DNA of 64,000 bases from Catenuloplanes indicus (GTDB lineage Bacteria > Actinomycetota > Actinomycetes > Mycobacteriales > Micromonosporaceae). Shown piece after piece: positions 1 to 64,000 of this stretch; the first letter of the stretch is position 1, and each line of letters opens with the position of its first letter. A model generated the notes under the pieces. It saw only the letters and a program-made list of their open reading frames with translations. It was not told where the DNA came from and did not search any database. The translations under genes and the position numbers were made by a program. The stretch covers positions 8,104,501-8,168,500 of the forward strand of contig NZ_JAUSUZ010000001.1 in NCBI RefSeq assembly GCF_030813715.1, in the 5' to 3' direction.

Positions 1-503
1 GGTTGGAGGACGTCCTCGAGATGGCCGCCAACAAGACCGGCGCGCTGCTCGCGGCGTCCTGCTCGCTGGGCGCGCTGTTCGGCGGCGGGTCCGCCACCCA
101 GGCGGGCCTCCTCGGCCGGTTCGGCTCCGATGTCGGGCTGGCGTTCCAGATCGTCGACGACCTGCTCGGCATCTGGGGCGACCCGGCCGCGACCGGCAAG
201 CCGGTCTTCTCCGACCTGCGCAACCGGAAGAAGTCGCTGCCGGTGCTGGCCGCGCTCACCTCCGGCACCCCGGCCGGCCGGGAACTGATCCGCTACTACG
301 AGCGGGAGACCGCGTTCACCGACGCCGAACTGCCCCGGATCGCCGCGCTGATCGACGACGCCGGTGGACGCGCCTGGTGCCACGCCCACCGGGACGCGCT
401 GCTGCATCAGGCATCCGCGTCGCTGGCGGCCGCCGGCCCGCTCCCCGCCGCGGCCACGGAACTGACCGCCCTGGCCCGGCTGGCGACCCACCGTACGTAC
501 TGA
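1..503 (+). CDS. Polyprenyl synthetase, C-terminal part (5' end outside window)
   Basis: C-terminal 166 residues of a trans-isoprenyl diphosphate synthase, which condenses isopentenyl diphosphate onto allylic diphosphates using Mg2+. The helix with KTGALLAA and the second Asp-rich motif DDLLGIWGD (about residues 52-60 of this fragment) are visible, followed by the SDLRNRKKSLPV segment usual for actinobacterial members. The first Asp-rich motif lies upstream of the window, so chain length and product cannot be judged. Related proteins that keep this C-terminal signature include cargo enzymes of family 2 encapsulins in actinobacteria, but no encapsulin gene is visible here, so that remains only a possibility. 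The next gene starts 21 nt downstream. Confidence 0.88.
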   Translation, partial: LEDVLEMAANKTGALLAASCSLGALFGGGSATQAGLLGRFGSDVGLAFQIVDDLLGIWGDPAATGKPVFSDLRNRKKSLPVLAALTSGTPAGRELIRYYERETAFTDAELPRIAALIDDAGGRAWCHAHRDALLHQASASLAAAGPLPAAATELTALARLATHRTY

Positions 504-524
504 TCTACCACTATCCTGCTTGGC

Positions 525-1163
525 ATGTCCTCCGCGGAGCAGTTGCTCGAGGCACGTCTGACCGCGCTCGGCGAGCTGTGGGCGGTGTGGGCGGCGCACG
601 GACACGATCTGGACGCCGCCCGCTGGACCCGCCCGACCCGGCTCCAGGGCTGGGACGTCAAGGCCCTCTTCGCCCACCTCGCCGCGTGGCCGCACGGCTT
701 CGCGCAGATGCTCGGCCTGGTCCGCGCCGACGAGCCCACCCACCCGTCCGCAACCGCGCTGCTGCGCGACCTGAACCGCCCCGGCGGTCTCGCCGCCCTT
801 CAGGCCCCACGCGTCGCCAGGGGCGCCCGCGACGCCGCCCAGCAGTACACACCGGCCCAGCTGACCGAGGCGTTCGCCGAGGTCGGGCCGCGTGCGCTGA
901 CCGCCGCCCGCGCGCTCGGCCCGGTCGTCGTCGACTACTTCGGCATAGCCCGCCTCACGCTGACCGAGGCCGCCGGCATCGGCATCGTCGAGTCCACGGT
1001 CCACCTGCTCGACCTGCAGCGCGCTCTCGGCCGGGAGCCGGCCGTGCCGCCGTCCGGCCTGGCCCAGACCGCGGAGATCCTGGCCGCGATCCCGTCCCCG
1101 ATCGCCTTCATCGAGGCCGCCACCGGCCGCGCCACCGGCCCCCTCTTCCCTCTCGTCTCCTGA
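525..1163 (+). CDS. Maleylpyruvate isomerase family, mycothiol-dependent-type protein
   Basis: A 212-residue protein with the DinB/maleylpyruvate-isomerase N-terminal fold: an early helix, then WTRPTRLQGWDVKALFAHLAAWPHG, where the His of the FAHLA segment sits at the position of a metal ligand in this family, and a later ESTVHLLDLQRAL segment whose His and Asp are further candidates. Family members use mycothiol or simply bind a divalent metal; their substrates are mostly unknown. The ATG lies 21 nt after the polyprenyl synthetase stop, so co-transcription is plausible. The substrate cannot be inferred from the sequence. Confidence 0.82.
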   Translation: MSSAEQLLEARLTALGELWAVWAAHGHDLDAARWTRPTRLQGWDVKALFAHLAAWPHGFAQMLGLVRADEPTHPSATALLRDLNRPGGLAALQAPRVARGARDAAQQYTPAQLTEAFAEVGPRALTAARALGPVVVDYFGIARLTLTEAAGIGIVESTVHLLDLQRALGREPAVPPSGLAQTAEILAAIPSPIAFIEAATGRATGPLFPLVS

Positions 1164-1240
1164 CCGCCCGGCCGTCCCTCGTCGATCCCTCCTATCGGGG
1201 ATGGCCGGCCGCGGCCAGCGCGGCCGGTATCGCCGCCTCG

Positions 1241-1534
1241 ATGGCCCGGATGCCGGGCGCGGACGATATTCCGCTCGTGGTCGTCGAGGTCGGAATGATT
1301 CTCTCGCTGAGCCGGGTCTTCCGGATAACGCTTACCGAAGCCGGCGCTAAATCGATTCTCGGCGGATTCGTCGGGACCGACGTCGGGCGCGGCGTCTTCC
1401 AGTTCCTCGGCGGCTGGATACCCGGCGCGGGGAACGCGTTGAATGCGTTCACCGCCGCCGGAGTGGTGGAGGCCATCGGCTGCGCGGTCGCTGCGGACTT
1501 CAGCCACCGCCCCGAGCCGCCCTCCCTGGGGTGA
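1241..1534 (+). CDS. Small DUF697/YcjF-like hydrophobic protein, possibly N-terminally truncated
   Basis: The last 97 codons read as a DUF697-like domain: two hydrophobic helices around VVVEVGMILSLSRVFRI and SILGGFVG, then GGWIPGAGNALNAFTAAGVVEAIG. In other bacteria this domain follows a GTPase domain (YcjF/Era-like), which is absent here. The homology seems to begin before the ATG at 1241, and the only other in-frame start nearby is a CTG at 1160, directly at the stop of the preceding gene. The reading frame uses ATT, ATA, CTT, GAA, GCT and AAA codons more than its neighbours, suggesting a different origin. It is either a small orphan gene or the remnant of a larger one. Confidence 0.45.
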   Translation: MARMPGADDIPLVVVEVGMILSLSRVFRITLTEAGAKSILGGFVGTDVGRGVFQFLGGWIPGAGNALNAFTAAGVVEAIGCAVAADFSHRPEPPSLG

Positions 1535-1551
1535 TCCCGGGTCCGTGACGG

Positions 1552-3057
1552 CTAGCGGACGCGGCGGTAGAAGGCGATCGTGGCGCCGTGGACGGTGAGG
1601 AGGGTCTCGCGACGGAAGTGGGTGCGCAGGACCGGGGCGGCGCGCGGCTTGTGGATCAGGGGGTCCTCGGGGCCGGTGGAGGCGACCACGAACCAGACCC
1701 GGGTGAAGCCGCGCAGGTGGGTGGCGACGTCCGTGTGCTCGACCGCGGTCAGCCGGCCAGCCTGGCCGGCGGTGCGGGCGAGCAGCACGTCGGCCGGGCG
1801 GGCCGGGTCGCCGAGGTAGTAGTAGTCGACGCCGGCCCGCAGCGCGCGGTTGTTGTCCTGGTAGAGGATGGCGTCGCCGGGGCGGTCGTGGGCGGCGATC
1901 ATGCGGGTGAGCGCGCGGTAGTCGGCGCCGTTCTTGGCAAGGTCGCCGCGCTGCTGCCGGTGCTCCGGCCAGGCGGCGGCGAACAGCACCGCGAGCGTCA
2001 CCGCGACCGGCAGCCACGTGCGCACACGCGGCCGGATGCGCCCGGGACGCCATCGGGGAAGCCGTGACCGTTCAGTCGCGCGGGTGTTCGCGCTCACGTG
2101 ATCCGGCCGGTCCGGCGACGGCCGGGACGTGCACACGATCGCGGCCGCCAGCAGAGCCAGCGGAGGCAGCACGACCAGCAGGTAGCGGGGGACCCAGAGC
2201 GGCCCCACGACCAGCGAGTACGCGGCCAGTGCCACCATCGGTGCGGCGCACAGCGCGACCGGCTCGATGAACCGGGACCGCCAGGTGAACGCGAGCACCA
2301 GGCCGATCAGCAGCCACGCGGCCGCGGCGGAGCCGACGATCTCGGCGGGGGAGCGGCGCAGCGTCGCCGTCGAGAGCGGCTTGATCCAGGCGACCTGGCC
2401 GCTCTGCTGGTCGGCGCCGAGCAGCACCAGCGGCGCCAGCAGCACCAGCACCACGGCCGCCGTGACCGCCCACGCCCGGAGCAGGCGGCGGTCGCGGCGC
2501 AGCACGATGACCGCGTGCGCGGCCAGCACGGACACGCCGACGATGTGGCTGAGGCCCAGGCACAGGACCGAGACGGCGTACCCGGTCCACCGCCGGCGTG
2601 CCGGGCGGCGCAGCGCCAGATGCAGCAGCAGCAGGGACAGGACCGAGAAGAGCACACTGAACGCGTACGGGCGGGCCTCCGCCGCGTACCGGTAGGAATT
2701 GGGCATGATGACCAGCAGCAGACCGGCGGTCAGGCCGGTGAGCGGCGTGAACAGGCGGCGGCCGAGTTCGCCGGTGAGGCCGGCGGCCAGTGCCATCGCG
2801 ATCACCTGCGGCAGGCGCAGGACGGCCTCGGACGTGCCGGCCAGCCCGGTCCACACGTGCATGAGCAGGTAGTACGGCCCGAGCACACCGTCGACGTGCC
2901 GCATCAGCGCCCAGATCTCGGCCGGGGTGCGCCGCGCGATGTCCGCGGTGGCGACCTCGTCCCAGCTGAAGCCGGGACCGGTGATGCTGATCAGCGCGGT
3001 GACCAGCAGTAGCATCGCAGGCACGGCGGCCGGTGCGATAACTCGGGCGTGACGCAT
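1552..3057 (-). CDS. GT39-like multi-pass membrane glycosyltransferase
   Basis: A 501-residue polytopic membrane protein of the PMT/ArnT-like (GT-C) superfamily, which transfers sugars from polyprenyl-phosphate donors on the outer face of the membrane. The first extracytoplasmic loop carries SWDEVATADIARR, matching the catalytic Asp/Glu region of GT39-like enzymes, and a second conserved loop reads YAAEARPYAFSVL. About ten hydrophobic helices follow, with a soluble C-terminal part of about 130 residues. It ends 17 nt after the convergent DUF697-like gene and starts 9 nt after the stop of the GNAT gene upstream on the same strand, so the two are probably co-transcribed. Acceptor unknown. Confidence 0.8.
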   Translation of the reverse strand: MRHARVIAPAAVPAMLLLVTALISITGPGFSWDEVATADIARRTPAEIWALMRHVDGVLGPYYLLMHVWTGLAGTSEAVLRLPQVIAMALAAGLTGELGRRLFTPLTGLTAGLLLVIMPNSYRYAAEARPYAFSVLFSVLSLLLLHLALRRPARRRWTGYAVSVLCLGLSHIVGVSVLAAHAVIVLRRDRRLLRAWAVTAAVVLVLLAPLVLLGADQQSGQVAWIKPLSTATLRRSPAEIVGSAAAAWLLIGLVLAFTWRSRFIEPVALCAAPMVALAAYSLVVGPLWVPRYLLVVLPPLALLAAAIVCTSRPSPDRPDHVSANTRATERSRLPRWRPGRIRPRVRTWLPVAVTLAVLFAAAWPEHRQQRGDLAKNGADYRALTRMIAAHDRPGDAILYQDNNRALRAGVDYYYLGDPARPADVLLARTAGQAGRLTAVEHTDVATHLRGFTRVWFVVASTGPEDPLIHKPRAAPVLRTHFRRETLLTVHGATIAFYRRVR

Positions 3058-3066
3058 CGGGAACCC

Positions 3067-4005
3067 TTACATGGGACGCCGCCAGGCGTCGATGATCTGG
3101 ACGACGCGCATGCCCTCGGACAGGTACAGTCCGAGCGCCGGGCGCCGCGGATCCGTGTCCACGTGCAGGATCGTGCCGGCCCAGCCGTCCCGGGCGTCCT
3201 CCGCGAACGCGTGCCGCAACAGCCATCGTCCCAGTCCGTGCCCCTGGAACGTGGGATGCACACCGAGCAGCCGCAGGTAACCGCACTTCTCGTCCGGCGC
3301 GAACATGGTGGAGCGCAGCGTCAGCCCGGCCGGCTCGCCCGCGTCGGTGTAGAGCACGGTCAGGAACGACCAGTCGTGCACGCTGCCGGACTCCAGTTGC
3401 GCCACCCACTCGTCGTAGGTCTTGCGCACGTGCCCGTAGTGATCGTGGAACGCGGCCTCGCGCGTGGCGTGCGCGTCGCGCCGCACCTGCTCCGCGTCAT
3501 GACCGTTCCGGACCACGAATCCCGCGGGTACGTCCGGGATCGGGCGGTCTCCGGTGTGGTCGATGCGCAGCCGGTGGTAGACCGTGCCGACCTCGAAGCC
3601 GTACCCGGTGAGCCGCCGTGCGGCCGGCGTGTCCTCCCGGTGCACACCGACGTCGCCGGTCACGGACGGCCAGCCGCGCTCGCGCCCCAGCTCGGCGGCA
3701 CGCTGCTGCGCGGTGGCCCAGAGCCATTCCGCGACCGCGTCGTCCAGCGTGAACACGTCCATGTCGACGATGCCGTCCCCGCTCGGCCACGCCCAGCCCC
3801 ACCCGACCGCGGTGCCGTGCTCGTCGAGGACCAGCCACGCGTCCGTGCCGAGGTCGCCCTCGGGTGAGCGCAGCTCGTCCCGGACGTCGGTGAGCGTGTA
3901 GTCGACCCGGCCGATCCGGGCCGTCTGGTGGGCCCGGATCACCGCGAAGATCGTCTCGGCGTCCGCCGGGGTGGGGTGGCGCACCTCGTACCGTGGGGGC
4001 AGCAT
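3067..4005 (-). CDS. GNAT family N-acetyltransferase with two GNAT-like halves
   Basis: A 312-residue protein built from two GNAT modules. The C-terminal half carries the acetyl-CoA binding motif VHPTFQGHGLGRWLL (Q/G-x-G-x-G/A type) near residues 247-261. The N-terminal half is degenerate, lacking a clear pyrophosphate loop. This double arrangement is shared with mycothiol synthase (MshD) and related actinobacterial acetyltransferases, but the overall sequence is not convincing as MshD. It shares its strand with the membrane glycosyltransferase, whose ATG begins 9 nt after this stop codon. Confidence 0.82.
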   Translation of the reverse strand: MLPPRYEVRHPTPADAETIFAVIRAHQTARIGRVDYTLTDVRDELRSPEGDLGTDAWLVLDEHGTAVGWGWAWPSGDGIVDMDVFTLDDAVAEWLWATAQQRAAELGRERGWPSVTGDVGVHREDTPAARRLTGYGFEVGTVYHRLRIDHTGDRPIPDVPAGFVVRNGHDAEQVRRDAHATREAAFHDHYGHVRKTYDEWVAQLESGSVHDWSFLTVLYTDAGEPAGLTLRSTMFAPDEKCGYLRLLGVHPTFQGHGLGRWLLRHAFAEDARDGWAGTILHVDTDPRRPALGLYLSEGMRVVQIIDAWRRPM

Positions 4006-4020
4006 GCGGGCACCCTAACC

Positions 4021-4233
4021 TCAGGCGGTGGCGCACGTCCCGGAATTTGCCCGGGGCTCGACCCGGTCGGCCACCGTGTGCAGCGCCCGGGCGAGGGCCC
4101 GGCGGGCACCGGCCGCGCGTACGGTGCGCGCGGGCCGGTCCGGGCGGACCGGGGCGCCCGGCTGGGCCGAGGTCACCTCGCGCATCATCGCCTTCATCGC
4201 CATGCTCATGCCGAGTCCGTCGGTGGTGTCCAT
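4021..4233 (-). CDS. Small hypothetical protein coupled to the LacI regulator
   Basis: A 70-residue protein starting MDTTDGLGMSMAMKAMM and ending in a basic stretch. The ATG lies one base after the stop of the LacI regulator, and a GGGAGG ribosome binding site sits inside the end of that gene, which supports real and coupled translation. I do not recognise the family. The Met-rich amphipathic N-terminus and basic C-terminus are the only visible features. Confidence 0.55.
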   Translation of the reverse strand: MDTTDGLGMSMAMKAMMREVTSAQPGAPVRPDRPARTVRAAGARRALARALHTVADRVEPRANSGTCATA

Positions 4234-4234
4234 G

Positions 4235-5302
4235 TCAGATCCTCCCGTTGGTGGCCGGGCCGGTGCTGGCCCGGACGATGAGCTCGGTGGGGAGCGCCAC
4301 GCGGCGCCCTTCGGCGGACGCCGGCGGGTCGAGCAGCAGCTCACCCGCGATGCGGCCCTTCTCCTTGGCGGGCTGGCGGACCGTGGTCAGGCCCGCCTCG
4401 GCCGCCTGCGGGATGTCGTCGAAGCCGATCACCGACACGTCCCGGCCCGCGCGCAGGCCCCTGGCCTCCAGCGCGTCCAGCGCGCCGAGCGCGAGCACGT
4501 CGCTGAACGCGATGACCGCGGTCGGCCGGTCGCGCCGGTCCAGCGCGGCGGCCGCGCCCTCCAGGCCGGCCTCGCGGCTGTTGCCGGGCACGTTGATGAT
4601 CGTCACGTCGTCCCAGTCCAGGCCGGCCTTCGCCCAGGCCTCCTGGTAGCCGCGCAGCCGTTCACGTTCGCCCTGGTAGGAGATGTCCTCCGGCTGGCGG
4701 ATCGGCGCGGTCCGGGGGCCCAGCGCCGGGTGCAGCATGTCCGCGATGATGGCCACCCGGCGGTGGCCGAGCGCGGTGAGGTGCGCGCCGGCCGCGCGGG
4801 TCGCCGCCGCCTCGTCGATGCCGGCCGCGAACATCGCCGCGTCCGGCGCCAGCAGCTCGGTGCCGACCACCGGCAGCCCGCGTTCGAAGATCGCCTGCCG
4901 GGCCGGGTGGCCCTCGGCCACGCAGAACACGCAGAAGCCGTCGACCGCGGCGTTGCGCACGGCGGCCCGGGCCGCCTCCGGGTCGTCCGGGACCGGGATG
5001 AGCAGCAGCCCGGTCGAGTGGCGCTCCGCGGCCTGCGACAGCCCCTGCAGGAAACGGACCGCGAACGGGTCCTTGAACGCGTAGGAGAGCACGTCCGTGA
5101 AGAGCACGCCGATCGCACCGGCCCGGCCGCGGCGCAGCGAGCGCGCGGTCGGGTTCGGGCCGGCGTAGCCGAGCCGGCGTGCCGCGGAGAGGATGCGTTC
5201 GCGCAGCTCGGGAGAGAGCTGATCGGGGCGCCCGTACGCGTTCGAGACGGTGCTGCGGGACACACCCACCTCGTCGGCCACGGTTTGTAGCGTCGGCTTC
5301 AC
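4235..5302 (-). CDS. LacI family transcriptional regulator
   Basis: A 355-residue repressor: N-terminal helix-turn-helix (TLQTVADEVGVSRSTVSNAYG) with the hinge LGYAGPNPTARSLRRG, followed by a periplasmic-binding-protein-like sensor ending in SVIGFDDIPQAAEAGLTTVRQP. The effector is probably a sugar or related small molecule, by family. I choose the GTG at 5302 because an AGGAGG site lies 8 nt upstream. The ATG at 5320 would lie inside an operator-like palindrome. Three ATCGAT-centred palindromes in the divergent upstream region suggest autoregulation and possible control of the PAP2-like gene. The small gene behind it is translationally coupled. Confidence 0.92.
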   Translation of the reverse strand: MKPTLQTVADEVGVSRSTVSNAYGRPDQLSPELRERILSAARRLGYAGPNPTARSLRRGRAGAIGVLFTDVLSYAFKDPFAVRFLQGLSQAAERHSTGLLLIPVPDDPEAARAAVRNAAVDGFCVFCVAEGHPARQAIFERGLPVVGTELLAPDAAMFAAGIDEAAATRAAGAHLTALGHRRVAIIADMLHPALGPRTAPIRQPEDISYQGERERLRGYQEAWAKAGLDWDDVTIINVPGNSREAGLEGAAAALDRRDRPTAVIAFSDVLALGALDALEARGLRAGRDVSVIGFDDIPQAAEAGLTTVRQPAKEKGRIAGELLLDPPASAEGRRVALPTELIVRASTGPATNGRI

Positions 5303-5314
5303 GCCGCCCCTCCT

Positions 5315-5396
5315 CTGCATCGATCCAGTGCCCTTCTAAATCGATACAGTACGCGGCGTCCGCCGTACCCTCAAGGGTTTTTCTGGATCGATCCAG
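5315..5396. promoter_or_regulatory. Three LacI-type operator palindromes
   Basis: CTGGATCGATCCAG at 5383-5396 is a perfect 14-nt palindrome. A one-mismatch copy (CTGCATCGATCCAG) lies at 5315-5328, and a weaker copy (CTAAATCGATACAG) at 5336-5349. ATCGAT-centred symmetric operators with a central CG are typical for LacI-family proteins. Their placement between the regulator and the divergent gene suggests autoregulation through looping or cooperative binding. This is inference from symmetry and position. Confidence 0.7.
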
Positions 5397-5450
5397 CCGG
5401 TCGTCGCACCTGCCGCGTGAAGTGGCTCCCGCGCCTGACATGATCTGGCG

Positions 5451-6053
5451 ATGAGCGTGACCGCCCCGGAGAAGACCACTGTGGACCGGCTTGCACGAGT
5501 GATCACCGAGGCGTTCGCACCGACGATCTGGGCCGTGACCATGCCGTTCGTCTTCGCGATCGAGCAGACCCGGTCGCCCGCCGGCTTCTGGTGGGCACTG
5601 CTGGCCGCCATACCCTGCGCGCTGATCCCGTACGGCATCGTCCGGTACGGCGTGATGCGCGGGACGCTCACCGACCACCACATCGGACGCCGGGAGCAGC
5701 GCCGCACCCCGCTGCTGCTCGCCATCGCGTCCGTCCTCGCCGGCCTGCTGCTGATCTGGCTGCTCGAGGCGCCGAGCCACCTGATCGGCATCATCGTGGT
5801 CATGCTCGGCGTGCTCACCCTGGTGATGCTCAGCAACCTGGTCTGGAAGCTGAGCGTGCACGCGGCCGTCGCCGCCGCCTCCACCATCGGCCTGATCTGG
5901 CTCTTCGGCCCGCCGCTGCTGATCCTGGTGCCGGTCGTCGCGGCCGTCGCCTGGTCCCGCGTGCGGCTGGCCGACCACACCTGGCTGCAGGTCGCGGCCG
6001 GTACCGCGGGCGGCGCCGCGGTCGCCATGCTGCTCGGCCCGCTGTTCTTCTGA
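5451..6053 (+). CDS. PAP2-like membrane phosphatase family protein
   Basis: A 200-residue protein with about six hydrophobic helices. It keeps shortened versions of the PAP2 phosphatase motifs: RREQRRTPL (motif 1 region), KLSVHAA (motif 2, with the His) and SRVRLADHTWLQV (motif 3, with the catalytic His but Gln in place of the usual Asp). Family members dephosphorylate lipid phosphates at the membrane. The changed motif 3 makes the activity uncertain. It lies divergent to the LacI regulator with the operators between them. A CATGAT -10-like box about 8 nt before the ATG and the lack of a Shine-Dalgarno would fit a leaderless message. Confidence 0.68.
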   Translation: MSVTAPEKTTVDRLARVITEAFAPTIWAVTMPFVFAIEQTRSPAGFWWALLAAIPCALIPYGIVRYGVMRGTLTDHHIGRREQRRTPLLLAIASVLAGLLLIWLLEAPSHLIGIIVVMLGVLTLVMLSNLVWKLSVHAAVAAASTIGLIWLFGPPLLILVPVVAAVAWSRVRLADHTWLQVAAGTAGGAAVAMLLGPLFF

Positions 6054-6171
6054 CCCGGACCTGCTGGGCGACGTCCGAGCCGCTGGTCACGGTCTATGAT
6101 TACGGATCGTGACGATATGACAGCGCGTGCCCGGTGCGCGTGGATATGAACAAGCTTCTACAGTGCATGTC

Positions 6172-7368
6172 GTGACGACGGAGAGCGCCGCGAGCGTCGA
6201 GATCGAGATCGAGGTGGAGGTCGAGCACCCCACCGAGCGGGTCTGGCGTGCACTCACCGAGCCGCGTCTGCTCCGCCAGTGGTTCGCCGAGACCGACCTG
6301 AAGCCGCGCGTCGGCGCGTTCTTCCAGCTCTCCGGCACCGACCTGCCGGGCCTGCAGCCCGATCCGGAGGCCGAGCAGCCCGAGCAGGGCTCCACGGTCG
6401 AGGGCGAGGTGGTCGGCGTCGAGACCGGCGAGCGGCTGGTGCTGTTCCTGCACGGGCCCGGCCTGGTGTCCCGGCTGCGCTGGGAGCTGGCCGCGGTCGA
6501 CGAGCAGCGCACCCGGATCATGCTGCACCAGTCCTGGCGCGAAGGCGCCGGGTCCGAGGCCGAGCTGGCCGACAAGCGCATCGCGTACGAGACCGCACTC
6601 GGTCAGCCGCTCGCGGCCGTGCTCGACTGGCTCGCGTTCGGCGAGGTCGACCTGGAGGGCATGCGCGGCCGCCGCGGGCCGGAGACCGTGATCCTGCCCC
6701 GGCTCAGCGTCGCGCGGCTGCGCAGCGCCCGGGTGCCGCTGACGATCGCGGGCGTGGCCGTGGTGGTCGGTCTGGCCGCGGTCACCGCCGGGATCATCTG
6801 GGGCCGCAGCGGTGGGAGCGGCGACGTGGCGGCGGAGGGCGGCGTCACGGCCATCACCTCCTCGCCGACGCCGCCGGAGGCCGGCGGCGACACCCCGATC
6901 ACGTCCTCGACCAGCACCGCGCTGCCGTCACCGGGCGCGACCCCGACGCAGTCGCCGGCGCCGGACCCGGCCTCGCTGCTGCCGAGCTTCCGGCCGCCGG
7001 CCAGCCCGACCGGTGCCGCGCCGACCCCGGCGGAGGACGTGCTGACGGCCGCGTACGCGACGGACGGGGACTGGGCGTTCGGCTACCGCGGCAAGATCTC
7101 GCTGACGAACCCGGGCCTGTTCCAGAACGGCACCTGGACCGTCGTGCTCACGCTGAAGAGCCCGATCACGGTGACGAAGGCGGACGGTGCGACCTTCACC
7201 CAGTCGGGTGAAACGGTGACGTTCACACCGGCGGCCGGCGCGATCCCGGTCGGCGCGTCCGGCGGCACCGCGTCGTTCACGTTCGAGGCCGACCTGAAGG
7301 GGTCGCTCTTCGCCGACCGCGAGCCCACCGCCTGCACCGTCAACGGCCGCGCCTGCGCCGGCGTCTGA
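6172..7368 (+). CDS. Membrane-anchored SRPBCC domain protein with C-terminal CBM2-like domain
   Basis: A 398-residue chimera. Residues 1-150 form an SRPBCC/AHSA1-like domain (VEHPTERVWRALTEPRLLRQWFAE, later YETALGQPLAAVLDWL), a fold that binds hydrophobic ligands in the cytoplasm. One membrane helix follows at about 188-210, then a Pro/Ser/Thr-rich linker, then a domain resembling family 2 carbohydrate-binding modules, with a terminal Cys pair (ACTVNGRACAGV). This topology puts the SRPBCC part inside and the CBM2-like part outside. GTG at 6172 is preferred, since the domain begins immediately after it; in-frame GTGs at 6163 and 6127 are alternatives. The Glu/Ile/Val alternation near the start comes from GAG-ATC/GTG codon repeats. 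Confidence 0.78.
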   Translation: MTTESAASVEIEIEVEVEHPTERVWRALTEPRLLRQWFAETDLKPRVGAFFQLSGTDLPGLQPDPEAEQPEQGSTVEGEVVGVETGERLVLFLHGPGLVSRLRWELAAVDEQRTRIMLHQSWREGAGSEAELADKRIAYETALGQPLAAVLDWLAFGEVDLEGMRGRRGPETVILPRLSVARLRSARVPLTIAGVAVVVGLAAVTAGIIWGRSGGSGDVAAEGGVTAITSSPTPPEAGGDTPITSSTSTALPSPGATPTQSPAPDPASLLPSFRPPASPTGAAPTPAEDVLTAAYATDGDWAFGYRGKISLTNPGLFQNGTWTVVLTLKSPITVTKADGATFTQSGETVTFTPAAGAIPVGASGGTASFTFEADLKGSLFADREPTACTVNGRACAGV

Positions 7369-7415
7369 TCGGTTCACGCCGTCGTCGTCAGGCGGGACGG
7401 CGCAGCGCCGCCCGG

Positions 7416-8270
7416 TCAGCGTAGGGCGGCGGCGATCGCGTCCACCGGAGTCGTCGTCGGCCGCCCGATCAGGCGCCGCAAGTCGCCGGAGTCGGTGAAC
7501 ATTTCGTCGTGGCTCATCGCGCGGTCCGCGTCCGTAAGGACCTGCGCCAGTTCGGCGGGCACGCCCGCGTCGCGCAGCACCTGGGCGAACTCGTCGACCG
7601 GCAGATCGGTGTAGCCGATCCGCTCGCCCGTCGCGGCCGAGATCGCGGCGGCCAGCCGCGTCAGGGTGAAGGCCTCATCGCCGCCCAGCTCGTACGCCTT
7701 GCCGTCGTGGCCTTCGGTGGTCAGCACGACCGCGGCGGCGTCGGCGTAGTCAGCTCGGGTCGCAGCGCTGATCCTGCCCTGGCCGGCGGCCCCGACGAGC
7801 GCTCCACCCTGCAGCACCTGAGGGAGCTGGCCGGTGTAGTTCTCCAGGTACCAGCCGTTGCGCAGCATCACGCTGGGGAGGCGCTCGCGCAGGTACTCCT
7901 CCGTGGCCCGGTGGGTGGGAGAAAGAATCGTGCTGGACGTGTCCGCGTGCAGCATGCTCGTGAACGCAACCAGCGACGCGCCCGCCACCACCGCGGCGTC
8001 GATGGCGCGGCGGTGGTTGGCGACGCGCTCGCCCGGTGTCGTGGTGGAGATCAGCAGGAGCTTGTCCACGCCCTCGAAGGCCGCGGGGAGGCTGCCCGAC
8101 TCCGCGAAGTCGGCCCGGCGAACCTCGACACCGCGGTCGGCGAAGTCCTTGATCCTGCTTATGTCACGGCTGGTCGCGACGATCTCGGACGCCGGTACCC
8201 CACGGGTCAGCAGCGCCTCGACGGTGAGCCGGCCCAGATTCCCGGAGGCCGCGGTGACAACGATCGACAT
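7416..8270 (-). CDS. NmrA/SDR family NAD(P)H-dependent oxidoreductase
   Basis: A 284-residue Rossmann protein starting MSIVVTAASGNLGRLT, with the glycine-rich NAD(P) loop and an atypical-SDR layout like QorB/NmrA quinone reductases. The SMLHADTS segment lies where extended SDRs hold catalytic residues, but the YxxxK pair is not evident, as usual for the NmrA type. It is transcribed divergently from an HxlR regulator, with repeated sites in the 118-nt gap; this arrangement is common for HxlR-controlled quinone or electrophile stress reductases. Confidence 0.85.
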   Translation of the reverse strand: MSIVVTAASGNLGRLTVEALLTRGVPASEIVATSRDISRIKDFADRGVEVRRADFAESGSLPAAFEGVDKLLLISTTTPGERVANHRRAIDAAVVAGASLVAFTSMLHADTSSTILSPTHRATEEYLRERLPSVMLRNGWYLENYTGQLPQVLQGGALVGAAGQGRISAATRADYADAAAVVLTTEGHDGKAYELGGDEAFTLTRLAAAISAATGERIGYTDLPVDEFAQVLRDAGVPAELAQVLTDADRAMSHDEMFTDSGDLRRLIGRPTTTPVDAIAAALR

Positions 8271-8334
8271 GGCGGTTACGCCCTTCCGCCGCGGGCCCTC
8301 CGCGGCACGAACCCACGATGAACTGGTCGCTCTC

Positions 8335-8363
8335 CTTTGGTAAGGACGAACTTTCGGGTAAGG
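8335..8363. promoter_or_regulatory. HxlR-type direct repeat in divergent promoter
   Basis: CTTTGGTAAGG (8335-8345) and CTTTCGGGTAAGG (8351-8363) form two similar direct half-sites in the gap between the oxidoreductase and the HxlR gene. Position and repetition suggest the regulator's own operator. Binding is inferred. Confidence 0.5.
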
Positions 8364-8388
8364 TGCCCACCCGGACGAAAGGATCCAG

Positions 8389-8796
8389 GTGAGATTCGTG
8401 GCGACGGTCCGGGAAGTGAGCGAGTCCACACCATCGTGGGACCCGTATGCCCGGGGCTGCCCGTCGCGTGACGTGCTCGACCAGATCGGCAGCAAATGGG
8501 CTGTCCTGGTGATGGGCGAGCTCGGCAGGCGCGGGGCACGCCGGTTCACGCAGCTGCGGCAGGAGCTCGGGGGGATCAGCGAGAAGATGCTCACCCAGAC
8601 GCTGCGCACGCTCGAACGCGACGGGCTGATCCTGCGGACGGTGTATCCGGAGGCGCCGATCCGTGTGGAGTACGAGCTGACGCCGCTCGGCCAGACCCTG
8701 CGCGGTCCCCTGAAGGCGCTCACGGAGTGGTCGACGCAGCACATCGAGGACGTTGTCGAGGCCCGCAAGAAGTACGACGAACGCACCAGAGAATAG
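8389..8796 (+). CDS. HxlR family transcriptional regulator
   Basis: A 135-residue winged-helix protein of the HxlR/MarR-like group: CPSRDVLDQIGSKWAVLVMGEL is the family signature, with a conserved Cys in the CPSRD segment that in several relatives senses electrophiles or oxidants. RFTQLRQELGGISEKMLTQTLRTLERDGLI is the recognition region and RVEYELTPLGQTL the wing. It is divergent from the NmrA-type reductase, which is its probable target. The start is a GTG. Confidence 0.9.
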   Translation: MRFVATVREVSESTPSWDPYARGCPSRDVLDQIGSKWAVLVMGELGRRGARRFTQLRQELGGISEKMLTQTLRTLERDGLILRTVYPEAPIRVEYELTPLGQTLRGPLKALTEWSTQHIEDVVEARKKYDERTRE

Positions 8797-8890
8797 CGGG
8801 CGCCTCCGGACAAGCGGGGTGATCCCGCCGGGACCCGGAACCCTGATCGGCCGGGGAACGTGCTTGCGTCGTCCACATAGAGTGATCAAC

Positions 8891-9616
8891 ATGGCGGAAC
8901 CGACGTACATGAGTCCCTTCGTGCTACCGGTCGCACCGATCGCGCCGGAGTCGCACGACCCGATCGACCTCTACCTGCCGGACGGGGACGGCCCGCACCC
9001 GGCGATCCTGTTCGTCCACGGCGGGCCGATCCCGCCGGAGATGCAACCGTCGCCGCGGCACTGGCCGGTGTTCCGCGGCTACGGCGCGCTGGCGGTGTCC
9101 CGGGGGGTGGCCGGTGCGGTGGTCGACCACCCGCTGCGGACACCGGCCGACTACCCGGCCGCGGCCGAGGCGATCGCCGCCGCGATCGAGACGGTCCGCG
9201 CCGACCCGCGCGTCGACGGCGAGCGGGTCGCGGTGTGGTATTTCTCCGGCGGCGGCATGCTCAGCTCCGCGCTGCTCCGGCAGCCGCCGGCCTGGCTGCG
9301 GTGCGTGGCGATGAACTACCCGCTGCTGGAACCGTTCCCGGGCATGGACGTGGACCCGGCGTTCCGGCCGGCGGAGACGGTCGCGTCCGCGGGTGACCTG
9401 CCGATCGTGCTGGTCCGGGCCGGGCGGGAGCACCCGTTCATCGCCGGCACGGTGGCCACGTTCGTCGCGGCGGCCGAGCGCGCGGGCGCGGACCTGCACA
9501 TCGTCGACACGCCGAACGGGCAGCACAGCTTCGACATGATCGACGACACCGACGAGTCCCGCACCGCGATCGACGCCGCGACCACCGCGGTCGTCGCCCG
9601 CCTCACCGCGTCCTGA
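8891..9616 (+). CDS. Alpha/beta hydrolase (dienelactone-hydrolase-like)
   Basis: A 241-residue alpha/beta hydrolase. ILFVHGGPIPPE provides the oxyanion-hole HGG region, WYFSGGGMLSS the nucleophile elbow (Ser, with Tyr-Phe preceding it instead of the usual Gly-x), PIVLVRAGREHPF the strand before the acid, and NGQHSFD the catalytic His. The nucleophile elbow differs from strict GxSxG, as also seen in some acetyl-xylan-esterase-like and peptidase-like members. No signal peptide, so it acts in the cytoplasm. It ends at a strong bidirectional terminator shared with the convergent kinase-like gene. Confidence 0.82.
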   Translation: MAEPTYMSPFVLPVAPIAPESHDPIDLYLPDGDGPHPAILFVHGGPIPPEMQPSPRHWPVFRGYGALAVSRGVAGAVVDHPLRTPADYPAAAEAIAAAIETVRADPRVDGERVAVWYFSGGGMLSSALLRQPPAWLRCVAMNYPLLEPFPGMDVDPAFRPAETVASAGDLPIVLVRAGREHPFIAGTVATFVAAAERAGADLHIVDTPNGQHSFDMIDDTDESRTAIDAATTAVVARLTAS

Positions 9617-9619
9617 GCC

Positions 9620-9657
9620 CCGCCGGCCCCGGGGTACGCACGCTTCGGGGCCGGCGG
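9620..9657. terminator. Bidirectional terminator hairpin
   Basis: A 12-bp perfect stem (CCGCCGGCCCCG pairing with its complement at 9646-9657) with a 14-nt loop fills the gap between convergent stop codons. No T-tract, as usual in high-GC actinobacteria. Confidence 0.75.
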
Positions 9658-9661
9658 ACGG

Positions 9662-10624
9662 TCACACCACGTCCGGCTCGGTCAGCTCGGCCAGCCAGTC
9701 CGTCACCGCGGTGGCGACGCCGCCGGACACCGGCCGGGCGGCGCCGCGCAGAGCCCGCCGCCAGGACATCGCCCGGGACACCCGGCTCACCCGGCCGGCC
9801 AGCGTGGCCGCCCGGCGCAGCGCGGCCGGGTCGCCGGGCCACGCGGACAGGTAGGCGTCGCGCAGCCGGATCAGCTCCGGCGCGCCCGGGGCGGCGCCCA
9901 GCGTGTGACCGGCGAACGACAGCGCCACCAGCAGCGACCCGAACGGGTGCGCCACGCCGGCGTCGCCCCAGTCGAAGAACCGGTACGGCGGGCCGGCGAA
10001 CACGTTCGCGTCCGTCAGGTCGTCGTGCTGCACGGTCGCCGGGACGCCGGACGCGGCCAGCTCCGCGCACCACTCCGCGAACGCGGGTGCGACCGCGGAG
10101 ACCGCGGCGTGCCGCGCCGGGCCGAGACCCGCCCGTACGTCCGGATCGGCCAGCAGCGTGGCCAGCTGCTCGGGCAGCACGTCCGGACGGTGGTCCGGCA
10201 CGCCGAGCGACAGCAGGTCGTCCGCGAGCGGCGTGGCGTCCCGCTGCAGTGCCGCGTACGCGCGCAGCATCTCCGCCCACCGGGCCGTCCGCGCCTCGCC
10301 GCCGCCGTGGGAGAGCGCGTCGCGCAGCGTCGGGCCGGCGTCCGGGGTGAGCAGCCAGCCGCGCGCGACGTCCACGGCCAGTGGGACCAGCACCCGGTCC
10401 GGCATCCGGCGGGCCAGCGCGCCGGCGAGCGCGGCCTCGTAGCGGCAGTCCGTGGTGTTGGCCTTGAACCAGCGTGGCCCGGCCACGGTCGGCACCCGGT
10501 GGGTCACCGACCAGGGACGCGACCGGACCTCCTCGACCGGGCCGGTGGCGGGCGCGTCGAGGTGCTCCCGCACCCAGCTGTGAGCAGCGGAGATCCAATC
10601 GGGATCGTGCCAGTCGTGGTCCAC
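9662..10624 (-). CDS. Aminoglycoside-phosphotransferase-fold (APH) kinase-like protein
   Basis: A protein of about 320 residues with the APH/choline-kinase catalytic loop VQHDDLTDANVF (HxDLxxxN) and the metal-binding FFDWGDAG. The N-terminal lobe shows RWFKANTT, where the Lys is probably the ATP-contacting residue. The family includes aminoglycoside kinases, macrolide kinases, homoserine kinases and many uncharacterised small-molecule kinases; nothing here indicates a substrate, so a resistance function should not be assumed. I chose the GTG at 10624, while an ATG at 10672 would add 16 residues. Confidence 0.78.
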   Translation of the reverse strand: MDHDWHDPDWISAAHSWVREHLDAPATGPVEEVRSRPWSVTHRVPTVAGPRWFKANTTDCRYEAALAGALARRMPDRVLVPLAVDVARGWLLTPDAGPTLRDALSHGGGEARTARWAEMLRAYAALQRDATPLADDLLSLGVPDHRPDVLPEQLATLLADPDVRAGLGPARHAAVSAVAPAFAEWCAELAASGVPATVQHDDLTDANVFAGPPYRFFDWGDAGVAHPFGSLLVALSFAGHTLGAAPGAPELIRLRDAYLSAWPGDPAALRRAATLAGRVSRVSRAMSWRRALRGAARPVSGGVATAVTDWLAELTEPDVV

Positions 10625-10745
10625 AGCGCGCCACGATAACGGCGGCCCGGGCGGCGCCGCACCGCATTTCACCCGCGCTCGACCCTCGACCCGCTTCCCC
10701 CCGCACCGTCGGGCTGCTCACGTCACCGACCCGGGTGGAGACACC

Positions 10746-11088
10746 GTGCCCCTTCGTACCCCCGCTGCCGTCTGGCTCACCGGCACCGCGGTGAGCCTGC
10801 TCGGCACCCAGGCCATGGCGTTCGCGCTGCTCTGGGCCGCGTCCGCGGGCGGTGCGCCGCTCGCCGCGATCACGCTGACCGCGGTCACGCTGCCCCGTGC
10901 ACCGCTGCTCCCGGCGGCACGCTCGCCGACCCCGCCGGGCCGTGGTGGTGCCGGCGCGGACGCTGCCGCTGCCGGCCACGAACAGTGCGTTCGGCGTTCT
11001 GGCCGGGCCGCACGGCGTACCGGCGCTGCTCCTGGATCGTGCGGTGGTGCCGGCGGGTGCCGGTGCGCGGGCACTGCGCGCGATGTGA
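10746..11088 (+). pseudogene. Decayed MFS transporter remnant
   Basis: The reading frame opens like an MFS transporter N-terminus (TPAAVWLTGTAVSLLGTQAMAFALLWAAS, first helix and part of the second). After PLLPAA it passes directly into a different frame reading VVVPARTLPLPATNSAFGVLAGPHG, then stops. A functional MFS protein needs about 400 residues and 12 helices, so most of the gene is deleted and frames are broken. An Ala-rich 196-codon frame across the region is not credible as a protein. Confidence 0.6.
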
Positions 11089-11113
11089 TCGGAAGTGGAT
11101 TATCGTCTGGCGG

Positions 11114-11866
11114 GTGCGTTTCCTGGCGATCGGCGACAGCTTCACCGAGGGCGTGGGCGACGAGCTGCCCGACGGGACCGTGCGGGGGTGGGCGGATCTG
11201 GTCGCGGCCGGGCTCGCGGCGGCCTCCGGCGAGACCGTGCACTACGCGAACCTGGCCGTCCGCGGGCGGCTGCTGGCCCCGATCATCGAGGACCAGCTGG
11301 AGGCGGCGCTGTCCATGTCGCCGCCGCCCACGCTGATCTCGCTGAACGGCGGCGGCAACGACATGCTGCGCCGTGGCATGGAGGTCGGCCACCTGATGCG
11401 GCTGACCGAGCGCGCGGTCGAGCGGTGCGCGGCGGCCGGTGTGCGGCTGCTGCTGATCAGCGGGCCGGACCCGTCGGGCCGGCTGCCGTTCGGCCGGCGG
11501 ATCCATCGGCGCGGCGCGGCCCTGACCGTCGCGGTCGGGGAGCTGGCGGCCCGGCACGGCCTGCCGTTCGCGAACTCGTTCGACGACGTGGAGATCCGGC
11601 GCCCGGAGTACTGGTCGGCGGACCGGCTGCACCTGAACGGCGCGGGGCACCGCCGGGTCGCGGGCATCGTGCTGACCGCGCTCGGGCACGCGGCCGAGGA
11701 CCACCGGCTGGATCCGGCGCCCGCTCCGGCACGCCGGCTCTTCGCGGAGGCCCGGTACTACCGTGAGCACGTGCTGCCGTTCGTGCAGCGCCGGCTGCGC
11801 GGGCGGTCGTCCGGCGACGGGCGCTCCGCGAAGTACCCGTCCTGGACGCCGGTCACGGCCGCCTGA
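11114..11866 (+). CDS. SGNH/GDSL hydrolase
   Basis: A 250-residue SGNH esterase/lipase-fold enzyme. Block I is FLAIGDSFTEGVGDE (nucleophile Ser), block II has the conserved Gly in the ANLAVRG segment, block III is SLNGGGNDMLR (oxyanion Asn), and block V is SADRLHLNGAGHRR (Asp and His of the triad). No signal peptide. A GTG start directly before RFLAIGDS is preferred. Substrates in this family are short acyl esters, but the specific one is unknown. It is followed by a terminator. Confidence 0.88.
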   Translation: MRFLAIGDSFTEGVGDELPDGTVRGWADLVAAGLAAASGETVHYANLAVRGRLLAPIIEDQLEAALSMSPPPTLISLNGGGNDMLRRGMEVGHLMRLTERAVERCAAAGVRLLLISGPDPSGRLPFGRRIHRRGAALTVAVGELAARHGLPFANSFDDVEIRRPEYWSADRLHLNGAGHRRVAGIVLTALGHAAEDHRLDPAPAPARRLFAEARYYREHVLPFVQRRLRGRSSGDGRSAKYPSWTPVTAA

Positions 11867-11896
11867 GGCCCGCCCGGCGATGGTCGCGGGCGGGCC
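11867..11896. terminator. Terminator hairpin after SGNH hydrolase
   Basis: GGCCCGCCCG (11867-11876) pairs with CGGGCGGGCC (11887-11896) across a 10-nt loop, immediately after the stop codon and before the convergent azoreductase end. Confidence 0.65.
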
Positions 11897-11908
11897 GTCG
11901 CGTGACGG

Positions 11909-12571
11909 TCAGGCCGTGGTGAGCGCGGCGACGCGGGCCGCGATGGTGCGGCCGTGCGCCTCCGCGGCGGTGTGCGCGTCCGCCAGCGACTGGGCGGCCA
12001 GGCCGCGCAGCGCCTCCATCGCCGGGTTCACACCGGCCAGCGTCAGTTCCGCCTCCGCGATGTGCACGTCCAGGCCGAGAATGTCGGCGAACATCCGGCG
12101 CAGGTACGGCGTGCTGTGGTCCCAGCCCTCGCGCGGCGTGCCCGGGCCGTAGGCGCCACCACGTGCGGTGACCACCACGGCCGGCCGGCCCTGGAGAATC
12201 CGGTCGCCGCTGGGCGCGAAGCGCGGCTCGGTGAGCAGCAGGTCGAACCACGCCTTCACGTGGTGCGGGATGTTCCAGTTGTACAGCGGGATCGCCAGCA
12301 GGTACGCGTCCGCGGCGAGCAGCTCGTCCGCGATGACGGTGGCCAGCGCCGCGGCGTCGCGCTGCGCGGCCGTGCGGTCCTCGACCGGGGTGAAGCCGAC
12401 GCCGACGGCGTTGCGCCAGGAGTCCGCGGGCAGCGGGTGCGCGCCCAGGTCGCGGCGCAGCACCGGCACGCCGGGGTGCGTTTCTGACCAGGCCTTCTGC
12501 ACGGTGTCGGCGACCGCGCGGGTCACCGAGCCCTCGGTGCGGATGCTGGCGTCGAGGCGGTAGAGGGTCAT
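11909..12571 (-). CDS. FMN-dependent NADH-azoreductase (AzoR-like flavodoxin-fold)
   Basis: A 220-residue flavodoxin-fold quinone/azo reductase. The FMN-phosphate loop is LDASIRTEGSVTRAVAD, the flavin-contacting loop is IPLYNWNIPHHVKAWFDLL (AzoR typically has PMYNFNIP at this place), and TARGGAYGPGTP is the third cofactor loop. By family it reduces quinones and azo dyes with NADH. It is divergent from a MarR regulator, a common layout for quinone-stress control. Confidence 0.9.
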   Translation of the reverse strand: MTLYRLDASIRTEGSVTRAVADTVQKAWSETHPGVPVLRRDLGAHPLPADSWRNAVGVGFTPVEDRTAAQRDAAALATVIADELLAADAYLLAIPLYNWNIPHHVKAWFDLLLTEPRFAPSGDRILQGRPAVVVTARGGAYGPGTPREGWDHSTPYLRRMFADILGLDVHIAEAELTLAGVNPAMEALRGLAAQSLADAHTAAEAHGRTIAARVAALTTA

Positions 12572-12602
12572 CGTCGCTCCAGGAGAGTTGCCGTTCTGTC
12601 TC

Positions 12603-12615
12603 ACAGATCGTCTGT
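12603..12615. promoter_or_regulatory. Inverted repeat in azoreductase/MarR divergent region
   Basis: ACAGA-TCG-TCTGT is a perfect 5+3+5 inverted repeat in an AT-richer gap between the divergent genes, and a related half (CACAGATC) recurs near 12650. It is a candidate operator for the MarR protein, by position. Confidence 0.42.
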
Positions 12616-12716
12616 CTGAAATACTATCTCGTCAACGGTCGTATAAATCACAGATCATCGGAAGCCCTTGGCGAATCGGGGGGTATGGCGGACGTCCGTA
12701 CTATGGGTGCGTGACC

Positions 12717-13298
12717 ATGACCGCAGCCGAAGCGCTGACCGAGATCGCCGAGCGCGCGCGGGCCTGCGCGGAGCAGGGCCACAAGCCGATCGACACCGAT
12801 CTCGGCTGGGGTCTCGGCGTGGTCTTCCGCAGCTACGTCCGCGCGTCCGAGCACGTGGTCGCGGACCTGCCGGGCGGGCCCCGGGGCTACCAGATCCTCC
12901 GGATCGCGACCGGGGAGACGGCGTACAGCCAGGCCCAACTCGCCCAGCACCTCGGCATAGACCGCACCGTGATGACATACCTGCTGGACGATCTGGAGCA
13001 GGCCGGGCTGGTCGAGCGCCGCCCGGACCCGGCCGACCGGCGCACCCGGCGGATCGTCGCCACGCCGCACGGGCACGAGCGCCTGGAGGTGCTCACCCAG
13101 GGCTTCGAGGCGGCCGAGGAGCACGTGCTGGCCACGCTCCCGGTGGGCGACCGCGCGGTGTTCCGGGTGCTGCTGCAACGACTCGCGACCACGGTCGAGG
13201 CCGAGTCCGCGGAGAACCCGTGTCAGGCGGTGGATGACAGCGCGGCACCGGCCGCCCAGGCGGTCGCTACCGGCCCGCGGCGGTCCCGCCGACGCTGA
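12717..13298 (+). CDS. MarR family transcriptional regulator
   Basis: A winged-helix regulator of about 193 residues. YSQAQLAQHLGIDRTVMTYLLDDLEQAGLVERRPDPADRRTRRIVATPHG is a textbook MarR HTH plus wing, and the flanking helices should form the dimer interface. Starts at ATG 12717 or GTG 12711 are both possible. The last 35 residues are an Ala/Arg-rich tail beyond the usual MarR length. It probably represses the divergent azoreductase and itself. Confidence 0.9.
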   Translation: MTAAEALTEIAERARACAEQGHKPIDTDLGWGLGVVFRSYVRASEHVVADLPGGPRGYQILRIATGETAYSQAQLAQHLGIDRTVMTYLLDDLEQAGLVERRPDPADRRTRRIVATPHGHERLEVLTQGFEAAEEHVLATLPVGDRAVFRVLLQRLATTVEAESAENPCQAVDDSAAPAAQAVATGPRRSRRR

Positions 13299-13316
13299 CC
13301 GGTCACCGCGGCCGGA

Positions 13317-14447
13317 TCAGGACTTCGGGCTCGGCGACGGCGACGCGCCCGGCGGCTCGGCGGACAGGCCCGCGCACTCGCGCAGCGCGGCGAACCGGGC
13401 GAGCGCGGTCTCCGCGGCCTTGCCGGCCAGCGGCTCCGCCTGACCGGTCGCGGCGGACACCCGGGCCGGGGTGAACGACGCGTCCGTCACCGCGCCGCCG
13501 TTCACGGTCACCCGCAGCACGCCGGTGTCCGGCGAGACCGGCGAGTTCTTGAACCAGACCAGATCACCCAGGCTGTACGCGACGTACGCCGAACCGAGCC
13601 AGCCGGCACCCTGCAGCGTGTGCGGCGCGCCGGTGCCGACGATCACGTCTGCGCCGGCCTCGGCCAGCGCGGACGCCAGCTGCTGCTGCTTCGGCGACGG
13701 GCACTGCGCGTCGGTCTCGCCCCACTGGTTGTAGACCACGACCACGTCCGCGGAGCGCTTGGCGTCGATCACCGCCGCGATCGCCCGCTTGGTGTCCACC
13801 GGCGCGGCCACGCCGGGCCGGCCGCCGGCGGCCGCGAAGCTCTCCGCGAACAGCGGCGTGGTGTTCAGCGCGATCACCGCGACCTTCGCACCCTGCGTCT
13901 CGGTCACCCAGGGCCGGAACGCGGCGCTCTCGTCCTGGCCGGCGCCGAACACCGGAAAACCGGCCTTGGTGGCGGCCGCGACCGTGTCGGTGAGCCCTTG
14001 CGGGCCGAAGTCGAGCACGTGGTCGCTGGCGATCGAGACCGCGTCCACGCCGGCCTCCTCCAGCGCCGCGAACGCGGTGGCGGGCGCACGGAAGTTGCCC
14101 TCGGTGCGGACCGGTGTGCCGCCCTTGGTGATCGCGGACTTGAGGTTGACCACGGTCACGTCCGGGTCGGAGAGCGCGTCCTGGAGGTCGCCGAACGCGG
14201 TGGACGGGTCGTCGAGCAGCGTGGCGGTGCGGCCGGCGAAGTGCACGTCACCGGCGAAGCCGAGCGTGATGGGCCGGGCCGGCGCGGCCGACTCGTCGAC
14301 GTACACCGGCAGGAAGGGGGTGCCGGTCGCCGCCACGGTGCCCGTGCCGCCGGCGGTGCCACAGCCGGCCGTCAGGCAGAGGACCGCCACCGGGAGAACG
14401 AGCGCACGATGCCAACCCCGTATCACGGGTGCATAGCGTAGGGACAA
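13317..14447 (-). CDS. CapA-type (PGA_cap) lipoprotein, metallophosphatase fold
   Basis: A 376-residue lipoprotein: a basic N-terminus, hydrophobic segment and lipobox ending TAGC near residue 29. The mature part has the PGA capsule/CapA calcineurin-like fold: ITLGFAGDVHFAG (metal-binding Asp and His), VVNLKSAIT in place of the usual NLE, IASDHVLDFGPQGL (normally NNHxxDxG) and VYNQWGE (usually HWGxE). Several ligand residues therefore differ from canonical CapA, e.g. Glu to Lys in the NLK position and His to Gln in the NQWG segment. No capsule genes are nearby, so the role is unknown. The C-terminus is a Ser/Pro tail. Confidence 0.8.
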   Translation of the reverse strand: MSLRYAPVIRGWHRALVLPVAVLCLTAGCGTAGGTGTVAATGTPFLPVYVDESAAPARPITLGFAGDVHFAGRTATLLDDPSTAFGDLQDALSDPDVTVVNLKSAITKGGTPVRTEGNFRAPATAFAALEEAGVDAVSIASDHVLDFGPQGLTDTVAAATKAGFPVFGAGQDESAAFRPWVTETQGAKVAVIALNTTPLFAESFAAAGGRPGVAAPVDTKRAIAAVIDAKRSADVVVVYNQWGETDAQCPSPKQQQLASALAEAGADVIVGTGAPHTLQGAGWLGSAYVAYSLGDLVWFKNSPVSPDTGVLRVTVNGGAVTDASFTPARVSAATGQAEPLAGKAAETALARFAALRECAGLSAEPPGASPSPSPKS

Positions 14448-14563
14448 ACTCGCCCGGTGCGGGTCACAGCCGGATAACGAAGTCCTAGGACGCAGGAATC
14501 GTCACGAACGGGGTGTAATCACAAGATCAGCGTGGGGCTCATGGGAGGCCGCCCACCGGGCGT

Positions 14564-14569
14564 TATAGT
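14564..14569 (+). promoter_or_regulatory. -10-like box upstream of the phosphatidyltransferase operon
   Basis: TATAGT stands out as an AT-rich hexamer about 120 nt before the GTG of the first operon gene. No clear -35 is seen at 17 nt, so it would depend on an activator or a non-consensus -35. Confidence 0.35.
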
Positions 14570-14688
14570 GGCCCGGCAGTGCGACCGACCGGCCCCCGGG
14601 CCGGACGAGACCGCACCACGGACCGCCGCCTCGGCGGAGCCGGGCATCGGTGGGGCATGCCCGGCGTGCTTGCGCGGGAGGGGAAGCT

Positions 14689-15321
14689 GTGGCGCGTCCG
14701 CCTGCGCCTTGGGCGCCCGGACAACCGCTCGAGGGCATTTTCACCGAGCGGGTCATCACCGTGCCGAATGCGATCAGCTTCGTGCGCCTGATCGGCGTGC
14801 CGGTGTTCCTCTGGCTGCTGCTCGGCTTCGACGACCAGCAGGTGGCCGCGTTGATCGTGCTCGCGATCGGCGGCACCACCGACTGGGTGGACGGCTGGGT
14901 CGCGCGCCGGCTCGGCCAGGTGAGCCGGCTCGGTGAGCTGCTCGACCCGTTCGTGGACCGGCTCTACATCGTCGCCACACTGGTCGCGTTCACGCTGACC
15001 GCGGTGGTGCCCTGGCAGTTCACGGCCGCGCTGGTGGCCCGCGAGGCGGTGCTCGGCGTCTGCCTGCTGATCCTGCGCGCGCACGGCTACGGGCCGCCGC
15101 CGGTGCACTACGTCGGCAAGACCGCCACGTTCATGCTGCTGGCCGCGTTCCCGGTGCTGCTGCTGTCGAAGGCGTCCGAGGCGGCCGGGCCGTTCGCGCA
15201 CGCGTTCGGCTGGGCCTGCGCGGTCTGGGGTCTGGTGCTCTACTGGATCGCCGCCTTCTTCTACATCTACCAGGTGTCGCTGCTGGTCCGCGCGACCCGG
15301 CCGGCGAGCGGGACGGCATGA
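14689..15321 (+). CDS. CDP-alcohol phosphatidyltransferase family protein (PgsA2-type)
   Basis: A 210-residue integral membrane enzyme carrying the family motif D-x2-D-G-x2-A-R-x8-G-x3-D-x3-D, seen as DWVDGWVARRLGQVSRLGEL and LDPFVD. Such enzymes exchange CMP of CDP-diacylglycerol for an alcohol such as glycerol phosphate, inositol phosphate or a phospholipid. GTG at 14689 is preferred, with GGGAGGGG about 8 nt upstream. It heads a block ordered like M. tuberculosis Rv1822-Rv1830, where the first gene is annotated pgsA2. The stop overlaps the next ATG (ATGA). Confidence 0.9.
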   Translation: MARPPAPWAPGQPLEGIFTERVITVPNAISFVRLIGVPVFLWLLLGFDDQQVAALIVLAIGGTTDWVDGWVARRLGQVSRLGELLDPFVDRLYIVATLVAFTLTAVVPWQFTAALVAREAVLGVCLLILRAHGYGPPPVHYVGKTATFMLLAAFPVLLLSKASEAAGPFAHAFGWACAVWGLVLYWIAAFFYIYQVSLLVRATRPASGTA

Positions 15322-16250
15322 CCGATACCCCGGAGAGCCCGAAGCGGCGACAGTACGCTCCGGACTTCCTGACCGAGCTGTTCCGCAACCCGCTCGACCC
15401 CGGGTACGCGGACGCGGCGGCCCGGCGTGCCAAGGAGGGCCCGCGGACCGGGTGGCGCGGCGCCTCCGCCCGCGGGCTCGCGCTCACCACGCTGGTGCTG
15501 GTCGGTTTCCTGTTCGCGATCGCCTACCGGCAGACCATGGCCGAGGAGCCGGCCCGGGGCAAGGCGCGCGCTGCGCTGGTCGATCAGATCCGCACCCGGC
15601 AGGACGTGGCCGAGGGCCTGGAGCAGCGGGCCGCCGCGCTGCGGGCCGAGGTGAACGCGCTGCGTGAGGCGAACCTGGAGGGCGGCACCGCGGAACGGCT
15701 GCGCAACCTGGAGGCGCTGACCGGGCTCGCCGACGTCGAGGGCGACGGCGTGACGGTGACGGTCGCGGACGGGGACGCGCACGTCGACGTGGTCACCGGC
15801 GGCAGCAAGAAGGTCTCCAAGGTGCTCGACCGGGACCTGCAGGACATCGCGAACGCGCTCTGGGCGACCGGTGCGGAGGCGATCGCGATCAACGGTGAGC
15901 GGCTGACCGCCACGTCCACGATCCGGGCCGCGGGCGAGGCGATCCTGGTCGACTTCGCGCCGGTCACCAGCCCGTACGAGGTGACCGCGATCGGGCCGGA
16001 CGACCTGAAGGACCGCTTCGAGGAGACCGGCACCGCGTCGCTGTTCCGCGCGCTGGTCGACAAGTACGGCATGAAGTTCCAGGTCGACGACCGTGACGAC
16101 CTGAAGCTGCCGGCGGCGGCCGGTGGCGACCTGGAGCATGCCTACCGTTCGCCGGAGCCGACACCGCCCGCGACCGGCACCGGCACGCCCGCGACCAGCG
16201 GCACCGGCACACCCACCCCGACCACTCCGACCTCCCCGGAAGGCGACTGA
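15318..16250 (+). CDS. DUF881 family membrane protein (first copy)
   Basis: A 310-residue protein with a short cytoplasmic N-terminus, one membrane helix (about residues 53-71), a coiled-coil stretch (AEGLEQRAAALRAEVNALREANLEG) and an extracytoplasmic DUF881 domain (DIANALWATGAEAIAINGERLTATSTIRAAG; the INGxR segment is the family hallmark). The C-terminus is a Thr/Pro/Gly tail. DUF881 proteins occur with the small basic protein and near division genes in actinobacteria and firmicutes; the function is not established. ATGA overlap with the gene before it. Confidence 0.9.
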   Translation: MTDTPESPKRRQYAPDFLTELFRNPLDPGYADAAARRAKEGPRTGWRGASARGLALTTLVLVGFLFAIAYRQTMAEEPARGKARAALVDQIRTRQDVAEGLEQRAAALRAEVNALREANLEGGTAERLRNLEALTGLADVEGDGVTVTVADGDAHVDVVTGGSKKVSKVLDRDLQDIANALWATGAEAIAINGERLTATSTIRAAGEAILVDFAPVTSPYEVTAIGPDDLKDRFEETGTASLFRALVDKYGMKFQVDDRDDLKLPAAAGGDLEHAYRSPEPTPPATGTGTPATSGTGTPTPTTPTSPEGD

Positions 16251-16582
16251 TGTACGCGGTCATCGCGTTGATAGCGGGCGTCCTGCTCGGCGTGTTCCTG
16301 GACCCGACCGTGCCACCGGCGCTCCAGCCGTACCTGCCGATCGCGGTGGTCGCGGCGCTGGACGCGGTGTTCGGCGGCGTCCGGGCGCGGCTCGACCGGA
16401 ACTTCGACGACAAGCAGTTCGTGATCTCGTTCATCTCGAACGTGCTGGTCGCGGCCGTGATCGTCTACCTGGGTGACCAGCTGGGCGTGGGCGGGCAGCT
16501 GTCCACCGGCGTCGTGGTCGTGCTCGGCGTCCGGATCTTCGGCAACGTGGCCGCCATCCGCCGCCACCTGTTCAGCGCCTGA
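16250..16582 (+). CDS. Small basic family protein (DUF1290/Sbp)
   Basis: A 110-residue protein with three hydrophobic segments: MYAVIALIAGVLLGVFLDPTVP at the start, a central AALDAVFGGVRARLDRNFDDKQFV that is highly conserved, and a C-terminal helix pair. It always occurs between DUF881 genes in the actinobacterial block; Bacillus Sbp behaves similarly. Role unknown, presumed membrane partner of the DUF881 proteins. The ATG overlaps the previous stop. Confidence 0.92.
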   Translation: MYAVIALIAGVLLGVFLDPTVPPALQPYLPIAVVAALDAVFGGVRARLDRNFDDKQFVISFISNVLVAAVIVYLGDQLGVGGQLSTGVVVVLGVRIFGNVAAIRRHLFSA

Positions 16583-16598
16583 CGGGTAGCGTAGGCCG

Positions 16599-17822
16599 AT
16601 GACCAGCGACGAGCCGATGCGAGCCGACTCGCCAGCACCGAAGGATCCGCCGCGGACACCGGTCGACGACGAGATCACGGTCGATCTGACCCGGCGGGAC
16701 CTGCGTCATACCGAACCGCCGGCCACGTCCGTGCCGCCGGTGGTGCTGCCGCCGGTGGCCCCGCCGTCCGAGGTCGTGCCCGCGAGAACCGGCACCGACG
16801 CGGAGCCGGCCGCGCCGCGCAAGCCGAGCCCGGCGCCGCCCGCCCCCACGCCGGTGGCGAAACCGGCTCCGGCTCCGATCGTGCCGGTGAGCCCGGGCGC
16901 ACCGAAGCCCGCCCCGGCGACCCCGAAGCAGAAGGTGGCCGCGCCCGCGGAAGCGCGGAAGATCGTCGCGCCGCCCCGGGTGGAGGAAGACCGCGCAGCC
17001 CCGGTAGCGGCGAAGCCGGAGCAGGACGGCGCCGGTTCGCCGGCCGAGGCCGGTGTGCCCCCATCCGTACCCTCGGGTGATTCCGGGAATGATGCGGCGC
17101 CGGCGGCGCGGCGGTTCAACGCGACCACCGTGATGATCGCGGTGTTGCTGCTGTTGTTCGGGTTCACGCTGGTCGTGCAGCTGAAGGCGAACGACGGCGA
17201 CTCGACGCTGCTGACCGCCCGCCAGGAGGACCTGGTGCGGATCCTGTCCGACCTGGAGTCGCAGGAGCAGCGGCTGCAGCAGGAGGTCACCGCGCTGGAG
17301 GACAGCAAGCAGTCGCTCAGCTCCGGCGCGGAGGGCCGCGAGGCCGCGCTGCGCGAGGCGACCGAACGCGCGGACGACCTCGGCGTGCTCGCCGGTGAGC
17401 TGCCCGCGCGCGGCACCGGGCTGGTCATCCGGATCAACGGGGGAGAGGACCAGGTCGAGTCGGACGCGCTGCTCAACGCGGTGCAGGAGCTGCGCGGCGC
17501 GGGCGCGGAGGCGATGCAGATCGAGGGCGGCGACGGCACCGCGGTGCGGGTCGTGGCGTCCACGTCGTTCCAGGACTCGCCGGCCGGGCAGGGTGGCGAC
17601 CGGTTCGGCGTGGTCGTCGACGGCAAGCGGCTGACGTCGACCTACACGATCACCGTGATCGGCGACCCGAAGACGATGGACACCGCGTTGCGCATTCCCG
17701 GCGGGGTGATCGAATCGATCACCGATGACGGCGGTAACGTGACCGTGCAAGAACAAGGTGTGGTGGACGTGTCTGCGATCCATGACGTCACCACGCTGCG
17801 GTACGCCCGGCCGGTCTCCTGA
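16599..17822 (+). CDS. DUF881 family membrane protein (second copy, long N-terminus)
   Basis: A 407-residue DUF881 protein with a Pro/Ala-rich, probably disordered cytoplasmic N-terminus of about 170 residues, a membrane helix near 175-196 (VMIAVLLLLFGFTLVVQL), a coiled coil (LSDLESQEQRLQQEVTALED) and the DUF881 domain (GTGLVIRINGGEDQVESDALLNAVQELRGAGAEAMQIEG). The first copy has a much shorter N-terminus, so the cytoplasmic extension may be a docking segment. The same order occurs in M. tuberculosis Rv1823-Rv1825. Confidence 0.9.
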   Translation: MTSDEPMRADSPAPKDPPRTPVDDEITVDLTRRDLRHTEPPATSVPPVVLPPVAPPSEVVPARTGTDAEPAAPRKPSPAPPAPTPVAKPAPAPIVPVSPGAPKPAPATPKQKVAAPAEARKIVAPPRVEEDRAAPVAAKPEQDGAGSPAEAGVPPSVPSGDSGNDAAPAARRFNATTVMIAVLLLLFGFTLVVQLKANDGDSTLLTARQEDLVRILSDLESQEQRLQQEVTALEDSKQSLSSGAEGREAALREATERADDLGVLAGELPARGTGLVIRINGGEDQVESDALLNAVQELRGAGAEAMQIEGGDGTAVRVVASTSFQDSPAGQGGDRFGVVVDGKRLTSTYTITVIGDPKTMDTALRIPGGVIESITDDGGNVTVQEQGVVDVSAIHDVTTLRYARPVS

Positions 17823-17851
17823 CCCGGCTCTCACCGAAGGACGAACGACCC

Positions 17852-18232
17852 GTGATTCCTGAGCACCTGCGATACACCGCCGAACACGAGTGGGTGTCCG
17901 GTGACGGCTCCGCTGCCGTGCGTGTCGGCATCACCGACTTCGCGCAGCAGGCGCTGGGCGACATCGTCTACGTGCAGCTGCCCGACGTGGGCACGACCGT
18001 CCAGGCCGGCGAGTCGCTGGGCGAGGTCGAGTCGACGAAGAGCGTCTCCGAGATCTACGCGCCGATCTCCGGCACCGTGGCCGCGAAGAACACCGCGCTG
18101 GACGACCAGGCCGAGCTGATCAACACCGATCCGTACGGCGAGGGCTGGCTGATCGAGATCACCCCGGCGGACCCGGCGGCGGTCGCGGGCCTGCTCGACG
18201 GCGCGGCCTACGGTGAACTGATCAACAAGTAG
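17852..18232 (+). CDS. gcvH: Glycine cleavage system H protein
   Basis: A 126-residue lipoyl carrier that shuttles the aminomethyl group between the P, T and L proteins of glycine cleavage. HEWVSGDGSAAVRVGITDFAQQALGDIVYVQLPDVG is the hallmark N-terminal region, and the lipoylated Lys is in ESTKSVSEIYAP. Length and motif are canonical; the GTG start is placed directly before the conserved IPEHLRYTAEHEW. No gcvP or gcvT is adjacent; in actinobacteria this gene travels with the garA/ftsR block rather than with its partners. Confidence 0.97.
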   Translation: MIPEHLRYTAEHEWVSGDGSAAVRVGITDFAQQALGDIVYVQLPDVGTTVQAGESLGEVESTKSVSEIYAPISGTVAAKNTALDDQAELINTDPYGEGWLIEITPADPAAVAGLLDGAAYGELINK

Positions 18233-18289
18233 TTTCGTCGCACCGACAGAGTGTGATATCTGACAACCTGACGCGTTGCGCGCGTCCGG

Positions 18290-18318
18290 TTGCCGCACCC
18301 TACCCCGCTGGCTACTCT
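18290..18318 (+). promoter_or_regulatory. Candidate promoter of the FHA/garA-like gene
   Basis: TTGCCG (18290-18295) and TACTCT (18313-18318) with 17-nt spacing form a reasonable housekeeping-type promoter in the 238-nt gap after gcvH. It leaves an approximately 150-nt leader before the ATG at 18471. Inferred from sequence only. Confidence 0.4.
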
Positions 18319-18470
18319 GCCGTAGTCACGCGAGAACTTGATATTGAAACCGCATTGTCGAACGTCCTTCACATGCCACGGATGGCAGCCGGGGGAGGCC
18401 CCGCCGGGCGCTGACCGGCGGTTGTCCCGGTCCGGGGGACGTGCGACCGAAACAGACACGAGGTGGTCCG

Positions 18471-18917
18471 ATGACGCGCCCAGACGACGAGTTCCCCCCA
18501 CTCGACGTCACGTCGACGCTGAACCTGGGTTCGCTCGACGAGGTCCTCGAGGGTCCGGATGCCGACGTGGTACCCAGCCGGATGTCCGGTTCGCTGCCGC
18601 CCGGCATGGCTCTGCTCGTCGTCCGCCGGGGGCCGAACGCCGGCGCCCGCTTCCTGCTCGACCACGACGTGACGACCAGCGGCCGGCACCCGGACAGCGA
18701 CATCTTCCTCGATGACGTCACGGTCTCCCGCCGGCACGCCGAGTTCCACCGCGACGGCGGCACCTTCACGGTCCGCGACGTGGGCAGCCTCAACGGCACC
18801 TACGTCAACCGGGAGCGGGTCGAGGCCGCGACGCTCTCCAACGGCGACGAGGTGCAGATCGGCAAGTTCCGGCTCGTCTTCATCGCCGGGCCGCGCCCGG
18901 ACGAGGGTGGCCGCTGA
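18471..18917 (+). CDS. garA: FHA domain protein, GarA/OdhI-like
   Basis: A 148-residue protein with a C-terminal forkhead-associated domain: GRHPDSDIFLDDVTVSRRHAEF and DVGSLNGTYVNRERV hold the phosphothreonine-binding Arg, Ser-Arg-Arg-His and Asn-Gly-Thr residues. GarA/OdhI homologs bind and inhibit 2-oxoglutarate dehydrogenase and activate glutamate synthase/dehydrogenase, switched by Ser/Thr kinase phosphorylation of an N-terminal ETT motif. Here the equivalent N-terminal segment reads DVTSTLNLGSLDEV, without the exact ETT triplet. Position after gcvH and before the MerR gene matches M. tuberculosis Rv1827. Role assigned by homology. Confidence 0.88.
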   Translation: MTRPDDEFPPLDVTSTLNLGSLDEVLEGPDADVVPSRMSGSLPPGMALLVVRRGPNAGARFLLDHDVTTSGRHPDSDIFLDDVTVSRRHAEFHRDGGTFTVRDVGSLNGTYVNRERVEAATLSNGDEVQIGKFRLVFIAGPRPDEGGR

Positions 18918-18951
18918 TGACCTTGATCCTCCTGTTTAGCGAGGAGATGTC

Positions 18952-19710
18952 ATGACCGTATCCGGGGCGGCGGCCGCCTTCCCCGGTCCGCCGCCCGGTA
19001 ACCACCGGGCGGCGCAGCAGGACGGGCGCCGGCTGATGAGTATCGGCGAGGTGCTGTCCGAGTTGCGCGCGGAGTTTCCCGACACCACGATCTCCAAGCT
19101 GCGCTTCCTCGAGGCCGAGGGGCTGGTGGAGCCGGAGCGCACCGCATCCGGCTACCGCAAGTACAGCTGGGACGATGTCGCGCGCCTGCGGTTCGTGCTG
19201 ACCGCGCAGCGGGACCAGTACCTCCCGCTGCGGGTCATCCGCGCGCAGCTGGCCGAGATGGAGGCCGCCGGTTCCGCGCCGGTGGCCCTCCGGCTGGTGG
19301 GCGCTCCGTCGGAGGACGAGCCGGCCGCGGAGCCGGTCGACACCCGGTGCAGCCGGACCGAGCTGCTGGAGCGTACCGGGCTGTCGGACACCGGGCTCAG
19401 CGAGATCGAGCGGCTCGGGCTGATCACCTGTCGCTCGCCCGGGTGGTACGACGAGGACGCGCTCACGGTCGCGCACGCGGTCGCCGGTCTCGCCCGGCAC
19501 GGCATCGAGGCGCGGCACCTGCGCGCGTTCCGGGCCGCCGCGGACCGTGAGGTGGGTCTCTACGCCCAGCTGATCGCGCCGCTCGCCCGGCAGCGTGACC
19601 CGGCCGCCCGGGCCCGCGCCGCCGAGACCGCGCTTGAGCTGGCCGGACTTTCACAGATGCTGCACGCGGCCCTGCTCCGGGCCGGTCTGCGGGACATCCT
19701 CGAGCGCTGA
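18952..19710 (+). CDS. ftsR: MerR family regulator, FtsR-like (Rv1828 type)
   Basis: A 252-residue MerR-type protein. Residues 29-100 carry the winged HTH (LMSIGEVLSELRAEFPDTTISKLRFLEAEGLVEPERTASGYRKY); a second half (LLERTGLSDTGLSEIERLGLI, GIEARHLRAFRAAADREVGLYAQLI) is shared with FtsR of corynebacteria, a regulator of ftsZ expression, and Rv1828. The ATG is preceded by GAGGAG. In this block it follows the FHA gene by 34 nt, so it is probably transcribed with it. Confidence 0.88.
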   Translation: MTVSGAAAAFPGPPPGNHRAAQQDGRRLMSIGEVLSELRAEFPDTTISKLRFLEAEGLVEPERTASGYRKYSWDDVARLRFVLTAQRDQYLPLRVIRAQLAEMEAAGSAPVALRLVGAPSEDEPAAEPVDTRCSRTELLERTGLSDTGLSEIERLGLITCRSPGWYDEDALTVAHAVAGLARHGIEARHLRAFRAAADREVGLYAQLIAPLARQRDPAARARAAETALELAGLSQMLHAALLRAGLRDILER

Positions 19711-19898
19711 GTTGGGGATTTGTCCGTAACACGCGTGCCGTAGGCTCGCTTGGGTACGGTGCCCGGCATCGCACGGCGCGGGTGGCACTTACGCATGGTG
19801 ATCCGTGTACCGTGCAGGTGAGGGGCAGAACGCGCCTCGACGCCGCCGCTGGGGCGGTGGCATCGGGGCGTTCACACATAAGCGACACGGAGGCAGCG

Positions 19899-20363
19899 GT
19901 GCGCGAGCTGAGCGTGGTCGGGGTGCGGGTGGAACTGCCCAACAACCAGCCGATCGTCCTGCTCCGCGAGGTCGAGGGCGACCGGTACCTGCCGATCTGG
20001 ATCGGCGCGGTCGAGGCCACGGCCATCGCCTACGAGCAGCAGGGGGTCAAGCCGGCCCGGCCGCTGACCCACGACCTGCTGCGGGACATCCTGGCGGCGC
20101 TCAAGGCGCCGCTCCAGGCCGTCGAGATCACCGAACTGAAGGAGAACGTGTTCTACGCGGATCTCCTGATCGGTGACGGCGTGCGCGTCTCCGCCCGGCC
20201 CAGCGACTCGATCGCGCTCGCGCTGCGCGTCGGTGCGCCGATCCGCTGCGCCGAGCAGGTGCTCACCGAGGCCGGCATCGTCATCCCGGACGAGCAGGAG
20301 GACGAGGTCGAGAAGTTCCGCGAGTTCCTCGAGGGCGTCCGCCCGGAGGACTTCGCCGGCTGA
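19899..20363 (+). CDS. Bifunctional nuclease family protein (DUF151)
   Basis: A 154-residue protein with the DUF151 core: PNNQPIVLLREVEGDRYLPIWIGAVEATAIAYEQQG, RPLTHDLL, and SARPSDSIALALRVGAPI. Plant and some bacterial members have DNase/RNase activity; the actinobacterial homologs (Rv1829) are uncharacterised in detail. The GTG at 19899 with GGAGG about 7 nt upstream is preferred over upstream in-frame starts. An intergenic stretch of about 190 nt separates it from the ftsR-like gene, suggesting its own promoter. Confidence 0.9.
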   Translation: MRELSVVGVRVELPNNQPIVLLREVEGDRYLPIWIGAVEATAIAYEQQGVKPARPLTHDLLRDILAALKAPLQAVEITELKENVFYADLLIGDGVRVSARPSDSIALALRVGAPIRCAEQVLTEAGIVIPDEQEDEVEKFREFLEGVRPEDFAG

Positions 20364-20541
20364 CTTTTCGGCTCGGCGTTAACGGGTACGTAAGCTTCGC
20401 GATACGGTGACGAAGTCGTCACGCTGCGCAGGATCCCCCGTACGCGGCGTGTCGCGGCAAAGCTTCCGCGATCCGGTCCGATGTGCGCTATATGGTGGGG
20501 CTCGTCGAGGGACGCGGCACCGCACAGCGGGAGGTAGTCGC

Positions 20542-21120
20542 ATGGACGAATCTGCTGGATCAGGGTCGGCCCCCGGGGCCGACGACGGCATCGGGATCGG
20601 CGAGGACGGCACCGTGGGATACCGCGGTGTGACCGCCTGCCACGCGGTGGGCATCAGCTACCGGCAGCTCGACTACTGGGCGCGGACCCAGCTGGTCGTC
20701 CCGAGCATCCGCGACGCGTCCGGTTCCGGGACCCAGCGGCTGTACTCGTTCCGTGATCTGGTGGTGCTCAAGGTCGTCAAGAGCCTCCTCGACGCCGGGG
20801 TCTCGCTGCAGAACATCCGCAAGGCCATCGAGACGCTGCGCTCGCACGGCGTCGAGGACCTGGCCGGCATCACGCTGATCTCGGACGGCACGACGGTGTA
20901 CGACTGCCGCTCCCCGGAGGAGGTCGTCGACCTGTTGCAGGGCGGGCAGGGCGTGTTCGGCATCGCGATCGGCGGTGCGTTCAAGGAGATCCAGGGCTCG
21001 CTGTCGCACCTCCCGGGCGAGCCGGCGGTCTTCGCACGGCCCGCGGCGGACCCGGAGCCGGCGGCGGAGACGCTCGGCGACGAGCTGGCTGCCCGCCGGG
21101 CCCGGCGCCGCGCCGGCTGA
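20542..21120 (+). CDS. MerR family regulator (Rv1830 type)
   Basis: A 192-residue MerR protein. YRGVTACHAVGISYRQLDYWARTQLVVPSIRDASGSGTQRLYSFRDLVVLKVVKSLLDAGVSLQNIRKAIETLR is the DNA-binding half with the helix-turn-helix and coiled-coil start, followed by a short C-terminal domain (TVYDCRSPEEVVDLLQGGQGVFGIAIGGA). It closes the conserved block. M. tuberculosis Rv1830 in the same position is a MerR-type regulator. GGGAGGTAG precedes the ATG. Confidence 0.9.
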   Translation: MDESAGSGSAPGADDGIGIGEDGTVGYRGVTACHAVGISYRQLDYWARTQLVVPSIRDASGSGTQRLYSFRDLVVLKVVKSLLDAGVSLQNIRKAIETLRSHGVEDLAGITLISDGTTVYDCRSPEEVVDLLQGGQGVFGIAIGGAFKEIQGSLSHLPGEPAVFARPAADPEPAAETLGDELAARRARRRAG

Positions 21121-21204
21121 ACCGTTCTTCTCCCCGGCTACGCCGGCTGACATTCGCCATCCACCCGCTTCCGGCGTGGTGCGCTGGGCTCGCTCCCGCG
21201 GGCA

Positions 21205-21232
21205 CCGGTCGTCGCTGGCGCTCCTCCCTGCC
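21205..21232. repeat. 28-nt dispersed motif, copy 1
   Basis: A 28-nt stretch starting CCGGTCGTCGC and ending CTCCCTGCC occurs here and again at 45463-45490 with two mismatches, same orientation, both in non-coding DNA. It sits in the 290-nt gap before the arginase-like gene. Such a match between distant spacers hints at a genome-wide repeat, which only the full genome can show. Confidence 0.5.
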
Positions 21233-21412
21233 GGTCTCGTCGTCGGTTCCGCGCGGTCTCCCTCCCCGCGTGATGGCACGCCGGCGACGCGGTGCGCTCC
21301 GGGCGGACGTGGATCCGGTGCGGGCCCTGCCGCGGATGGCCGGATGTGCCGCGGGCGGGGCGCCCGGTCCACGGCCGATGCGGCCCGGCCGGACCGTGGC
21401 ATGATGATCGGC

Positions 21413-22315
21413 ATGGATGCGGCCTGGGGGATCGTCGGCGTGCCGTCCAGCGCGGGAGCGCACACGCCCGGCGTCGAGAAGGGGCCGGCCGCGATCCGGC
21501 GGGCCGGGCTCGCCGGGCTGCTGCCCGGCGGCGCGGCGGACCACGGCGATGTGCCCGGCGCTCGCTGGCGGCCGGATCGGGCACGCCCGGCCGCCAAGAA
21601 CGCCGGCGAGGTCGCGCGGGTGGCGGCCGGGACGGCGGACGCGGTCGCCGGTGTGCTCGCGCGCGGGCAGCGGCCGATCGTGATCGGCGGGGACTGCTCG
21701 ATCACGGTCGGTGTGGTCGCCGGTTTCGTCCGGCACGGCACACCGCCGGCACTGCTCTACGTGGACGGTGGTCCCGACCTGTTCACGCCCGCCACCAGGG
21801 CGAACGGGAATCTGGACGCGATGGGTACGGCACACCTGCTCGGGCTGCCGGGCTGTGCGCCCGAGCTGGCCGGGATCGGGCCGGTGACGCCGCTGCTGAG
21901 CCCGGCCGACGTGGTGAGCTATGGCGACGCGCTGGCCGGCGGGGACGATCCGGAGCGCCGCCTCCTCGACGAGCTGCGGATCCCGTACGTGACCGCGGCC
22001 GAGGTGCACGCGGACGTCCCGGGTGCGGCCCGGCGGGCGCTGGCCGCGATCGAGGCGACCGGGCGGCCGTTCGTGCTGCACCTGGACGTGGACGTACTGT
22101 CCTTCGTGGACGTTCCGCTCGCTGACGTGCCCGACTCCGGCGGCGACCCGATCGGCCTGACGCCGGCGGAGCTGACCGCGTCGCTGGCCGTGCTCACCGC
22201 CGGCCCGCGGTTCGCGGCCCTGGTGCTGACCGAGATCAACCCGGACCACGCGCCGGACGACTCGGTGCTGGGTGACTTCCTGGCCGCGATCGCGGGTGCG
22301 CTGCCCCGGGCGTGA
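21413..22315 (+). CDS. Arginase/ureohydrolase-fold protein with altered metal ligands
   Basis: A 300-residue arginase-family protein: GVPSSAGAHTPGVEKGPAAIR at the N-terminus, then the four metal-binding blocks. Two differ from active enzymes: GGDC replaces GGDH (first His to Cys), and DGGPD replaces DAHxD (His lost). The HLDVDVLSF block and the LVLTEINPDH block keep Asp and Glu residues. Active Mn2+-dependent ureohydrolases need these His residues, so hydrolysis of arginine, agmatine or guanidinobutyrate is doubtful. Starts at ATG 21401 or 21413 are equally possible. It stands alone after a 290-nt spacer. Confidence 0.8.
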   Translation: MDAAWGIVGVPSSAGAHTPGVEKGPAAIRRAGLAGLLPGGAADHGDVPGARWRPDRARPAAKNAGEVARVAAGTADAVAGVLARGQRPIVIGGDCSITVGVVAGFVRHGTPPALLYVDGGPDLFTPATRANGNLDAMGTAHLLGLPGCAPELAGIGPVTPLLSPADVVSYGDALAGGDDPERRLLDELRIPYVTAAEVHADVPGAARRALAAIEATGRPFVLHLDVDVLSFVDVPLADVPDSGGDPIGLTPAELTASLAVLTAGPRFAALVLTEINPDHAPDDSVLGDFLAAIAGALPRA

Positions 22316-22462
22316 CGGCGGCCCGCCTGATCACCCGTTCAGGGGTGCATTTCCGCTGATCACGCCCGCGCCGGTGGTCGCGGTGACACGATTTTCGCGG
22401 CGTGCCGGTGGACCAGTCTCCGCGGACAAACCGCGCCACCGGCCGACATGGGGGGAAATATC

Positions 22463-22993
22463 ATGCGAATCAAGGCGCGGTATGCAGCCGTCGTCGCCGG
22501 GGCTCTCGCGGCGATGGCGGTGCCGGGGGCCGCTCAGGCGGGCCCGGTCGAGGGTCCGGCCTACCTCCGCAACGTCGGGCTGGACGGCTGCCTGACCGCG
22601 GTCGGTGACGACGGCAGACGCGGTGCGCTCGTCCGGGTCAAGCCGTGCGACGGGTCGTTCGCGCAGCTCTGGCTGATGAAGGTGCTGCACGTCGACGCGG
22701 ACGACCAGCCGGTGTTCACGATCCGCAAGAGCGGGTGGGAGTGCCTGGAACTGATCGGGGAGGAGCTGCCGGACAGCGGGCGGCTGGCGCTGCGCGACTG
22801 CGACGAGGGGAACCCGTACCAGGTGTTCCGGGCGTCCACGACGGACTGGTCCGCGCCGGTCTGGCGGGTGTCCGGTCCACTGCCCGGCGCGTGGCTGCGG
22901 GCCTACCACGAGCACGAGGCGCCGTACGTGGCGGCGGATGACGAGCGGCCGGGTGCGTTCGCCGAGTGGGAGCACCTGCCGATCGGTGCGTGA
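22463..22993 (+). CDS. Secreted hypothetical protein, possibly ricin-B-like
   Basis: A 176-residue precursor with a clear Sec signal peptide (MRIKARYAAVVAGALAAMAVPGAAQA, AQA cleavage). The mature part has four Cys and repeats the look of a beta-trefoil (YLRNVGLDGCLTAVG, QLWLMKVLH, GWECLELIGEEL, ALRDCDEGNPYQVFRAS), resembling ricin-type lectin repeats without perfect QxW motifs. Binding to carbohydrate is a guess. GGGGGAA precedes the ATG. It ends at a strong terminator. Confidence 0.65.
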   Translation: MRIKARYAAVVAGALAAMAVPGAAQAGPVEGPAYLRNVGLDGCLTAVGDDGRRGALVRVKPCDGSFAQLWLMKVLHVDADDQPVFTIRKSGWECLELIGEELPDSGRLALRDCDEGNPYQVFRASTTDWSAPVWRVSGPLPGAWLRAYHEHEAPYVAADDERPGAFAEWEHLPIGA

Positions 22994-22999
22994 GCCGGT

Positions 23000-23032
23000 C
23001 CCGCCGGGAGGCCGCATCGGCCTCCCGGCGGG
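23000..23032. terminator. Strong bidirectional terminator
   Basis: A perfect 15-bp stem (CCCGCCGGGAGGCCG with its complement) closed by a three-base CAT loop lies between the convergent secreted-protein and LLM genes. Confidence 0.85.
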
Positions 23033-23045
23033 CGCCGTGACGTGG

Positions 23046-23939
23046 TCAGCGTTCCGCCGCGACCAGCTCCCGGGTCGCCGGCGCGATCTCCTTCGCGAAC
23101 AGCTCGATCGCGGCCGGGTCGTCCGTGGCGAGGACGAAGCCGCTGGTGCCGTACTCCAGCGTCAGCCCGGCCAGCTCCTCCGCCCACTGGTCCGGCGGCC
23201 CGTCCAGGAACCCGCGGCTCTGCGCCGCGAACGAGCCGCCCACGTTCAGCAGCCGTCGCACGTCGGACGGGGACCGCCCGGCGTCCACGGCTGCGGCGTC
23301 GATTCGCGCGTTCATGTCGGTCAGGTCGGACGCACCGCCCTTCAGGTACGCGAGCGACGGCAGCCACCCGTCCGCGAGCCGCCCGGTCAGCGCCAGCATG
23401 CGCGGCTTGAGCGCGCCCACCCAGATCGACACGTCGTGCGCCGGGGCCGGGCCGCGCTTCGCACCGTCCACCGTGTAGTGCTCACCGGACACCCGCACGC
23501 CGCCCTTGACCGACGTGTCCCAGACCGAGCGGATGATCTCGATGCCCTCGGCCAGCGCGTCCACCGCCTGCCCGGGGGTGAGCCGCCGCCCGCCCATCGC
23601 CTCGATCGCGTCCCAGAACGCGCCCGCGCCCAGACCCAGCTCGACCCGGCCGCCGGAGAGCAGGTCCAGTGACGCGACCGCCCGGGCCAGCACCGCGGGC
23701 TCGCGCAGCGGCAGGTTGAGCACGTTCCCGGCGACCGTGATCCGGCTGGTCCGGGACGCGACGTAGCTCATCAGCGTCCACGCGTCGTGAAACGTCGGCT
23801 GGTACGGGTGGTCCTGGAAGGTGACCAGGTCCAGCCCGAACTCCTCCGCCGCGACGGCCAGCTCGACCGCCTGCTGCGGCGGCCGGGCCGCGGGCGTGAC
23901 GAACGCTCCGAAGATCAGCTCGTGTCCGTAGTCGGTCAT
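23046..23939 (-). CDS. LLM class flavin-dependent oxidoreductase
   Basis: A 297-residue bacterial-luciferase-like TIM-barrel enzyme using FMN or F420. TFQDHPYQPTFHDAWTLMSYVASRTSRITVAGNVLNLPLREPAVLARAVASLDLLSGGRVELGLG is the family core. The N-terminus (DYGHELIFGAFVTPA) is nearly the same as that of the adjacent fusion protein, so the two arose by duplication. Its ATG overlaps the stop of the fusion gene (ATGA), so they are translated together. Substrate unknown. Confidence 0.9.
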   Translation of the reverse strand: MTDYGHELIFGAFVTPAARPPQQAVELAVAAEEFGLDLVTFQDHPYQPTFHDAWTLMSYVASRTSRITVAGNVLNLPLREPAVLARAVASLDLLSGGRVELGLGAGAFWDAIEAMGGRRLTPGQAVDALAEGIEIIRSVWDTSVKGGVRVSGEHYTVDGAKRGPAPAHDVSIWVGALKPRMLALTGRLADGWLPSLAYLKGGASDLTDMNARIDAAAVDAGRSPSDVRRLLNVGGSFAAQSRGFLDGPPDQWAEELAGLTLEYGTSGFVLATDDPAAIELFAKEIAPATRELVAAER

Positions 23940-26197
23940 GACCGGTCCTCCGATGCGGGAGTGATGTTGAAGTTGTCGCGGAACAGGTTCGTCGGGTCGT
24001 AGACCGCCTTGATCTGCCGCAGGCGGGCGAGCGTGTCCGGCGGGAACGCGTCGGTCAGCCGCTCCGGCCGCGGATCGGTCTCGAAGCTGAGGTAGAGCCC
24101 TTCCATCAGCGGGTGCAGCTCGCGGTCCCAGACCCGGTCCAGCCGCTGCCGGTTGCTCCCGATCGCGGCGATCTGGAAGTTCGCGTCCCGGTGCGCGTAC
24201 GCGGTGTCGAACGCGCCGACGTCGGAGACCGCGCCGCCGACCGCGCGGATCTGGAAGAAGTAGGTGGCGCCGCTGGCCAGCAGCCTTGTGATCCCGGCCG
24301 CCACCTCCGGCGTGAGGTGCCGGACGAACCCGGACCGGCTGACCGGCTCGCCCTGGCCGCGGTGCGGTTCGGTGGACGCGTTCGAGATGACCGCGGCGTA
24401 CGGCGCGATCACCACGTTCTGGTCGTAGAGCGCGGAGACCGAGGCGATCGGCGTCATCTGGGCCACGATCGTCTCCGGGTCGGACGCGTCGACCAGCGCC
24501 ATCACCTGCGCGAACGACGGCTGACCGGGCTGCGGCGGGCCCATCAGCAGGTTCGCGGTCAGGTCGCGCGGCGCGGCCTCGACCGCCTGCCCGTACCGGA
24601 CCAGCATGCCGGCGGTGTCGGACGCGTCCAGCACGAACTGGCCCCAGCCGACGTCGCCGACCTCGTCGACCCGGAAGTCGAAGTCGATCGCCACGCCGAC
24701 GTTCGCCCCGGCGCCACGCAGCGCCCAGAACAGGTCCGGGTGCTCGTCCGCGGACGTGCGCACCACCGTGCCGTCGGCCAGCACCACGGTCGCGGCGCGG
24801 ACGTGGTCGAGCGTCAGGCCGTACTTGCGGGTCATCCAGCCGACGCCGCCCGCGGTGGTGAGCCCGCCGACGCCGACACCGCCGTAGTCGCCGGAGGTCA
24901 GCGCCCAGCCGTGCGGTGCCAGCGCCGCGGCCACCTCCATCCAGCGCAGGCCGGCGCCGATCCGGACGAGCCGGGCCGCGGGGTCGAGCACCTCGAACGT
25001 CGTGAACCGGCCCAGGTCCAGCACGATCCCGCCGTCGTTGGTGGACCGGCCGCTGACGCCGTGGCCGCCGCTGCGCACGCCGAACGGCAGGTGCCGGTGT
25101 GCGGCGGCGAACCGCAGCGCGTCGCCGACCTCGTCCGGCGTGGACGGTCGCAGCACCAGGCCGGGTGAGCCGCCGCGCATGTAGTTGGAGCGCACCGACG
25201 GGTACTCCACGTCGCCCGGCTCGACCGTGGACCGGGCGAGGGAGGCCGGTACGTCGTCGTAGCCGATGCCGGGGCGGCGCTTCGCCCGTACCGCCGAGGG
25301 TCTGTGGTTGGTCCTGGCCAGCGGTGCGGCGGCGTCCCGGAGCGCGGGCATCACGTCGGTCGCGAACGTCTCCATGTCGGCGGCGGAGTCGGTCATCAGG
25401 ATCAGCGTGCCGATGCCGTCCGCCAGGATCAGCGGCAGCAGCTCGTCGATCCACTGGGCGGGCGGGCCCTGCAGGAAGCCCTCGGACGTGTCCCGGAACG
25501 TGCCGGAGATGTTGAGCAGGCGGCGGATGTCGGCCGGTTCGCGCCCGGCGGCCACCGCGGCCTCGTCGATGATCTTGTTGCCGGCCGCGATACCGTCCCG
25601 GCCGACGTAGGGCAGCGACGGCAGCCAGCCGTCCGCCTTCGCGCCGATCAGCCGCAGCATGCGGGGCTTGACGCCGCCGGCCCAGATCGGGATCGCGTGC
25701 GCCGGCGCCGGTCCGCGTTGTGCGCCGACGACGCGGTGGAACTCGCCACCGGCGCGTGCCGGCCGGCCGCTGGACAGGTCCTGCAGCTCGCGGATCACGT
25801 CGATCGCCTGGCCGAGCGCCTCGATCCTCGCGCGCGGCGGCTGCACGGTGGCGCCCATCGCCCGCGCCGCGTCCGGGAAACCGCCGGCGCCGAGCGCGAG
25901 CTCCAGACGGCCGCCGGAGAGCAGGTCGAGCGAGGCGGCCGCGCGGGCCAGGACCGAGGGGTTCCGCAGCGGCACGTTGATCACGTTCGGTGCGAGCCGG
26001 ATGCGCGAGGTCTGGCCGGCCACCCAGGCCAGCAGTGTCCAGGTGTCATGAAATCTCGGTTGATATGGGTGGTCCTGGAACGTGACGAGGTCGAACCCGA
26101 GCTCCTCGGCACGCTTCGCCAGGTCGACCGGGTCGTGCGGCGGCGCGTTTCCGGGCGTGACGAACGTGCCGAACTCAAGGGGGTGTCCGTAACTCAT
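23936..26197 (-). CDS. Fusion: LLM flavin oxidoreductase + berberine-bridge-type FAD oxidase
   Basis: A 753-residue protein. Residues 1-300 are an LLM (luciferase-like) domain paralogous to the next gene. Residues about 330-750 are a PCMH/BBE-type FAD-linked oxidoreductase: RPSTPDEVGDALRFAAAHR, RSGGHGVSGRSTNDGGIVLDLGRF (His of GGHG is the usual covalent FAD site), GGLTTAGGVGWMTRKYGLTLD (no Cys for a second covalent bond), and a C-terminal YDPTNLFRDNFNI typical of the BBE end. It probably carries out two sequential flavin-dependent steps on one substrate, which is inference. A perfect palindrome lies 18 nt before the ATG. Confidence 0.88.
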   Translation of the reverse strand: MSYGHPLEFGTFVTPGNAPPHDPVDLAKRAEELGFDLVTFQDHPYQPRFHDTWTLLAWVAGQTSRIRLAPNVINVPLRNPSVLARAAASLDLLSGGRLELALGAGGFPDAARAMGATVQPPRARIEALGQAIDVIRELQDLSSGRPARAGGEFHRVVGAQRGPAPAHAIPIWAGGVKPRMLRLIGAKADGWLPSLPYVGRDGIAAGNKIIDEAAVAAGREPADIRRLLNISGTFRDTSEGFLQGPPAQWIDELLPLILADGIGTLILMTDSAADMETFATDVMPALRDAAAPLARTNHRPSAVRAKRRPGIGYDDVPASLARSTVEPGDVEYPSVRSNYMRGGSPGLVLRPSTPDEVGDALRFAAAHRHLPFGVRSGGHGVSGRSTNDGGIVLDLGRFTTFEVLDPAARLVRIGAGLRWMEVAAALAPHGWALTSGDYGGVGVGGLTTAGGVGWMTRKYGLTLDHVRAATVVLADGTVVRTSADEHPDLFWALRGAGANVGVAIDFDFRVDEVGDVGWGQFVLDASDTAGMLVRYGQAVEAAPRDLTANLLMGPPQPGQPSFAQVMALVDASDPETIVAQMTPIASVSALYDQNVVIAPYAAVISNASTEPHRGQGEPVSRSGFVRHLTPEVAAGITRLLASGATYFFQIRAVGGAVSDVGAFDTAYAHRDANFQIAAIGSNRQRLDRVWDRELHPLMEGLYLSFETDPRPERLTDAFPPDTLARLRQIKAVYDPTNLFRDNFNITPASEDRS

Positions 26198-26214
26198 GAT
26201 CACGCTCCGTCTTA

Positions 26215-26230
26215 GGTTGATGCATCAACC
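26215..26230. promoter_or_regulatory. Perfect 16-nt palindrome before the LLM operon
   Basis: GGTTGATGCATCAACC is fully self-complementary and lies 18 nt upstream of the fusion-gene start, where it would overlap the promoter. TTGATGCATCAA is MarR- or Lrp-like in form. No regulator gene is adjacent, so the factor must be encoded elsewhere. A repressor role is inferred from its position. Confidence 0.65.
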
Positions 26231-26302
26231 AGTGTGCCAGATTCGCCGGAGATCGGCTGTGACCCTCGCCGCGTCGTACCGCCGCACGGTTTTAAATGTT
26301 TC

Positions 26303-26328
26303 GGAACGTCGTGAAACGATCACGCAAC
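26303..26328 (+). promoter_or_regulatory. GlnR-box-like repeats upstream of amtB
   Basis: GGAAC (26303), GAAAC (26313) and GCAAC (26324) repeat the AC-ending half-site form of actinobacterial GlnR sites with 10- and 11-nt periodicity, in the 80-100 nt before the transporter gene. The GTnAC/GaAAC consensus is matched only partly, so this is a suggestion based on family knowledge that GlnR controls amtB. Confidence 0.4.
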
Positions 26329-26405
26329 ACCGCACGTGACCGCCCGTAATCAACTGTGAGTTCACTGCCGCTCACAACGCTTTGAGTCTCAAGGGAGTAC
26401 ATACA

Positions 26406-27686
26406 GTGGACAGTGGTAGCACCGCGTGGGTGTTGACCAGCACCGCGCTGGTCCTGCTCATGGTGCCCGGCCTCGCGCTGTTCTACGGCGGCATGGTCGG
26501 CGCCAAGCGCGTCATCAACATGGTCATGATGACCTTCGGCGCGGCCATCGTGGTCTGCGTCATCTGGGTGCTCTACGGGTACTCGCTCGCGTTCGGTGAC
26601 TCCATCGGCGGCGCGGGCATCCTCGGCCTGGACACCGCGAACTTCGGCCTCGGTGGCGTGATCGCCGAGGACGAGGCCGCCACCATCCCGCCCGCGCTGT
26701 TCGCCGTGTTCCAGATGCTGTTCGCGGCGCTGACCACCGCGCTGATCGCCGGTGGCGTCGCGGACCGGATGAAGTTCGGCGTCTGGCTCGCGTTCACCGC
26801 GGTCTGGGCCACCCTGGTCTACCTGCCGGTCGCGCACTGGGTCTTCGCGTTCGACAGCGACACCGTCGTCGGCGGCTGGATCGCCAACGACGTCGGCGCG
26901 ATCGACTTCGCCGGTGGCACCGCCGTCCACATCAACGCCGGCATCGCCGCGCTCGCGGTCGTCATCGTGCTCGGCAAGCGCACCGGCTGGCCGTCGTCGC
27001 CGCACAAGCCGCACAACCTGCCGCTGACCGCGCTCGGCGCCGGCCTGCTCTGGTTCGGCTGGCTCGGCTTCAACGGCGGCTCCGCGCTCGCCGCCGGCAA
27101 CTCCGCCTCGGTCGTCGTGCTGAACACGGTCGCGGCCGCGTCCGCCGCCGGCCTCGCCTGGATCGTCGTCGAGCGGTTCCGTGGCGGCGCCATGACCTCG
27201 CTGGGCAAGTCGTCCGGCATCGTGGCCGGCCTGGTCGCGATCACCCCGGCATGCGGCGCGGTGAACCCGCTCGGCGCGCTCATCATCGGCGCGGTCGCCG
27301 GTGCGCTCTGCGCGCTCGCCGTCAACCTCAAGTACAAGCTCGGCTACGACGACTCGCTGGACGTGGTCGGCGTGCACCTGGTCGGCGGCATCATCGGCAC
27401 GCTGCTGATCGGCTTCCTCGCCACCGCGGACGCGCCGAACGAGCGCGACGGCCTGTTCTTCGGCGGCGGCGTCGAGCTGCTGCTCGACCAGACCATCGCG
27501 GCGGTCGCGGTGCTCGCGTACAGCTTCGTGCTGACGTTCATCATCGCCAAGCTGTTCGACCTGGCCGTGGGCCTGCGGGTCAGCGCGGAGGTCGAGCAGG
27601 AGGGCATCGACAGCGTGCACCGGGAGTCCGGCTACGACTTCCTCGGCCCGGACCCGGTCGCCGAGCCGGAGCCGGTCAAGGCCTGA
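26406..27686 (+). CDS. amtB: Ammonium transporter (Amt family)
   Basis: A 426-residue Amt/Rh channel with eleven hydrophobic helices. WVLTSTALVLLMVPGLALFYGGMV is the conserved first helix, AHWVF and WIANDVGAIDFAGGTAVHINAG hold the pore entry and the first pore His, and DSLDVVGVHLVGGIIGTLLIGF the second pore His. The C-terminal tail is acidic and hydrophilic. GTG at 26406 is chosen for the AAGGGAG site 8 nt upstream. Usually glnK and glnD follow amtB in actinobacteria, but here the next gene is a divergent ferredoxin, so the usual trio is broken up or located elsewhere. Confidence 0.95.
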   Translation: MDSGSTAWVLTSTALVLLMVPGLALFYGGMVGAKRVINMVMMTFGAAIVVCVIWVLYGYSLAFGDSIGGAGILGLDTANFGLGGVIAEDEAATIPPALFAVFQMLFAALTTALIAGGVADRMKFGVWLAFTAVWATLVYLPVAHWVFAFDSDTVVGGWIANDVGAIDFAGGTAVHINAGIAALAVVIVLGKRTGWPSSPHKPHNLPLTALGAGLLWFGWLGFNGGSALAAGNSASVVVLNTVAAASAAGLAWIVVERFRGGAMTSLGKSSGIVAGLVAITPACGAVNPLGALIIGAVAGALCALAVNLKYKLGYDDSLDVVGVHLVGGIIGTLLIGFLATADAPNERDGLFFGGGVELLLDQTIAAVAVLAYSFVLTFIIAKLFDLAVGLRVSAEVEQEGIDSVHRESGYDFLGPDPVAEPEPVKA

Positions 27687-27705
27687 CCAACGCTTGCGCA
27701 GACGT

Positions 27706-27751
27706 GGCCCCGGCGCCCCGCCCACTCCTCCCGGGCGGGCACGCCGGGGCC
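27706..27751. terminator. Terminator hairpin after amtB
   Basis: GGCCCCGGCG (27706-27715) pairs with CGCCGGGGCC (27742-27751), and a nested GCCCGCC-type stem lies inside. It separates the convergent amtB and ferredoxin genes. Confidence 0.65.
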
Positions 27752-27759
27752 CGCCGCGT

Positions 27760-27984
27760 TCACGACCGGATCGGCGCCGGCCGGTCGTGGCTCAGGATGG
27801 CGGCCGCGGGGCACCGGAGCACGGCCTCGCGGACCGCCGGAGCCGTGTGTGCCGGCGGCCGCGCGTCGAGCAGGCGGACCAAGCCGGCCTCCTCGTCCAG
27901 ATCGAAGACCTCCGGGGCGATCGACCGGCACATCCCGGAGCCGATGCAGCTCGCGCCGTCGACCTCCACCCGAAACGCACTCAT
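27760..27984 (-). CDS. Small ferredoxin ([3Fe-4S] type)
   Basis: A 74-residue ferredoxin with Cys positions CIGSGMC near the start and a CP near residue 58, i.e. the three-Cys pattern of [3Fe-4S] ferredoxins that feed electrons to cytochrome P450s in actinobacteria. The ATG at 27984 is preceded by GGGAGG. No P450 gene is next to it, so it is an orphan here. Its redox partner is unknown. Confidence 0.85.
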   Translation of the reverse strand: MSAFRVEVDGASCIGSGMCRSIAPEVFDLDEEAGLVRLLDARPPAHTAPAVREAVLRCPAAAILSHDRPAPIRS

Positions 27985-28167
27985 GTGTAGCCTCCCGCTC
28001 ACTGTCGGTCTAGGACATCGTTCCTGACCGTCATTCCGCGCACCAGACGCGGAGATCGCGGATGACGCCAATCCCGGCACGTGTCCGGCCGAAAGCACTA
28101 CCTGCCCGCGGCGTTCCCGGCCTTCCGGCCGAGGTTCCGGGCCGCGCGTGCGCGCAGGCTGTCGGGC

Positions 28168-28470
28168 ATGTCGTCGAGAACCGTGGCGCTCGACGTGATT
28201 CGCGGATTCGCACTCTGCGGCATCACCGTCGCCAACATCAAACCCATCGCCCACCGGGGTACGGTGCACGAGTCCACGGGGACGGTGCTGCCGCCCGGTC
28301 CGGTGCCGGACGCCGTACCGTGGCTGCATCTGTTCGTCGATCAGCGCTTCTATCCGATCTTCGCGGTGCTGTTCGGCGCCGGGTTCCAGCTGCTCCTGCT
28401 GCGCGCGGCCGGGTCGCGGCGGGTGCTGCTCCGGCGGCTGCTGGCACCGTCACGGACGACGGCCGTGTGA
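28168..28470 (+). pseudogene. Truncated DUF418 membrane protein
   Basis: [26 protein letters not shown] and later [31 protein letters not shown] are the typical first helices of DUF418 proteins, which are about 380 residues long. Here the frame ends after about 100 residues at RRLLAPS, and the remainder (helices 3 onwards, including the DUF418 C-terminal domain) is missing. I read it as a decayed gene. The next sequence belongs to a different decayed gene. Confidence 0.7.
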
Positions 28471-28537
28471 TCACGGGCGGCAGCCCAGTCGCCGGCCTGA
28501 CCGGCAGCACCGGCACCGGCCTCACCGCCGGCACCGG

Positions 28538-28841
28538 CTGCTGGCCGAGGCGGTTCGGGCCGCGCACGCCGGTGACGCGCTGGTCTCCCCGTCGATCACG
28601 ACGCGCCTGCTGCGGCACTTCGCCGGCGCCAGGCCGTCGACGGGCCCGCCGCCCCCGCTGACCGGCCGCGAGCTGGAACTGGTCCGGAAGGTCGCGCACG
28701 CCGGACCAACCGGGAGATCGCCGCGGAGCTGTTCGTCTCGGTCGCACCGTCAAGGCACACCTGGCGAACGTCCAGGCCGAGCTCGGCCTGCGCAACCGGG
28801 TCGAGGTCGCGGCCTGGGCCTGGCAGAACCGCCAGGTCTAG
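28538..28841 (+). pseudogene. Decayed LuxR/NarL-type response regulator, C-terminal end
   Basis: Frame by frame the stretch reads LLAEAVRAAHAGDALVSPSITTRLLRHF, LTGRELELVRKVAHA, then after a one-base loss TNREIAAELFVS, then another shift and TVKAHLANVQAELGLRNRVEVAAWAWQNRQV, which is the full GerE/LuxR helix-turn-helix. Two frameshifts within about 60 codons and the missing receiver domain show it is dead. The stop overlaps the convergent LTA-synthase-like gene. Confidence 0.72.
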
Positions 28842-30556
28842 AGATCGCTGAACGTGGTCAGGAAACGGTCCCGGAACGTGTCCATCCGCCAGACCGGCGC
28901 GTCCGGGGCCGGCTTGAGCCCGGGCGTCCACTCCCACGAGGCGACGCGGTCCAGGACCGCCGGGTCCTTGGCGACGATCGTGATCGGCACGTCGCGGGTC
29001 GCGTTGTCGCCGGTGATGATCGGGGCCGGCTGGTGGTCGCCGAGGAACACCAGCACCGTGTCGTCCGTGCCGTAGGTGGCGATCCACGAGGTCAGCGCCT
29101 CGATCGAATACTCGATCGACTGCCGGTAGGCGGCGCGCACCCGGTCGGAGTTGCTCCACAGCTCGCGGGTCGGGACCCCGGCCTGCGCCTGCGGCGTGAA
29201 GACCGTGCCGTCGCCGACCGCGTTCCAGTCGACCATCTGCGGCAGCTTCGTCCACGGCGAGTGACTGGACAGCGTGTCGATCTCCGCCATCACCGGGCCG
29301 TCGTGCACGTCCAGCTCGCGCCGCTGCAGCGTGGAGTAGGAGAACTGGTCCGGGACCACGACCCACGTGAAGTGCTCACCCTCGTACCCGATCGTGTTCG
29401 AGTCGTAGACCTGGTCGAAGCCGTAGAAATGCTGCTCAGGCCAGGCATAGGTGAGGGCCGGCATGACGCCGACCGTGCGCCAGTCCGCGCGCTGGAACGC
29501 GCCGGTCAGCGTGGTGTGCCGGGTGCTGACCAGGTTCCGGTACCGCTGCTGGTTGTCGATCCACAGCCCGGACTGGAACGTGGAGTGCGCCAGCCAGCTG
29601 CCACCACCCGCGGTCGGCGAGGTCAGCCAGCCGCTGCGCGCGCTGAACCCGGCCGCGGTCAGCCGCTGTTCACCCGCGTCCAGTGCGGCCGTCACCGGCC
29701 CGGTGTAGTCGTACCCCTCCACCGCGGTCCGCCCGTAGCTCTCCACGAACGTGAGGAAGAAGTCCTTACCGGCCAGCCCGGTAAGCAGCCGCTCCGGCGG
29801 CACGTCCCGGAACGCGTCGTTCGCGGCCAGTTCCGCGAACTCCCGCGAGTCCGCCAGCCCCGTGTTCACCTGCCGCACCTTGTCCGCCGCCATCCGTGCG
29901 GTGCTCCACGCCGCCACCGGCCCACCCGGATCGGCCCGCAGCCCCGTTCCGGCGATCAACACCCAGATCACGGTCAACACCGCCACGGTACGGACGGAGG
30001 CCCGGTCGTGCCGCACCACGAACCCGGACAGCCGCACCGTCGCGGCCGCCGTCAGCGCCAGCACCCCCACCGCCAGCAGCACCACCCCGGCCAGCACCGC
30101 CCACGCCACCGCCGTGTTCGTGTTCCCCTGCACGATGTTGTAGGCGTCCGCGAAGAACGGCCAGTCCAGCACCAGGTCGAACGACCGGGACAGCGTGGTG
30201 TAGAAGCCCATGTCGACCAGCTTGACGATCAGCAGCAGCCCGAGCACCGCCCCGAGCACCGCCGCCAGGATCTTCCGCGGCCGGGCCGGGAGCAGGCGCA
30301 GGACCGCCACCGCGATCAGCGCTTCCAGCGGAATCCGGAGGAACGCGGCGGGCCCGAGGCTGCTCACCTGGTTGGGGGAGAGCAGCGCCCCCAGTACCAG
30401 CACGGCCGCCAGTAGCGTGACGACCCACCCACCGACGGTTCCCAGTCGCGTCCCGGTTCGCACCGGCGCGGACGCGGGCGCCTCGGGCGCGGGCTCCGTG
30501 GCCGACACGGTCGTGTCGACGGGCGGCGTGTCCAGACCTGGTGTGATGAGCGACAA
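28838..30556 (-). CDS. LTA-synthase-like sulfatase-fold membrane protein
   Basis: A 572-residue protein with about five N-terminal membrane helices (the last near residue 205) and a large extracytoplasmic alkaline-phosphatase/sulfatase-superfamily domain. KDFFLTFVESYGR, WLAHSTFQSGLW, TLSSHSPW and VFLGDHQPAPII correspond to the metal-binding and nucleophile regions of LtaS/OpgB-like phosphoglycerol transferases. The Thr of STFQSG is the probable nucleophile. In actinobacteria such proteins may decorate the envelope; the substrate is unknown. It overlaps the remains of a LuxR gene at its 3' end by 4 nt. Confidence 0.8.
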   Translation of the reverse strand: MSLITPGLDTPPVDTTVSATEPAPEAPASAPVRTGTRLGTVGGWVVTLLAAVLVLGALLSPNQVSSLGPAAFLRIPLEALIAVAVLRLLPARPRKILAAVLGAVLGLLLIVKLVDMGFYTTLSRSFDLVLDWPFFADAYNIVQGNTNTAVAWAVLAGVVLLAVGVLALTAAATVRLSGFVVRHDRASVRTVAVLTVIWVLIAGTGLRADPGGPVAAWSTARMAADKVRQVNTGLADSREFAELAANDAFRDVPPERLLTGLAGKDFFLTFVESYGRTAVEGYDYTGPVTAALDAGEQRLTAAGFSARSGWLTSPTAGGGSWLAHSTFQSGLWIDNQQRYRNLVSTRHTTLTGAFQRADWRTVGVMPALTYAWPEQHFYGFDQVYDSNTIGYEGEHFTWVVVPDQFSYSTLQRRELDVHDGPVMAEIDTLSSHSPWTKLPQMVDWNAVGDGTVFTPQAQAGVPTRELWSNSDRVRAAYRQSIEYSIEALTSWIATYGTDDTVLVFLGDHQPAPIITGDNATRDVPITIVAKDPAVLDRVASWEWTPGLKPAPDAPVWRMDTFRDRFLTTFSDL

Positions 30557-30694
30557 CGGTCAGTTCCTTCGCAGCGGGACCCGTATCGGGCCGTCAGACC
30601 TACCCGGTCCTAGGTACGGCCGCCCGGCCCCGCAGCGTTCAACATCACGCGATCTTTCTGCCGCCGGTGGACCGCGCCGCGACGGCGAGCTAGT

Positions 30695-30725
30695 CTAACG
30701 TCGTTAGTGTATCTAACAACGTTAG
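30695..30725. promoter_or_regulatory. Two tandem TetR-type operator palindromes
   Basis: CTAACGTCGTTAG (30695-30707) and CTAACAACGTTAG (30713-30725) are near-perfect palindromes whose centres are 18 nt apart. CTAAC-n3-GTTAG is a form often bound by TetR-family dimers in actinobacteria. They lie just upstream of the Dabb-like gene and would overlap its promoter. No TetR gene is found within this window, so the cognate regulator is elsewhere. Confidence 0.68.
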
Positions 30726-30743
30726 GAATATGGAGAGCAGCAG

Positions 30744-31154
30744 ATGATCTATCACGTCATTCGCGCCGCGCTGAAGAAGACCGCGTCACCCGAGCAGGCC
30801 GAGGCCGCGCTGGAGAGCTGGCGGGAGACCGGCCGGTCGGTTCCCTCGGTCCGGTCCTGGGTGGTCGGCCGCGATCATGGCGGAGAGTTCGAGTACGGTG
30901 CGACGTTCGTCTTCGACGACCTCGACGGCATGTTCGAGTTCCTGATTCACCCGGCCACGCTCCGCACCGACCTGATCGGGCTCGAGCTCATCGAGAACAT
31001 GCAGATCTTCGACATCAGCGACGACGACGATCCGGCGCTGTCCGACAAGATCGCTGCCTTGCACCGCCGCCGCAACGAGCACAGCCCCGAGGTCTCCGGT
31101 CTGCTCGCCGACGTGCCCACCTACCTCGGCGCCGGCGTCGACGCCCGGCCGTGA
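30744..31154 (+). CDS. Dabb (stress-responsive alpha/beta barrel) domain protein
   Basis: A 136-residue protein. The N-terminus (MIYHVIRAALKKTASPEQAEAALESW), the central VVGRDHGGEFEYGATFVFDDLDGMFEFLIHPATLRTD and the later MQIFDISDD match the dimeric ferredoxin-like Dabb fold found in stress proteins and in polyketide cyclases such as olivetolic acid cyclase. Catalytic residues of the latter are not evident. A GGAGAG site lies 8 nt before the ATG. Two palindromic operators precede it, so it is probably derepressed by a ligand. Function unknown. Confidence 0.72.
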   Translation: MIYHVIRAALKKTASPEQAEAALESWRETGRSVPSVRSWVVGRDHGGEFEYGATFVFDDLDGMFEFLIHPATLRTDLIGLELIENMQIFDISDDDDPALSDKIAALHRRRNEHSPEVSGLLADVPTYLGAGVDARP

Positions 31155-31265
31155 CGACGGGCATGGGCGGGCTGAGCTGACCGTCCGGTGGAGCGGCGGA
31201 ATCCACCGCCGCTCCCCACCGGGCGGGCGATGCGAGCCGGGCGCCGGTCTCGGCAGGCGGACGGC

Positions 31266-31690
31266 GTGACGGAGATCAGTCGCCGCGGCCTGCTGACCGC
31301 GGCCGGAGCGTCCGCGCTCGGTGCCACCGGGCTCCCGCCGCCATGCCGCGCCCGCCGCGATCGTCATCCGGCCCGGCGACCGCCGCTACGACAACCTGCC
31401 GCGCGGCGACAACCACCGGTTCGCCGGCCGGACGAGATCCGGATCGCGTCGGCGGTCGCGGACGTGGCGCGCAGTGTCCGACGCGGTCCGGACCGGGCGC
31501 CGGATCGCACCGCACAGCGGGAGCACCGCTTCGAGAACTTCACCGCGGACCGGCCGTACGCCCGCTGCTGGATCTGTCGCGGTTGGACCGGGCCGGCTGG
31601 GACGCGGCCCGCACCGCGGCCTGTGGTGGGCGCACACCGGCACCCGATCCGCGGGCCGATCGTACGAGTCGTGGGGCGTGCGGTGGGTTC
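31266..31690 (+). pseudogene. Decayed Tat-exported FAD-binding oxidoreductase
   Basis: The stretch opens with a Tat-like signal (TEISRRGLLTAAGASALGATG). Pieces in alternating frames then match a BBE-type FAD oxidase: IVIRPGDRRYDNLPRGDNHRF, PDEIRIASAVADVARSV, AVRTGRRIAPHSGS, ENFTADRPYA and LDLSRLDRAGWDAAR. At least four frame changes within 400 nt and the lack of the rest of the roughly 450-residue domain show it is non-functional. It is the third decayed gene in this 3-kb area. Confidence 0.7.
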
Positions 31691-31751
31691 CGTGGGGTAG
31701 TGAGTTCCACTTACGTGGCGAATCTTGAGGTGCGGCTCCTACAGTCGGTGG

Positions 31752-32603
31752 ATGCAGAGCGACCGTCGGGCGCCGGTGGTGATGACCGTGCTGCGTGACC
31801 CCGCGTCCGTTCCGGTGCCGGCCGAGCGGCCGCCGGACGATGGGGCGAGACCGGGGCGCCGGCTGGACCGGCGGCGGCTGCTGATCGGCGCGGTCGCCGT
31901 CTGGGCCGTCGTGATCACCGGGCTGGTGGTCCTCCAGGGCACGCGCGCGGAGCCGGAGGCCGCGCCGGTGGTGGCCGTGCCGTCGCCGAGCGAATCCGGC
32001 GGGCCGCTGGGCGTGCCGCAGGTCTACGAGGCGGTGCTGCCGTCCGTGGTGCGGATAACCGCGGGCGGGTCGACCGGGACCGGAGTGCTGGCGAACGCGG
32101 ACGGGACCGTCCTCACCGCCCATCACGTGGTCGGCAACGGGCAGGCGATCACCGTGACCTATGCGGACGGCAGCGAGACGCCGGCGGCGATCGCGCAGGC
32201 GGAGCCGGCCATGGACATCGCGGTGCTGCGGCCGGAGCGGCTGCCGGAGACGCTGGTCCCGGCCACGCTGGGCGGTGCGGCCGGGGTGGGGGAGGCGGTG
32301 GTGGCGATCGGCAACCCGCTGGGGCTGACCGGGACGACCACCAGCGGGGTGGTGTCCGCGCTCGACCGCACGCTGGATCGCGGGAACGAGCCGGACCTGC
32401 CGGGACTCATCCAGTTCGACGCGGCGGTCAACCCGGGCAGCTCGGGCGGGCCGCTGATCAACGACCGTGCCGAGGTGGTGGGCATCGTGGTGGCGCTGGC
32501 GAACCCGACCGACGCGGGCACGTTCATCGGTATCGGTTTCGCGGTCCCGATCGGTGCCGCGCTCGGCGCCGTCGACGGCGACGGCCAAGCACCCCCGCTG
32601 TAG
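31752..32603 (+). CDS. Membrane-anchored trypsin-like serine protease (S1C/HtrA-like, no PDZ)
   Basis: A 283-residue protein: a membrane helix near residues 42-61 after a basic cytoplasmic stretch, then an extracytoplasmic S1 protease domain. The triad is visible as LTAHHVVG (His), MDIAVLR (Asp) and NPGSSGGPL (Ser). There is no PDZ domain, unlike true HtrA/DegP. It lies 19 nt before the MoxR-type ATPase and may share its transcript, which would make it the first gene of the MoxR/VWA operon. ATG at 31752 is chosen; an in-frame ATG at 31782 is possible. Confidence 0.83.
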   Translation: MQSDRRAPVVMTVLRDPASVPVPAERPPDDGARPGRRLDRRRLLIGAVAVWAVVITGLVVLQGTRAEPEAAPVVAVPSPSESGGPLGVPQVYEAVLPSVVRITAGGSTGTGVLANADGTVLTAHHVVGNGQAITVTYADGSETPAAIAQAEPAMDIAVLRPERLPETLVPATLGGAAGVGEAVVAIGNPLGLTGTTTSGVVSALDRTLDRGNEPDLPGLIQFDAAVNPGSSGGPLINDRAEVVGIVVALANPTDAGTFIGIGFAVPIGAALGAVDGDGQAPPL

Positions 32604-32622
32604 CGATCCTAAGGAGCGACCC

Positions 32623-33591
32623 ATGCCGGATGCCGGACCGATCGAGCAGGTGCTCTACGAGGTCAAGAAGACCATCGTGGGGCAGGACCCGCTGCTCGAA
32701 CGGCTGGTCGTGGCGCTGCTCGCGCGCGGCCACATCCTGGTCGAAGGTGTGCCCGGGCTGGCCAAGACGCTCGCGGTGAAGTCGCTGGCGGAGGCGATCG
32801 GCGGCGAGTTCCACCGGGTGCAGTTCACGCCGGACCTGGTGCCGGCGGACATCCTCGGCACCCGCGTCTACCACCAGCCGACCGGCGAGTTCCAGGTGTC
32901 GCTCGGGCCGGTGTTCACGAACCTGCTGCTGGCCGACGAGATCAACCGGGCGCCGGCCAAGGTGCAGTCCGCGCTGCTGGAGGTGATGCAGGAGCGGCAG
33001 GTCACGATCGGCCGCGAGACGCACCGGGTACCGAACCCGTTCCTGGTGATGGCGACCCAGAACCCGATCGAGAACGAGGGTACGTATCCGCTGCCCGAGG
33101 CGCAGACCGACCGGTTCATGATGAAGGTCCTGGTCGGCTACCCGAGCGTGACCGAGGAGTTCGTGATCGTCGAGCGCGCGCTGACGCCGGCCGCGGTGAT
33201 CCAGAAGATCATCGACCCCGGGACGCTGGTGGGCCTGCAACAACAGACCGACCGGGTGTACGTGGATCCGTCGCTGATCGAGTTCGCGGTGCACCTCGCG
33301 CACGCCACCCGCGAGCCGGGCCGGATCGGGCTGGACGACCTGGCCCGGTACGTCACGTACGGCGCCTCGCCGCGCAGCTCGATCAGCCTGGTGCTGGCCG
33401 GGCGCGCGCTGGCGTTCATCCGCGGGCGCGACTACGCCGTACCGGCGGATCTGACCGATCTTGCGCTGGACGTGCTGCGGCACCGGCTCGTCCTGTCCTA
33501 CGAGGCGCTCTCCGACGACGTCACCGCGGACCTGATCCTCCAGAAGATCCTGGCGAACCTGCCGGTGCCCGAGCCCGCCGGCCGCCGATGA
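32623..33591 (+). CDS. MoxR family AAA+ ATPase
   Basis: A 322-residue AAA+ protein: HILVEGVPGLAKT (Walker A), LLLADEINRAPAKVQSALLEVMQE (Walker B), and the sensor segment FLVMATQNPIENEGTYPLPEAQTDRF. MoxR ATPases act as chaperones that mature metal enzymes or envelope complexes together with VWA proteins. AAGGAG is 6 nt before the ATG. The stop overlaps the DUF58 start (ATGA). The gene order MoxR, DUF58, VWA, VWA is the standard BatA/B-type unit. Confidence 0.95.
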   Translation: MPDAGPIEQVLYEVKKTIVGQDPLLERLVVALLARGHILVEGVPGLAKTLAVKSLAEAIGGEFHRVQFTPDLVPADILGTRVYHQPTGEFQVSLGPVFTNLLLADEINRAPAKVQSALLEVMQERQVTIGRETHRVPNPFLVMATQNPIENEGTYPLPEAQTDRFMMKVLVGYPSVTEEFVIVERALTPAAVIQKIIDPGTLVGLQQQTDRVYVDPSLIEFAVHLAHATREPGRIGLDDLARYVTYGASPRSSISLVLAGRALAFIRGRDYAVPADLTDLALDVLRHRLVLSYEALSDDVTADLILQKILANLPVPEPAGRR

Positions 33592-34469
33592 CCAGCGCCC
33601 CGGACCGGCTGCTGCGGCGCCTGGAGTGGCGGCTCGGCCGCCGGCTCGACGGGCGGCTGCAGGGTGCCTACCGGACCGTGTGGCACGGCACCGGCCTGGA
33701 CTTCACCGACCTGCGCGCGTACACGGCCGAGGACGACGTCCGGCACATCGACTGGAACGTGACCGCGCGCCTGGACGAGCCGTACGTCCGGCAGTACACC
33801 GAGGACCGCGAGCTGACCGCGTGGCTGGTCGTTGACCGGTCCGCGTCCATGCGGGTCGGTGCGCGCGGCAAGGAGTCGGTCGCGGCGGACCTGTCGGTCA
33901 GCCTGGCCCGGCTGGTGTCGCAGGGCGGCAACCGGGTCGGCGCGATCCTGTTCGACAACGACGCGCAGCGGGTGATCCCGCCGCGCGGCGGCCGCGACCA
34001 GATCCTGCGGATCGCGGCCGAGCTGATCAAGGCGGACGGCGCGGCGGCCGGGCAGACCACCGATATCACGCGCATGCTGACCTTCGCGGCCGCCACCACG
34101 AAGCAGCGGCGCAGCCTGGTCTTTTTGGTCTCCGACTTCATCGGCGACCCCGGCTGGGAGAAGGCGCTGGCCATGCTCACCCACCGGCACGAGGTGGTGG
34201 TCGTGCGCGTGGTCGACCCGGCCGAGCTGGAACTGCCGGACGTCGGGCTGGTGCTGGTGGAGGACGCGGAGACCGGCGAGCAGATCCTGGTCGACACCGG
34301 CGACCCGATGCTGCGCCGCCGGCTCGCCGAGGAGGTCGACGGCCGGGAGTCGCTGATCACGACCGCGATGCACCGGGCCGGCGTGGCCGCGCACCGGATC
34401 ACCACCGATGCGGACCTGCTCGACGCGCTGGTCTCGATGACCCGGCAATCCGGGAGGGTACGCCGATGA
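33588..34469 (+). CDS. DUF58 domain protein of the MoxR unit
   Basis: A 293-residue protein. DFTDLRAYTAEDDVRHIDWNVTARLDEPYVRQYTEDRE is the DUF58 signature, followed by a VWA-like fold beginning LTAWLVVDRSASMRVG (a DxSxS-type metal site). DUF58 proteins are VWA-like partners of MoxR ATPases. Four-base overlaps with both neighbours indicate strict co-translation. Confidence 0.93.
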   Translation: MTSAPDRLLRRLEWRLGRRLDGRLQGAYRTVWHGTGLDFTDLRAYTAEDDVRHIDWNVTARLDEPYVRQYTEDRELTAWLVVDRSASMRVGARGKESVAADLSVSLARLVSQGGNRVGAILFDNDAQRVIPPRGGRDQILRIAAELIKADGAAAGQTTDITRMLTFAAATTKQRRSLVFLVSDFIGDPGWEKALAMLTHRHEVVVVRVVDPAELELPDVGLVLVEDAETGEQILVDTGDPMLRRRLAEEVDGRESLITTAMHRAGVAAHRITTDADLLDALVSMTRQSGRVRR

Positions 34470-35434
34470 CCGTGCTCTACCCGGCCGTGCTGGTGCTCGC
34501 GGTGCTGCTGACCGGCGCCGCGATCGCCGCCTACGTGCTGTTGGCGCGTCGTCGTACCCGCGTGCTGGTGTCCGCGGGTCTGATTCCCGCGGCGGACCGG
34601 CGCGCGGCGGTCAGACGGCACCTGCCCTGGGCGTTCTTCCTCGCCGCGCTGCCGATCATGCTGGCCGGTGCCGCGCGGCCGGAGGCGGAGATCGCGGTAC
34701 CGCGGGTGTCCGGCACCGTCATCCTGGCGTTCGACATCTCCAACAGCATGGCCGCGGACGACGTCAGCCCGACCCGGCTCGGCGCCGCGCAGGCCGCGGC
34801 CGGTGAGTTCGTGCGGCGGCAGCCCGAGTCGGTGGACGTGGGCGTGGTGGTCTTCGGCGATCAGGCGCTGACCACGCAGGCGCCGACCGGCGACCACGAC
34901 CTCGCGATCGCCGCGATCGACCGGGCCAGGGCCGGCGGCGGCACGTCGCTCGGCCAGGCGATCCTGGTCTCGCTCGGCGCGATCACCGGCAAGCCGATGG
35001 TCATGCCGGACGAGGGCGGCACGCCGCCCGATCTCGGTTACTGGCCGTCCGCCACGATCGTGGTCTTCTCCGACGGCGAGGAGACCGGCGGCCCGGACGT
35101 CGAGGCCGCCGCCGAGCTGGCCGCCGCGGCCGGGGTGCGGATCCAGACCGTCGGCGTCGGCACGCCGGAGGGCGCCACGGTCGAGGTGGACGGCTACCGG
35201 CTCACCACCGCGCTGGACGCGACGCTGCTGACCGCGATCGCGCAGGTCAGCGGCGGCGAGTACCACACCGCCGGGGACGCGGCCGGGCTCGAGGGCACCA
35301 CCGGCGGCATCGACCTGCGGCTGACCACGAAGCGGGAGCCGGTCGAGCTGACCGCGCCGTTCGCCGGGGCCGCGCTGCTGCTGCTCGCCGTGGGCGCGCT
35401 GCTGAGCACCCGCTGGCACGGGAGGATCATCTGA
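34466..35434 (+). CDS. VWA domain membrane protein (BatA-like), first copy
   Basis: A 322-residue protein with an N-terminal membrane helix (VLAVLLTGAAIAAYVLLA), a second hydrophobic segment, then a von Willebrand factor A domain whose MIDAS motif is ILAFDISNSMAADD, with SDGEETGGPD later. A C-terminal membrane helix (GAALLLLAVGALLSTRW) follows. Both ends anchor in the membrane, with the VWA domain outside, as in BatA. Confidence 0.92.
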   Translation: MTVLYPAVLVLAVLLTGAAIAAYVLLARRRTRVLVSAGLIPAADRRAAVRRHLPWAFFLAALPIMLAGAARPEAEIAVPRVSGTVILAFDISNSMAADDVSPTRLGAAQAAAGEFVRRQPESVDVGVVVFGDQALTTQAPTGDHDLAIAAIDRARAGGGTSLGQAILVSLGAITGKPMVMPDEGGTPPDLGYWPSATIVVFSDGEETGGPDVEAAAELAAAAGVRIQTVGVGTPEGATVEVDGYRLTTALDATLLTAIAQVSGGEYHTAGDAAGLEGTTGGIDLRLTTKREPVELTAPFAGAALLLLAVGALLSTRWHGRII

Positions 35435-36513
35435 TGTCGGTCGCCTGGCCGCTGGGCCTGCTCGCGCTGCTGGTCGTACCGCTGCTGCTGCTCGCCCGGT
35501 GGTGGTTCAACCGGCGGCGCAGACGGGCCGCGCTGCGCGTCTCCAGTGTGGCGCTGATCCGGGCCGCGCTGCCGGCCCGGTCGTCGTGGCGCCGCCGGGT
35601 GCCGGTGATCCTGTTCCTGGCCGGCCTGACCGCGCTGGCCGGTGGGCTGACCCGGCCGCAGGCCTCGCTCGCGGTGCCGTCCACCGACACGTCGATCCTG
35701 CTGGCGATCGACGTGTCCGGCTCGATGTGCACCACGGACATCGCGCCGAACCGGCTCGCGGTCGCGGCGGACGCGGCCCGCGAGTTCATCCGGGACACCC
35801 GGGACGGCACCCGGATCGGGCTGGTCGCGTTCTCCGGCATCTCCGGGCTGCTGGTCGCGCCGACCGAGGACAGGGAGGCGCTGCTCGCCGCGATCGACGG
35901 CCTGAAGACCGCGCGCGGCACCGCGATCGGCGCGGCGATCCTGACCGCGATCGACGCGATCGCGGAGATCAACCCGAACGTGGCCGCGACCGGCGTGGAC
36001 CTCGGCGACCCGCCGGTGGCGGACCCGGCCGCGTTCCAGCCGGACACCATCGTGGTGCTGACCGACGGTGCGAACAGCACCGGCGTCGACCCGGTCACCG
36101 CGGCCGAGCAGGCCGCGGCACGCCGGCTGCGGATCTTCACGATCGGCTTCGGCACGACCGAGCCGGCGCAGATGGTGTGCACGCCGGACCAGATCGGCAC
36201 GGACGCGTTCTCCGGCCGGCGTGGGCCGGGCGGGCGCGACCCGGGCGCCTGGGGGAACGGTGGGCGGCGGATCCAGGAGATCGACGAGGAGGCGCTGACC
36301 ACGGTCGCGGACCTGACCGGTGGGCGGTACTTCAAGGCGGAGGACGCGGAGCAGCTCACCGGCGTGCTCGGCGACCTGCCCCGGGAGATCGGCCTGCACC
36401 GGGAGGACGTGGAGATCTCGTTCTGGTTCCTGCTGGCCGGTGCGGTGCTGGTGGTGACCGGCGCCGGGCTGTCGCTGTGGTGGAACCGCGGGACGTCACC
36501 GGTCAGGAGATAG
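35434..36513 (+). CDS. VWA domain membrane protein (BatA/B-like), second copy
   Basis: A 359-residue paralog of the preceding protein: N-terminal helices (PLGLLALLVVPLLLLARWW and VPVILFLAGLTALAGGL), MIDAS motif LLAIDVSGSMCTTD with VLTDGANSTG, and a C-terminal helix (FWFLLAGAVLVVTGAGLSLWW). The start overlaps the previous stop by one base (TGATG). Its end overlaps the convergent barstar-like gene by 11 nt. Confidence 0.92.
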   Translation: MSVAWPLGLLALLVVPLLLLARWWFNRRRRRAALRVSSVALIRAALPARSSWRRRVPVILFLAGLTALAGGLTRPQASLAVPSTDTSILLAIDVSGSMCTTDIAPNRLAVAADAAREFIRDTRDGTRIGLVAFSGISGLLVAPTEDREALLAAIDGLKTARGTAIGAAILTAIDAIAEINPNVAATGVDLGDPPVADPAAFQPDTIVVLTDGANSTGVDPVTAAEQAAARRLRIFTIGFGTTEPAQMVCTPDQIGTDAFSGRRGPGGRDPGAWGNGGRRIQEIDEEALTTVADLTGGRYFKAEDAEQLTGVLGDLPREIGLHREDVEISFWFLLAGAVLVVTGAGLSLWWNRGTSPVRR

Positions 36514-36874
36514 GCGGCTGGACCAGGCAGGAGACGTGCTGACCACGGGCGGCCGCCGCCACGCACCAGTCATCGATGATCTCCAGTGCGGCCCGGGCGG
36601 TGTCCGGGCGGGCGGCGGAAAAATTGTCGTACCCGACGAACGCGACGGCGAGACCGTTCGGTGCGGTCACCTCGGCGAGGCAGCCGGAGAGCCCGTCGAG
36701 GTCGTGGCGGAAGCCCGCCGGCAGGTCCAGCGCGGCGCCGAGCTCCCGGTAGAGGTCGTCGTCCGCGGTCCAGCCGGACGCGTCGAGGCGGATCACGCGC
36801 TGCCCCCGCGCGCGCAGCGACGCCGCCACCGCGTCGAGCACGACCTCTTCCAGAAACGGGCGGACGTGAGTCAT
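36503..36874 (-). CDS. Barstar family protein
   Basis: A 123-residue protein whose core VIRLDASGWTADDDLYRELGAALDLPAGFRHDLDGLSGCLAEV matches the barstar (barnase inhibitor) fold: the LDxxxW strand, the DLYRELAxAL helix, and the conserved Asp/Leu turn that in barstar covers the ribonuclease active site. No barnase-like gene is adjacent; such orphan barstars are common in actinobacteria and may regulate other RNases. Starts at ATG 36874 or 36892 are possible. Tail to tail with the VWA gene. Confidence 0.8.
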   Translation of the reverse strand: MTHVRPFLEEVVLDAVAASLRARGQRVIRLDASGWTADDDLYRELGAALDLPAGFRHDLDGLSGCLAEVTAPNGLAVAFVGYDNFSAARPDTARAALEIIDDWCVAAAARGQHVSCLVQPPIS

Positions 36875-36914
36875 GTGCCCGACCATAGCCAAATATTGAT
36901 ATTGCTGCAGGCCC

Positions 36915-36920
36915 TATAGT
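36915..36920 (+). promoter_or_regulatory. -10 box of a likely leaderless transcript
   Basis: TATAGT ends 8 nt before the ATG at 36929, and no Shine-Dalgarno is seen. This geometry puts the transcription start at the initiation codon, i.e. a leaderless mRNA, as frequent in actinobacteria. Confidence 0.5.
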
Positions 36921-36928
36921 CCTCTGGC

Positions 36929-37315
36929 ATGAGCGATTCGCCGCTGTCGGACGCGTTGGCCGCGTATGCCGGAAATCGGACGGATGAGAACTGGGCCCGT
37001 CTGATCGACGTGTTCCGCAACTCGATCGTCGGCGCGGTCGGGTCCGGACCGGTCGCCGCGGACGGCACGTCCGGCGCCGGGTTCGGTGTGGGCCGCACCA
37101 CGCACGGCGACGGGCGGCCGCGCATCCTCACGTTCGCCGACCCGCCGGTCTACGCTCGCACGTTCGGGCAGGCTTTCACCGTCGGCGTACCCGGGTCCGT
37201 GCTGCTCGAGATGGCCGCCGGTGACCTCGACTGCGCCGGCATCCTGATCAACAGCGCCACGTCCGAGACCAGCGTCGTGATCAGCCGGGAGGCCGCGGTC
37301 GCCGCGCGCGACTGA
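36929..37315 (+). CDS. SseB-like domain protein
   Basis: A 128-residue protein with the N-terminal SseB fold: a start helix (SDALAAYAGNRTDENWARLIDVFRNS), then PRILTFADPPVYARTFGQAFTVGVPGSVLLEMAAGDLDCAGILINSATSETSVVISREA, matching the LTVFTxxxAL...GLxINP pattern of SseB proteins. Actinobacterial SseB-like proteins are often found near secretion or toxin-immunity genes; the neighbour here is a barstar-like gene on the opposite strand. Function unknown. Confidence 0.65.
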   Translation: MSDSPLSDALAAYAGNRTDENWARLIDVFRNSIVGAVGSGPVAADGTSGAGFGVGRTTHGDGRPRILTFADPPVYARTFGQAFTVGVPGSVLLEMAAGDLDCAGILINSATSETSVVISREAAVAARD

Positions 37316-37353
37316 TCGGTGGGACGCGTTCGGCAGAAGCGGATCACGCTCGG

Positions 37354-37359
37354 TAGGCT
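37354..37359 (+). promoter_or_regulatory. -10 box before the MetF-like gene
   Basis: TAGGCT ends 8 nt before the ATG at 37368, without a Shine-Dalgarno, again suggesting a leaderless transcript. Confidence 0.42.
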
Positions 37360-37367
37360 TGTCGGCT

Positions 37368-38300
37368 ATGTCCGCTGCAACCAGGCCGAGTCTCCGGCAG
37401 ATGATCGAAACGGGCGGGGAGCCCCTGCTGGTGGGCATCACGCCGCCCCGGCGGTCCACCGAGCCCGCACAGGCGGCCGAGATCGCCGGCCGCACGCTGG
37501 AGCGGCTCGCCGCCGTCGACATCGACGGGCTGATCCTCTACGACATCGACGACGAGAGCGACCGCAACCCGGAGCAGCGCCCGTTCCCGTACCTGCCGAC
37601 CATGGACCCGGCGTCGTTCCACGACACGCACCTGGCCGGCTGGGACCGCTCGGTGATCGTCTACCGGTGCGTCGGCAAGTACCCCGAGGCGGATCTCGCG
37701 GAGTGGCTGCGTTCCGTCGACACCGACCGGGTGCTCAGCGTCTTCGTCGGCGCGTCGTCCGGCGACAAGCCGGTGCACACCCACCTCGGCCAGGCGCACG
37801 CGCTGCGCCGGGAGATCCGCGACGACCTGGCGCTCGGCGCGGTCAGCATCACCGAGCGGTACAGCCGGCGTGGCGACGAGCACCTGCGCATGCTGGACAA
37901 GCAGGAGCGCGGCGTCGCGTTCTTCATCTCCCAGGTCGTCTACGACGTGGGTGCGACCAAGAGCATGCTGTCCGACTACTTCTACGCGTGCCGGGAGCGC
38001 GGCGTCGCACCGCGCCCGGTCATCCTGACGCTCTCGGTCTGCGGCTCGGTCAAGACGCTGGAGTTCCTCCAATGGCTCGGCGTGGACGTTCCCCGCTGGC
38101 TGGAGAACACGCTCCGGCACACCGAGGACCCGCTCAGCGAGTCGTACGACCAGTGCGTGTCGAACGCGCGCGAGCTGATCGCGTTCTGCCGCCGGCTCGG
38201 CCTGCCGTTCGGCTTCAACGTGGAGAGCGTCTCCAGCCGCAAGGTCGAGATCGAGGCGTCCGTCGCGCTCGCCGCCGAGATCCGGAAACTGCTGGCCTGA
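37368..38300 (+). CDS. Methylenetetrahydrofolate reductase family protein (MetF-like)
   Basis: A 310-residue TIM-barrel protein of the MetF/MTHFR superfamily, which uses flavin to interconvert methylene- and methyl-tetrahydrofolate. DGLILYDIDDESDRNPEQRPFPYLPTMDP forms an early active-site strand and loop; GVAFFISQVVYDVGATKSMLSDYFYACRERG matches the FFxTQxxxD region of MetF, and the Gln is present. The GDEHLRMLDKQERG segment is where MetF has the substrate loop. It differs enough from canonical MetF that another folate-like substrate is possible. ATG at 37368 with its own promoter. Confidence 0.78.
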   Translation: MSAATRPSLRQMIETGGEPLLVGITPPRRSTEPAQAAEIAGRTLERLAAVDIDGLILYDIDDESDRNPEQRPFPYLPTMDPASFHDTHLAGWDRSVIVYRCVGKYPEADLAEWLRSVDTDRVLSVFVGASSGDKPVHTHLGQAHALRREIRDDLALGAVSITERYSRRGDEHLRMLDKQERGVAFFISQVVYDVGATKSMLSDYFYACRERGVAPRPVILTLSVCGSVKTLEFLQWLGVDVPRWLENTLRHTEDPLSESYDQCVSNARELIAFCRRLGLPFGFNVESVSSRKVEIEASVALAAEIRKLLA

Positions 38301-38377
38301 GCCATCGATGCCGGACGCCGGATCGGCGGTGCGCCGGCGAGAGCCGGGCGGGCCGGAATGTGTCCGACTCGCAACAC

Positions 38378-38410
38378 GGTTAACGACGCACGAGCGGTGG
38401 TTCGTTAACC
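38378..38410. promoter_or_regulatory. Inverted repeat upstream of STAS gene
   Basis: GGTTAACGA (38378-38386) and TCGTTAACC (38402-38410) are perfect inverted copies separated by 15 nt, about 70 nt before the STAS ATG. A two-site operator or a short hairpin are both possible. It lies after the MetF-like gene. Confidence 0.45.
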
Positions 38411-38477
38411 TGCGGGTCATACCGTGTCCGCCCGACGGTCCCTCGCCGGACGTACTCCGATTCGCCGGAAGGCATTC

Positions 38478-38804
38478 ATGGACATGACACTGGATGTTTC
38501 CACGCGCGCGGACGGCAGCCTGGTCATACGTGCCACCGGGGACGTGGGGGTGGAGGACGCGGTGCAGCTGCGGCAGACGCTGGTGCACGCGGTGCGCCGG
38601 ACCCGCCCGCTGCGTCTGATCGTGGACCTGGCCGGGGCGGAGTCCGTCGACTCGATCAACGTGGGCACGTTCGCCGCCACCTGTGCGCTCGCGGACGTGC
38701 ACCAGGTCGCCGTGTTCTTCGACGATCCGGCGCCGGAACTGGCCGCGCAGCTGGCGACCGCGGGCGTGCCGCCGTGGCGGTTACGCCGCTCGGAGCGTTC
38801 CTGA
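38478..38804 (+). CDS. STAS domain protein (anti-sigma factor antagonist-like)
   Basis: A 108-residue STAS-fold protein: LDVSTRADGSLVIRATGDVGVEDAVQLRQTL, then LRLIVDLAGAESVDSINVGTFAATCALA. In SpoIIAA/RsbV relatives a Ser at the DSxGL/I position is phosphorylated by an anti-sigma kinase; here the segment VDSINVGT keeps a Ser. No kinase partner is adjacent, as is often so for actinobacterial stand-alone antagonists. GGAAGG is 6 nt before the ATG. Confidence 0.82.
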   Translation: MDMTLDVSTRADGSLVIRATGDVGVEDAVQLRQTLVHAVRRTRPLRLIVDLAGAESVDSINVGTFAATCALADVHQVAVFFDDPAPELAAQLATAGVPPWRLRRSERS

Positions 38805-39200
38805 CGCGTACTCCCACAGCCACCCGGCCGTCTCCGGATCGGTCGCGTTCGACGCGCCGCTGGACGTGAAGTTCAACGCGGTCCGCACCGGTTCGGCCCT
38901 GCTGATCGTGGACGGCGTCACCTGGCCGCCGGCCGTCGGCGACTGCTTCGTGGTCACCCGTCCGGTGCCGTTCGTGCTGGCCGGCGGCGCGAGGTGACGC
39001 CGCTGCCGGCCGGGTGATTTTCCGGGAGGTGGCCGGCGGCTTCGCTGGCCGCGGACCGGCTGCGGCGTGGCGAGACCGTGGCCGCGATCGCGCACGCGGT
39101 CGGGTACGGCTCGGAGAGCGCGCCCAGTGTCGCGTTCAAGCGCGTCACCGGAACCACACCACGGGCGTACCGATCGTTCGTTTCCGGGACATTCAGGTGA
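38805..39200 (+). pseudogene. Decayed AraC family regulator
   Basis: Directly after the STAS gene the frame reads VAFDAPLDVKFNAVRTGSALLIVDGVTWPPAVGDCFVVTRPVPFVLAGG, the cupin-like N-terminal part of an AraC regulator. After a stop and shift comes SLAADRLRRGETVAAIAHAVGYGSESAPSVAFKRVTGTTPRAYRSF, the second helix-turn-helix of AraC proteins. The middle of the gene, about 150 residues, is missing, so it is a relic with an internal deletion. Confidence 0.72.
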
Positions 39201-39227
39201 TCAGTTGATCGCTCTATATTCTCGGGC

Positions 39228-40262
39228 ATGAATCTCACGAGGGCGATCGCCGCCGCACTGATCACGACCGGGGTCGCGGTGCTCGCGGCCGCTGCACCGG
39301 CCTCGGCCGCGCCGACCCGGGCGGAGCTCGCGCTGCGCTGGGCGCCGATCCACCACCAGGACGTCGACCAGACCGGCGCTCACGCGCTCGGCGGCAAGTC
39401 CGACTACATCACCCGGGTCGACTTCGACGGCAACCTCAACGGCCGCGACAACTGGGACAACACCGGTGCGGCCGGCGCCGACCTGTCCGCGGCCGCGTAC
39501 TACTCGGTCGCGGAGACGAGCTCGCACTGGTTCATCACCTATCTGTTCTTCCACCCGCGGGACTGGGTGGACCATCCGTTCTTCGAGACCGAGCACGAGA
39601 ACGACGGCGAGGGCGTCATGCTCGCGATCGAGAAGAACGGCACCGAGTACGGCGTGCTGCGCTCCGCGGTCACGGTCGCCCACAGCGACTTCTTCTCGTA
39701 CCTGCCGGCCGGCAGCAGCTGGACCGGTGGGCGGGAGAACAGCGACGGCACGCTGCAGCTCGCGTCCTCGCCGCACGACGCGTTCCAGCACCCGGTCACC
39801 GCGCAGGAGACGCAGGGGCACGGGCTGAAGGCGTGGCCGCAGTACCAGATCAACGGCGACGGCGTCGTCTACTACCCGTCCACCAGCGGCGAGACGCCGA
39901 GCGGGCCGGACGACCGGGACGTGAAGTACCGCCTGATCGACCTCTTCACCGGGGACGGGCTGTGGGCGCAGCGGGCGAACGCGAGCTTGTTCGCCGGCCT
40001 GGGCACGTTCGCCGGTGACACGTCGGGCGGCTGCGGCAGCGGCACGTTCAGCTGCGGCACGAACTCGGCGAACGCGCCGTGGGGCTGGGACGACGGCGAC
40101 GACGTGCCGGTCCGCGGCGAGATCGCGACCGACCCGGCCAAGCTGTCCGCGGAGTACTGGACGATCCCGGGGACGCTCGCGCGGTCGTACACGTACAACC
40201 CGTACTCGTCCGCGGCGGCCGCGCTCAGGGCGGCGGAGACGCTGCCGCGGGTGACGGACTGA
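39228..40262 (+). CDS. Secreted protein of unknown function, 344 residues
   Basis: A Sec signal peptide (MNLTRAIAAALITTGVAVLAAAAPASA, ASA cleavage) is followed by a mature protein with LRWAPIHHQDVDQTG, DYITRVDFDGNLNGRDNWDN, TSSHWFITYLFFHPRDWVDHPFFETEHENDGEGVMLAIEK and a Cys pair in GGCGSGTFSCGTNS. The His/Asp/Glu-rich segments resemble metal sites, and the FFETEHENDGEG block looks functional. It faintly recalls Vps62-like extracellular proteins of actinobacteria. I do not recognise it beyond that. Its last 38 nt overlap the convergent TioE-like gene. Confidence 0.65.
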   Translation: MNLTRAIAAALITTGVAVLAAAAPASAAPTRAELALRWAPIHHQDVDQTGAHALGGKSDYITRVDFDGNLNGRDNWDNTGAAGADLSAAAYYSVAETSSHWFITYLFFHPRDWVDHPFFETEHENDGEGVMLAIEKNGTEYGVLRSAVTVAHSDFFSYLPAGSSWTGGRENSDGTLQLASSPHDAFQHPVTAQETQGHGLKAWPQYQINGDGVVYYPSTSGETPSGPDDRDVKYRLIDLFTGDGLWAQRANASLFAGLGTFAGDTSGGCGSGTFSCGTNSANAPWGWDDGDDVPVRGEIATDPAKLSAEYWTIPGTLARSYTYNPYSSAAAALRAAETLPRVTD

Positions 40263-40941
40263 GCAGCGCGTCCAGGCGCGCGGCCGCGGTCAGCATGTCC
40301 CGGCCGCGCGCGGACAGCCGCTGCCGCCACCGCGCCAGGGACTCGGCCAGCGCGGCGGTGCCGTCCGCGGCGCGCACCTGCGCGGTGACCGTGGCGATGT
40401 GGTCCAGACGGTAGCCGCCGCGCCGGAGCAGGTGCGCGAGCTGGGCGTCGCGCAGGTCGTCCTGGTCGTAGACGCGCTGGCCGGTGCGGTCCCGGCGCGG
40501 CGTCAGGATGCCGGCCGCCTCCCACTTGCGCAGCGTCGCCGGGGTCACGCCCAGCCGGTACGCCACCTCCCCGATCTGCAGATTCACCCGCTTTTCCGGC
40601 GAGATCTCGGACAATATGGCTATGGCGATCTCGACCGAGTCCAGCGTCTCCCGGTCACGCAGCAGCAGCGCGTGGCCCTGATCGACGGCGCGTAACGCCG
40701 TGTCCGGGTCGCCGCCGAGCACTGCTCGCATGATCGTGCGCGCGGTCGCGTGACCGTACGCCGGGATCAGCGCCAGGAACGCGCGCAGCGCCACCGCGTG
40801 CGCGTCCGTGTAGATCCGGTAGCCGCTGGTGGTCCGCGCGGCCGGCGGCAGCACGCCGTCCGCCTCATAGTTGCGGATCGCCTGGGTCGAGAGGCCGTGC
40901 TCCCGCGCCAAGTCGACCGGCCGTTGAGACTTCAACGCCAC
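40225..40941 (-). CDS. TioE-type transcriptional regulator with two MerR-like HTH domains
   Basis: A 238-residue protein with two MerR-like winged HTH modules: PVDLAREHGLSTQAIRNYEADGVLPPAARTTSGYRIY at residues 9-45, and LQIGEVAYRLGVTPATLRKWEAAGILTPRRDRTGQRVYDQDDL at about 120-165. This tandem layout is known in TioE-family regulators. The two halves have different DNA-recognition helices, so they may bind an asymmetric site. It is divergent to the esterase-fusion gene, with a GAGGC-n6-GCCTC inverted repeat (40955-40970) between them; that gene is the likely target. Confidence 0.85.
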   Translation of the reverse strand: MALKSQRPVDLAREHGLSTQAIRNYEADGVLPPAARTTSGYRIYTDAHAVALRAFLALIPAYGHATARTIMRAVLGGDPDTALRAVDQGHALLLRDRETLDSVEIAIAILSEISPEKRVNLQIGEVAYRLGVTPATLRKWEAAGILTPRRDRTGQRVYDQDDLRDAQLAHLLRRGGYRLDHIATVTAQVRAADGTAALAESLARWRQRLSARGRDMLTAAARLDALLSPSPAAASPPP

Positions 40942-41001
40942 GCTCCCAGGTCAGGAGGCAGCAAAGCCTCAATAGGAGATTCAACGATACGGTAGAGGCC
41001 T

Positions 41002-42567
41002 ATGACGTTCGATTTCTCCCCGCTGCTGGCCCTGCTGGACGCACGCTCCACACCGCTGGAGGTGCTCGCGGCCGGCGAACCCGATCACGGCGAGCCCGCG
41101 TTCCAGGCCCTGCGCAACGACCTGCTCCTCGCGCTGGCCGCGCGCGGCTTCCGATCGGTCGCGCTGGAGACCGACCGGGTGCGCGCCCGGATCGTCGACG
41201 ACTACGTCCGCGGCGAGGCCGACGCGGACCTGGAGACCGTGCTGGCCGACGGGTTCAGCCACGGCTGGGGCAGCTTCGCCGGCAACCGCGACCTGGTGGT
41301 CCGGCTGCGCGAGCACAACGCGTCGGTGCCGCCGGAGGACCGGATCGCGTTCCACGGCTTCGACGCGCCGACCGAGGTCGACTCCGCGCCGAGCCCTCGT
41401 CCGTACCTGCTGCGTGCCGTTGATCTGGTCGGCGACCGGGTCTCGGTGGACCGGGCGCGGATCGAGGAGCTGGCCGGGCCGGACACGCGCTGGTCCAGTC
41501 CGGACGCGGTGATGGACCCGGCACGCTCGCCCGGCCTGAGCCCGGACGCGGCCGCGTTGCGGATCATCGCCGACGACCTGCTCGGCGCGCTCTGGGCGGC
41601 CGGGCTCACGGACGACGTGACGCACGCGGAGACCGCGCTCTGGCTGCTGCGGTACCACGCGGCCGCGGCCGCGCCGGTCGCGTTGAACGTCCGCGTCACG
41701 CGCCTGATCGGGCTCCGGGACGCCTGGATGGCCCGCAACCTGATCGACATCCGGGAACGGGAGCGGCGGCGCGGCGCCACGCTGCTGCACGCGCACAACG
41801 CCCACCTGCAACGGCACGGCGCCTCCTGGGACGCGGCCGGCTGGGAGCAGGGTGACCTGAACCTGCGCTGGAACCCGGCCGGGCGGATCGCGGCCGGTGT
41901 CCTCGGCGACCGGTACCTGTTCCTGGCCGGCAGCCTCGGCGCCAGCGCCGCACTGGGCCTGGCGACACCCGCCGAGGGTACGTTCGAAGCCGCGCTGACG
42001 GACGGCCTCAACGTCGGTGCCGAGGCCGGCGACCTGGTGGGCCGTGCCGACGGTGTGCACGGGCACTTCCCGCTCACCGCGGAGCTGATCGCGGACGCGG
42101 ACGCGATCTGGCACCTCGCGTCCGTGGGCCTGGACGGGCCGACCGAGCCGGAGATCGCCGAACGGATCCGCAACATCCCGGGCGTGACCGAGTTCGTCGC
42201 GGACGAGACCGCGAACCGGGACCGCTTCTTCTTCGCCGGTGTCTCGCACCGCATGCCGTTCGCCACGATCGTCGCGCGGGACACGCCCGGCGTCGACGAG
42301 GAGTCCCGGCTGGACCGGCCCGGCGTGTTCCGGCTCAACATCGCGCTCGGCCGTGCCGAGTTCACCCGGCGCTTCGGCCACCCGCCGGCGGACGCGGCCG
42401 CGCACCGCGCCGGTGTGGACTTCGCCCGGCTCGGCGTGATCATGCCGCACCCGGCGTACGCGGTGCAGGGCTGGGCCGCCGTGCTGAACCCGCCGGTCGC
42501 GCTCCTGCCCGAGCTGGACGACCTGCTCGACCGCGCCCGGCGCCGGGCCTCCGGAGAGGCCGGTTGA
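41002..42567 (+). CDS. Erythromycin-esterase-fold enzyme fused to a DUF6194 domain
   Basis: A 521-residue protein. Residues 1 to about 375 are an erythromycin esterase (EreA/EreC-like) domain: AAGEPDHGEPAFQALRN (the Glu and His of the catalytic region), SVALETDR (catalytic Glu) and LLHAHNAHLQRHG (His pair). Residues about 385-510 match DUF6194: FFFAGVSHRMPFATIVARDTPG, ESRLDRPGVFRLNIALGRAEFTRRFG. These two domains are normally separate proteins. The Ere fold occurs in many soil actinobacteria, where most members have unknown substrates, so macrolide inactivation should not be assumed. It is divergent from the TioE-like regulator. Confidence 0.85.
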   Translation: MTFDFSPLLALLDARSTPLEVLAAGEPDHGEPAFQALRNDLLLALAARGFRSVALETDRVRARIVDDYVRGEADADLETVLADGFSHGWGSFAGNRDLVVRLREHNASVPPEDRIAFHGFDAPTEVDSAPSPRPYLLRAVDLVGDRVSVDRARIEELAGPDTRWSSPDAVMDPARSPGLSPDAAALRIIADDLLGALWAAGLTDDVTHAETALWLLRYHAAAAAPVALNVRVTRLIGLRDAWMARNLIDIRERERRRGATLLHAHNAHLQRHGASWDAAGWEQGDLNLRWNPAGRIAAGVLGDRYLFLAGSLGASAALGLATPAEGTFEAALTDGLNVGAEAGDLVGRADGVHGHFPLTAELIADADAIWHLASVGLDGPTEPEIAERIRNIPGVTEFVADETANRDRFFFAGVSHRMPFATIVARDTPGVDEESRLDRPGVFRLNIALGRAEFTRRFGHPPADAAAHRAGVDFARLGVIMPHPAYAVQGWAAVLNPPVALLPELDDLLDRARRRASGEAG

Positions 42568-42617
42568 TCATTCGCCTGTTACGGTGGCGACCGTCACCGT
42601 AGGGAAAGGTGGTCGTC

Positions 42618-43628
42618 ATGACCGACGTGGAGAGCCCGCTCCGGACGGTCGAACCGCCCACCGCGGCCGACCTGGACCACGCCCGCCACGTCGTCGCCGC
42701 CGAGCTGGCCCCTACGCCGCTGGTCCGGCTGCCGCTCGACGACCTGGTCGGCGCGGACGTCTACGCCAAGCTCGAGACGATGCAGCCGACCGGGTCGTTC
42801 AAGGTCCGCGGCGCGCTCGCGGCGGTCGCCGCGCTCGGTGGCACCGGCGCCGGTGTGGTGACCGCGTCGGCCGGCAACCACGGGCTCGGCGTGGCGTACG
42901 CGGCCACCCGGCTCGGCGTCCCGGTCACGGTCGTGGTGCCGTCGAACGCGTCGCCCGCCAAGATCGAGGGGTTGCGCCGGCTCGGCGTCGAGCCGGTGCT
43001 GCACGGCACCTCCTACGACGACGCCGAGGCGCACGCGCTCGGGCTCGCCGCGCGGGCCGGTGCGGCATTCGTCTCCGCGTACAACGATCCGTACGTGATC
43101 GCCGGTCAGGCCACCTGCCTCGCCGAGGTCCGCGACCAGCTGCACGGCGGGTTCACCGCGGTCGTCCCGGTGGGCGGCGGCGGCCTGCTCGCCGGTTCGG
43201 TGCTGGCCGCGCACGGCCCGACCCGCGCCGCGGCCTCGCCGTGGTCGTCCGCGGCCGCGCGGATCCGGGTGATCGGCGTCGAGTCGGCCGCGTCCCGCGC
43301 GGTCTCCGCCGCGGCCGAGGCCGGCGCGATCACCGAGGTCGAGGTCGGCCCCACGCTCGCCGACGGGCTGGCCGGCAACCTGGAGCCCGGCTCGATCACG
43401 CCGGGGCTGGCCGCGGCGCACGGCGTCGAGTTCGCCGCGGTGGGTGAGGAGCACATCGCCGAGGCGGTACGGCTGCTCGCCACTCGCTGCGGCCTGATCG
43501 TCGAGGGCGCGGGCGCGGTCGGCCTCGCCGCGCTGCTGGCCGGCGCGGTGTCCCCGGCCGGTCCGGTCGTGCTGCTGCTCACCGGCCGCAACATCGCGGC
43601 CGGTGCGCTCTCCACGATCATCGCCTGA
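42618..43628 (+). CDS. Threonine/serine dehydratase (PLP fold type II)
   Basis: A 336-residue PLP enzyme of the threonine deaminase family. KLETMQPTGSFKVRGA holds the PLP Lys, ASAGNHGLGVAYAA the substrate loop, VVPVGGGGLLAGSV the phosphate-binding glycine loop, and VVLLLTGRN the end region. There is no C-terminal ACT domain, so it is of the catabolic, not feedback-inhibited type. ATG at 42618; an upstream GTG at 42609 would add three residues. It stands alone. Confidence 0.92.
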   Translation: MTDVESPLRTVEPPTAADLDHARHVVAAELAPTPLVRLPLDDLVGADVYAKLETMQPTGSFKVRGALAAVAALGGTGAGVVTASAGNHGLGVAYAATRLGVPVTVVVPSNASPAKIEGLRRLGVEPVLHGTSYDDAEAHALGLAARAGAAFVSAYNDPYVIAGQATCLAEVRDQLHGGFTAVVPVGGGGLLAGSVLAAHGPTRAAASPWSSAAARIRVIGVESAASRAVSAAAEAGAITEVEVGPTLADGLAGNLEPGSITPGLAAAHGVEFAAVGEEHIAEAVRLLATRCGLIVEGAGAVGLAALLAGAVSPAGPVVLLLTGRNIAAGALSTIIA

Positions 43629-44027
43629 GAACGAACCAGCCCACGTTCACCAAGCCCCGGCGGGCCGGCCGCCGCTGACCGTGAGGTGGACCGAACGGGT
43701 GCCGGTGACCGCGCTGACCTCGCCCGGCACCTCGCGGAAGCTGCTCCCGCCCGCCATGGTGAGCCGGATGAAGCAGGCCCTGGTGGCCGGTCGTCTGCGA
43801 CCGGTACGACCCGATCCGGTTCTGCGGGACCGGCAACCGATGTGAAGTGCTATCGGTCCGCGATCGAGGCACCCGGCCGGCGCCGTGCGGTGCCGCACGA
43901 CGTCGAGGCCGGCTACGCCGTCGGCGACTACGTGCTCAAGCCGTTGTCGCCGCGTTTCCTGCGCACCCGGCGCCGAACTGCCGCTCGCGCGGAGCGCCGC
44001 ACCGGCGTGCGATCGCGGCTGACCGGT
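43629..44027. other. Non-coding stretch between dehydratase and tRNA-like array
   Basis: No credible gene here. One frame gives VEAGYAVGDYVLKPLSPRFL at 43903-43962, which looks like the end of a response-regulator receiver domain (DYVLKPFSPREL in active proteins), so it may be a remnant. The rest shows no codon structure. The proteins readable across the tRNA-like array that follows are antisense artefacts. Confidence 0.35.
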
Positions 44028-44102
44028 GCGGGCGGACCGGATTCGAACCGGCGTCCTTCCGGTTTTGGAGACCGGACGCGACGACCTCTGCGCTACCACC
44101 CA
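44028..44102 (-). tRNA. tRNA-like gene, anticodon CCA
   Basis: A cloverleaf can be folded: acceptor 7 bp with two G-U pairs (1-72, 5-68), D arm with GCG/CGC, anticodon loop CTCCAAA (CCA, Trp codon) on a 6-bp stem, variable loop AGGAC, T arm with loop TTCGAAT. The base at position 73 is C and no CCA end is encoded. Pair T1-G72 and C73 are not those of actinobacterial tRNA-Trp (A1-U72, G73). The D and T arms are nearly identical to those of the two neighbours. Either an unusual tRNA or a tRNA-like RNA. Confidence 0.6.
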
Positions 44103-44115
44103 CGTGATCGGGAAG

Positions 44116-44188
44116 GCGAGTGTGCCGGATTCGAACCGGCGTCCTCCGCCTTGACAGGGCGGCGCGTCGACCTCTGCGCTACCACTCG
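44116..44188 (-). tRNA. tRNA-like gene, anticodon GTC
   Basis: Cloverleaf with anticodon loop CTGTCAA (GTC, Asp codons) on stem CCGCC/GGCGG, variable loop AGGAC, T arm GCCGG-TTCGAAT-CCGGC. The acceptor CGAGTGG/ACACTCG has a G-A mismatch at 7-66, and pairing continues beyond position 1 (GGCGAGTG with CACTCGCC). Position 73 is C where tRNA-Asp needs G, and no CCA is encoded. D loop AGAGGTCG is identical in all three genes. Position 13-22 is a C-A mismatch. Confidence 0.6.
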
Positions 44189-44201
44189 CCCGCCCGGGGG
44201 T

Positions 44202-44274
44202 ACGGGCGGGCCGGATTCGAACCGGCGTCCCCCGTTCTGCGAAAACGGTGCGCCGACCTCTGCGCTACCACCCG
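44202..44274 (-). tRNA. tRNA-like gene, anticodon CGC
   Basis: The best-formed of the three: 4-bp D stem (GCGC/GCGC), anticodon loop TTCGCAG (CGC, Ala codon GCG) on CCGTT/AACGG, variable loop GGGAC, T arm GCCGG-TTCGAAT-CCGGC. The acceptor CGGGTGG/CCGCCCG lacks the G3-U70 pair that defines tRNA-Ala, and its pairing extends outward to an 11-bp helix (44199-44209 with 44268-44278). No CCA end. Leftward transcription would probably start near a TAGTCT-like box around 44290. Confidence 0.6.
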
Positions 44275-44369
44275 TACCGGAGGACAGACTAGTCACACCG
44301 GTCCCGAGGGGTGACAGGGCCTCGCCCGCACGGGGGCGGGCGACCTAGGATCTAGCCCAGGGGGTGAGG

Positions 44370-45062
44370 ATGGACGGGCGGCATACCCTGTGGCCGGGTC
44401 GCAGTGCGGCACCGGTACGCCGTCGTGCCATCCGGCCCGTCGAGGGTACGGCCGCGGCGGACGTCCGGCGGATCCACGCGGAGCTGATGACCGGGGCCGG
44501 CCGGCGGGTCCACTCCAAGGGCTGCGGCCGCTGGCGTGGCCCGCGCCTGACCCACGCCGGCACCCGGCACGTGCTGTCCTGGGAGCCGTGCGCGGACGAC
44601 TGCCCGTGGCCGGAGGCCGAGCCGGAGGAGATGCCGCTCGCCACCCGCGGGTCCCGGCTGTCCCGGTGGGTCACGCTGGCCCTGCTGATCCTGATCCCGG
44701 TCATCTCCTCGCTGTGGAACATCCTGAGCCCCGCCGAGTCCACCTCCGCGCCGTCGTGCCCGCGCGGCCAGGTCACCATGGCCGCGGCCGGCGGCGACGT
44801 CAGCGCGACGCTGGAGCCGAACGGCGCCTCCGGGTCGTACCGGCTGCGCCTCTGCACCACCGGCGGCGTCATCTCCTCCTGGATCGCGTCCGCCACACCC
44901 CGGTCCGGCGGGCCCGCCGTGCCCTTCCAGATCACCAGGGTCAGCGACGGTACGGCCATCGGCACCACCACGCTCCCGCCCGGTCAGGAGTGGCTCCTCT
45001 CCGTCCAGTTCGCCACCGAGGCCGGCGACCAGCGCGTAGCCACGTCCTACCTCAAGAGCTGA
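44370..45062 (+). CDS. Hypothetical single-pass membrane protein
   Basis: A 230-residue protein. Residues 1-95 are cytoplasmic and contain a Cys/His-bearing stretch (VHSKGCGRWRGPRLTHAGTRHVLSWEPCADDCPWPEAEPEE) that could bind a metal. One membrane helix follows near 105-122 (WVTLALLILIPVISSLW), then an exported domain with two Cys (SCPRGQVTMAAAGGDVSA, RLRLCTTGGVISSWIAS) and a Thr/Pro-rich beta-type pattern. I do not recognise the family. ATG is preceded by GGGGGTGAGG. It lies between the tRNA-like array and the long non-coding stretch. Confidence 0.6.
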   Translation: MDGRHTLWPGRSAAPVRRRAIRPVEGTAAADVRRIHAELMTGAGRRVHSKGCGRWRGPRLTHAGTRHVLSWEPCADDCPWPEAEPEEMPLATRGSRLSRWVTLALLILIPVISSLWNILSPAESTSAPSCPRGQVTMAAAGGDVSATLEPNGASGSYRLRLCTTGGVISSWIASATPRSGGPAVPFQITRVSDGTAIGTTTLPPGQEWLLSVQFATEAGDQRVATSYLKS

Positions 45063-45294
45063 CCGCCACTCCCGGGGCGGCACTCCTTTATCCGGAAATT
45101 TCGGGCACGTAGTGCCCGGCTTCCCGCGTGCCGGGTTGCGCGAAGCCGGAGCCGGGAGGGTTGTCTTGCCGCCGGATTCCGTTGAATGACGAAGTCTCGG
45201 GTCTGGAGGGCTGCGCCGGTGCGGGCGTGGGTTTACCCAGCGCCGGGCTTGCGTGGTGGTGTGAAAGGTGTGTGGCGGCTGACCGGAGCCCAAT

Positions 45295-45454
45295 GCCGCT
45301 TAGCTTAAGTTGATCACGGACTCTGGCCTGGGTTTTACGAAGCGCCCCACCGCGTCTGCTCCCCACCCGCCGCACCGCACGATTCCGCATCTACGCTGGC
45401 CAGAGACTCGCGGCCCTACCAGGTCCGCCTCAAGATCAAATTAAGCTGAGTGGC
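45295..45454. repeat. 160-bp unit with 24-nt imperfect terminal inverted repeats
   Basis: The arm at 45295-45318 (containing AGCTTAAGTTGATC) is matched by the inverted arm at 45431-45454 (containing GATCAAATTAAGCT) at about 20 of 24 positions. The 112 bp inside are GC-rich and non-coding. Size and structure are like a small non-autonomous element (MITE-like) or an extended hairpin. No target-site duplication was identified. Confidence 0.55.
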
Positions 45455-45462
45455 ACGAGGCG

Positions 45463-45490
45463 CCGGTCGTCGCCGGCGCTTCTCCCTGCC
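45463..45490. repeat. 28-nt dispersed motif, copy 2
   Basis: Same orientation as the copy at 21205-21232, differing at two positions (C for T in the middle, T for C near the end). It starts 9 nt after the inverted-repeat unit ends. Confidence 0.5.
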
Positions 45491-45817
45491 AGCCCGTGGC
45501 GGCAAGCCCTCCACTGTCATCGCTTTGCTCTGCTTACCTGACCACCCGCCCTACCCAAACGCCCACATTTCACTCTGCACCCCTCACCCCCAAGCAACCA
45601 GCCGAAATACCTCGTAACCGGCGCAAAGCTCATCCGCGAAGGCGCGCGGCGGGCCCCGCTTCGGAGACCCAGCCCGGAGGCGCGACCCGGCCTGGCGCCG
45701 GCACTCCGGGCACCACACGAACGCGCGAAGCGCAGCATCGGACCGCGCTGTGCGGCGCACGACGCGGCGCAGCGATGCGCAGTGGCTGCTTCGGGACGCG
45801 TGCGAAGCCCGCGTCCG

Positions 45818-45833
45818 AAATATAGCCATATTT
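45818..45833. repeat. AT-rich hairpin AAATAT-n4-ATATTT
   Basis: A 6-bp stem with loop AGCC in otherwise GC-rich DNA. It is the first of three AT-rich palindromes at about 100-nt intervals. Confidence 0.55.
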
Positions 45834-45881
45834 GGTACCGCGTTCGAGTGGTCTATGACCGCGGGCATCCCGCCTGCCCGG

Positions 45882-45962
45882 CTGAGTGATCAATCAGTGG
45901 TACAAAATGGCGATCAACATCGATATTTGATCTCCTTTTTGCGCCACTGATTGATCACTCAG
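45882..45962. repeat. 81-nt near-perfect palindromic element
   Basis: The outer arms are perfect 19-nt inverted copies (CTGAGTGATCAATCAGTGG at 45882-45900 and its complement at 45944-45962). The inner 43 nt continue the symmetry imperfectly (CAAAA and GATCAA on the left answered on the right), so the whole unit is close to one long hairpin with its centre near 45922. It is AT-rich (about 55%) in a 75% GC setting. It could be a cruciform-forming site, a mobile hairpin element, or two copies of a 40-nt repeat in opposite orientation. Confidence 0.8.
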
Positions 45963-46016
45963 GGCTGGCGGCGGCGCCTTCGCGCCGGCCTGGCGGAGCG
46001 CCGCCGGCACCTCGTC

Positions 46017-46038
46017 CCCGATATCATGATATTTCGGG
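46017..46038. repeat. Palindrome with ATATCATGATAT core
   Basis: The core at 46021-46032 is perfectly self-complementary and is flanked by CCCG on the left and CGGG on the right (offset by two bases). It is the third AT-rich palindrome of the region. Confidence 0.6.
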
Positions 46039-46438
46039 CATGGGGTGCGGCGGCCGCCGGCTCGGTGGTGCGCTGCGAGATCTGCACGCCGCTGCCGGCC
46101 GCTTCGATCCGCGCGAAGCGGCCACCACCACATCGCGATCTTCAATCCCACGCGGATGGAAGATCATCCTGGGTATTTGACCCGCCTGCGGTGGCGAGCG
46201 AAGCACTCGGATCGCCAGCAGCGCGGCCCGCACCGCCGGTGTTGGCCCGGGACCGGTCGCGTGCGAAGTACGTGACCGGGGGCAGTGTGGGTTTGCACTG
46301 CCGGTGACGAGGCGGGACTGATGAGCGGCCACGCCGGAAGTGGGTACATCCGGGTTGTGATCTTCGGCTGGGTGATGAACGTGACGCCGGGGCGGGTCGT
46401 GGTTGGCAGGCCGGGGGTGGGGCGGCAGGATCGGCGCC

Positions 46439-47005
46439 GTGGATCTGACGGTGATCGTGGGCCCGGTCAAGGGTGGCAAGAGCCTCGAGATGATCAGTTT
46501 GCTCTCGCCGCTGGAGCACGCCGGTGTACCACACCGGATATTCCAGTCGATGCGGCACGGGCGGGACACCGAGATCGTGTCGCGAGCCGGGGGCAGCCTG
46601 CGGACCGAGAAGGTGGCGAGCCTGCGCGGTGCGCTGGACCGGCCGGTGCAGGTGATCGGCGTGGACGAGGTGCACATGTTCTCGGCCGCGGACGTGGCCG
46701 TGCTCGGTGAGGCACTGGGCAAGGGCGTGAAGGTGGTCGCGGCCGGCATCGACCTGGACCACCGCGGCGAGCTGTTCGCGCCGATCCGGGCGCTGCTGGA
46801 GCTGGCACCGGAGAAGGTGATCCACCGGCGCGCGGTGTGTGACGTGTGCCGGAGCATGGATGCGGCCTGGACGCAGGTGCTGGAGAGCGGCGTGCCGTTC
46901 ATCCGGCGGCTGGCGCCGTCGACCGCGCTGCCGGACGACGGAACCTATACGTACGAGGCCCGCTGCCGCCGCTGCTTCGTGTTTCCTGATCATGACGAGC
47001 GGTGA
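46439..47005 (+). CDS. tdk: Thymidine kinase, TK1 type
   Basis: A 188-residue protein of the TK1 family that phosphorylates thymidine with ATP. VIVGPVKGGKSLEMI is the P-loop (GPMFSGKS in the standard form), VQVIGVDEVHMF the Walker B/active-site DExxF region with His in place of Gln, and CDVCRS with CRRC at the end form the zinc-binding cluster. TYTYEARCRRC near the C-terminus matches the lasso/zinc end. The GTG at 46439 sits directly before the strand leading to the P-loop. Changes in P-loop and Gln position make nucleoside specificity uncertain. The ABC exporter operon follows after about 100 nt. Confidence 0.82.
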   Translation: MDLTVIVGPVKGGKSLEMISLLSPLEHAGVPHRIFQSMRHGRDTEIVSRAGGSLRTEKVASLRGALDRPVQVIGVDEVHMFSAADVAVLGEALGKGVKVVAAGIDLDHRGELFAPIRALLELAPEKVIHRRAVCDVCRSMDAAWTQVLESGVPFIRRLAPSTALPDDGTYTYEARCRRCFVFPDHDER

Positions 47006-47101
47006 CTAGATCACGAATCGGAGACGCCTGCGAACCTTTCCGCGGGCCTCGCCTCTCCTGTCTGACTGAGGGAGGCGAACAGCGCCGCCCGGGGTGAGGA
47101 G

Positions 47102-50100
47102 TTGACGGCGGCGATGAGGCTGGTGATGCGGCGCGCCCGCGCGGCGAGGAGCCTGCTGGTCGCGGCCGTCGCGGCAACGTTGATCGCGACGGCGCTGCTG
47201 ACGGGACTGGCCGGCTACAGCCGCGAGGTCGTCGACGCAGGCGCGCGTGGCGCGGTGTCCGCGGCGGACGGTGATCAGCGCTCGATGCTGATCCGGGGAT
47301 CGGCGGGCGGTGACGCGGCCGGCCTGGCCGAGCGGGACCGCAAGGTGCGGGAGCGGCTGGCGGCCGGGCTCGGCGGGCGGGCGACCGCGGTCTCCGGCGC
47401 CGGGTACGCGGCCGGCCGGCAACTGGTCGGCGACACCGGAACCGCCCAGCCGGACGACGACGGCACGGTCTACGCGTCCGTGGTCTTCCTGGACGGCATC
47501 GAGAACCACGCGAACCTGGTGACCGGCGCCTGGCCCGCGGCCGACGGCCTGCAGGCCGCGCTGGCCGAGGACGCCGCGGCCGTGCTCGGCGTGCGCGCCG
47601 GCGACACGGTGCCGATCCTGGACCGGGTCAGCAAGCGGGTCACCGGCGTGACCGTCACCGGGCTGTGGGCGCCGAACGACCCGGACGACGCCTACTGGCG
47701 GCTGACCCCGGACCAGTCATCGGCCTACGGCCCGTTCGTGGTCGGCCGGGACACGTTCGTCGCGCACTTCCTGGCCAACGCGTCCGTGGCCTGGCTGGCC
47801 GAGCCGGACCTGAACGGCGTCGCGCTGACCGAGCTGCACGGGATCGCGCGGGACGCGGCCGTGATCGCCGAAGGGCTGCCGGAGGCGACCGGGCTGGGCA
47901 GCTCCGGGTTGGTCACCTCGGACATCGGCGCGCTCGCCGACCGGCTGGCCGCCGCGGAGCTGGTCGGCCGGTCCGCGCTGGTCACGCCGATGCTGCTGGT
48001 GGTCGTGCTGAGCGGGTATGCGCTACTGCTGGTCGCCGGCCTGCTCACCGAGCAGCGCCGGGACGAGACCGCGCTGTTGCGCGCCCGCGGCGCCGCCCGC
48101 AACCAGCTGGCCGGGCTGGCCGCGCGCGAGGCGCTGCTGGTGGTGCTGCCCGCCGCGATGATCGCGCCGCCGCTGGCCACCCGGCTGGTCGGCGCGGCCG
48201 GTGAGCTGCCGCTGCTGCGCGACGCCGCGATCGACCTGCACCCGTCGACGGACGCGCTCGCCTGGATCGTGGCCGCGCTGGCCGCGCTCGGCTGCGGCCT
48301 TGCGATGCTGGCACCGGCGCTGCGCACGGGCGGCACCTACGCCGGTGAGCTGGCCGCCCGCGCCCGCCCGGCGAAGCGCACGCTGTTCCAGCGAGCAGGC
48401 CTGGACCTGCTGCTGATTGCGCTGGCCGCGCTCGGCTGGATGCAGCTGCGGCAATACTCCTCGCCGCTGGCCGGGTCCGGCGCCGGCCTCGGCATCGATC
48501 CGCTGCTCGCGGCCACGCCGACGATCGCGGTGCTGGGCGGCGCGGTGGTCGCGCTGCGGCTGCTGCCGCCGGTGACGCGGCTGGCCGAGCGCCTGGCCGA
48601 CCGCAAGCAGTGGATCTCCGCGACGTTCGGCACCTGGCAGGCCGGGCGCCGCCCGCACGCCGGTCCGGTGCTGCTGCTCTCGCTCGCGGTCGCGGTCAGC
48701 ACGGTCGCGTGGTGCCTGGCCGGCACGTCCAGCCGGTCCAACACCGACCAGGCCGACCACGTCACCGGTGCCGACCTGCGGCTGGTCGAGCAGGACGGCG
48801 TCGCGCCGGCCGGACGCGCCGCGCAGCTGGCCGGGCTGCCCGGTGCCGCGACCGTGCTGCCCGCCTGGCGGGACAGCCTGCGGATGGGGCCGGAGAACAC
48901 GCTCGGCGACATGGTGGCGCTGGACGCGGCGGACGCGCCCGGCGTGCTGCGGCTGCGCGACGACCTGGCCGGGGGCGGCGCCGGCCGGCTGCTCGGCGGG
49001 CTGGCCGAGGCACGCCGGACCGCACCGGCCGTGCCGCTGCCGCCCGGCGGTACCCGGCTGACCGGCGCGTTCACCGGCGACGGCGTGCGGTCGCCGATCC
49101 GGGCCACGGCCGTGCTCGCGGACGGGCACGGCACCACCTACCGGCTGGCGCTCGGCGAGGCCTGGTCCGGCGACCTGGCCCGCTTCGACGTGGCGCTGCC
49201 GTCTGGCCCGGACCGGCTGGCCGGTTTCGTGGTCGACGCGGTCGGCGGCAACGGCGAGCGGCTGAACTGGGCGCTGACCGGGCTGGCCGTGGACGGCACG
49301 CCGCTGGACCTGACCGGCGGTGCGCCGCGCTGGAACGGCACGGACCGGGCCGGCCGGGTCAGCGACGCGGCGGTCGAGGGCGGCGGGGTGCGCGCCGCGT
49401 ACACGGTCCAGGGGGTGCTCTTCGGGGTCCGGTCGTTCACGTTCGCGGTGGTGCCGAAGGCCACCGAGCAGCTGGCGGTGCCGGTGGTCGCCACCCCGGC
49501 CGCGCTGTCCGCGCTGCGGCTGGACGTCGGCGGCACGACCCGGATGTCGCTCGGTGGCGCCTCGGTCGCGGTGGTCGTCACCGGCCGCGCCGACTCGCTG
49601 CCGGGCGGCACCCAGACCGCGTCGCTGCTGGTCGACCTGCCGTCGCTGAGCTCCGCCGTGTTCAACGCCTGGGGACTGACCCGCGGCCCGCAGGAGTGGT
49701 GGGTGTCGGCCGGGCCCGGCACCCGGACCGAGGCGGCGGACGCGGCCCGCGCGCTCGGCGGCCTGACCGTGCTGGACCGGGTCGCGCTCGGCGGTGCGGC
49801 GGACTCCGATCCGTACGGCGTCGGTGCCCGGGCCGCGCTGTTCGCGGCCGCGCTCGGCGCGGTGCTGCTGGCCGCCGTCGGCGTCGCGGTGGACGTGCGC
49901 GCCACCGGGCGCCGCCGGCTGACCGAGATGGCGGTGCTGCACACGCTCGGCGTCGGCGCCCGCCAGCTGGCCCGCGCGCTCCTGATCGAGCAGGCGTTCC
50001 TGGCCGGGCTCGGCGTGCTGGCCGGGCTCGGCGTCGGCATCGCGGTCGCGGCCACGATGGCGCCGCTGGTGGTGCTGACGCCGTCCGCGGAGAGACCGGT

Positions 50101-50251
50101 GCCGGAACCGGTGCTGCAGGTCGACTGGCCGGCGGTCGGCGTGACCGGCGCGCTGCTGCTCGGCCTGGCACTCGGGCTGTCCGCGCTGTCCGCCCTGAAC
50201 CTGCGCAACCGGCTGGCCGTCGCCCAGCTGCGGATCGGAGAGGATCGATGA
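47102..50251 (+). CDS. Large FtsX-family ABC permease (1049 residues)
   Basis: A long permease with an N-terminal membrane helix, a large extracytoplasmic region, FtsX-type helix groups around residues 295-440 and 455-560 and a further FtsX domain at the C-terminus (ARAALFAAALGAVLLAAVGVAVDVRATGRRRLTEMAVLHTLGVGARQLARALLIEQAFLAGLGVLAGLGVG). Such proteins pair with MacB/LolD-type ATPases for export or mechanotransmission instead of classical import. The TTG at 47102 or ATG at 47114 may be the start. Stop overlaps the next permease (ATGA). Together with the next three genes it forms one exporter operon. Confidence 0.88.
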   Translation: MTAAMRLVMRRARAARSLLVAAVAATLIATALLTGLAGYSREVVDAGARGAVSAADGDQRSMLIRGSAGGDAAGLAERDRKVRERLAAGLGGRATAVSGAGYAAGRQLVGDTGTAQPDDDGTVYASVVFLDGIENHANLVTGAWPAADGLQAALAEDAAAVLGVRAGDTVPILDRVSKRVTGVTVTGLWAPNDPDDAYWRLTPDQSSAYGPFVVGRDTFVAHFLANASVAWLAEPDLNGVALTELHGIARDAAVIAEGLPEATGLGSSGLVTSDIGALADRLAAAELVGRSALVTPMLLVVVLSGYALLLVAGLLTEQRRDETALLRARGAARNQLAGLAAREALLVVLPAAMIAPPLATRLVGAAGELPLLRDAAIDLHPSTDALAWIVAALAALGCGLAMLAPALRTGGTYAGELAARARPAKRTLFQRAGLDLLLIALAALGWMQLRQYSSPLAGSGAGLGIDPLLAATPTIAVLGGAVVALRLLPPVTRLAERLADRKQWISATFGTWQAGRRPHAGPVLLLSLAVAVSTVAWCLAGTSSRSNTDQADHVTGADLRLVEQDGVAPAGRAAQLAGLPGAATVLPAWRDSLRMGPENTLGDMVALDAADAPGVLRLRDDLAGGGAGRLLGGLAEARRTAPAVPLPPGGTRLTGAFTGDGVRSPIRATAVLADGHGTTYRLALGEAWSGDLARFDVALPSGPDRLAGFVVDAVGGNGERLNWALTGLAVDGTPLDLTGGAPRWNGTDRAGRVSDAAVEGGGVRAAYTVQGVLFGVRSFTFAVVPKATEQLAVPVVATPAALSALRLDVGGTTRMSLGGASVAVVVTGRADSLPGGTQTASLLVDLPSLSSAVFNAWGLTRGPQEWWVSAGPGTRTEAADAARALGGLTVLDRVALGGAADSDPYGVGARAALFAAALGAVLLAAVGVAVDVRATGRRRLTEMAVLHTLGVGARQLARALLIEQAFLAGLGVLAGLGVGIAVAATMAPLVVLTPSAERPVPEPVLQVDWPAVGVTGALLLGLALGLSALSALNLRNRLAVAQLRIGEDR

Positions 50252-52968
50252 GACTCCTGCGGCGGATACGGGCGGCGGCCGGATGTCTGGCTCTCCTCGC
50301 GGCGCTCGGGCTGGTGGCGTCGCTGCTGGTCAGCGGCGTGCCCCGGCTGGCGAACGGGTTCACCGACGACGGCCTGCGCGCGGACGTGCGCGCACTGCAC
50401 TTCGCGGCCCGCGACCTCACCTACGGCGTGGAGCCGGAGATCGACGGCAAGGTCCGGGTGACCGGCGCGGAGGGACGGCTGGAGGGCTACCGGCAGGTGA
50501 TGCCCGCGCCGCTGCCCGACGCGGTCGGCGGGCGCTGGTTCGCCGCGCAGGTCGGTGGCCAGCCGCCCGCGATCGGGAAACCCCAGGTGGCCGTGGCGCA
50601 GGGCCGGTTCGCCACGCCGTGCCCGCCCAGCCTGTCGTTCCGCTACCAGGCCGGCCTGACCGGCAGGCTGCGGATCACGGCCGGCCGGGCGCCGGACACC
50701 AGGGCGGGCGGCCCGGTCGAGGTGATGGTCTCCGAGGAGGCCGCGTTCCGGCTCGGCGTGCGGGACGGGACCGCGTTCGCGGTGACCGGCGCGACCGAGA
50801 CGCCGGTGGCGGCGGAGATCGTCGGCGTCTACGCGCCGCTGGACCCGGCGGCACCGGACTGGGACAACGTCGTGCTGGCCACCGTCGCCTGCGGGCCGGC
50901 CTCCACGGACACGACGTGGCGGGCCACCGTGCTGACCGACGCGGACGGCCTGGGTACCGCGGCGGACGGCACCGGCATGCTGGCCTACGAGTGGCGGTAC
51001 CGCGTCGACGAGACCCGGTTGACCGCGGACGGCCTGCCCCCGCTGGTCACCGCGATCGCCGAGGCCAAGCGCACGCCGCCGGACGAGGGCCTGCGGCTGA
51101 CCACCTCGCTGGACCGGGAACTGCTGGACTTTCAGGGCCGGCGGCGCGCGGTCGCGGCACTGCTCGCGGTGGTGCTGTCCGGCCTGGTCGCCACGCTGCT
51201 CGGGCTGATCGTGCTGGCCGCCCGGCTGGCCGTGGACCGGCGGCGGGACGAGCTGTCGCTGCTGCGCGCCCGCGGCGGCACCGGCACCGCGATCGGCCTG
51301 CGTACGCTCGCCGAGACCACGGTGATCGTGCCGGCCGCGGTGCTCGCCGGCTGGGCGGCCGGCACGCTGCTGCCCGGCCGCGCGGCGGAGGGGGAGTGGT
51401 GGTCCGTGCTCGGCATCGGGCTGGTCGCCACGCTGTCCGTACCGGTGCTGGCGATGTCGGTGCGGACCGGGTTCCTCGGCGGCCGGCAGGATTTGATCGC
51501 GCTGCGCCCGTCGCTGCGCCGCCTCGCGGTCGAGGGCTTCCTGCTGCTGCTCGCGGTGCTCGGCGTGGTCGTGCTGCGCCGCCGCGGGCTCAGCCAGGAC
51601 GTCGGCGTCGACCCGTTCCTCGCGTCCGTGCCGGTGCTGCTCGCGGTCGCGGCCGCGCTGGTCGCGGTGCGGTCGGTGCCGTGGCCGCTGCGCCAGGTCG
51701 GCCGGTTCGCACACCGGTCCCGCAGCGTGGTGCCGTTCCTCGGCCTGGCCCGAGCCGGGCGGGCCGCGCCGGTCAGTCTCGGCCCGCTCGCGGTGCTGGT
51801 CGTGGCGATCGCGACCGGCGTCTTCACCAGCGTGGTCACCAGCACCATCGGGTACGCCCGGGACCGCGCCGCGGACAGCGCGGTGGCCGGCGACGCGCAG
51901 CTGACCGGGTACGCGTTCGGCCCCGGCACGGCCGCTTCCCTGGAGAAGCTCAACGGCGTGACCTCGGTCGTGCCGTTGAGCGTGGAATCCGGTGTCCGGC
52001 TGCAGGACCGGCTCGGCACCGGCAGCCACGAGACCACCCAGGCCCAGCAGGTCGTGGTGGACGGTCCCGCGATGGCGCGGGTGCTGCGGGACAGCGGGCT
52101 CGGCGTCACGCTGCCACCGGTGCTGCTCGACTCGGCCCGGGTCGCCACGGACGACGCGCCGGTCCCGGCCGTGGTGTCGCCGTCGGTCGCGGCCGAGGTC
52201 GGCGACGGCGGCGCCACCGAGGTGCAGGGCCGGCGGTACGCGTTCCGGGTCGCCGCGGTCGTCGACTCGCTACCCGGCCTGGACATGGGTGCCCGCGCGT
52301 TCATCGCGCTCCCGGCCGCCGCGCTGCCGTTGCCGCAGAACGCGGAGATCGTGCCGAACCGGTTCCTGATCGCCGGCGACGGCTTCTCCACCGCGGAGCT
52401 GACCGCGACCGGTGACCAGGGCCAGCTCGACTACTTCGCCACCGTCTTCGGCCGCCCGGTGCCCGACACCCAGCTGGAACGGCGGGCCACGGTCGTCACC
52501 TGGGCCGGTTACCGGGACGTGATGGAGAGCGGCGGCGTCAACGGCGTGCTCAGCTTCACGTTCGCGGCCGGTGCCACCGGTGCGACGCTGCTGGCGCTGC
52601 TCGCGGTCGGGTTCACCGTGCTGGCCGACGCGGCCGGGCGCGGGCGGACGCTGTCGAGGCTGCGGACCATGGGCCTGTCCGCCGGGCAGGGCCGCGGTCT
52701 GCTGGTCTACGAGCTGCTGCCGCTGGTCGCGGTCGCGGTGCTCGCCGGTGGCGCGGTCGGGGTCGCGCTGCCGCAGATCCTCGGGCCCGCGCTCGGGCTC
52801 GGCGGGTTCACGGCCGGCGCGCCGGTCCGTACTCATGTGGATCCGGTGTTGGTGTTGGGTGTTCCGCTGCTCATGGTGCTGGCGCTGCTGCTGGCCCTGC
52901 TGGTGGAGAGCGGGCTGAATCGCCGGATGCGCCTCGGCGAGGTGCTCCGCCTCGGAGAGGAGAACTGA
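50248..52968 (+). CDS. FtsX-family ABC permease (906 residues)
   Basis: The second permease of the pair, with an N-terminal helix (CLALLAALGLVASLLVSGV), a large outside domain, a first FtsX segment near residue 300 (AVAALLAVVLSGLVATLLGLIVLAARLAVDRRRDELSLLRARGGTGTAIGLRTLAE) and a second at the C-terminus (GATGATLLALLAVGFTVLADAAGRGRTLSRLRTMGLSAGQGRGLLVYELLP). The two permeases are not close paralogs, so a heterodimer is likely. TGATG junction with the first ATPase gene. Confidence 0.9.
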   Translation: MRLLRRIRAAAGCLALLAALGLVASLLVSGVPRLANGFTDDGLRADVRALHFAARDLTYGVEPEIDGKVRVTGAEGRLEGYRQVMPAPLPDAVGGRWFAAQVGGQPPAIGKPQVAVAQGRFATPCPPSLSFRYQAGLTGRLRITAGRAPDTRAGGPVEVMVSEEAAFRLGVRDGTAFAVTGATETPVAAEIVGVYAPLDPAAPDWDNVVLATVACGPASTDTTWRATVLTDADGLGTAADGTGMLAYEWRYRVDETRLTADGLPPLVTAIAEAKRTPPDEGLRLTTSLDRELLDFQGRRRAVAALLAVVLSGLVATLLGLIVLAARLAVDRRRDELSLLRARGGTGTAIGLRTLAETTVIVPAAVLAGWAAGTLLPGRAAEGEWWSVLGIGLVATLSVPVLAMSVRTGFLGGRQDLIALRPSLRRLAVEGFLLLLAVLGVVVLRRRGLSQDVGVDPFLASVPVLLAVAAALVAVRSVPWPLRQVGRFAHRSRSVVPFLGLARAGRAAPVSLGPLAVLVVAIATGVFTSVVTSTIGYARDRAADSAVAGDAQLTGYAFGPGTAASLEKLNGVTSVVPLSVESGVRLQDRLGTGSHETTQAQQVVVDGPAMARVLRDSGLGVTLPPVLLDSARVATDDAPVPAVVSPSVAAEVGDGGATEVQGRRYAFRVAAVVDSLPGLDMGARAFIALPAAALPLPQNAEIVPNRFLIAGDGFSTAELTATGDQGQLDYFATVFGRPVPDTQLERRATVVTWAGYRDVMESGGVNGVLSFTFAAGATGATLLALLAVGFTVLADAAGRGRTLSRLRTMGLSAGQGRGLLVYELLPLVAVAVLAGGAVGVALPQILGPALGLGGFTAGAPVRTHVDPVLVLGVPLLMVLALLLALLVESGLNRRMRLGEVLRLGEEN

Positions 52969-53912
52969 TGGCGGCCCCTGATCTGGCCACCCTGCAGCGA
53001 CGGGCGGCCGAACGCGCCGCCGCGCGGGCGGGCGGCACCGACCGGCTGCGCGGGCACATCGTCTGCGACGGCCTGGTGCGGATCTTCAAGACCGAGGGCG
53101 TGGAGGTCTTCGCGCTGCAGGGCCTGGACCTGGTCGTCGACCGCGGCGAGCTGGTCGCGATCGTCGGCGCGTCCGGCTCCGGCAAGTCGACCATGCTGAA
53201 CGTGCTCTCCGGCCTGGACGTGCCGACCGCCGGGATCGCCCGGGTCGCCGGTTACGACCTGCTGACCATGTCGCCGCGCAAGCGCCTCACCTACCGGCGG
53301 CACACGGTCGGGTTCATCTGGCAGCAGACCGCGCGGAACCTGCTGCCCTACCTGACCGCGAGGGAGAACGTGGAGCTGCCGCAGCAGCTGGCCCGGCGCG
53401 GCCGCGGCGCGGCCAAGCGCGCGCAGGAGCTGCTCGGCATGCTCGGCGTGGGCGAGCTGGCGAACCGGCGGCCGGGCGAGATGTCCGGCGGCCAGCAGCA
53501 GCGCGTCGCGGTCGCGGTGGCGGTGGCGAACAACCCGGAGGTGCTGTTCGCCGACGAGCCGACCGGTGAGCTGGACGAGGCCACGGCCGCGGAGGTGTTC
53601 GGCGCGCTCCGCACGATCAACGCGGAACTGGGCGTCACCGTCGTCATCGTCACGCACGACCACTCGGTGTCCTCGCAGGTCCGCCGCACGGTGCAGATCC
53701 GCGACGGCCGGACGTCCGCGGAGGTGCGCCGGTCCGCACGTCTTTCCGAGGACGGCGTGGAAGAACTGATCACCGAGGAGTACGCGGTGATCGACCGCAG
53801 CGGCCGGCTGCAGCTGCCGGCCACGTTCGTCGACGAGCTGGCACTGCGCGAGCGCGTCAAGCTCACGCTGGAACCCGATCACGTCGCCGTCTTCCCGGGG
53901 CAGGAAAAATGA
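52968..53912 (+). CDS. ABC exporter ATPase with C-terminal AbrB-like domain
   Basis: A 314-residue MacB/LolD-type ATPase: AIVGASGSGKSTMLNVLSGLD (Walker A), RPGEMSGGQQQRVAVAVAVANNP (signature), VLFADEPTGELDE (Walker B) and VTHDHSVSSQ (H loop). After the ATPase core, residues about 262-310 read EYAVIDRSGRLQLPATFVDELALRERVKLTLEPDHVAVFPG, the pattern of SpoVT/AbrB or MazE-type swapped-hairpin domains (GRLxLP...LxxGxxVxLxxDxxxL). Such a tail is unusual on an ABC ATPase and could be a dimerisation or regulatory module. ATGA overlap with the next ATPase. Confidence 0.92.
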   Translation: MAAPDLATLQRRAAERAAARAGGTDRLRGHIVCDGLVRIFKTEGVEVFALQGLDLVVDRGELVAIVGASGSGKSTMLNVLSGLDVPTAGIARVAGYDLLTMSPRKRLTYRRHTVGFIWQQTARNLLPYLTARENVELPQQLARRGRGAAKRAQELLGMLGVGELANRRPGEMSGGQQQRVAVAVAVANNPEVLFADEPTGELDEATAAEVFGALRTINAELGVTVVIVTHDHSVSSQVRRTVQIRDGRTSAEVRRSARLSEDGVEELITEEYAVIDRSGRLQLPATFVDELALRERVKLTLEPDHVAVFPGQEK

Positions 53913-54583
53913 TCATCTCAGTGTCCGGCGTGAGCCGGAACTACGGCGACGTCGAGGCTGTCCGGGCCGTGTCGTTCACCGCGAACCGGGGCGAACTGGT
54001 CGCGGTGCGCGGCCGGTCCGGCGCCGGCAAGACCACGCTGCTCAACATGGTCGGCGGCCTGGACCGGCCGTCGTCCGGGCAGATCGTGATCGACGGGCAC
54101 GACGTGACCGCCGCGTCCGAGAAGGAGCTGCTGAAGCTGCGCCGCACCACGATCGGCTTCGTGTTCCAGTCGTTCGGACTGATCCCGATCCTGTCCGCGG
54201 CCGAGAACGTGAGCGTGCCGCTGCGCCTCAACAGACAACCCCCGGCGGTACGCGAGGAGCGCATCTCGCTGCTGCTGGAGCTGGTCGGGCTCGGCGGTCA
54301 CGCGAACCAGCGGCCGTACGAGCTGTCCGGCGGCCAGCAGCAGCGCGTCGCGGTCGCCCGCGCGCTGGCCAACGACCCGCCGCTGCTGATCGCGGACGAG
54401 CCGACCGGCCAGCTCGACTCGGAGACCGGACGGTCCATCATGGACCTGCTGCGCGCGCTGGTCGCCTCGCGCGGCATGTGCGTCCTCGTCGCCACGCACG
54501 ACCCGACCCTGATCGACCTGGCCGACCGCGTCCTCACGCTCCGCGACGGCCGCCTCGCCGAGGCCCCGGTCCCGGCGCTGTGA
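53909..54583 (+). CDS. ABC exporter ATPase, LolD/MacB type
   Basis: A 224-residue ATPase: AVRGRSGAGKTTLLNMVGGLDRP (Walker A), PYELSGGQQQRVAVARALANDPPLLIADEPTGQLDS (signature and Walker B), VLVATHDPTLIDLADRVLTLRDG (H loop). It is the second ATPase of the operon. Two different ATPases and two different permeases suggest a heteromeric complex. The operon ends at a strong terminator. Confidence 0.95.
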   Translation: MIISVSGVSRNYGDVEAVRAVSFTANRGELVAVRGRSGAGKTTLLNMVGGLDRPSSGQIVIDGHDVTAASEKELLKLRRTTIGFVFQSFGLIPILSAAENVSVPLRLNRQPPAVREERISLLLELVGLGGHANQRPYELSGGQQQRVAVARALANDPPLLIADEPTGQLDSETGRSIMDLLRALVASRGMCVLVATHDPTLIDLADRVLTLRDGRLAEAPVPAL

Positions 54584-54589
54584 CGGAAT

Positions 54590-54615
54590 GCGCCCGGCCG
54601 TTTCCGGCCGGGCGC
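54590..54615. terminator. Terminator after the ABC operon
   Basis: GCGCCCGGCCG-TTTC-CGGCCGGGCGC, an 11-bp perfect stem with a 4-nt loop, directly between convergent stops. Confidence 0.82.
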
Positions 54616-54621
54616 GATCGC

Positions 54622-55047
54622 TCAGCGGATGCGTGCGCCGTAGACGTGGTCGACGGTGATGGTGAGCAGGACGCGGCGGTCGGCGACCATGGCGCGCTTG
54701 TAGTCGTCCCAGTCCGGGTGTTCGCCGGCCGCCTTGCGGTAGTAGTCGATCAGCGCGGCGACCTCGGGGCCGTCCGGGTCGGTGCCGGGGCCGGTGAGCG
54801 TGGCCGTGCCCTCGGCCGTCACCCAGGACCAGCCGTCCGGGCTGGTCGCCTCCAGTGTGGCGCGCGGGTCGCGGCGCAGGTTCGCGGTCTTGGCCCGGCC
54901 CTCGGTGATCGACACCAGGATGGTGCCGGCCTCCCGGTCGAAGTAGTGCGTGACCGGCGAGAGTTGCGGCCGGCCGTCCTTCTTGATGGTGGCGAGAATG
55001 CCGATCTTGGTGCTGGCCAGCAGGTCGTGCAGCTCGTCAGGCGTCAT
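54622..55047 (-). CDS. PPOX-class F420-dependent oxidoreductase (pyridoxamine-oxidase fold)
   Basis: A 141-residue split-barrel flavin-type protein: ILATIKKDGRPQLSPVTHYFDREAGTILVSITEGRAKTANLRRDPRATLEATSPDGWSWVTAEGTATLTG is the characteristic strand pattern of actinobacterial F420-dependent PPOX reductases (Rv1155-type). It acts in the cytoplasm, probably on cofactor-like or xenobiotic substrates. The ATG at 55047 is chosen because the domain begins there. Confidence 0.88.
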   Translation of the reverse strand: MTPDELHDLLASTKIGILATIKKDGRPQLSPVTHYFDREAGTILVSITEGRAKTANLRRDPRATLEATSPDGWSWVTAEGTATLTGPGTDPDGPEVAALIDYYRKAAGEHPDWDDYKRAMVADRRVLLTITVDHVYGARIR

Positions 55048-55087
55048 ACTCGGCCCCAACCCCTGCTGGTCACGGGACATTCCGGTT

Positions 55088-55114
55088 CGGGGCCGGGTCG
55101 TCGACCCGGCCCCG
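55088..55114. terminator. Perfect 27-nt terminator palindrome
   Basis: CGGGGCCGGGTCG and its exact complement are separated by one T. It lies after the antiporter stop on the minus strand and upstream of the PPOX gene. Confidence 0.8.
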
Positions 55115-55121
55115 TCCGTGC

Positions 55122-56729
55122 TCAGTGTTTGCCGGGGGAGGGCAGGATGCTCTCCTCGTGGTCCAGCTCGCGCTCCAGGATCCGCAGGTCGGCGTCCTCG
55201 AGCAGGCCGTTGTCCCGCCAGGACAGCAGCTCCTCGCGCTGCGCCATGATCATCTCCCGGCGCGCTTGCTGTGCGGCGCGGTACTCCTCGTTGACCGGCA
55301 GGGCCTCGTCCTCGGTTGCGTTCAGCACGGCCAGCCGGCCGCGGTAGCGCTCCAGGCGGGCCTCGGCCAGCCGGCGCGCGCCCGGCAGCGACGCGCGGAT
55401 CGCCGGGTCCTCCGACTCCTCCAGCTCGTCCAGCCGGGCCACCGCGGCCTCCATCGCGGCCGCGCGGGCCTCGTTGCGGGTCCGGGCGCGGCTCACGTCC
55501 GTGCCCGGGATCCGCAGCACGCGCAGCAACGGGCCGAACGTCAGGCCCTGCCCGATCAGCGTCACCAGCACCACGATGTACGCGCAGAACAGCAGCAGAT
55601 CCCGGTTCGGCGTGTCGCCCGGCAGCGTGAAGACCGCGGCCAGCGTGATCACGCCGCGGGTGCCGGCCCAGGTCAGCGCGGTCAGCTCGCGCAGCGACAA
55701 CGCCGGGTTGTTCCGGTTCGGGTCGCCGCCCAGCCGCGCGTGCATGTGGCCGGGCAGGTGCGCCATCACGTACAGCCAGACCGGCCGCAGCAGCAGCACC
55801 ACCGCGACCGTGATCCCGGCGGCGGAGACGATCGTGGCCCAGCTGTACTCGGTGAGCGCGCGCAGCACCGACGGCAGCTGCTGCCCGATCAGCACGAACA
55901 CGTACCCCTCGAGCAGGTACTCCACGAAGTGCCACACCGGCCGGGACTGCAGCCGGGACCGGCTCGTCGTCATCGACGGCGCCCGGTGGCCCAGCCACAG
56001 GCCGCAGACCACCACGGCCAGCACGCCGGAGACGTGGATCTCCTCGGCGACCAGGAACACCGCGAACGGCGTACCCAGCGACAGCGCGGTGTCGATCAGC
56101 GGATCGGTGATCCGGCGGCGGACCTGCCCGAGCAGCCACGCCGACGCCAGGCCGATCGCCAGGCCACCGGCCGCCATCAGGGAGAACTCGCCGACCGCGT
56201 GCCCGAGCGAGAAGTGCCCGCTGACCGTGGCCAGCACCGCGACCTTCAGGATCGTCAGCGCGGTCGCGTCGTTGAGCAGCCCCTCACCCTCGACCAGCGT
56301 GATCAGCCGCGGCGGCAGGCCCGCCTTCCGGCCGATGGACAGCGCCGCGACCGGGTCCGGCGGCGCGACCGCGGCGCCGACCGCGATGCCGGCCGCCAGC
56401 GTCACCCCGGCCACGAACAGGTCCAGGCCGAGGCCGACCAGCAGTGCGGTGGCCAGGACCAGGCCCACGGACAGGCCCAGCACCGTACGCATGTTCCGCT
56501 TGATCGCGGTGAGGCTCGACTCCAGCGCCGCCGCGTACAGCAGCGGCGGGATCACCAGGTAGAGCACGACGTCCGGGTCGAGCTCGAGGTTCGGCCCGGG
56601 CAGATAACCGTACCCGATCCCCGCGACGACCAGCAGGACCGAGGCGGGCAGGCCACTGCGGTGCGCGACGGCGTTCGCCACCATCACCACCACGAGCCCG
56701 CCCAGCACCAGCGCCATTGTTTCGACCAT
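55122..56729 (-). CDS. CPA1-type Na+/H+ antiporter
   Basis: A 535-residue transporter with about 12 membrane helices and a cytoplasmic tail. GAAVAPPDPVAAL matches the DP-type ion site of CPA1 (GAxVxPTDPVA), and LVEGEGLLNDATALTI the EGESLLND motif, with the Asp that binds the cation. RNMRTVLGLSVGLVLATALLVG and TWAGTRGVITLAAVFTLP are other conserved helices. The last 130 residues are hydrophilic with heptad-like repeats (ARLDELEESEDPAIRASLPGARRLAEARLERYRGRLAVL), a possible regulatory coiled coil. Start at ATG 56729 after GGGGAAAG. Confidence 0.92.
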   Translation of the reverse strand: MVETMALVLGGLVVVMVANAVAHRSGLPASVLLVVAGIGYGYLPGPNLELDPDVVLYLVIPPLLYAAALESSLTAIKRNMRTVLGLSVGLVLATALLVGLGLDLFVAGVTLAAGIAVGAAVAPPDPVAALSIGRKAGLPPRLITLVEGEGLLNDATALTILKVAVLATVSGHFSLGHAVGEFSLMAAGGLAIGLASAWLLGQVRRRITDPLIDTALSLGTPFAVFLVAEEIHVSGVLAVVVCGLWLGHRAPSMTTSRSRLQSRPVWHFVEYLLEGYVFVLIGQQLPSVLRALTEYSWATIVSAAGITVAVVLLLRPVWLYVMAHLPGHMHARLGGDPNRNNPALSLRELTALTWAGTRGVITLAAVFTLPGDTPNRDLLLFCAYIVVLVTLIGQGLTFGPLLRVLRIPGTDVSRARTRNEARAAAMEAAVARLDELEESEDPAIRASLPGARRLAEARLERYRGRLAVLNATEDEALPVNEEYRAAQQARREMIMAQREELLSWRDNGLLEDADLRILERELDHEESILPSPGKH

Positions 56730-56822
56730 CCGTACCGGCTTTCCCCTCTGCGCGATCCTCCCCACCGGAACCCTTTCATGGCGGTACGTGGCAGGTGCGG
56801 GGCGGTGCGGCACTATTGCCGG

Positions 56823-57290
56823 ATGAACGCCGAGATCCTGCAGTTGCTGGCCTCGCCGGTGCACCGGTTCGAGGGCCGCCCGCAGGACGGCCCGGCTCCG
56901 GCACCGGCGGGCGAGCTGCGCGACTCGGTGCTGGTCCGGGCCGGCCTGGGCATTGTCGGCGATCGCTACTTCGGCCACCCGGCGCACCGCGACGCGAGCA
57001 TCACGCTGATCGCGGCCGAGTCGCTGCCGCCCGGCGCCGGGCTCGCCGAGGTGCGCCGCAACGTGCTGCTGACCGGCGTGCCGGTCGACGAGCTGGTCGG
57101 CACGGTGCTCACGCTGGACTCCGGCGACGGCCCGGTGCGGCTGCGGGTCAACCGCGCGGCGCACCCGTGCGCGTGGATGGACGTCACGATCGCCCCGGGC
57201 GCGTGGCGCGCACTGCGCCGGCGCGGCGGCGTCCGCTGCACACCGCTGGACGACGGGCTGCTCCGCACCGGCCCGGTCACCATCTCCTGA
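56823..57290 (+). CDS. MOSC domain protein
   Basis: A 155-residue MOSC (molybdenum-cofactor sulfurase C-terminal) fold protein. VLVRAGLGIVGDRYFGHPAHRDASITLIAAESL, RRNVLLTGVPVDELVGTVLTLDSG and NRAAHPCAWMDVTIAPGAWRALRRRGGVRCTPLDDG are the domain's strands; the Cys in HPCAWMD occupies the position of the conserved sulfur-carrying Cys. Members bind molybdenum cofactor or act on sulfur transfer. It is divergent from the antiporter. No molybdoenzyme gene is nearby. Confidence 0.85.
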   Translation: MNAEILQLLASPVHRFEGRPQDGPAPAPAGELRDSVLVRAGLGIVGDRYFGHPAHRDASITLIAAESLPPGAGLAEVRRNVLLTGVPVDELVGTVLTLDSGDGPVRLRVNRAAHPCAWMDVTIAPGAWRALRRRGGVRCTPLDDGLLRTGPVTIS

Positions 57291-57385
57291 CCGGCCCGGC
57301 CCGACGTCTCGCCGGCGCCGCGTCGCCGGGAAATGTCGCCGAACACCGACACACCGTTGTCGCGGTGGGGCCCGAGAGTGGCGGC

Positions 57386-57790
57386 ATGACCGAGAACACG
57401 ACACCCGCAGCCACGATCGACTCCAGCGCCCGGCGGTCCCTGGACCTGTGGCTGACGATGTGGAACGGCGACGGCGAGATCGCGCGACAGATCTGCGCCG
57501 ACGACTTCCGCATCCATTTCGCCGTGACCGAGTCCGACGGGTCGACTCCCGCGGACGACATCCGCACCGCCGACGACTTCGCGCGGTACCTCGCCTGGTG
57601 GCACGGGCAGCATCCGGGTGTCGTCTTCACGAACGTCGCGGACGCGATCGACGGTGACCACGGCCGGCTGCTGTGGGACATGCAGGCGGGCGAGCTTCTC
57701 GTGGGCGGTGTCGACGTGTTCGACTTCGCCGCGGACGGCCGGGTCCGGCGGGTCTGGTCGGTCGGCGGGCAGCGGAGCATGCGCAGCTGA
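57386..57790 (+). CDS. NTF2/SnoaL-like protein
   Basis: A 134-residue cone-shaped alpha+beta barrel protein: LDLWLTMWNGDGEIARQICADDFRIHFAV, then DDFARYLAWWHGQHPGVVFTNVADAIDGDHGRLLWDM and GGVDVFDFAADGRVRRVWSVGG, the common end motif of SnoaL-like ketosteroid isomerase relatives. Possible roles are cyclase, isomerase or ligand binder. Residues for a known activity cannot be picked out. A WYL regulator follows after 30 nt. Confidence 0.78.
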   Translation: MTENTTPAATIDSSARRSLDLWLTMWNGDGEIARQICADDFRIHFAVTESDGSTPADDIRTADDFARYLAWWHGQHPGVVFTNVADAIDGDHGRLLWDMQAGELLVGGVDVFDFAADGRVRRVWSVGGQRSMRS

Positions 57791-57820
57791 CGCGCGACCC
57801 GGCTCTGCCAGACTCGGGGG

Positions 57821-58522
57821 ATGAAGCGAGCCGAGCGGCAGTACGCCCTCGTCGACCTGCTCCGCGGAGCACGCCGGCCGTGGTCCGCCGCTCGGCTCGC
57901 CGGCGAGTTCGGCGTGTCCGCACGCACCATCGAACGCGACATCGGATCACTCCAGCGGGCCGGGGTGCCGATCTACGCGGACCACGGCGCGGCGGGCGGC
58001 TACTCGATCCTGCGCGAGTATTCCTTGCCCCCGCTGAACCTGTCCGCCGCCGAGTCGCTCGCGGTGCTCGCCGGGCTCGCGCTGCTGGAGTCCTCGCCGT
58101 ACCAGGGGGCGGCCCGGCGCGCACGGGCCAAGATCGCTGGCGTGATGGACGAGGCACACCGGGCGCCCGTGCAGGAGATGCTCGGCATGATGCGGGTCGT
58201 CGACGCCGTGGCGCCGCCGGACGGCGCCGTGCCGCTCGGGATGCTGTCCGACGCGATCGCCGCCCGGCGGGTCGTGCGGCTCACCTACCTGGGCGAGACG
58301 GATGCCTCGGCCAGCACCGTGCGCGACGTCGAGACGATGGGGCTGCTGCGCGCGGGCGACGCGTGGATCCTCGCCGGCTGGTGCCGGCTCCGCGACGCGA
58401 TCCGCGGCTTCCGCATCGAGCGGATCAGCCGGTTCGAGATCCTCGACGAGGTCCCGCCGCCGCGCGACCCGGCGCTCCTCGACGCGGACCTCGCTCGGTG
58501 GCCGACCCGGCGCCTCGGCTGA
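57821..58522 (+). CDS. WYL domain transcriptional regulator
   Basis: A 233-residue DeoR/HTH_11-type regulator: ERQYALVDLLRGARRPWSAARLAGEFGVSARTIERDIGSLQRAGVPIYADHGAAGGYSI is the winged HTH, then a WYL domain (LRAGDAWILAGWCRLRDAIRGFRIERISRFEIL, with the GWCRLR variant of the WYL core). WYL domains bind ligands or nucleic acids and often control nearby enzymes; the adjacent NTF2-like gene is a candidate target. Confidence 0.9.
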   Translation: MKRAERQYALVDLLRGARRPWSAARLAGEFGVSARTIERDIGSLQRAGVPIYADHGAAGGYSILREYSLPPLNLSAAESLAVLAGLALLESSPYQGAARRARAKIAGVMDEAHRAPVQEMLGMMRVVDAVAPPDGAVPLGMLSDAIAARRVVRLTYLGETDASASTVRDVETMGLLRAGDAWILAGWCRLRDAIRGFRIERISRFEILDEVPPPRDPALLDADLARWPTRRLG

Positions 58523-58639
58523 ACCACGCCCCGGCCGGGCCGGCGCCCGGGAGACGACGCCCGGACGAGTCCCGGGGTCCTCCGGGCCGGGCCGGCCGCG
58601 GTCTCCTGACGCCGCGACCGTCGCGTGTGCCGCGGCTCG

Positions 58640-59413
58640 TCAGGCCCGGTAGCGGGACGCGAGCCGAGGGCTCTGCCCGCCGAACGCGGCCAGCTCCGCC
58701 GTGAACACCGAATCCAGCAGCCCGCGGTCCTCGACGCCGGGGGCGATGACGACCTCGCCGCGGCCGATGCCGGTCAGCGCGGCGGTGACCACGTCGGCGG
58801 CCGGCATGCGGGGGACGGCGGACAGGTCCATGCCCTGGACCGAGTGGAACTCGGTGGCGACGACGCCCGGGCAGACCACGTGTGCGGTCACGCCGGTGCC
58901 GTCCAGCTCCGCGTGCAGCGTCTGCGTCATCGTGAGCGCGTGGGCCAGCGTGCCGGCGTAGACGGCGCGGCGTGGCATCAGTGACGCCGGTGCCGGGCCG
59001 GAGAACGCGATCATGCCGGCCACCGCCACGACCGTGCCGGTGCCGCGGGAGATCATCCCGGGCAGCGCGGCGCGGGTGAGCATGGTCGGTGCGACCACCT
59101 TGACGTGCACCAGTTCGCGGGCCTTCGCGGCCGGCAGCGCGGACATCGGCATGTAGTGCGCCACGCCCGCGTTGTTGACCAGCATGGTCAGCGGCTCGCT
59201 CGCGCACAGCTCCGCGACCGTGTCCACGCCGGCGTCGGTGCCCAGGTCCGCGACGACGACCCGGACGTCGACGCCGGGCAGGGACGCCGCGAGCGCGTCG
59301 AGCCGGTCGCGGCGGCGCCCGGTCACGATCAGGTCGTGTCCGTCCGCGGCCAGGCGCTCCGCGAAAGCCTGCCCGATCCCGGACGACGCGCCGGTGACGA
59401 GTGCGAGTCCCAT
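58640..59413 (-). CDS. Short-chain dehydrogenase/reductase
   Basis: A 257-residue classical SDR: ALVTGASSGIGQAFA (NAD(P) loop TGxxxGxG), MLVNNAGV (NNAG), an active-site strand ending VVAVAGMIAF, where the usual catalytic Ser appears as AGM, and the Tyr in the segment AVYAGTLAHAL with the YxxxK Lys replaced (YAGTL). Ser and Lys of the triad are therefore not at their usual places and catalysis is uncertain. It lies downstream of a MerR gene on the same strand, about 100 nt away. Confidence 0.82.
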   Translation of the reverse strand: MGLALVTGASSGIGQAFAERLAADGHDLIVTGRRRDRLDALAASLPGVDVRVVVADLGTDAGVDTVAELCASEPLTMLVNNAGVAHYMPMSALPAAKARELVHVKVVAPTMLTRAALPGMISRGTGTVVAVAGMIAFSGPAPASLMPRRAVYAGTLAHALTMTQTLHAELDGTGVTAHVVCPGVVATEFHSVQGMDLSAVPRMPAADVVTAALTGIGRGEVVIAPGVEDRGLLDSVFTAELAAFGGQSPRLASRYRA

Positions 59414-59519
59414 GATCTATCCCCTTTTCCTGTCGTGCGGACAGGACCATGGTGTGCCGCGGCGCCCGGCGTACCCAGTGGATCGCTTTTCCTGGGTCTG
59501 TCAGGGCCGGTGTCGCGGT

Positions 59520-60443
59520 TCAGAGCGCGCCGACGGCGCGGTACAGCCAGACGGAGCCGAGGGCACCGGAGGGCCGGGGCGTGCCGTTGATCGTGGCGAC
59601 CAGTGCGTGGTAGCGGCCGAGCAGCGCGGTGCCGCGTGCGGTGTGCGGGCCGGGGTCCGCGTCGAGCACCTGCCGCCGGACGCGGTCGACGTCCGGGTCG
59701 CCGGTCAGCGTCGCGAGCGTCGTCACGTACCGGTTCGCCAGTTCCCGGGCGCGCGCGGAGTCGATCGGCTCGCCGCCCCGGGCCGCGATCATGGCCTCGG
59801 TGAGGATCCCGGCGAGCCGCTCCGCCTCCTCCTCCGGCCAGCGCTCGGCGCCGCGGAAGGTCTCCCGGAAGTAGCCGCGCACCGCGGACCGGAACGCGGG
59901 GTCGCGGACCGTGTCGGCCAGCTCGATCCACGCCTCCAGCTGTTCCACGGCCGGGTCGTCCGGCAGCCGGGGGCGCATGCGCACCAGCTCGCCGACCAGG
60001 TCCGCCAGGTCCAGGCCGGCGGTCACCTCGGTCCAGAACTCCTCGATCAGCCGGGCGCGGTCGTCGTCGGACATGGAGACCAGCTTGTGCATCAGATTCA
60101 CCTGTTCGGCCGGGGTCTGCTGGCGGACGACGGTGCGCAGGACCGCGCGCCGGGCCTGGAAGTCGCGCATCCGCGCCTCGAGCAGCTCCAGGTGCGCGGC
60201 GGCGAGGTCGTGCAGCGTGGTGCCGCCGGCCAGCAGCCGGCGGATCTCGTCCAGGCCGGCGCCGAGGTCGCGGAGCGTGCGGACCAGTTCCAGGCTCGCG
60301 ATCGCCCGTACGTCGTAGAGCCGGTAGCCGGCGTCGGTGTGCCCGCTGGGCGCGATGACGCCGGCGTCCGCGTAGTACCGGATGGCGCTGACGCTCAGGC
60401 CGGTGCGCCGCGCCACGTCTCCGATCGGGTAGAGCTCGTTCAT
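59520..60443 (-). CDS. MerR family regulator with long effector domain
   Basis: A 307-residue MerR protein: YPIGDVARRTGLSVSAIRYYADAGVIAPSGHTDAGYRLYDVRAIASLELVRTLRDLGAGLDEIRRLLAGG is the DNA-binding half with its coiled-coil helix. The remaining 200 residues, rich in helices (DDPAVEQLEAWIELADTVRDPAFRSAVRGYFRETFRG), are a ligand-binding domain as in TipAL-type regulators. An upstream CTCAAG-n3-CTCGAG repeat near 60461-60475, with TTGACT on the minus strand, resembles a MerR operator in a stretched promoter. The SDR is the probable target. Confidence 0.9.
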   Translation of the reverse strand: MNELYPIGDVARRTGLSVSAIRYYADAGVIAPSGHTDAGYRLYDVRAIASLELVRTLRDLGAGLDEIRRLLAGGTTLHDLAAAHLELLEARMRDFQARRAVLRTVVRQQTPAEQVNLMHKLVSMSDDDRARLIEEFWTEVTAGLDLADLVGELVRMRPRLPDDPAVEQLEAWIELADTVRDPAFRSAVRGYFRETFRGAERWPEEEAERLAGILTEAMIAARGGEPIDSARARELANRYVTTLATLTGDPDVDRVRRQVLDADPGPHTARGTALLGRYHALVATINGTPRPSGALGSVWLYRAVGAL

Positions 60444-60586
60444 ACCGATCACTCTGGCGTCTCAAGCCGCTCGAGAGTCAATTCCCCGACGGAAACCGGC
60501 CGCAACCGCCCCGCCGGGCGCGGCGTGTTCCTCACGTAGAGCGGCTGACACACGGGGGCAGCCGCCGATCAGCAGGAGGAACAGCC

Positions 60587-61585
60587 GTGAACAGTCCAAT
60601 GAGGACGATTGCGCCCATGCTCGTCGCCGCCGGCATGCTCGGCACCGTCGCGCTGACCGCCGCACCGGCCGGGGCCGCGCCGGCCGGGACTACGGCCGCG
60701 AAGTGCCGCATCGCCTACCTGCCGGTGCCGGACGGCGCCGACGTCCACAGCACGGTCATCGCGGGCGGGGACGTCACCGGGCGGTACGCGGTCGGCAGCG
60801 TCACGTACGGCTTCGGCACCGAGCAGGTGATCTGGAAGGACGGCGCGGTCAGCGTGCCGTCGCTGCCGTTCGGCGAGGGCAAGCTGGACGACGTGAACTC
60901 GTCCGGCGTCGCGGTCGGCTACGGGCTCACCATGAACTACGACTCCGTCCCGGTGGCCTGGTCGGAGGCGACCGGCCTCCAGGAGCTGACGGTGCCGGAG
61001 GAGGGCTGGTCGGGCCGGGCCTTCGCGATCAACTCACGCGGCGACATCGCCGGCACGGTGTACGACAAGTCGGACTACGACGGCACCCAGGTCGCCGTGG
61101 TCTGGCCGGCCGGTGCGCCCGGCACGATCGAGGTCCTGCCGGCCGAGGGCCCGCACTACGCGGTCGACATCGACGAGGACGGCACCGTCCTGGCGCACGC
61201 CGGCAGCTTCGTGTGGAGCCCCGGCGGGTCCACGGTCTGGGACCGGGCCGGCGACGACGTCCGGCAGCTCGGCGAGCGGTCCTTCGGCTCGACGATCAGC
61301 GGCGGCTACGTCCTCCACTCCAAGGACACCGCGGACGGCACCCGGTACGTGGTGCTCGACCTGGACGGCCGGAGCCGGGACGTGCGTCACCTCGACATCG
61401 CGGCGACGATCAACCGCCACGGCGACGTCGCGGGTCAGGGCACGGTCATCGAGCGCCGCAACGGCTCCACCATCCCGCTCCAGCTCCCGGCGGGCACCGT
61501 CGCCTGGGTCACCGCCCTCAGCGACACCGGCACCGCCTACGGCACCGCCGCCGGCCTGCCGGCCATGTGGAAGAACTGCCGCTAG
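60587..61585 (+). CDS. Secreted HAF-repeat/beta-propeller-like protein
   Basis: A 332-residue precursor with a signal peptide (MNSPMRTIAPMLVAAGMLGTVALTAAPAGA). The mature part is built of short repeats: DVNSSGVAVGYG, AINSRGDIAGTVYD, ATINRHGDVAGQG and ALSDTGTAYGTA, i.e. the (I/V)NxxGxVAG motif of HAF-type extracellular repeats that form propellers. Two Cys (one near the start, one before the end) may close the ring. The GTG start has AGGAGGA upstream. Partner or ligand unknown. Confidence 0.78.
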   Translation: MNSPMRTIAPMLVAAGMLGTVALTAAPAGAAPAGTTAAKCRIAYLPVPDGADVHSTVIAGGDVTGRYAVGSVTYGFGTEQVIWKDGAVSVPSLPFGEGKLDDVNSSGVAVGYGLTMNYDSVPVAWSEATGLQELTVPEEGWSGRAFAINSRGDIAGTVYDKSDYDGTQVAVVWPAGAPGTIEVLPAEGPHYAVDIDEDGTVLAHAGSFVWSPGGSTVWDRAGDDVRQLGERSFGSTISGGYVLHSKDTADGTRYVVLDLDGRSRDVRHLDIAATINRHGDVAGQGTVIERRNGSTIPLQLPAGTVAWVTALSDTGTAYGTAAGLPAMWKNCR

Positions 61586-62121
61586 AGCACGACGCGACCC
61601 GGGGCCGGCACGGCCTGCCCCGGGTTCGCCGCGGCCCCGCGGGCACGGACGTGGCGGTGGCCGCCGTCGCGGCCGGGGGCCTCCGGGGGCAGCGTCTCGG
61701 CGTACCGGTAGCCGGACTTGACCGCGACCCGGCAGGACGCCGGGTTGCCCAGACGGTGGAACAGGTCGATCGCGGCCAGCCCGGGGAACTCGACGAACGC
61801 CCAGCCGGTCAGCAGGCCCACCGCGCGCGGTGCGACGCCCCGGCCACGGGCGGCCGCGACGGTCCAGTAGCCGACCTCGCCCCGCGGGCCGGCCGGGTCC
61901 GGGCGCTTCAGCGCGACCGTGCCCAGCACCAGCGCGTCCTTGACCACGGCGAAGCCGTAGCGGGTGCCGGCGGCCCAGCCCTCGTCGTGCATGGCGATCC
62001 AGGCCGACGCCTCCGCGGGCGTGGTGCAGTGCAGCCGGGTGCCGGCGCGCAGCACCGGGTCGGCGTACGCGTCGACGAGCGCGGGCACGTCGGCCGCCAC
62101 CCAGCGGCGCAGCTCGATCAT
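61582..62121 (-). CDS. GNAT family N-acetyltransferase (RimJ-like)
   Basis: A 179-residue acetyltransferase: IELRRWVAADVPALVDAYADPVLR opens the fold, GEVGYWTVAAARGRGVAPRAVGLLTGWAF carries the acetyl-CoA motif (R/Q-x-x-G-x-G/A), and IDLFHRLGNPASCRVAVKSGYRYAE is the Asn-containing end typical of RimJ/RimL-like enzymes. Substrate probably an amine on a protein or a small molecule. The 3' end overlaps the convergent secreted-protein gene by four bases. Confidence 0.88.
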   Translation of the reverse strand: MIELRRWVAADVPALVDAYADPVLRAGTRLHCTTPAEASAWIAMHDEGWAAGTRYGFAVVKDALVLGTVALKRPDPAGPRGEVGYWTVAAARGRGVAPRAVGLLTGWAFVEFPGLAAIDLFHRLGNPASCRVAVKSGYRYAETLPPEAPGRDGGHRHVRARGAAANPGQAVPAPGRVVL

Positions 62122-62207
62122 GAACGGACTCTAGACGTACCCCCGAATGGGTCTGAAAAGCGGCAGCTGGGTATCTCGGGACCGGACGCGCGCAGTAGAA
62201 ACGATGG

Positions 62208-64000
62208 ATGCGGAGCGTCAGCGAGATCGATGTCGAGCGGCTGACCGGGCGGGCGTTCCATCCGTCGCCGGTGGCCTGGGAGGACGAGGTCCTCTACTTC
62301 CTGATGGTGGACCGGTTCTCGGACGGGCGGGAGCGGGACTGGCGGGACAACGACGGCGTGTCGGTCGCGTTCGGCGAGACGCCGCGGCTGCGGCCGGAGA
62401 ACCACGGCAACGCGCTGGGCACCGAGGCGGAGCGCGCAGCCTGGCGGGACGCGGGCGAGCGGTTCACCGGCGGCACACTGCGCGGCTTGCGTGGCAAGCT
62501 CGGCTACCTGCGCCGGCTGGGGATCACCGCGGTCTGGGTCAGCCCGATCCTGAAGCAGGTGCCGGGCGTGGAGAGCTACCACGGGTACGGCACGCAGGAC
62601 TTCCTCGACGTGGACCCGCGCTTCGGCACCCCGGACGACCTGCGCGACCTGGTGGCGACCGCGCACGCGATGGGCATCCGGGTGATCCTGGACGTGGTGC
62701 TCAACCACACCGGCGACGTGTTCGACTACGCGGTCCCGGCGCCGGTCTGGGACGGCTCGACGTTCCCGGTCGCGGGCTTCCGGGACACCGACGGCAAGCC
62801 GGTCCTGCCGTTCGGGCCGCTCACCGACAGGGACACCGGTGTGTGGCCGGCCGAGCTGCAGACGCTGGAGACGTTCACCCGGGAGGGCCGGATCCAGGAC
62901 TGGGACCGCTGGCCGGAGTATCTGCGCGGCGACTTCCAGACGCTCAAGGACGTGGCGCTGCTGCGCCCGGACGGCTCGCCGTCACCGGCGCTGGCCGCGC
63001 TGACCCGGGCGTACCAGTTCTGGCTCGCGTTCGCCGACCTGGACGGCTTCCGGGTGGACACGGTCAAGCACATGGACCCGGCCGCGGCCCGCTACTTCGC
63101 GTCCGCGATCCACGAGTTCGCGGCCAGCATCGGCAAGGAGAACTTCTACCTGATCGCGGAGATCACCGGACCGCGCTCGTTCGCGTTCCGGACGTTGCAG
63201 GCGGTCGGCATGGACGCGGCGCTCGGCATCGCCGACGTGCAGGACCACCTGGAGTGGCTGGTCAAGGGCCGGCAGAACCCGGTCGACTACTTCGGGCTGT
63301 TCCGGGACGCGCTGCAGGACGGCAAGGACTCGCACACCTGGTACCGCAATCGCGTGGTGACCGGCTTCGACGACCACGACCAGGTGCGCAAGGGCGCGCG
63401 GAAGGCCCGGTTCGCCGCGACCGAGCACGGTGACCGGCTGGCCGTGGCCGCGCTCGCGCTGAACGCGGCCACGCTCGGCATCCCGTGCGTCTACTACGGC
63501 ACCGAGCAGCTGTTCGACGGCGCGGGCGGCGACGACCGGTACATCCGGGAGGCGATGTTCGGCGGCGCGTTCGGGCCGTTCCGCAGCCGCGGCCGGCACG
63601 CGTTCGACGAGGACCACCCGGTTTACCGCGGGCTCGCCCGGGTGCTGGCGCTGCGCCGCCGGGTGCCCGCGCTGCGCCGCGGCCGGCAGTACCTGCGGCC
63701 GATCTCCGGCGACGGTGTCTCGTTCGGCCCGCCGCAGATCATCGGCGACGGCCCGATGCGCGCCGTCGTGCCCTGGTCGCGTATCTTCGCCGGCCACGAG
63801 GTGCTGTGCGCGATCAACACGGACCCGTTCGCGCCGCGTACCGCGTGGGTGACCGTCGACCGTGATCTGCACCCGCCGGGCACGGAGCTGACCTGCCACT
63901 TCAACACCGACCAACACCTCGAGGGTACGGTCGTGCGCGCGGAACCCCGGAACGGTAGCGCGATCCCGGTCACCGTGCCGGCGGGGGGCTTCGTGGCGTA
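62208..64000 (+). CDS. GH13 alpha-amylase-family glycosidase (3' end outside window)
   Basis: The first 597 residues of a GH13 enzyme without signal peptide. VILDVVLNHTGD is conserved region I, DGFRVDTVKH region II with the nucleophile Asp, LIAEITG region III with the acid/base Glu, and TGFDDHDQ region IV, where the usual NHD reads DHD. PVAWEDEVLYFLMVDRFSDG and the later GTPDDLRDLVATAHAMGIR are other barrel landmarks. A cytoplasmic role in glycogen, maltooligosaccharide or trehalose metabolism is likely. The ATG at 62208 is chosen; the frame is open to the end of the window. Confidence 0.9.
   Translation, partial: MRSVSEIDVERLTGRAFHPSPVAWEDEVLYFLMVDRFSDGRERDWRDNDGVSVAFGETPRLRPENHGNALGTEAERAAWRDAGERFTGGTLRGLRGKLGYLRRLGITAVWVSPILKQVPGVESYHGYGTQDFLDVDPRFGTPDDLRDLVATAHAMGIRVILDVVLNHTGDVFDYAVPAPVWDGSTFPVAGFRDTDGKPVLPFGPLTDRDTGVWPAELQTLETFTREGRIQDWDRWPEYLRGDFQTLKDVALLRPDGSPSPALAALTRAYQFWLAFADLDGFRVDTVKHMDPAAARYFASAIHEFAASIGKENFYLIAEITGPRSFAFRTLQAVGMDAALGIADVQDHLEWLVKGRQNPVDYFGLFRDALQDGKDSHTWYRNRVVTGFDDHDQVRKGARKARFAATEHGDRLAVAALALNAATLGIPCVYYGTEQLFDGAGGDDRYIREAMFGGAFGPFRSRGRHAFDEDHPVYRGLARVLALRRRVPALRRGRQYLRPISGDGVSFGPPQIIGDGPMRAVVPWSRIFAGHEVLCAINTDPFAPRTAWVTVDRDLHPPGTELTCHFNTDQHLEGTVVRAEPRNGSAIPVTVPAGGFVA

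Follow-up and report, generated by a model that had tools for sequence, protein, structure and literature searches.

The YrlA-type bacterial Y RNAs are tRNA-like RNAs linked to a VWA-domain protein, Ro60/Rsr. A second tRNA-like RNA, said to have been described by Burroughs and Aravind in 2016 as a 'novel tRNA-like molecule', reportedly occurs with SPFH/Band-7 proteins in RNA-repair operons. Mycobacteria and their plasmids have tRNA array units, in which extra tRNA genes lie in tandem (PMC5966550, PMC12803027).

Closest to the genes described here is the Streptomyces tRNA-Asp-AUC (PMC9262613; Chen et al. 2022). According to the available passages of that paper, this gene occurs in 32 of 4649 genomes and is followed, in order, by genes for an LRR protein, a 'PE-PGRS' protein, a MoxR ATPase, and a hypothetical protein. 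The RNA is reported there to be constitutively expressed at a level like that of tRNA-Asp-GUC, to be detected as a small RNA, and to carry A34 in 97 per cent of reads. It rescues a 6xGAT eGFP reporter, which the authors interpreted as GAU decoding, and this 'new tRNA' is said to increase antibiotic yields via GAU decoding. The element is treated as one Asp tRNA confined to Streptomyces.

We examined an array of tRNA-like genes in a 64-kb stretch of DNA (the window, meaning the whole stretch analysed). ARAGORN called exactly three tRNAs in the window, all on the minus strand and all within the array, and each was matched by Rfam RF00005 (41.3, 54.7, and 55.1 bits; cut-off 29 bits). The original prediction of three minus-strand cloverleaf genes at 44028..44274, to be checked with covariance models, was thus borne out. 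The features are as follows.

44199..44278, minus strand: tRNA-like element 1, triplet CGC (Rfam match 44202-44274; ARAGORN 44199-44275, cgc)
44115..44190, minus strand: tRNA-like element 2, triplet GTC (Rfam match 44116-44188; ARAGORN 44115-44188, gtc)
44028..44103, minus strand: tRNA-like element 3, triplet CCA (Rfam match 44028-44102; ARAGORN 44025-44103, cca)
44286..44291, minus strand: -10-like hexamer TAGTCT, 13 nt before the GG at 44278 where element 1's extended stem begins

The three genes have near-identical D arms, variable loops, and T arms, with a common D loop (AGAGGTCG), GAC-ending variable loops (GGGAC, AGGAC, and AGGAC), and the T arm GCCGG-TTCGAAT-CCGG(C/T); they differ in the anticodon and acceptor arms. 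Element 3 has an anticodon arm of 19 nt with a 6-bp stem. The reading of one body with the anticodons CCA, GTC, and CGC therefore stands. Alanine tRNAs are usually identified by G3-U70 and aspartate tRNAs by G73, and comparable rules hold for tryptophan. As had been predicted for all three amino acids, the array genes lack the usual elements: there is no G3-U70 and no G73, position 73 being T in the CGC gene and C in the other two, pair 3-70 of the CGC gene being G-C rather than G-U, and the CCA gene having T1 and C73. None of the three encodes a 3' CCA, again as predicted.

Acceptor pairing was also expected to continue beyond position 1, and it does. Element 1 has an 11-bp acceptor stem, with four extra pairs formed by GGTA and TACC; element 2 has 9 bp with two extra G-C pairs (10 bp counting a G-U), and element 3 has 8 bp with one extra pair, G(-1)-C73. 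Among the fifty-eight other tRNA genes of the genome taken as a control, fifty have no extra pair, seven have one, and one has three. The array genes share with ordinary elongator tRNAs a cloverleaf recognised by tRNA models, and by predicted pairing they lack the ordinary 7-bp acceptor stem with a free N73 and CCA end. The whole genome gives sixty-two tRNA-model matches, among which ordinary Trp-CCA, Asp-GTC, and Ala-CGC tRNAs are present. The array genes are therefore extra, and the possibility raised at the outset that they are the sole Trp, Asp, and Ala-CGC tRNAs of the genome is ruled out.

The three genes are not an isolated case. The body pattern GTAGCGCAGAGGTNGNCGC, searched with up to one mismatch in 300 genomes of the taxonomic family, is present in 94 of them, covering 22 of 44 genera; a reversed-pattern control gave scattered matches, mostly zero and at most three per genome among the matches listed. 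A regular expression identified 128 copies in 100 neighbourhoods and 169 copies over all loci collected. The same body with other anticodons in relatives supports the proposed duplication of a single ancestor with altered anticodon arms. Phylum-wide, the pattern was found in 9/396 genomes, and a tRNA call by ARAGORN at the matched position was limited to the array's own genome, G517, and G668. The Streptomyces genome G517 carries three free copies (L333, L342, and L343, read as Gly-gcc, Trp-cca, and Met-cat) on contigs other than that of its leader copy L340, so unlinked free copies exist in Streptomyces too. A phage origin was considered and rejected, as the exact pattern, the only form searched there, is absent from viral contigs.

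The published Streptomyces gene belongs here as well. Primer P3 in the available text of PMC9262613 has the body of the family together with an arm of the leader type. A 32-base pattern derived from P3 (with the wild-type base) matched exactly in 1/295 Streptomyces genomes and with up to three mismatches in 25/295, and the triplets at the 26 places found at up to three mismatches were ATC (21), AGC (3), and TTC (2). At twelve Streptomyces loci, which do not include the exact-match locus, an LRR gene follows in 12/12 and a gene for F0, the ankyrin protein family of the operon described below, in 11/12. By its primer and gene neighbourhood, the published tRNA-Asp-AUC is a leader copy of the family, and it has the same D, variable, and T arm body as the window genes. 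Compared with the element as presented in the passages of PMC9262613, the family spans other genera and other triplets and has an extended stem and free copies; some members elsewhere have, in addition, a PafBC-like promoter and an SDR gene. Unlike the published element, the genes in the window are free copies, not leaders: the array consists of three free-standing family members, tRNA-like ncRNAs, in tandem. Its neighbours are genes of 191 aa and 188 aa and an FtsX gene, and the genes directly 3' of it are not the LRR, F0, MoxR, and hypothetical genes of the Streptomyces order. Also in the window, at 41002-42567, one ORF fuses an erythromycin-esterase domain with DUF6194. We found no description of the wider family beyond PMC9262613 in the part of the literature that our searches covered.

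The extended acceptor stem is a property of the family. Across 126 unique copies, pair -1:73 forms in 112 (shuffle mean 57, maximum 72), pair -2:74 in 112 (mean 85, maximum 96), and pair -3:75 in 99 (mean 75, maximum 86). Pair types at -1:73 swap between G-C, C-G, A-T, and T-A, and compensatory changes are found in both the acceptor and the anticodon stems. Fourteen copies have no extra pair, and fifty-three have exactly three. These alignments show a family acceptor stem predicted at about 10 bp, with bases 73-75 paired to three 5' bases.

The position of the putative promoter suggests where the transcript begins. A TAnnnT box is found at -16 in seventy-nine cases. Exactly one TAnnnT lies at -22..-11 in 141/169 copies, and in 86 of the 141 a GG follows exactly 13 nt on, against a background of 0.0009 per position. 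Longer stem extensions accompany boxes further upstream. Of the twenty-eight copies without such a box, twenty-two lie directly behind another copy. Ordinary host tRNAs have a box in the same range in 17/58 cases, at spread positions. The window array fits the spacing rule, with TAGTCT at 44291-44286 and GG at 44278, and its transcription start is predicted near 44278; a strict -35/-10 scan returned no promoter at the array. With the -10 box standing 13 nt before the GG that starts the stem, the RNA's 5' end seems to coincide with the outer end of the closed stem.

Leader copies often have a CCTTG or CCTTA arm that does not form five pairs, and many of them have a recognisable motif upstream. 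TGTCRGTG, at seven or eight of eight positions and with a 7-9 nt spacer to TAnnnT, precedes 22/34 CCTTG/CCTTA leaders versus 6/135 other copies. We take tTGTCRgtg-N8-TAnnnT to be the RecA-NDp/PafBC consensus. The literature confirms this promoter class, in passages that do not spell out the motif letters. The exact motif occurs five times in the array's own genome, once before a RecQ gene and once before a RadA-like gene. Many leader-type copies thus appear to be under a PafBC-like, DNA-damage-type promoter. Twelve Streptomyces leaders have a -10 box and no TGTCRGTG by eye, and a search for the PafBC-like motif with up to two mismatches found no site near 44278 in the window.

Half of the copies (64/128) lie no more than 150 nt upstream of a co-oriented F0 (28), SDR (24), or LRR (12) gene. 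In 9/20 further regions the order is tRNA-like copy, SDR, LRR, F0, MoxR, VWA; these nine hold all five gene families and all begin with a tRNA-like copy, although one (L240) has an additional F0 after the SDR and some have free copies upstream. Pfam domains of the linked proteins are LRR, ankyrin, MoxR-type AAA, DUF2201 with VWA, and SDR. Counting the linked SDR branch among the matches listed (sorted by E-value and cut at 1e-179), the body pattern is found in 53/54 genomes with that branch versus 41/246 others (P = 1e-31). The array's own genome has SDR-F0-MoxR-VWA at C1:2121199-2126691, 6 Mb from the window array, and F0-MoxR-VWA at a second locus (L231); neither an upstream tRNA-like copy nor an LRR gene was called at either, with gene calls outside the window coming from a simple custom caller rather than from annotation. 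We regard the array's membership in a family of stem-extended, loop-variable tRNA-like RNAs with this operon linkage as highly likely.

The linkage partly extends to other phyla. Among eighty kept loci of SDR relatives (576 confirmed), eight have a tRNA-like gene ending within about 100 nt upstream of the SDR gene (L250-L253, L268, L272, L273, and L298, with an uncertain start of the SDR gene in L272), and in L320 such a gene lies about 185 nt before the match. When six loci were searched with Rfam under an E-value threshold, only L268 had a tRNA-like gene there. Four fetched loci of another SDR branch (L232, L233, L234, and L246) gave no tRNA call. Single loci with an SDR gene and an upstream tRNA-like gene come from Actinomadura, Herbidospora, a SAR324 MAG, an Armatimonadota MAG, and an unclassified bacterium, and the last three have tRNA-like genes with other bodies:

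L268 (SAR324 MAG), 6907-6984: tRNA-like gene with another body before an SDR homologue; the upstream gene has DUF6745
L272 (Armatimonadota MAG), 6863-6936: tRNA-like gene with another body before an SDR homologue; an LRR gene follows
L298 (unclassified bacterium), 4193-6938: tRNA-like gene with another body before an SDR homologue; an LRR gene follows

SDR enzymes typically have a YxxxK motif with a catalytic Tyr; in our alignment of the linked SDR proteins (A3) an invariant Thr stands where that Tyr is expected, and a Cys-rich N-terminal segment has four invariant Cys. A structure model of the SDR protein (mean pLDDT 79.3) matches plain SDR folds and gives no lead, and an AlphaFold model of F0 from three sequences (mean pLDDT 49.9) was too poor for use. 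The tie between a tRNA-like RNA and a VWA-domain protein recalls Y RNA and Ro60, although here the VWA protein is of the DUF2201 type and the anticodon-like loops vary, and no TROVE/Ro domain matched among the linked proteins scanned. The system attributed to Burroughs and Aravind is likewise said to combine a tRNA-like RNA with a protein system; in the linked proteins that were scanned with Pfam, neither a Band-7 nor an RNA ligase domain came up, and RNA repair of the RtcB/SPFH kind was rejected because the linked proteins scanned have no such domain. Membership in a known defence family was also rejected, as PADLOC gave no system-level match and only ankyrin and RtcR-type AAA model matches. 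Adjacent MoxR and VWA genes are likewise found in the MoxR-vWA ternary conflict systems, in whose available passages (PMC7159879) the single mention of tRNA is in the reference list and neither ankyrin nor DUF2201 is mentioned.

The anticodon loop stands out as the part of the RNA that changes. Pairwise comparison of eight orthologous first copies, all lying before SDR genes, gives a mean difference of 0.46 for the loop and 0.42 for the triplet, compared to 0.00 for the anticodon stem, 0.03 for the D arm, and 0.01 for the T region. Nine orthologous second copies gave 0.35 (loop), 0.44 (triplet), 0.11 (anticodon stem), 0.04 (D arm), and 0.07 (T region). Variation among aligned orthologous copies thus appears to lie mainly in the anticodon loop. 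At the array's syntenic place, flanked by those 191-aa, 188-aa, and FtsX genes, three genomes of the same genus read CGC-GTC-CCA, CGC-GTC-CCA with an 8-nt loop in the GTC copy, and CTC-GCG.

This variation has a bias. The 116 copies whose arms are regular carry, among other triplets, CCA (13), GCT (13), GCA (12), CTC (12), ATC (8), AGC (8), CGC (7), GCG (7), GTC (6), and CAT (6). C is found at position 35 or 36 in 110 of them, the other six being CAT, and CA or CG is present in 67/69 distinct 7-nt loops versus 26/49 host loops, with copies that are not independent. U33 is found in 58/76 loops and a purine at 37 in 60/76. Exact mimicry of the host's loops proved weak: 17/76 loops match one of the host's own exactly, where 1000 simulations gave 7.9 on average and 19 at most. 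Outside both regular arm classes are 36/121 unique copies, with arms of 16, 18, or 20 nt or fewer than four of five stem pairs.

The family RNAs are probably not mainly for translation. The explanation that we favour for the whole, tentatively and at less than even confidence, combines the family, its closed stem, its operon linkage, and a role as bait or sensor. The closed stem would keep the RNA from normal processing and charging, and the anticodon loop would be displayed to factors that attack or read tRNA anticodon loops. The LRR, ankyrin, MoxR, and VWA proteins might then detect bound or cut RNA and respond, and the leader copy would tie operon expression to the same RNA, often from a DNA-damage-type promoter. 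Taken by itself, the idea of stem-closed tRNA mimics that display anticodon loops as bait or sensor for the operon proteins is possible, if doubtful. It is a rather unlikely further step to view the RNA as the counterpart of a variable immune receptor, with stem-capped mimics carrying fast-changing bait loops. A tRNase or modification enzyme acting on the loop would be sensed by the LRR/ankyrin proteins, which would drive a MoxR-VWA machine, and the leader copy would be a built-in operon reporter. The loop bias (CA or CG; C at 35 or 36) might then mean that the RNAs address a single class of attackers or readers, one that acts on loops containing C. Counted against a bait or sensor are the reported expression level and GAU reporter result of the Streptomyces member, loops with U33 and a purine at 37 as in decoding tRNAs, the modest mimicry of host loops, a window array that is not beside the operon, an own-genome operon in which neither a leading tRNA-like copy nor an LRR gene was called, Streptomyces leaders without TGTCRGTG, the failed F0 model, and the lack of a system-level PADLOC match.

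The original prediction had offered charging by an unusual synthetase, use outside translation (e.g. as aminoacyl donors), or decoys. Of these, a decoy fits best. Accessory decoding tRNAs, which would be trimmed, charged, and used in translation, with changing anticodons that tune decoding, are an unlikely though serious rival. The expression, small-RNA reads, and GAU reporter effect described for one member in the available passages of PMC9262613 speak for it, and nothing weighs more heavily against a purely non-translational role than the decoding result there; the common canonical U33/R37 loops and Rfam scores of 41-55 bits point the same way. Against decoding are the extended stem kept by covariation, the missing identity bases of the window genes under the usual rules, a host that already has the same anticodons, the share of copies in neither regular arm class (36/121), a leader triplet that varies within Streptomyces (ATC at only 21 of 26 places), and the absence of any word starting with 'aminoacyl' from the available text of PMC9262613.

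Another serious if unlikely rival is a cis-acting leader, a 5' tRNA-like fold controlling the processing or translation of the mRNA, with free copies as titrating decoys in trans. It would work through RNase P and 3' tRNA processing, or one of the operon's proteins would regulate its own expression. The many copies close upstream of F0, SDR, or LRR genes and the predicted transcript start at the stem agree with a leader; for a pure leader, both the free copies far from the operon (in the window and in G517) and the diversification of the loop would be superfluous; the RNA was also seen as a small RNA in the passages of PMC9262613. Aminoacyl-tRNA donors for peptide or cell-wall tailoring by linked enzymes would suit the lack of usual identity bases and the linkage to an SDR-like protein. 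The pairing of bases 73-75 in most copies fits them poorly, and the linked core proteins that were tested gave no peptide-ligase or transferase domain; we consider this option very improbable. Functionless, decaying mobile tRNA copies would explain the tandem arrangement and the patchy spread (3/396 phylum genomes with copies that ARAGORN also calls), and are contradicted by compensatory changes in the acceptor and anticodon stems next to constant arms; with the exact pattern also missing from viral contigs, we give decay almost no weight.

Genes that annotation pipelines would label tRNA-Trp, tRNA-Asp, and tRNA-Ala probably form a separate RNA class. It would be the first family to diversify its anticodon loop on a conserved tRNA fold, with linkage to an LRR/ankyrin/MoxR/VWA operon. 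The GAU-decoding 'new tRNA', as described in the passages of PMC9262613, would be seen in a new light, as either a mature tRNA or a stem-closed mimic.

The array shares with the mycobacterial tRNA array units (PMC5966550, PMC12803027) the presence of extra tandem tRNA-like genes. It differs in having one body and three genes with different loops rather than many different bodies. A separate cluster of extra tRNA genes with ordinary bodies (L036), outside the window at C1:945007-946438 of the same genome, looks more like such a unit. It includes Arg-acg, Gln-ctg, Gly-gcc, Met-cat, Pro-ggg, Ser-cga, Ser-gct, Trp-cca, Val-cac, and Val-gac, and about 2.3 kb upstream, at 948738-948759 on the same strand, there is an exact match to the PafBC-like motif. 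At C1:8385106-8385177 (L047) the genome also carries a lone extra tRNA-Ala(ggc), which has a low score (56.4 bits) and is unlike the ordinary Ala-ggc gene.
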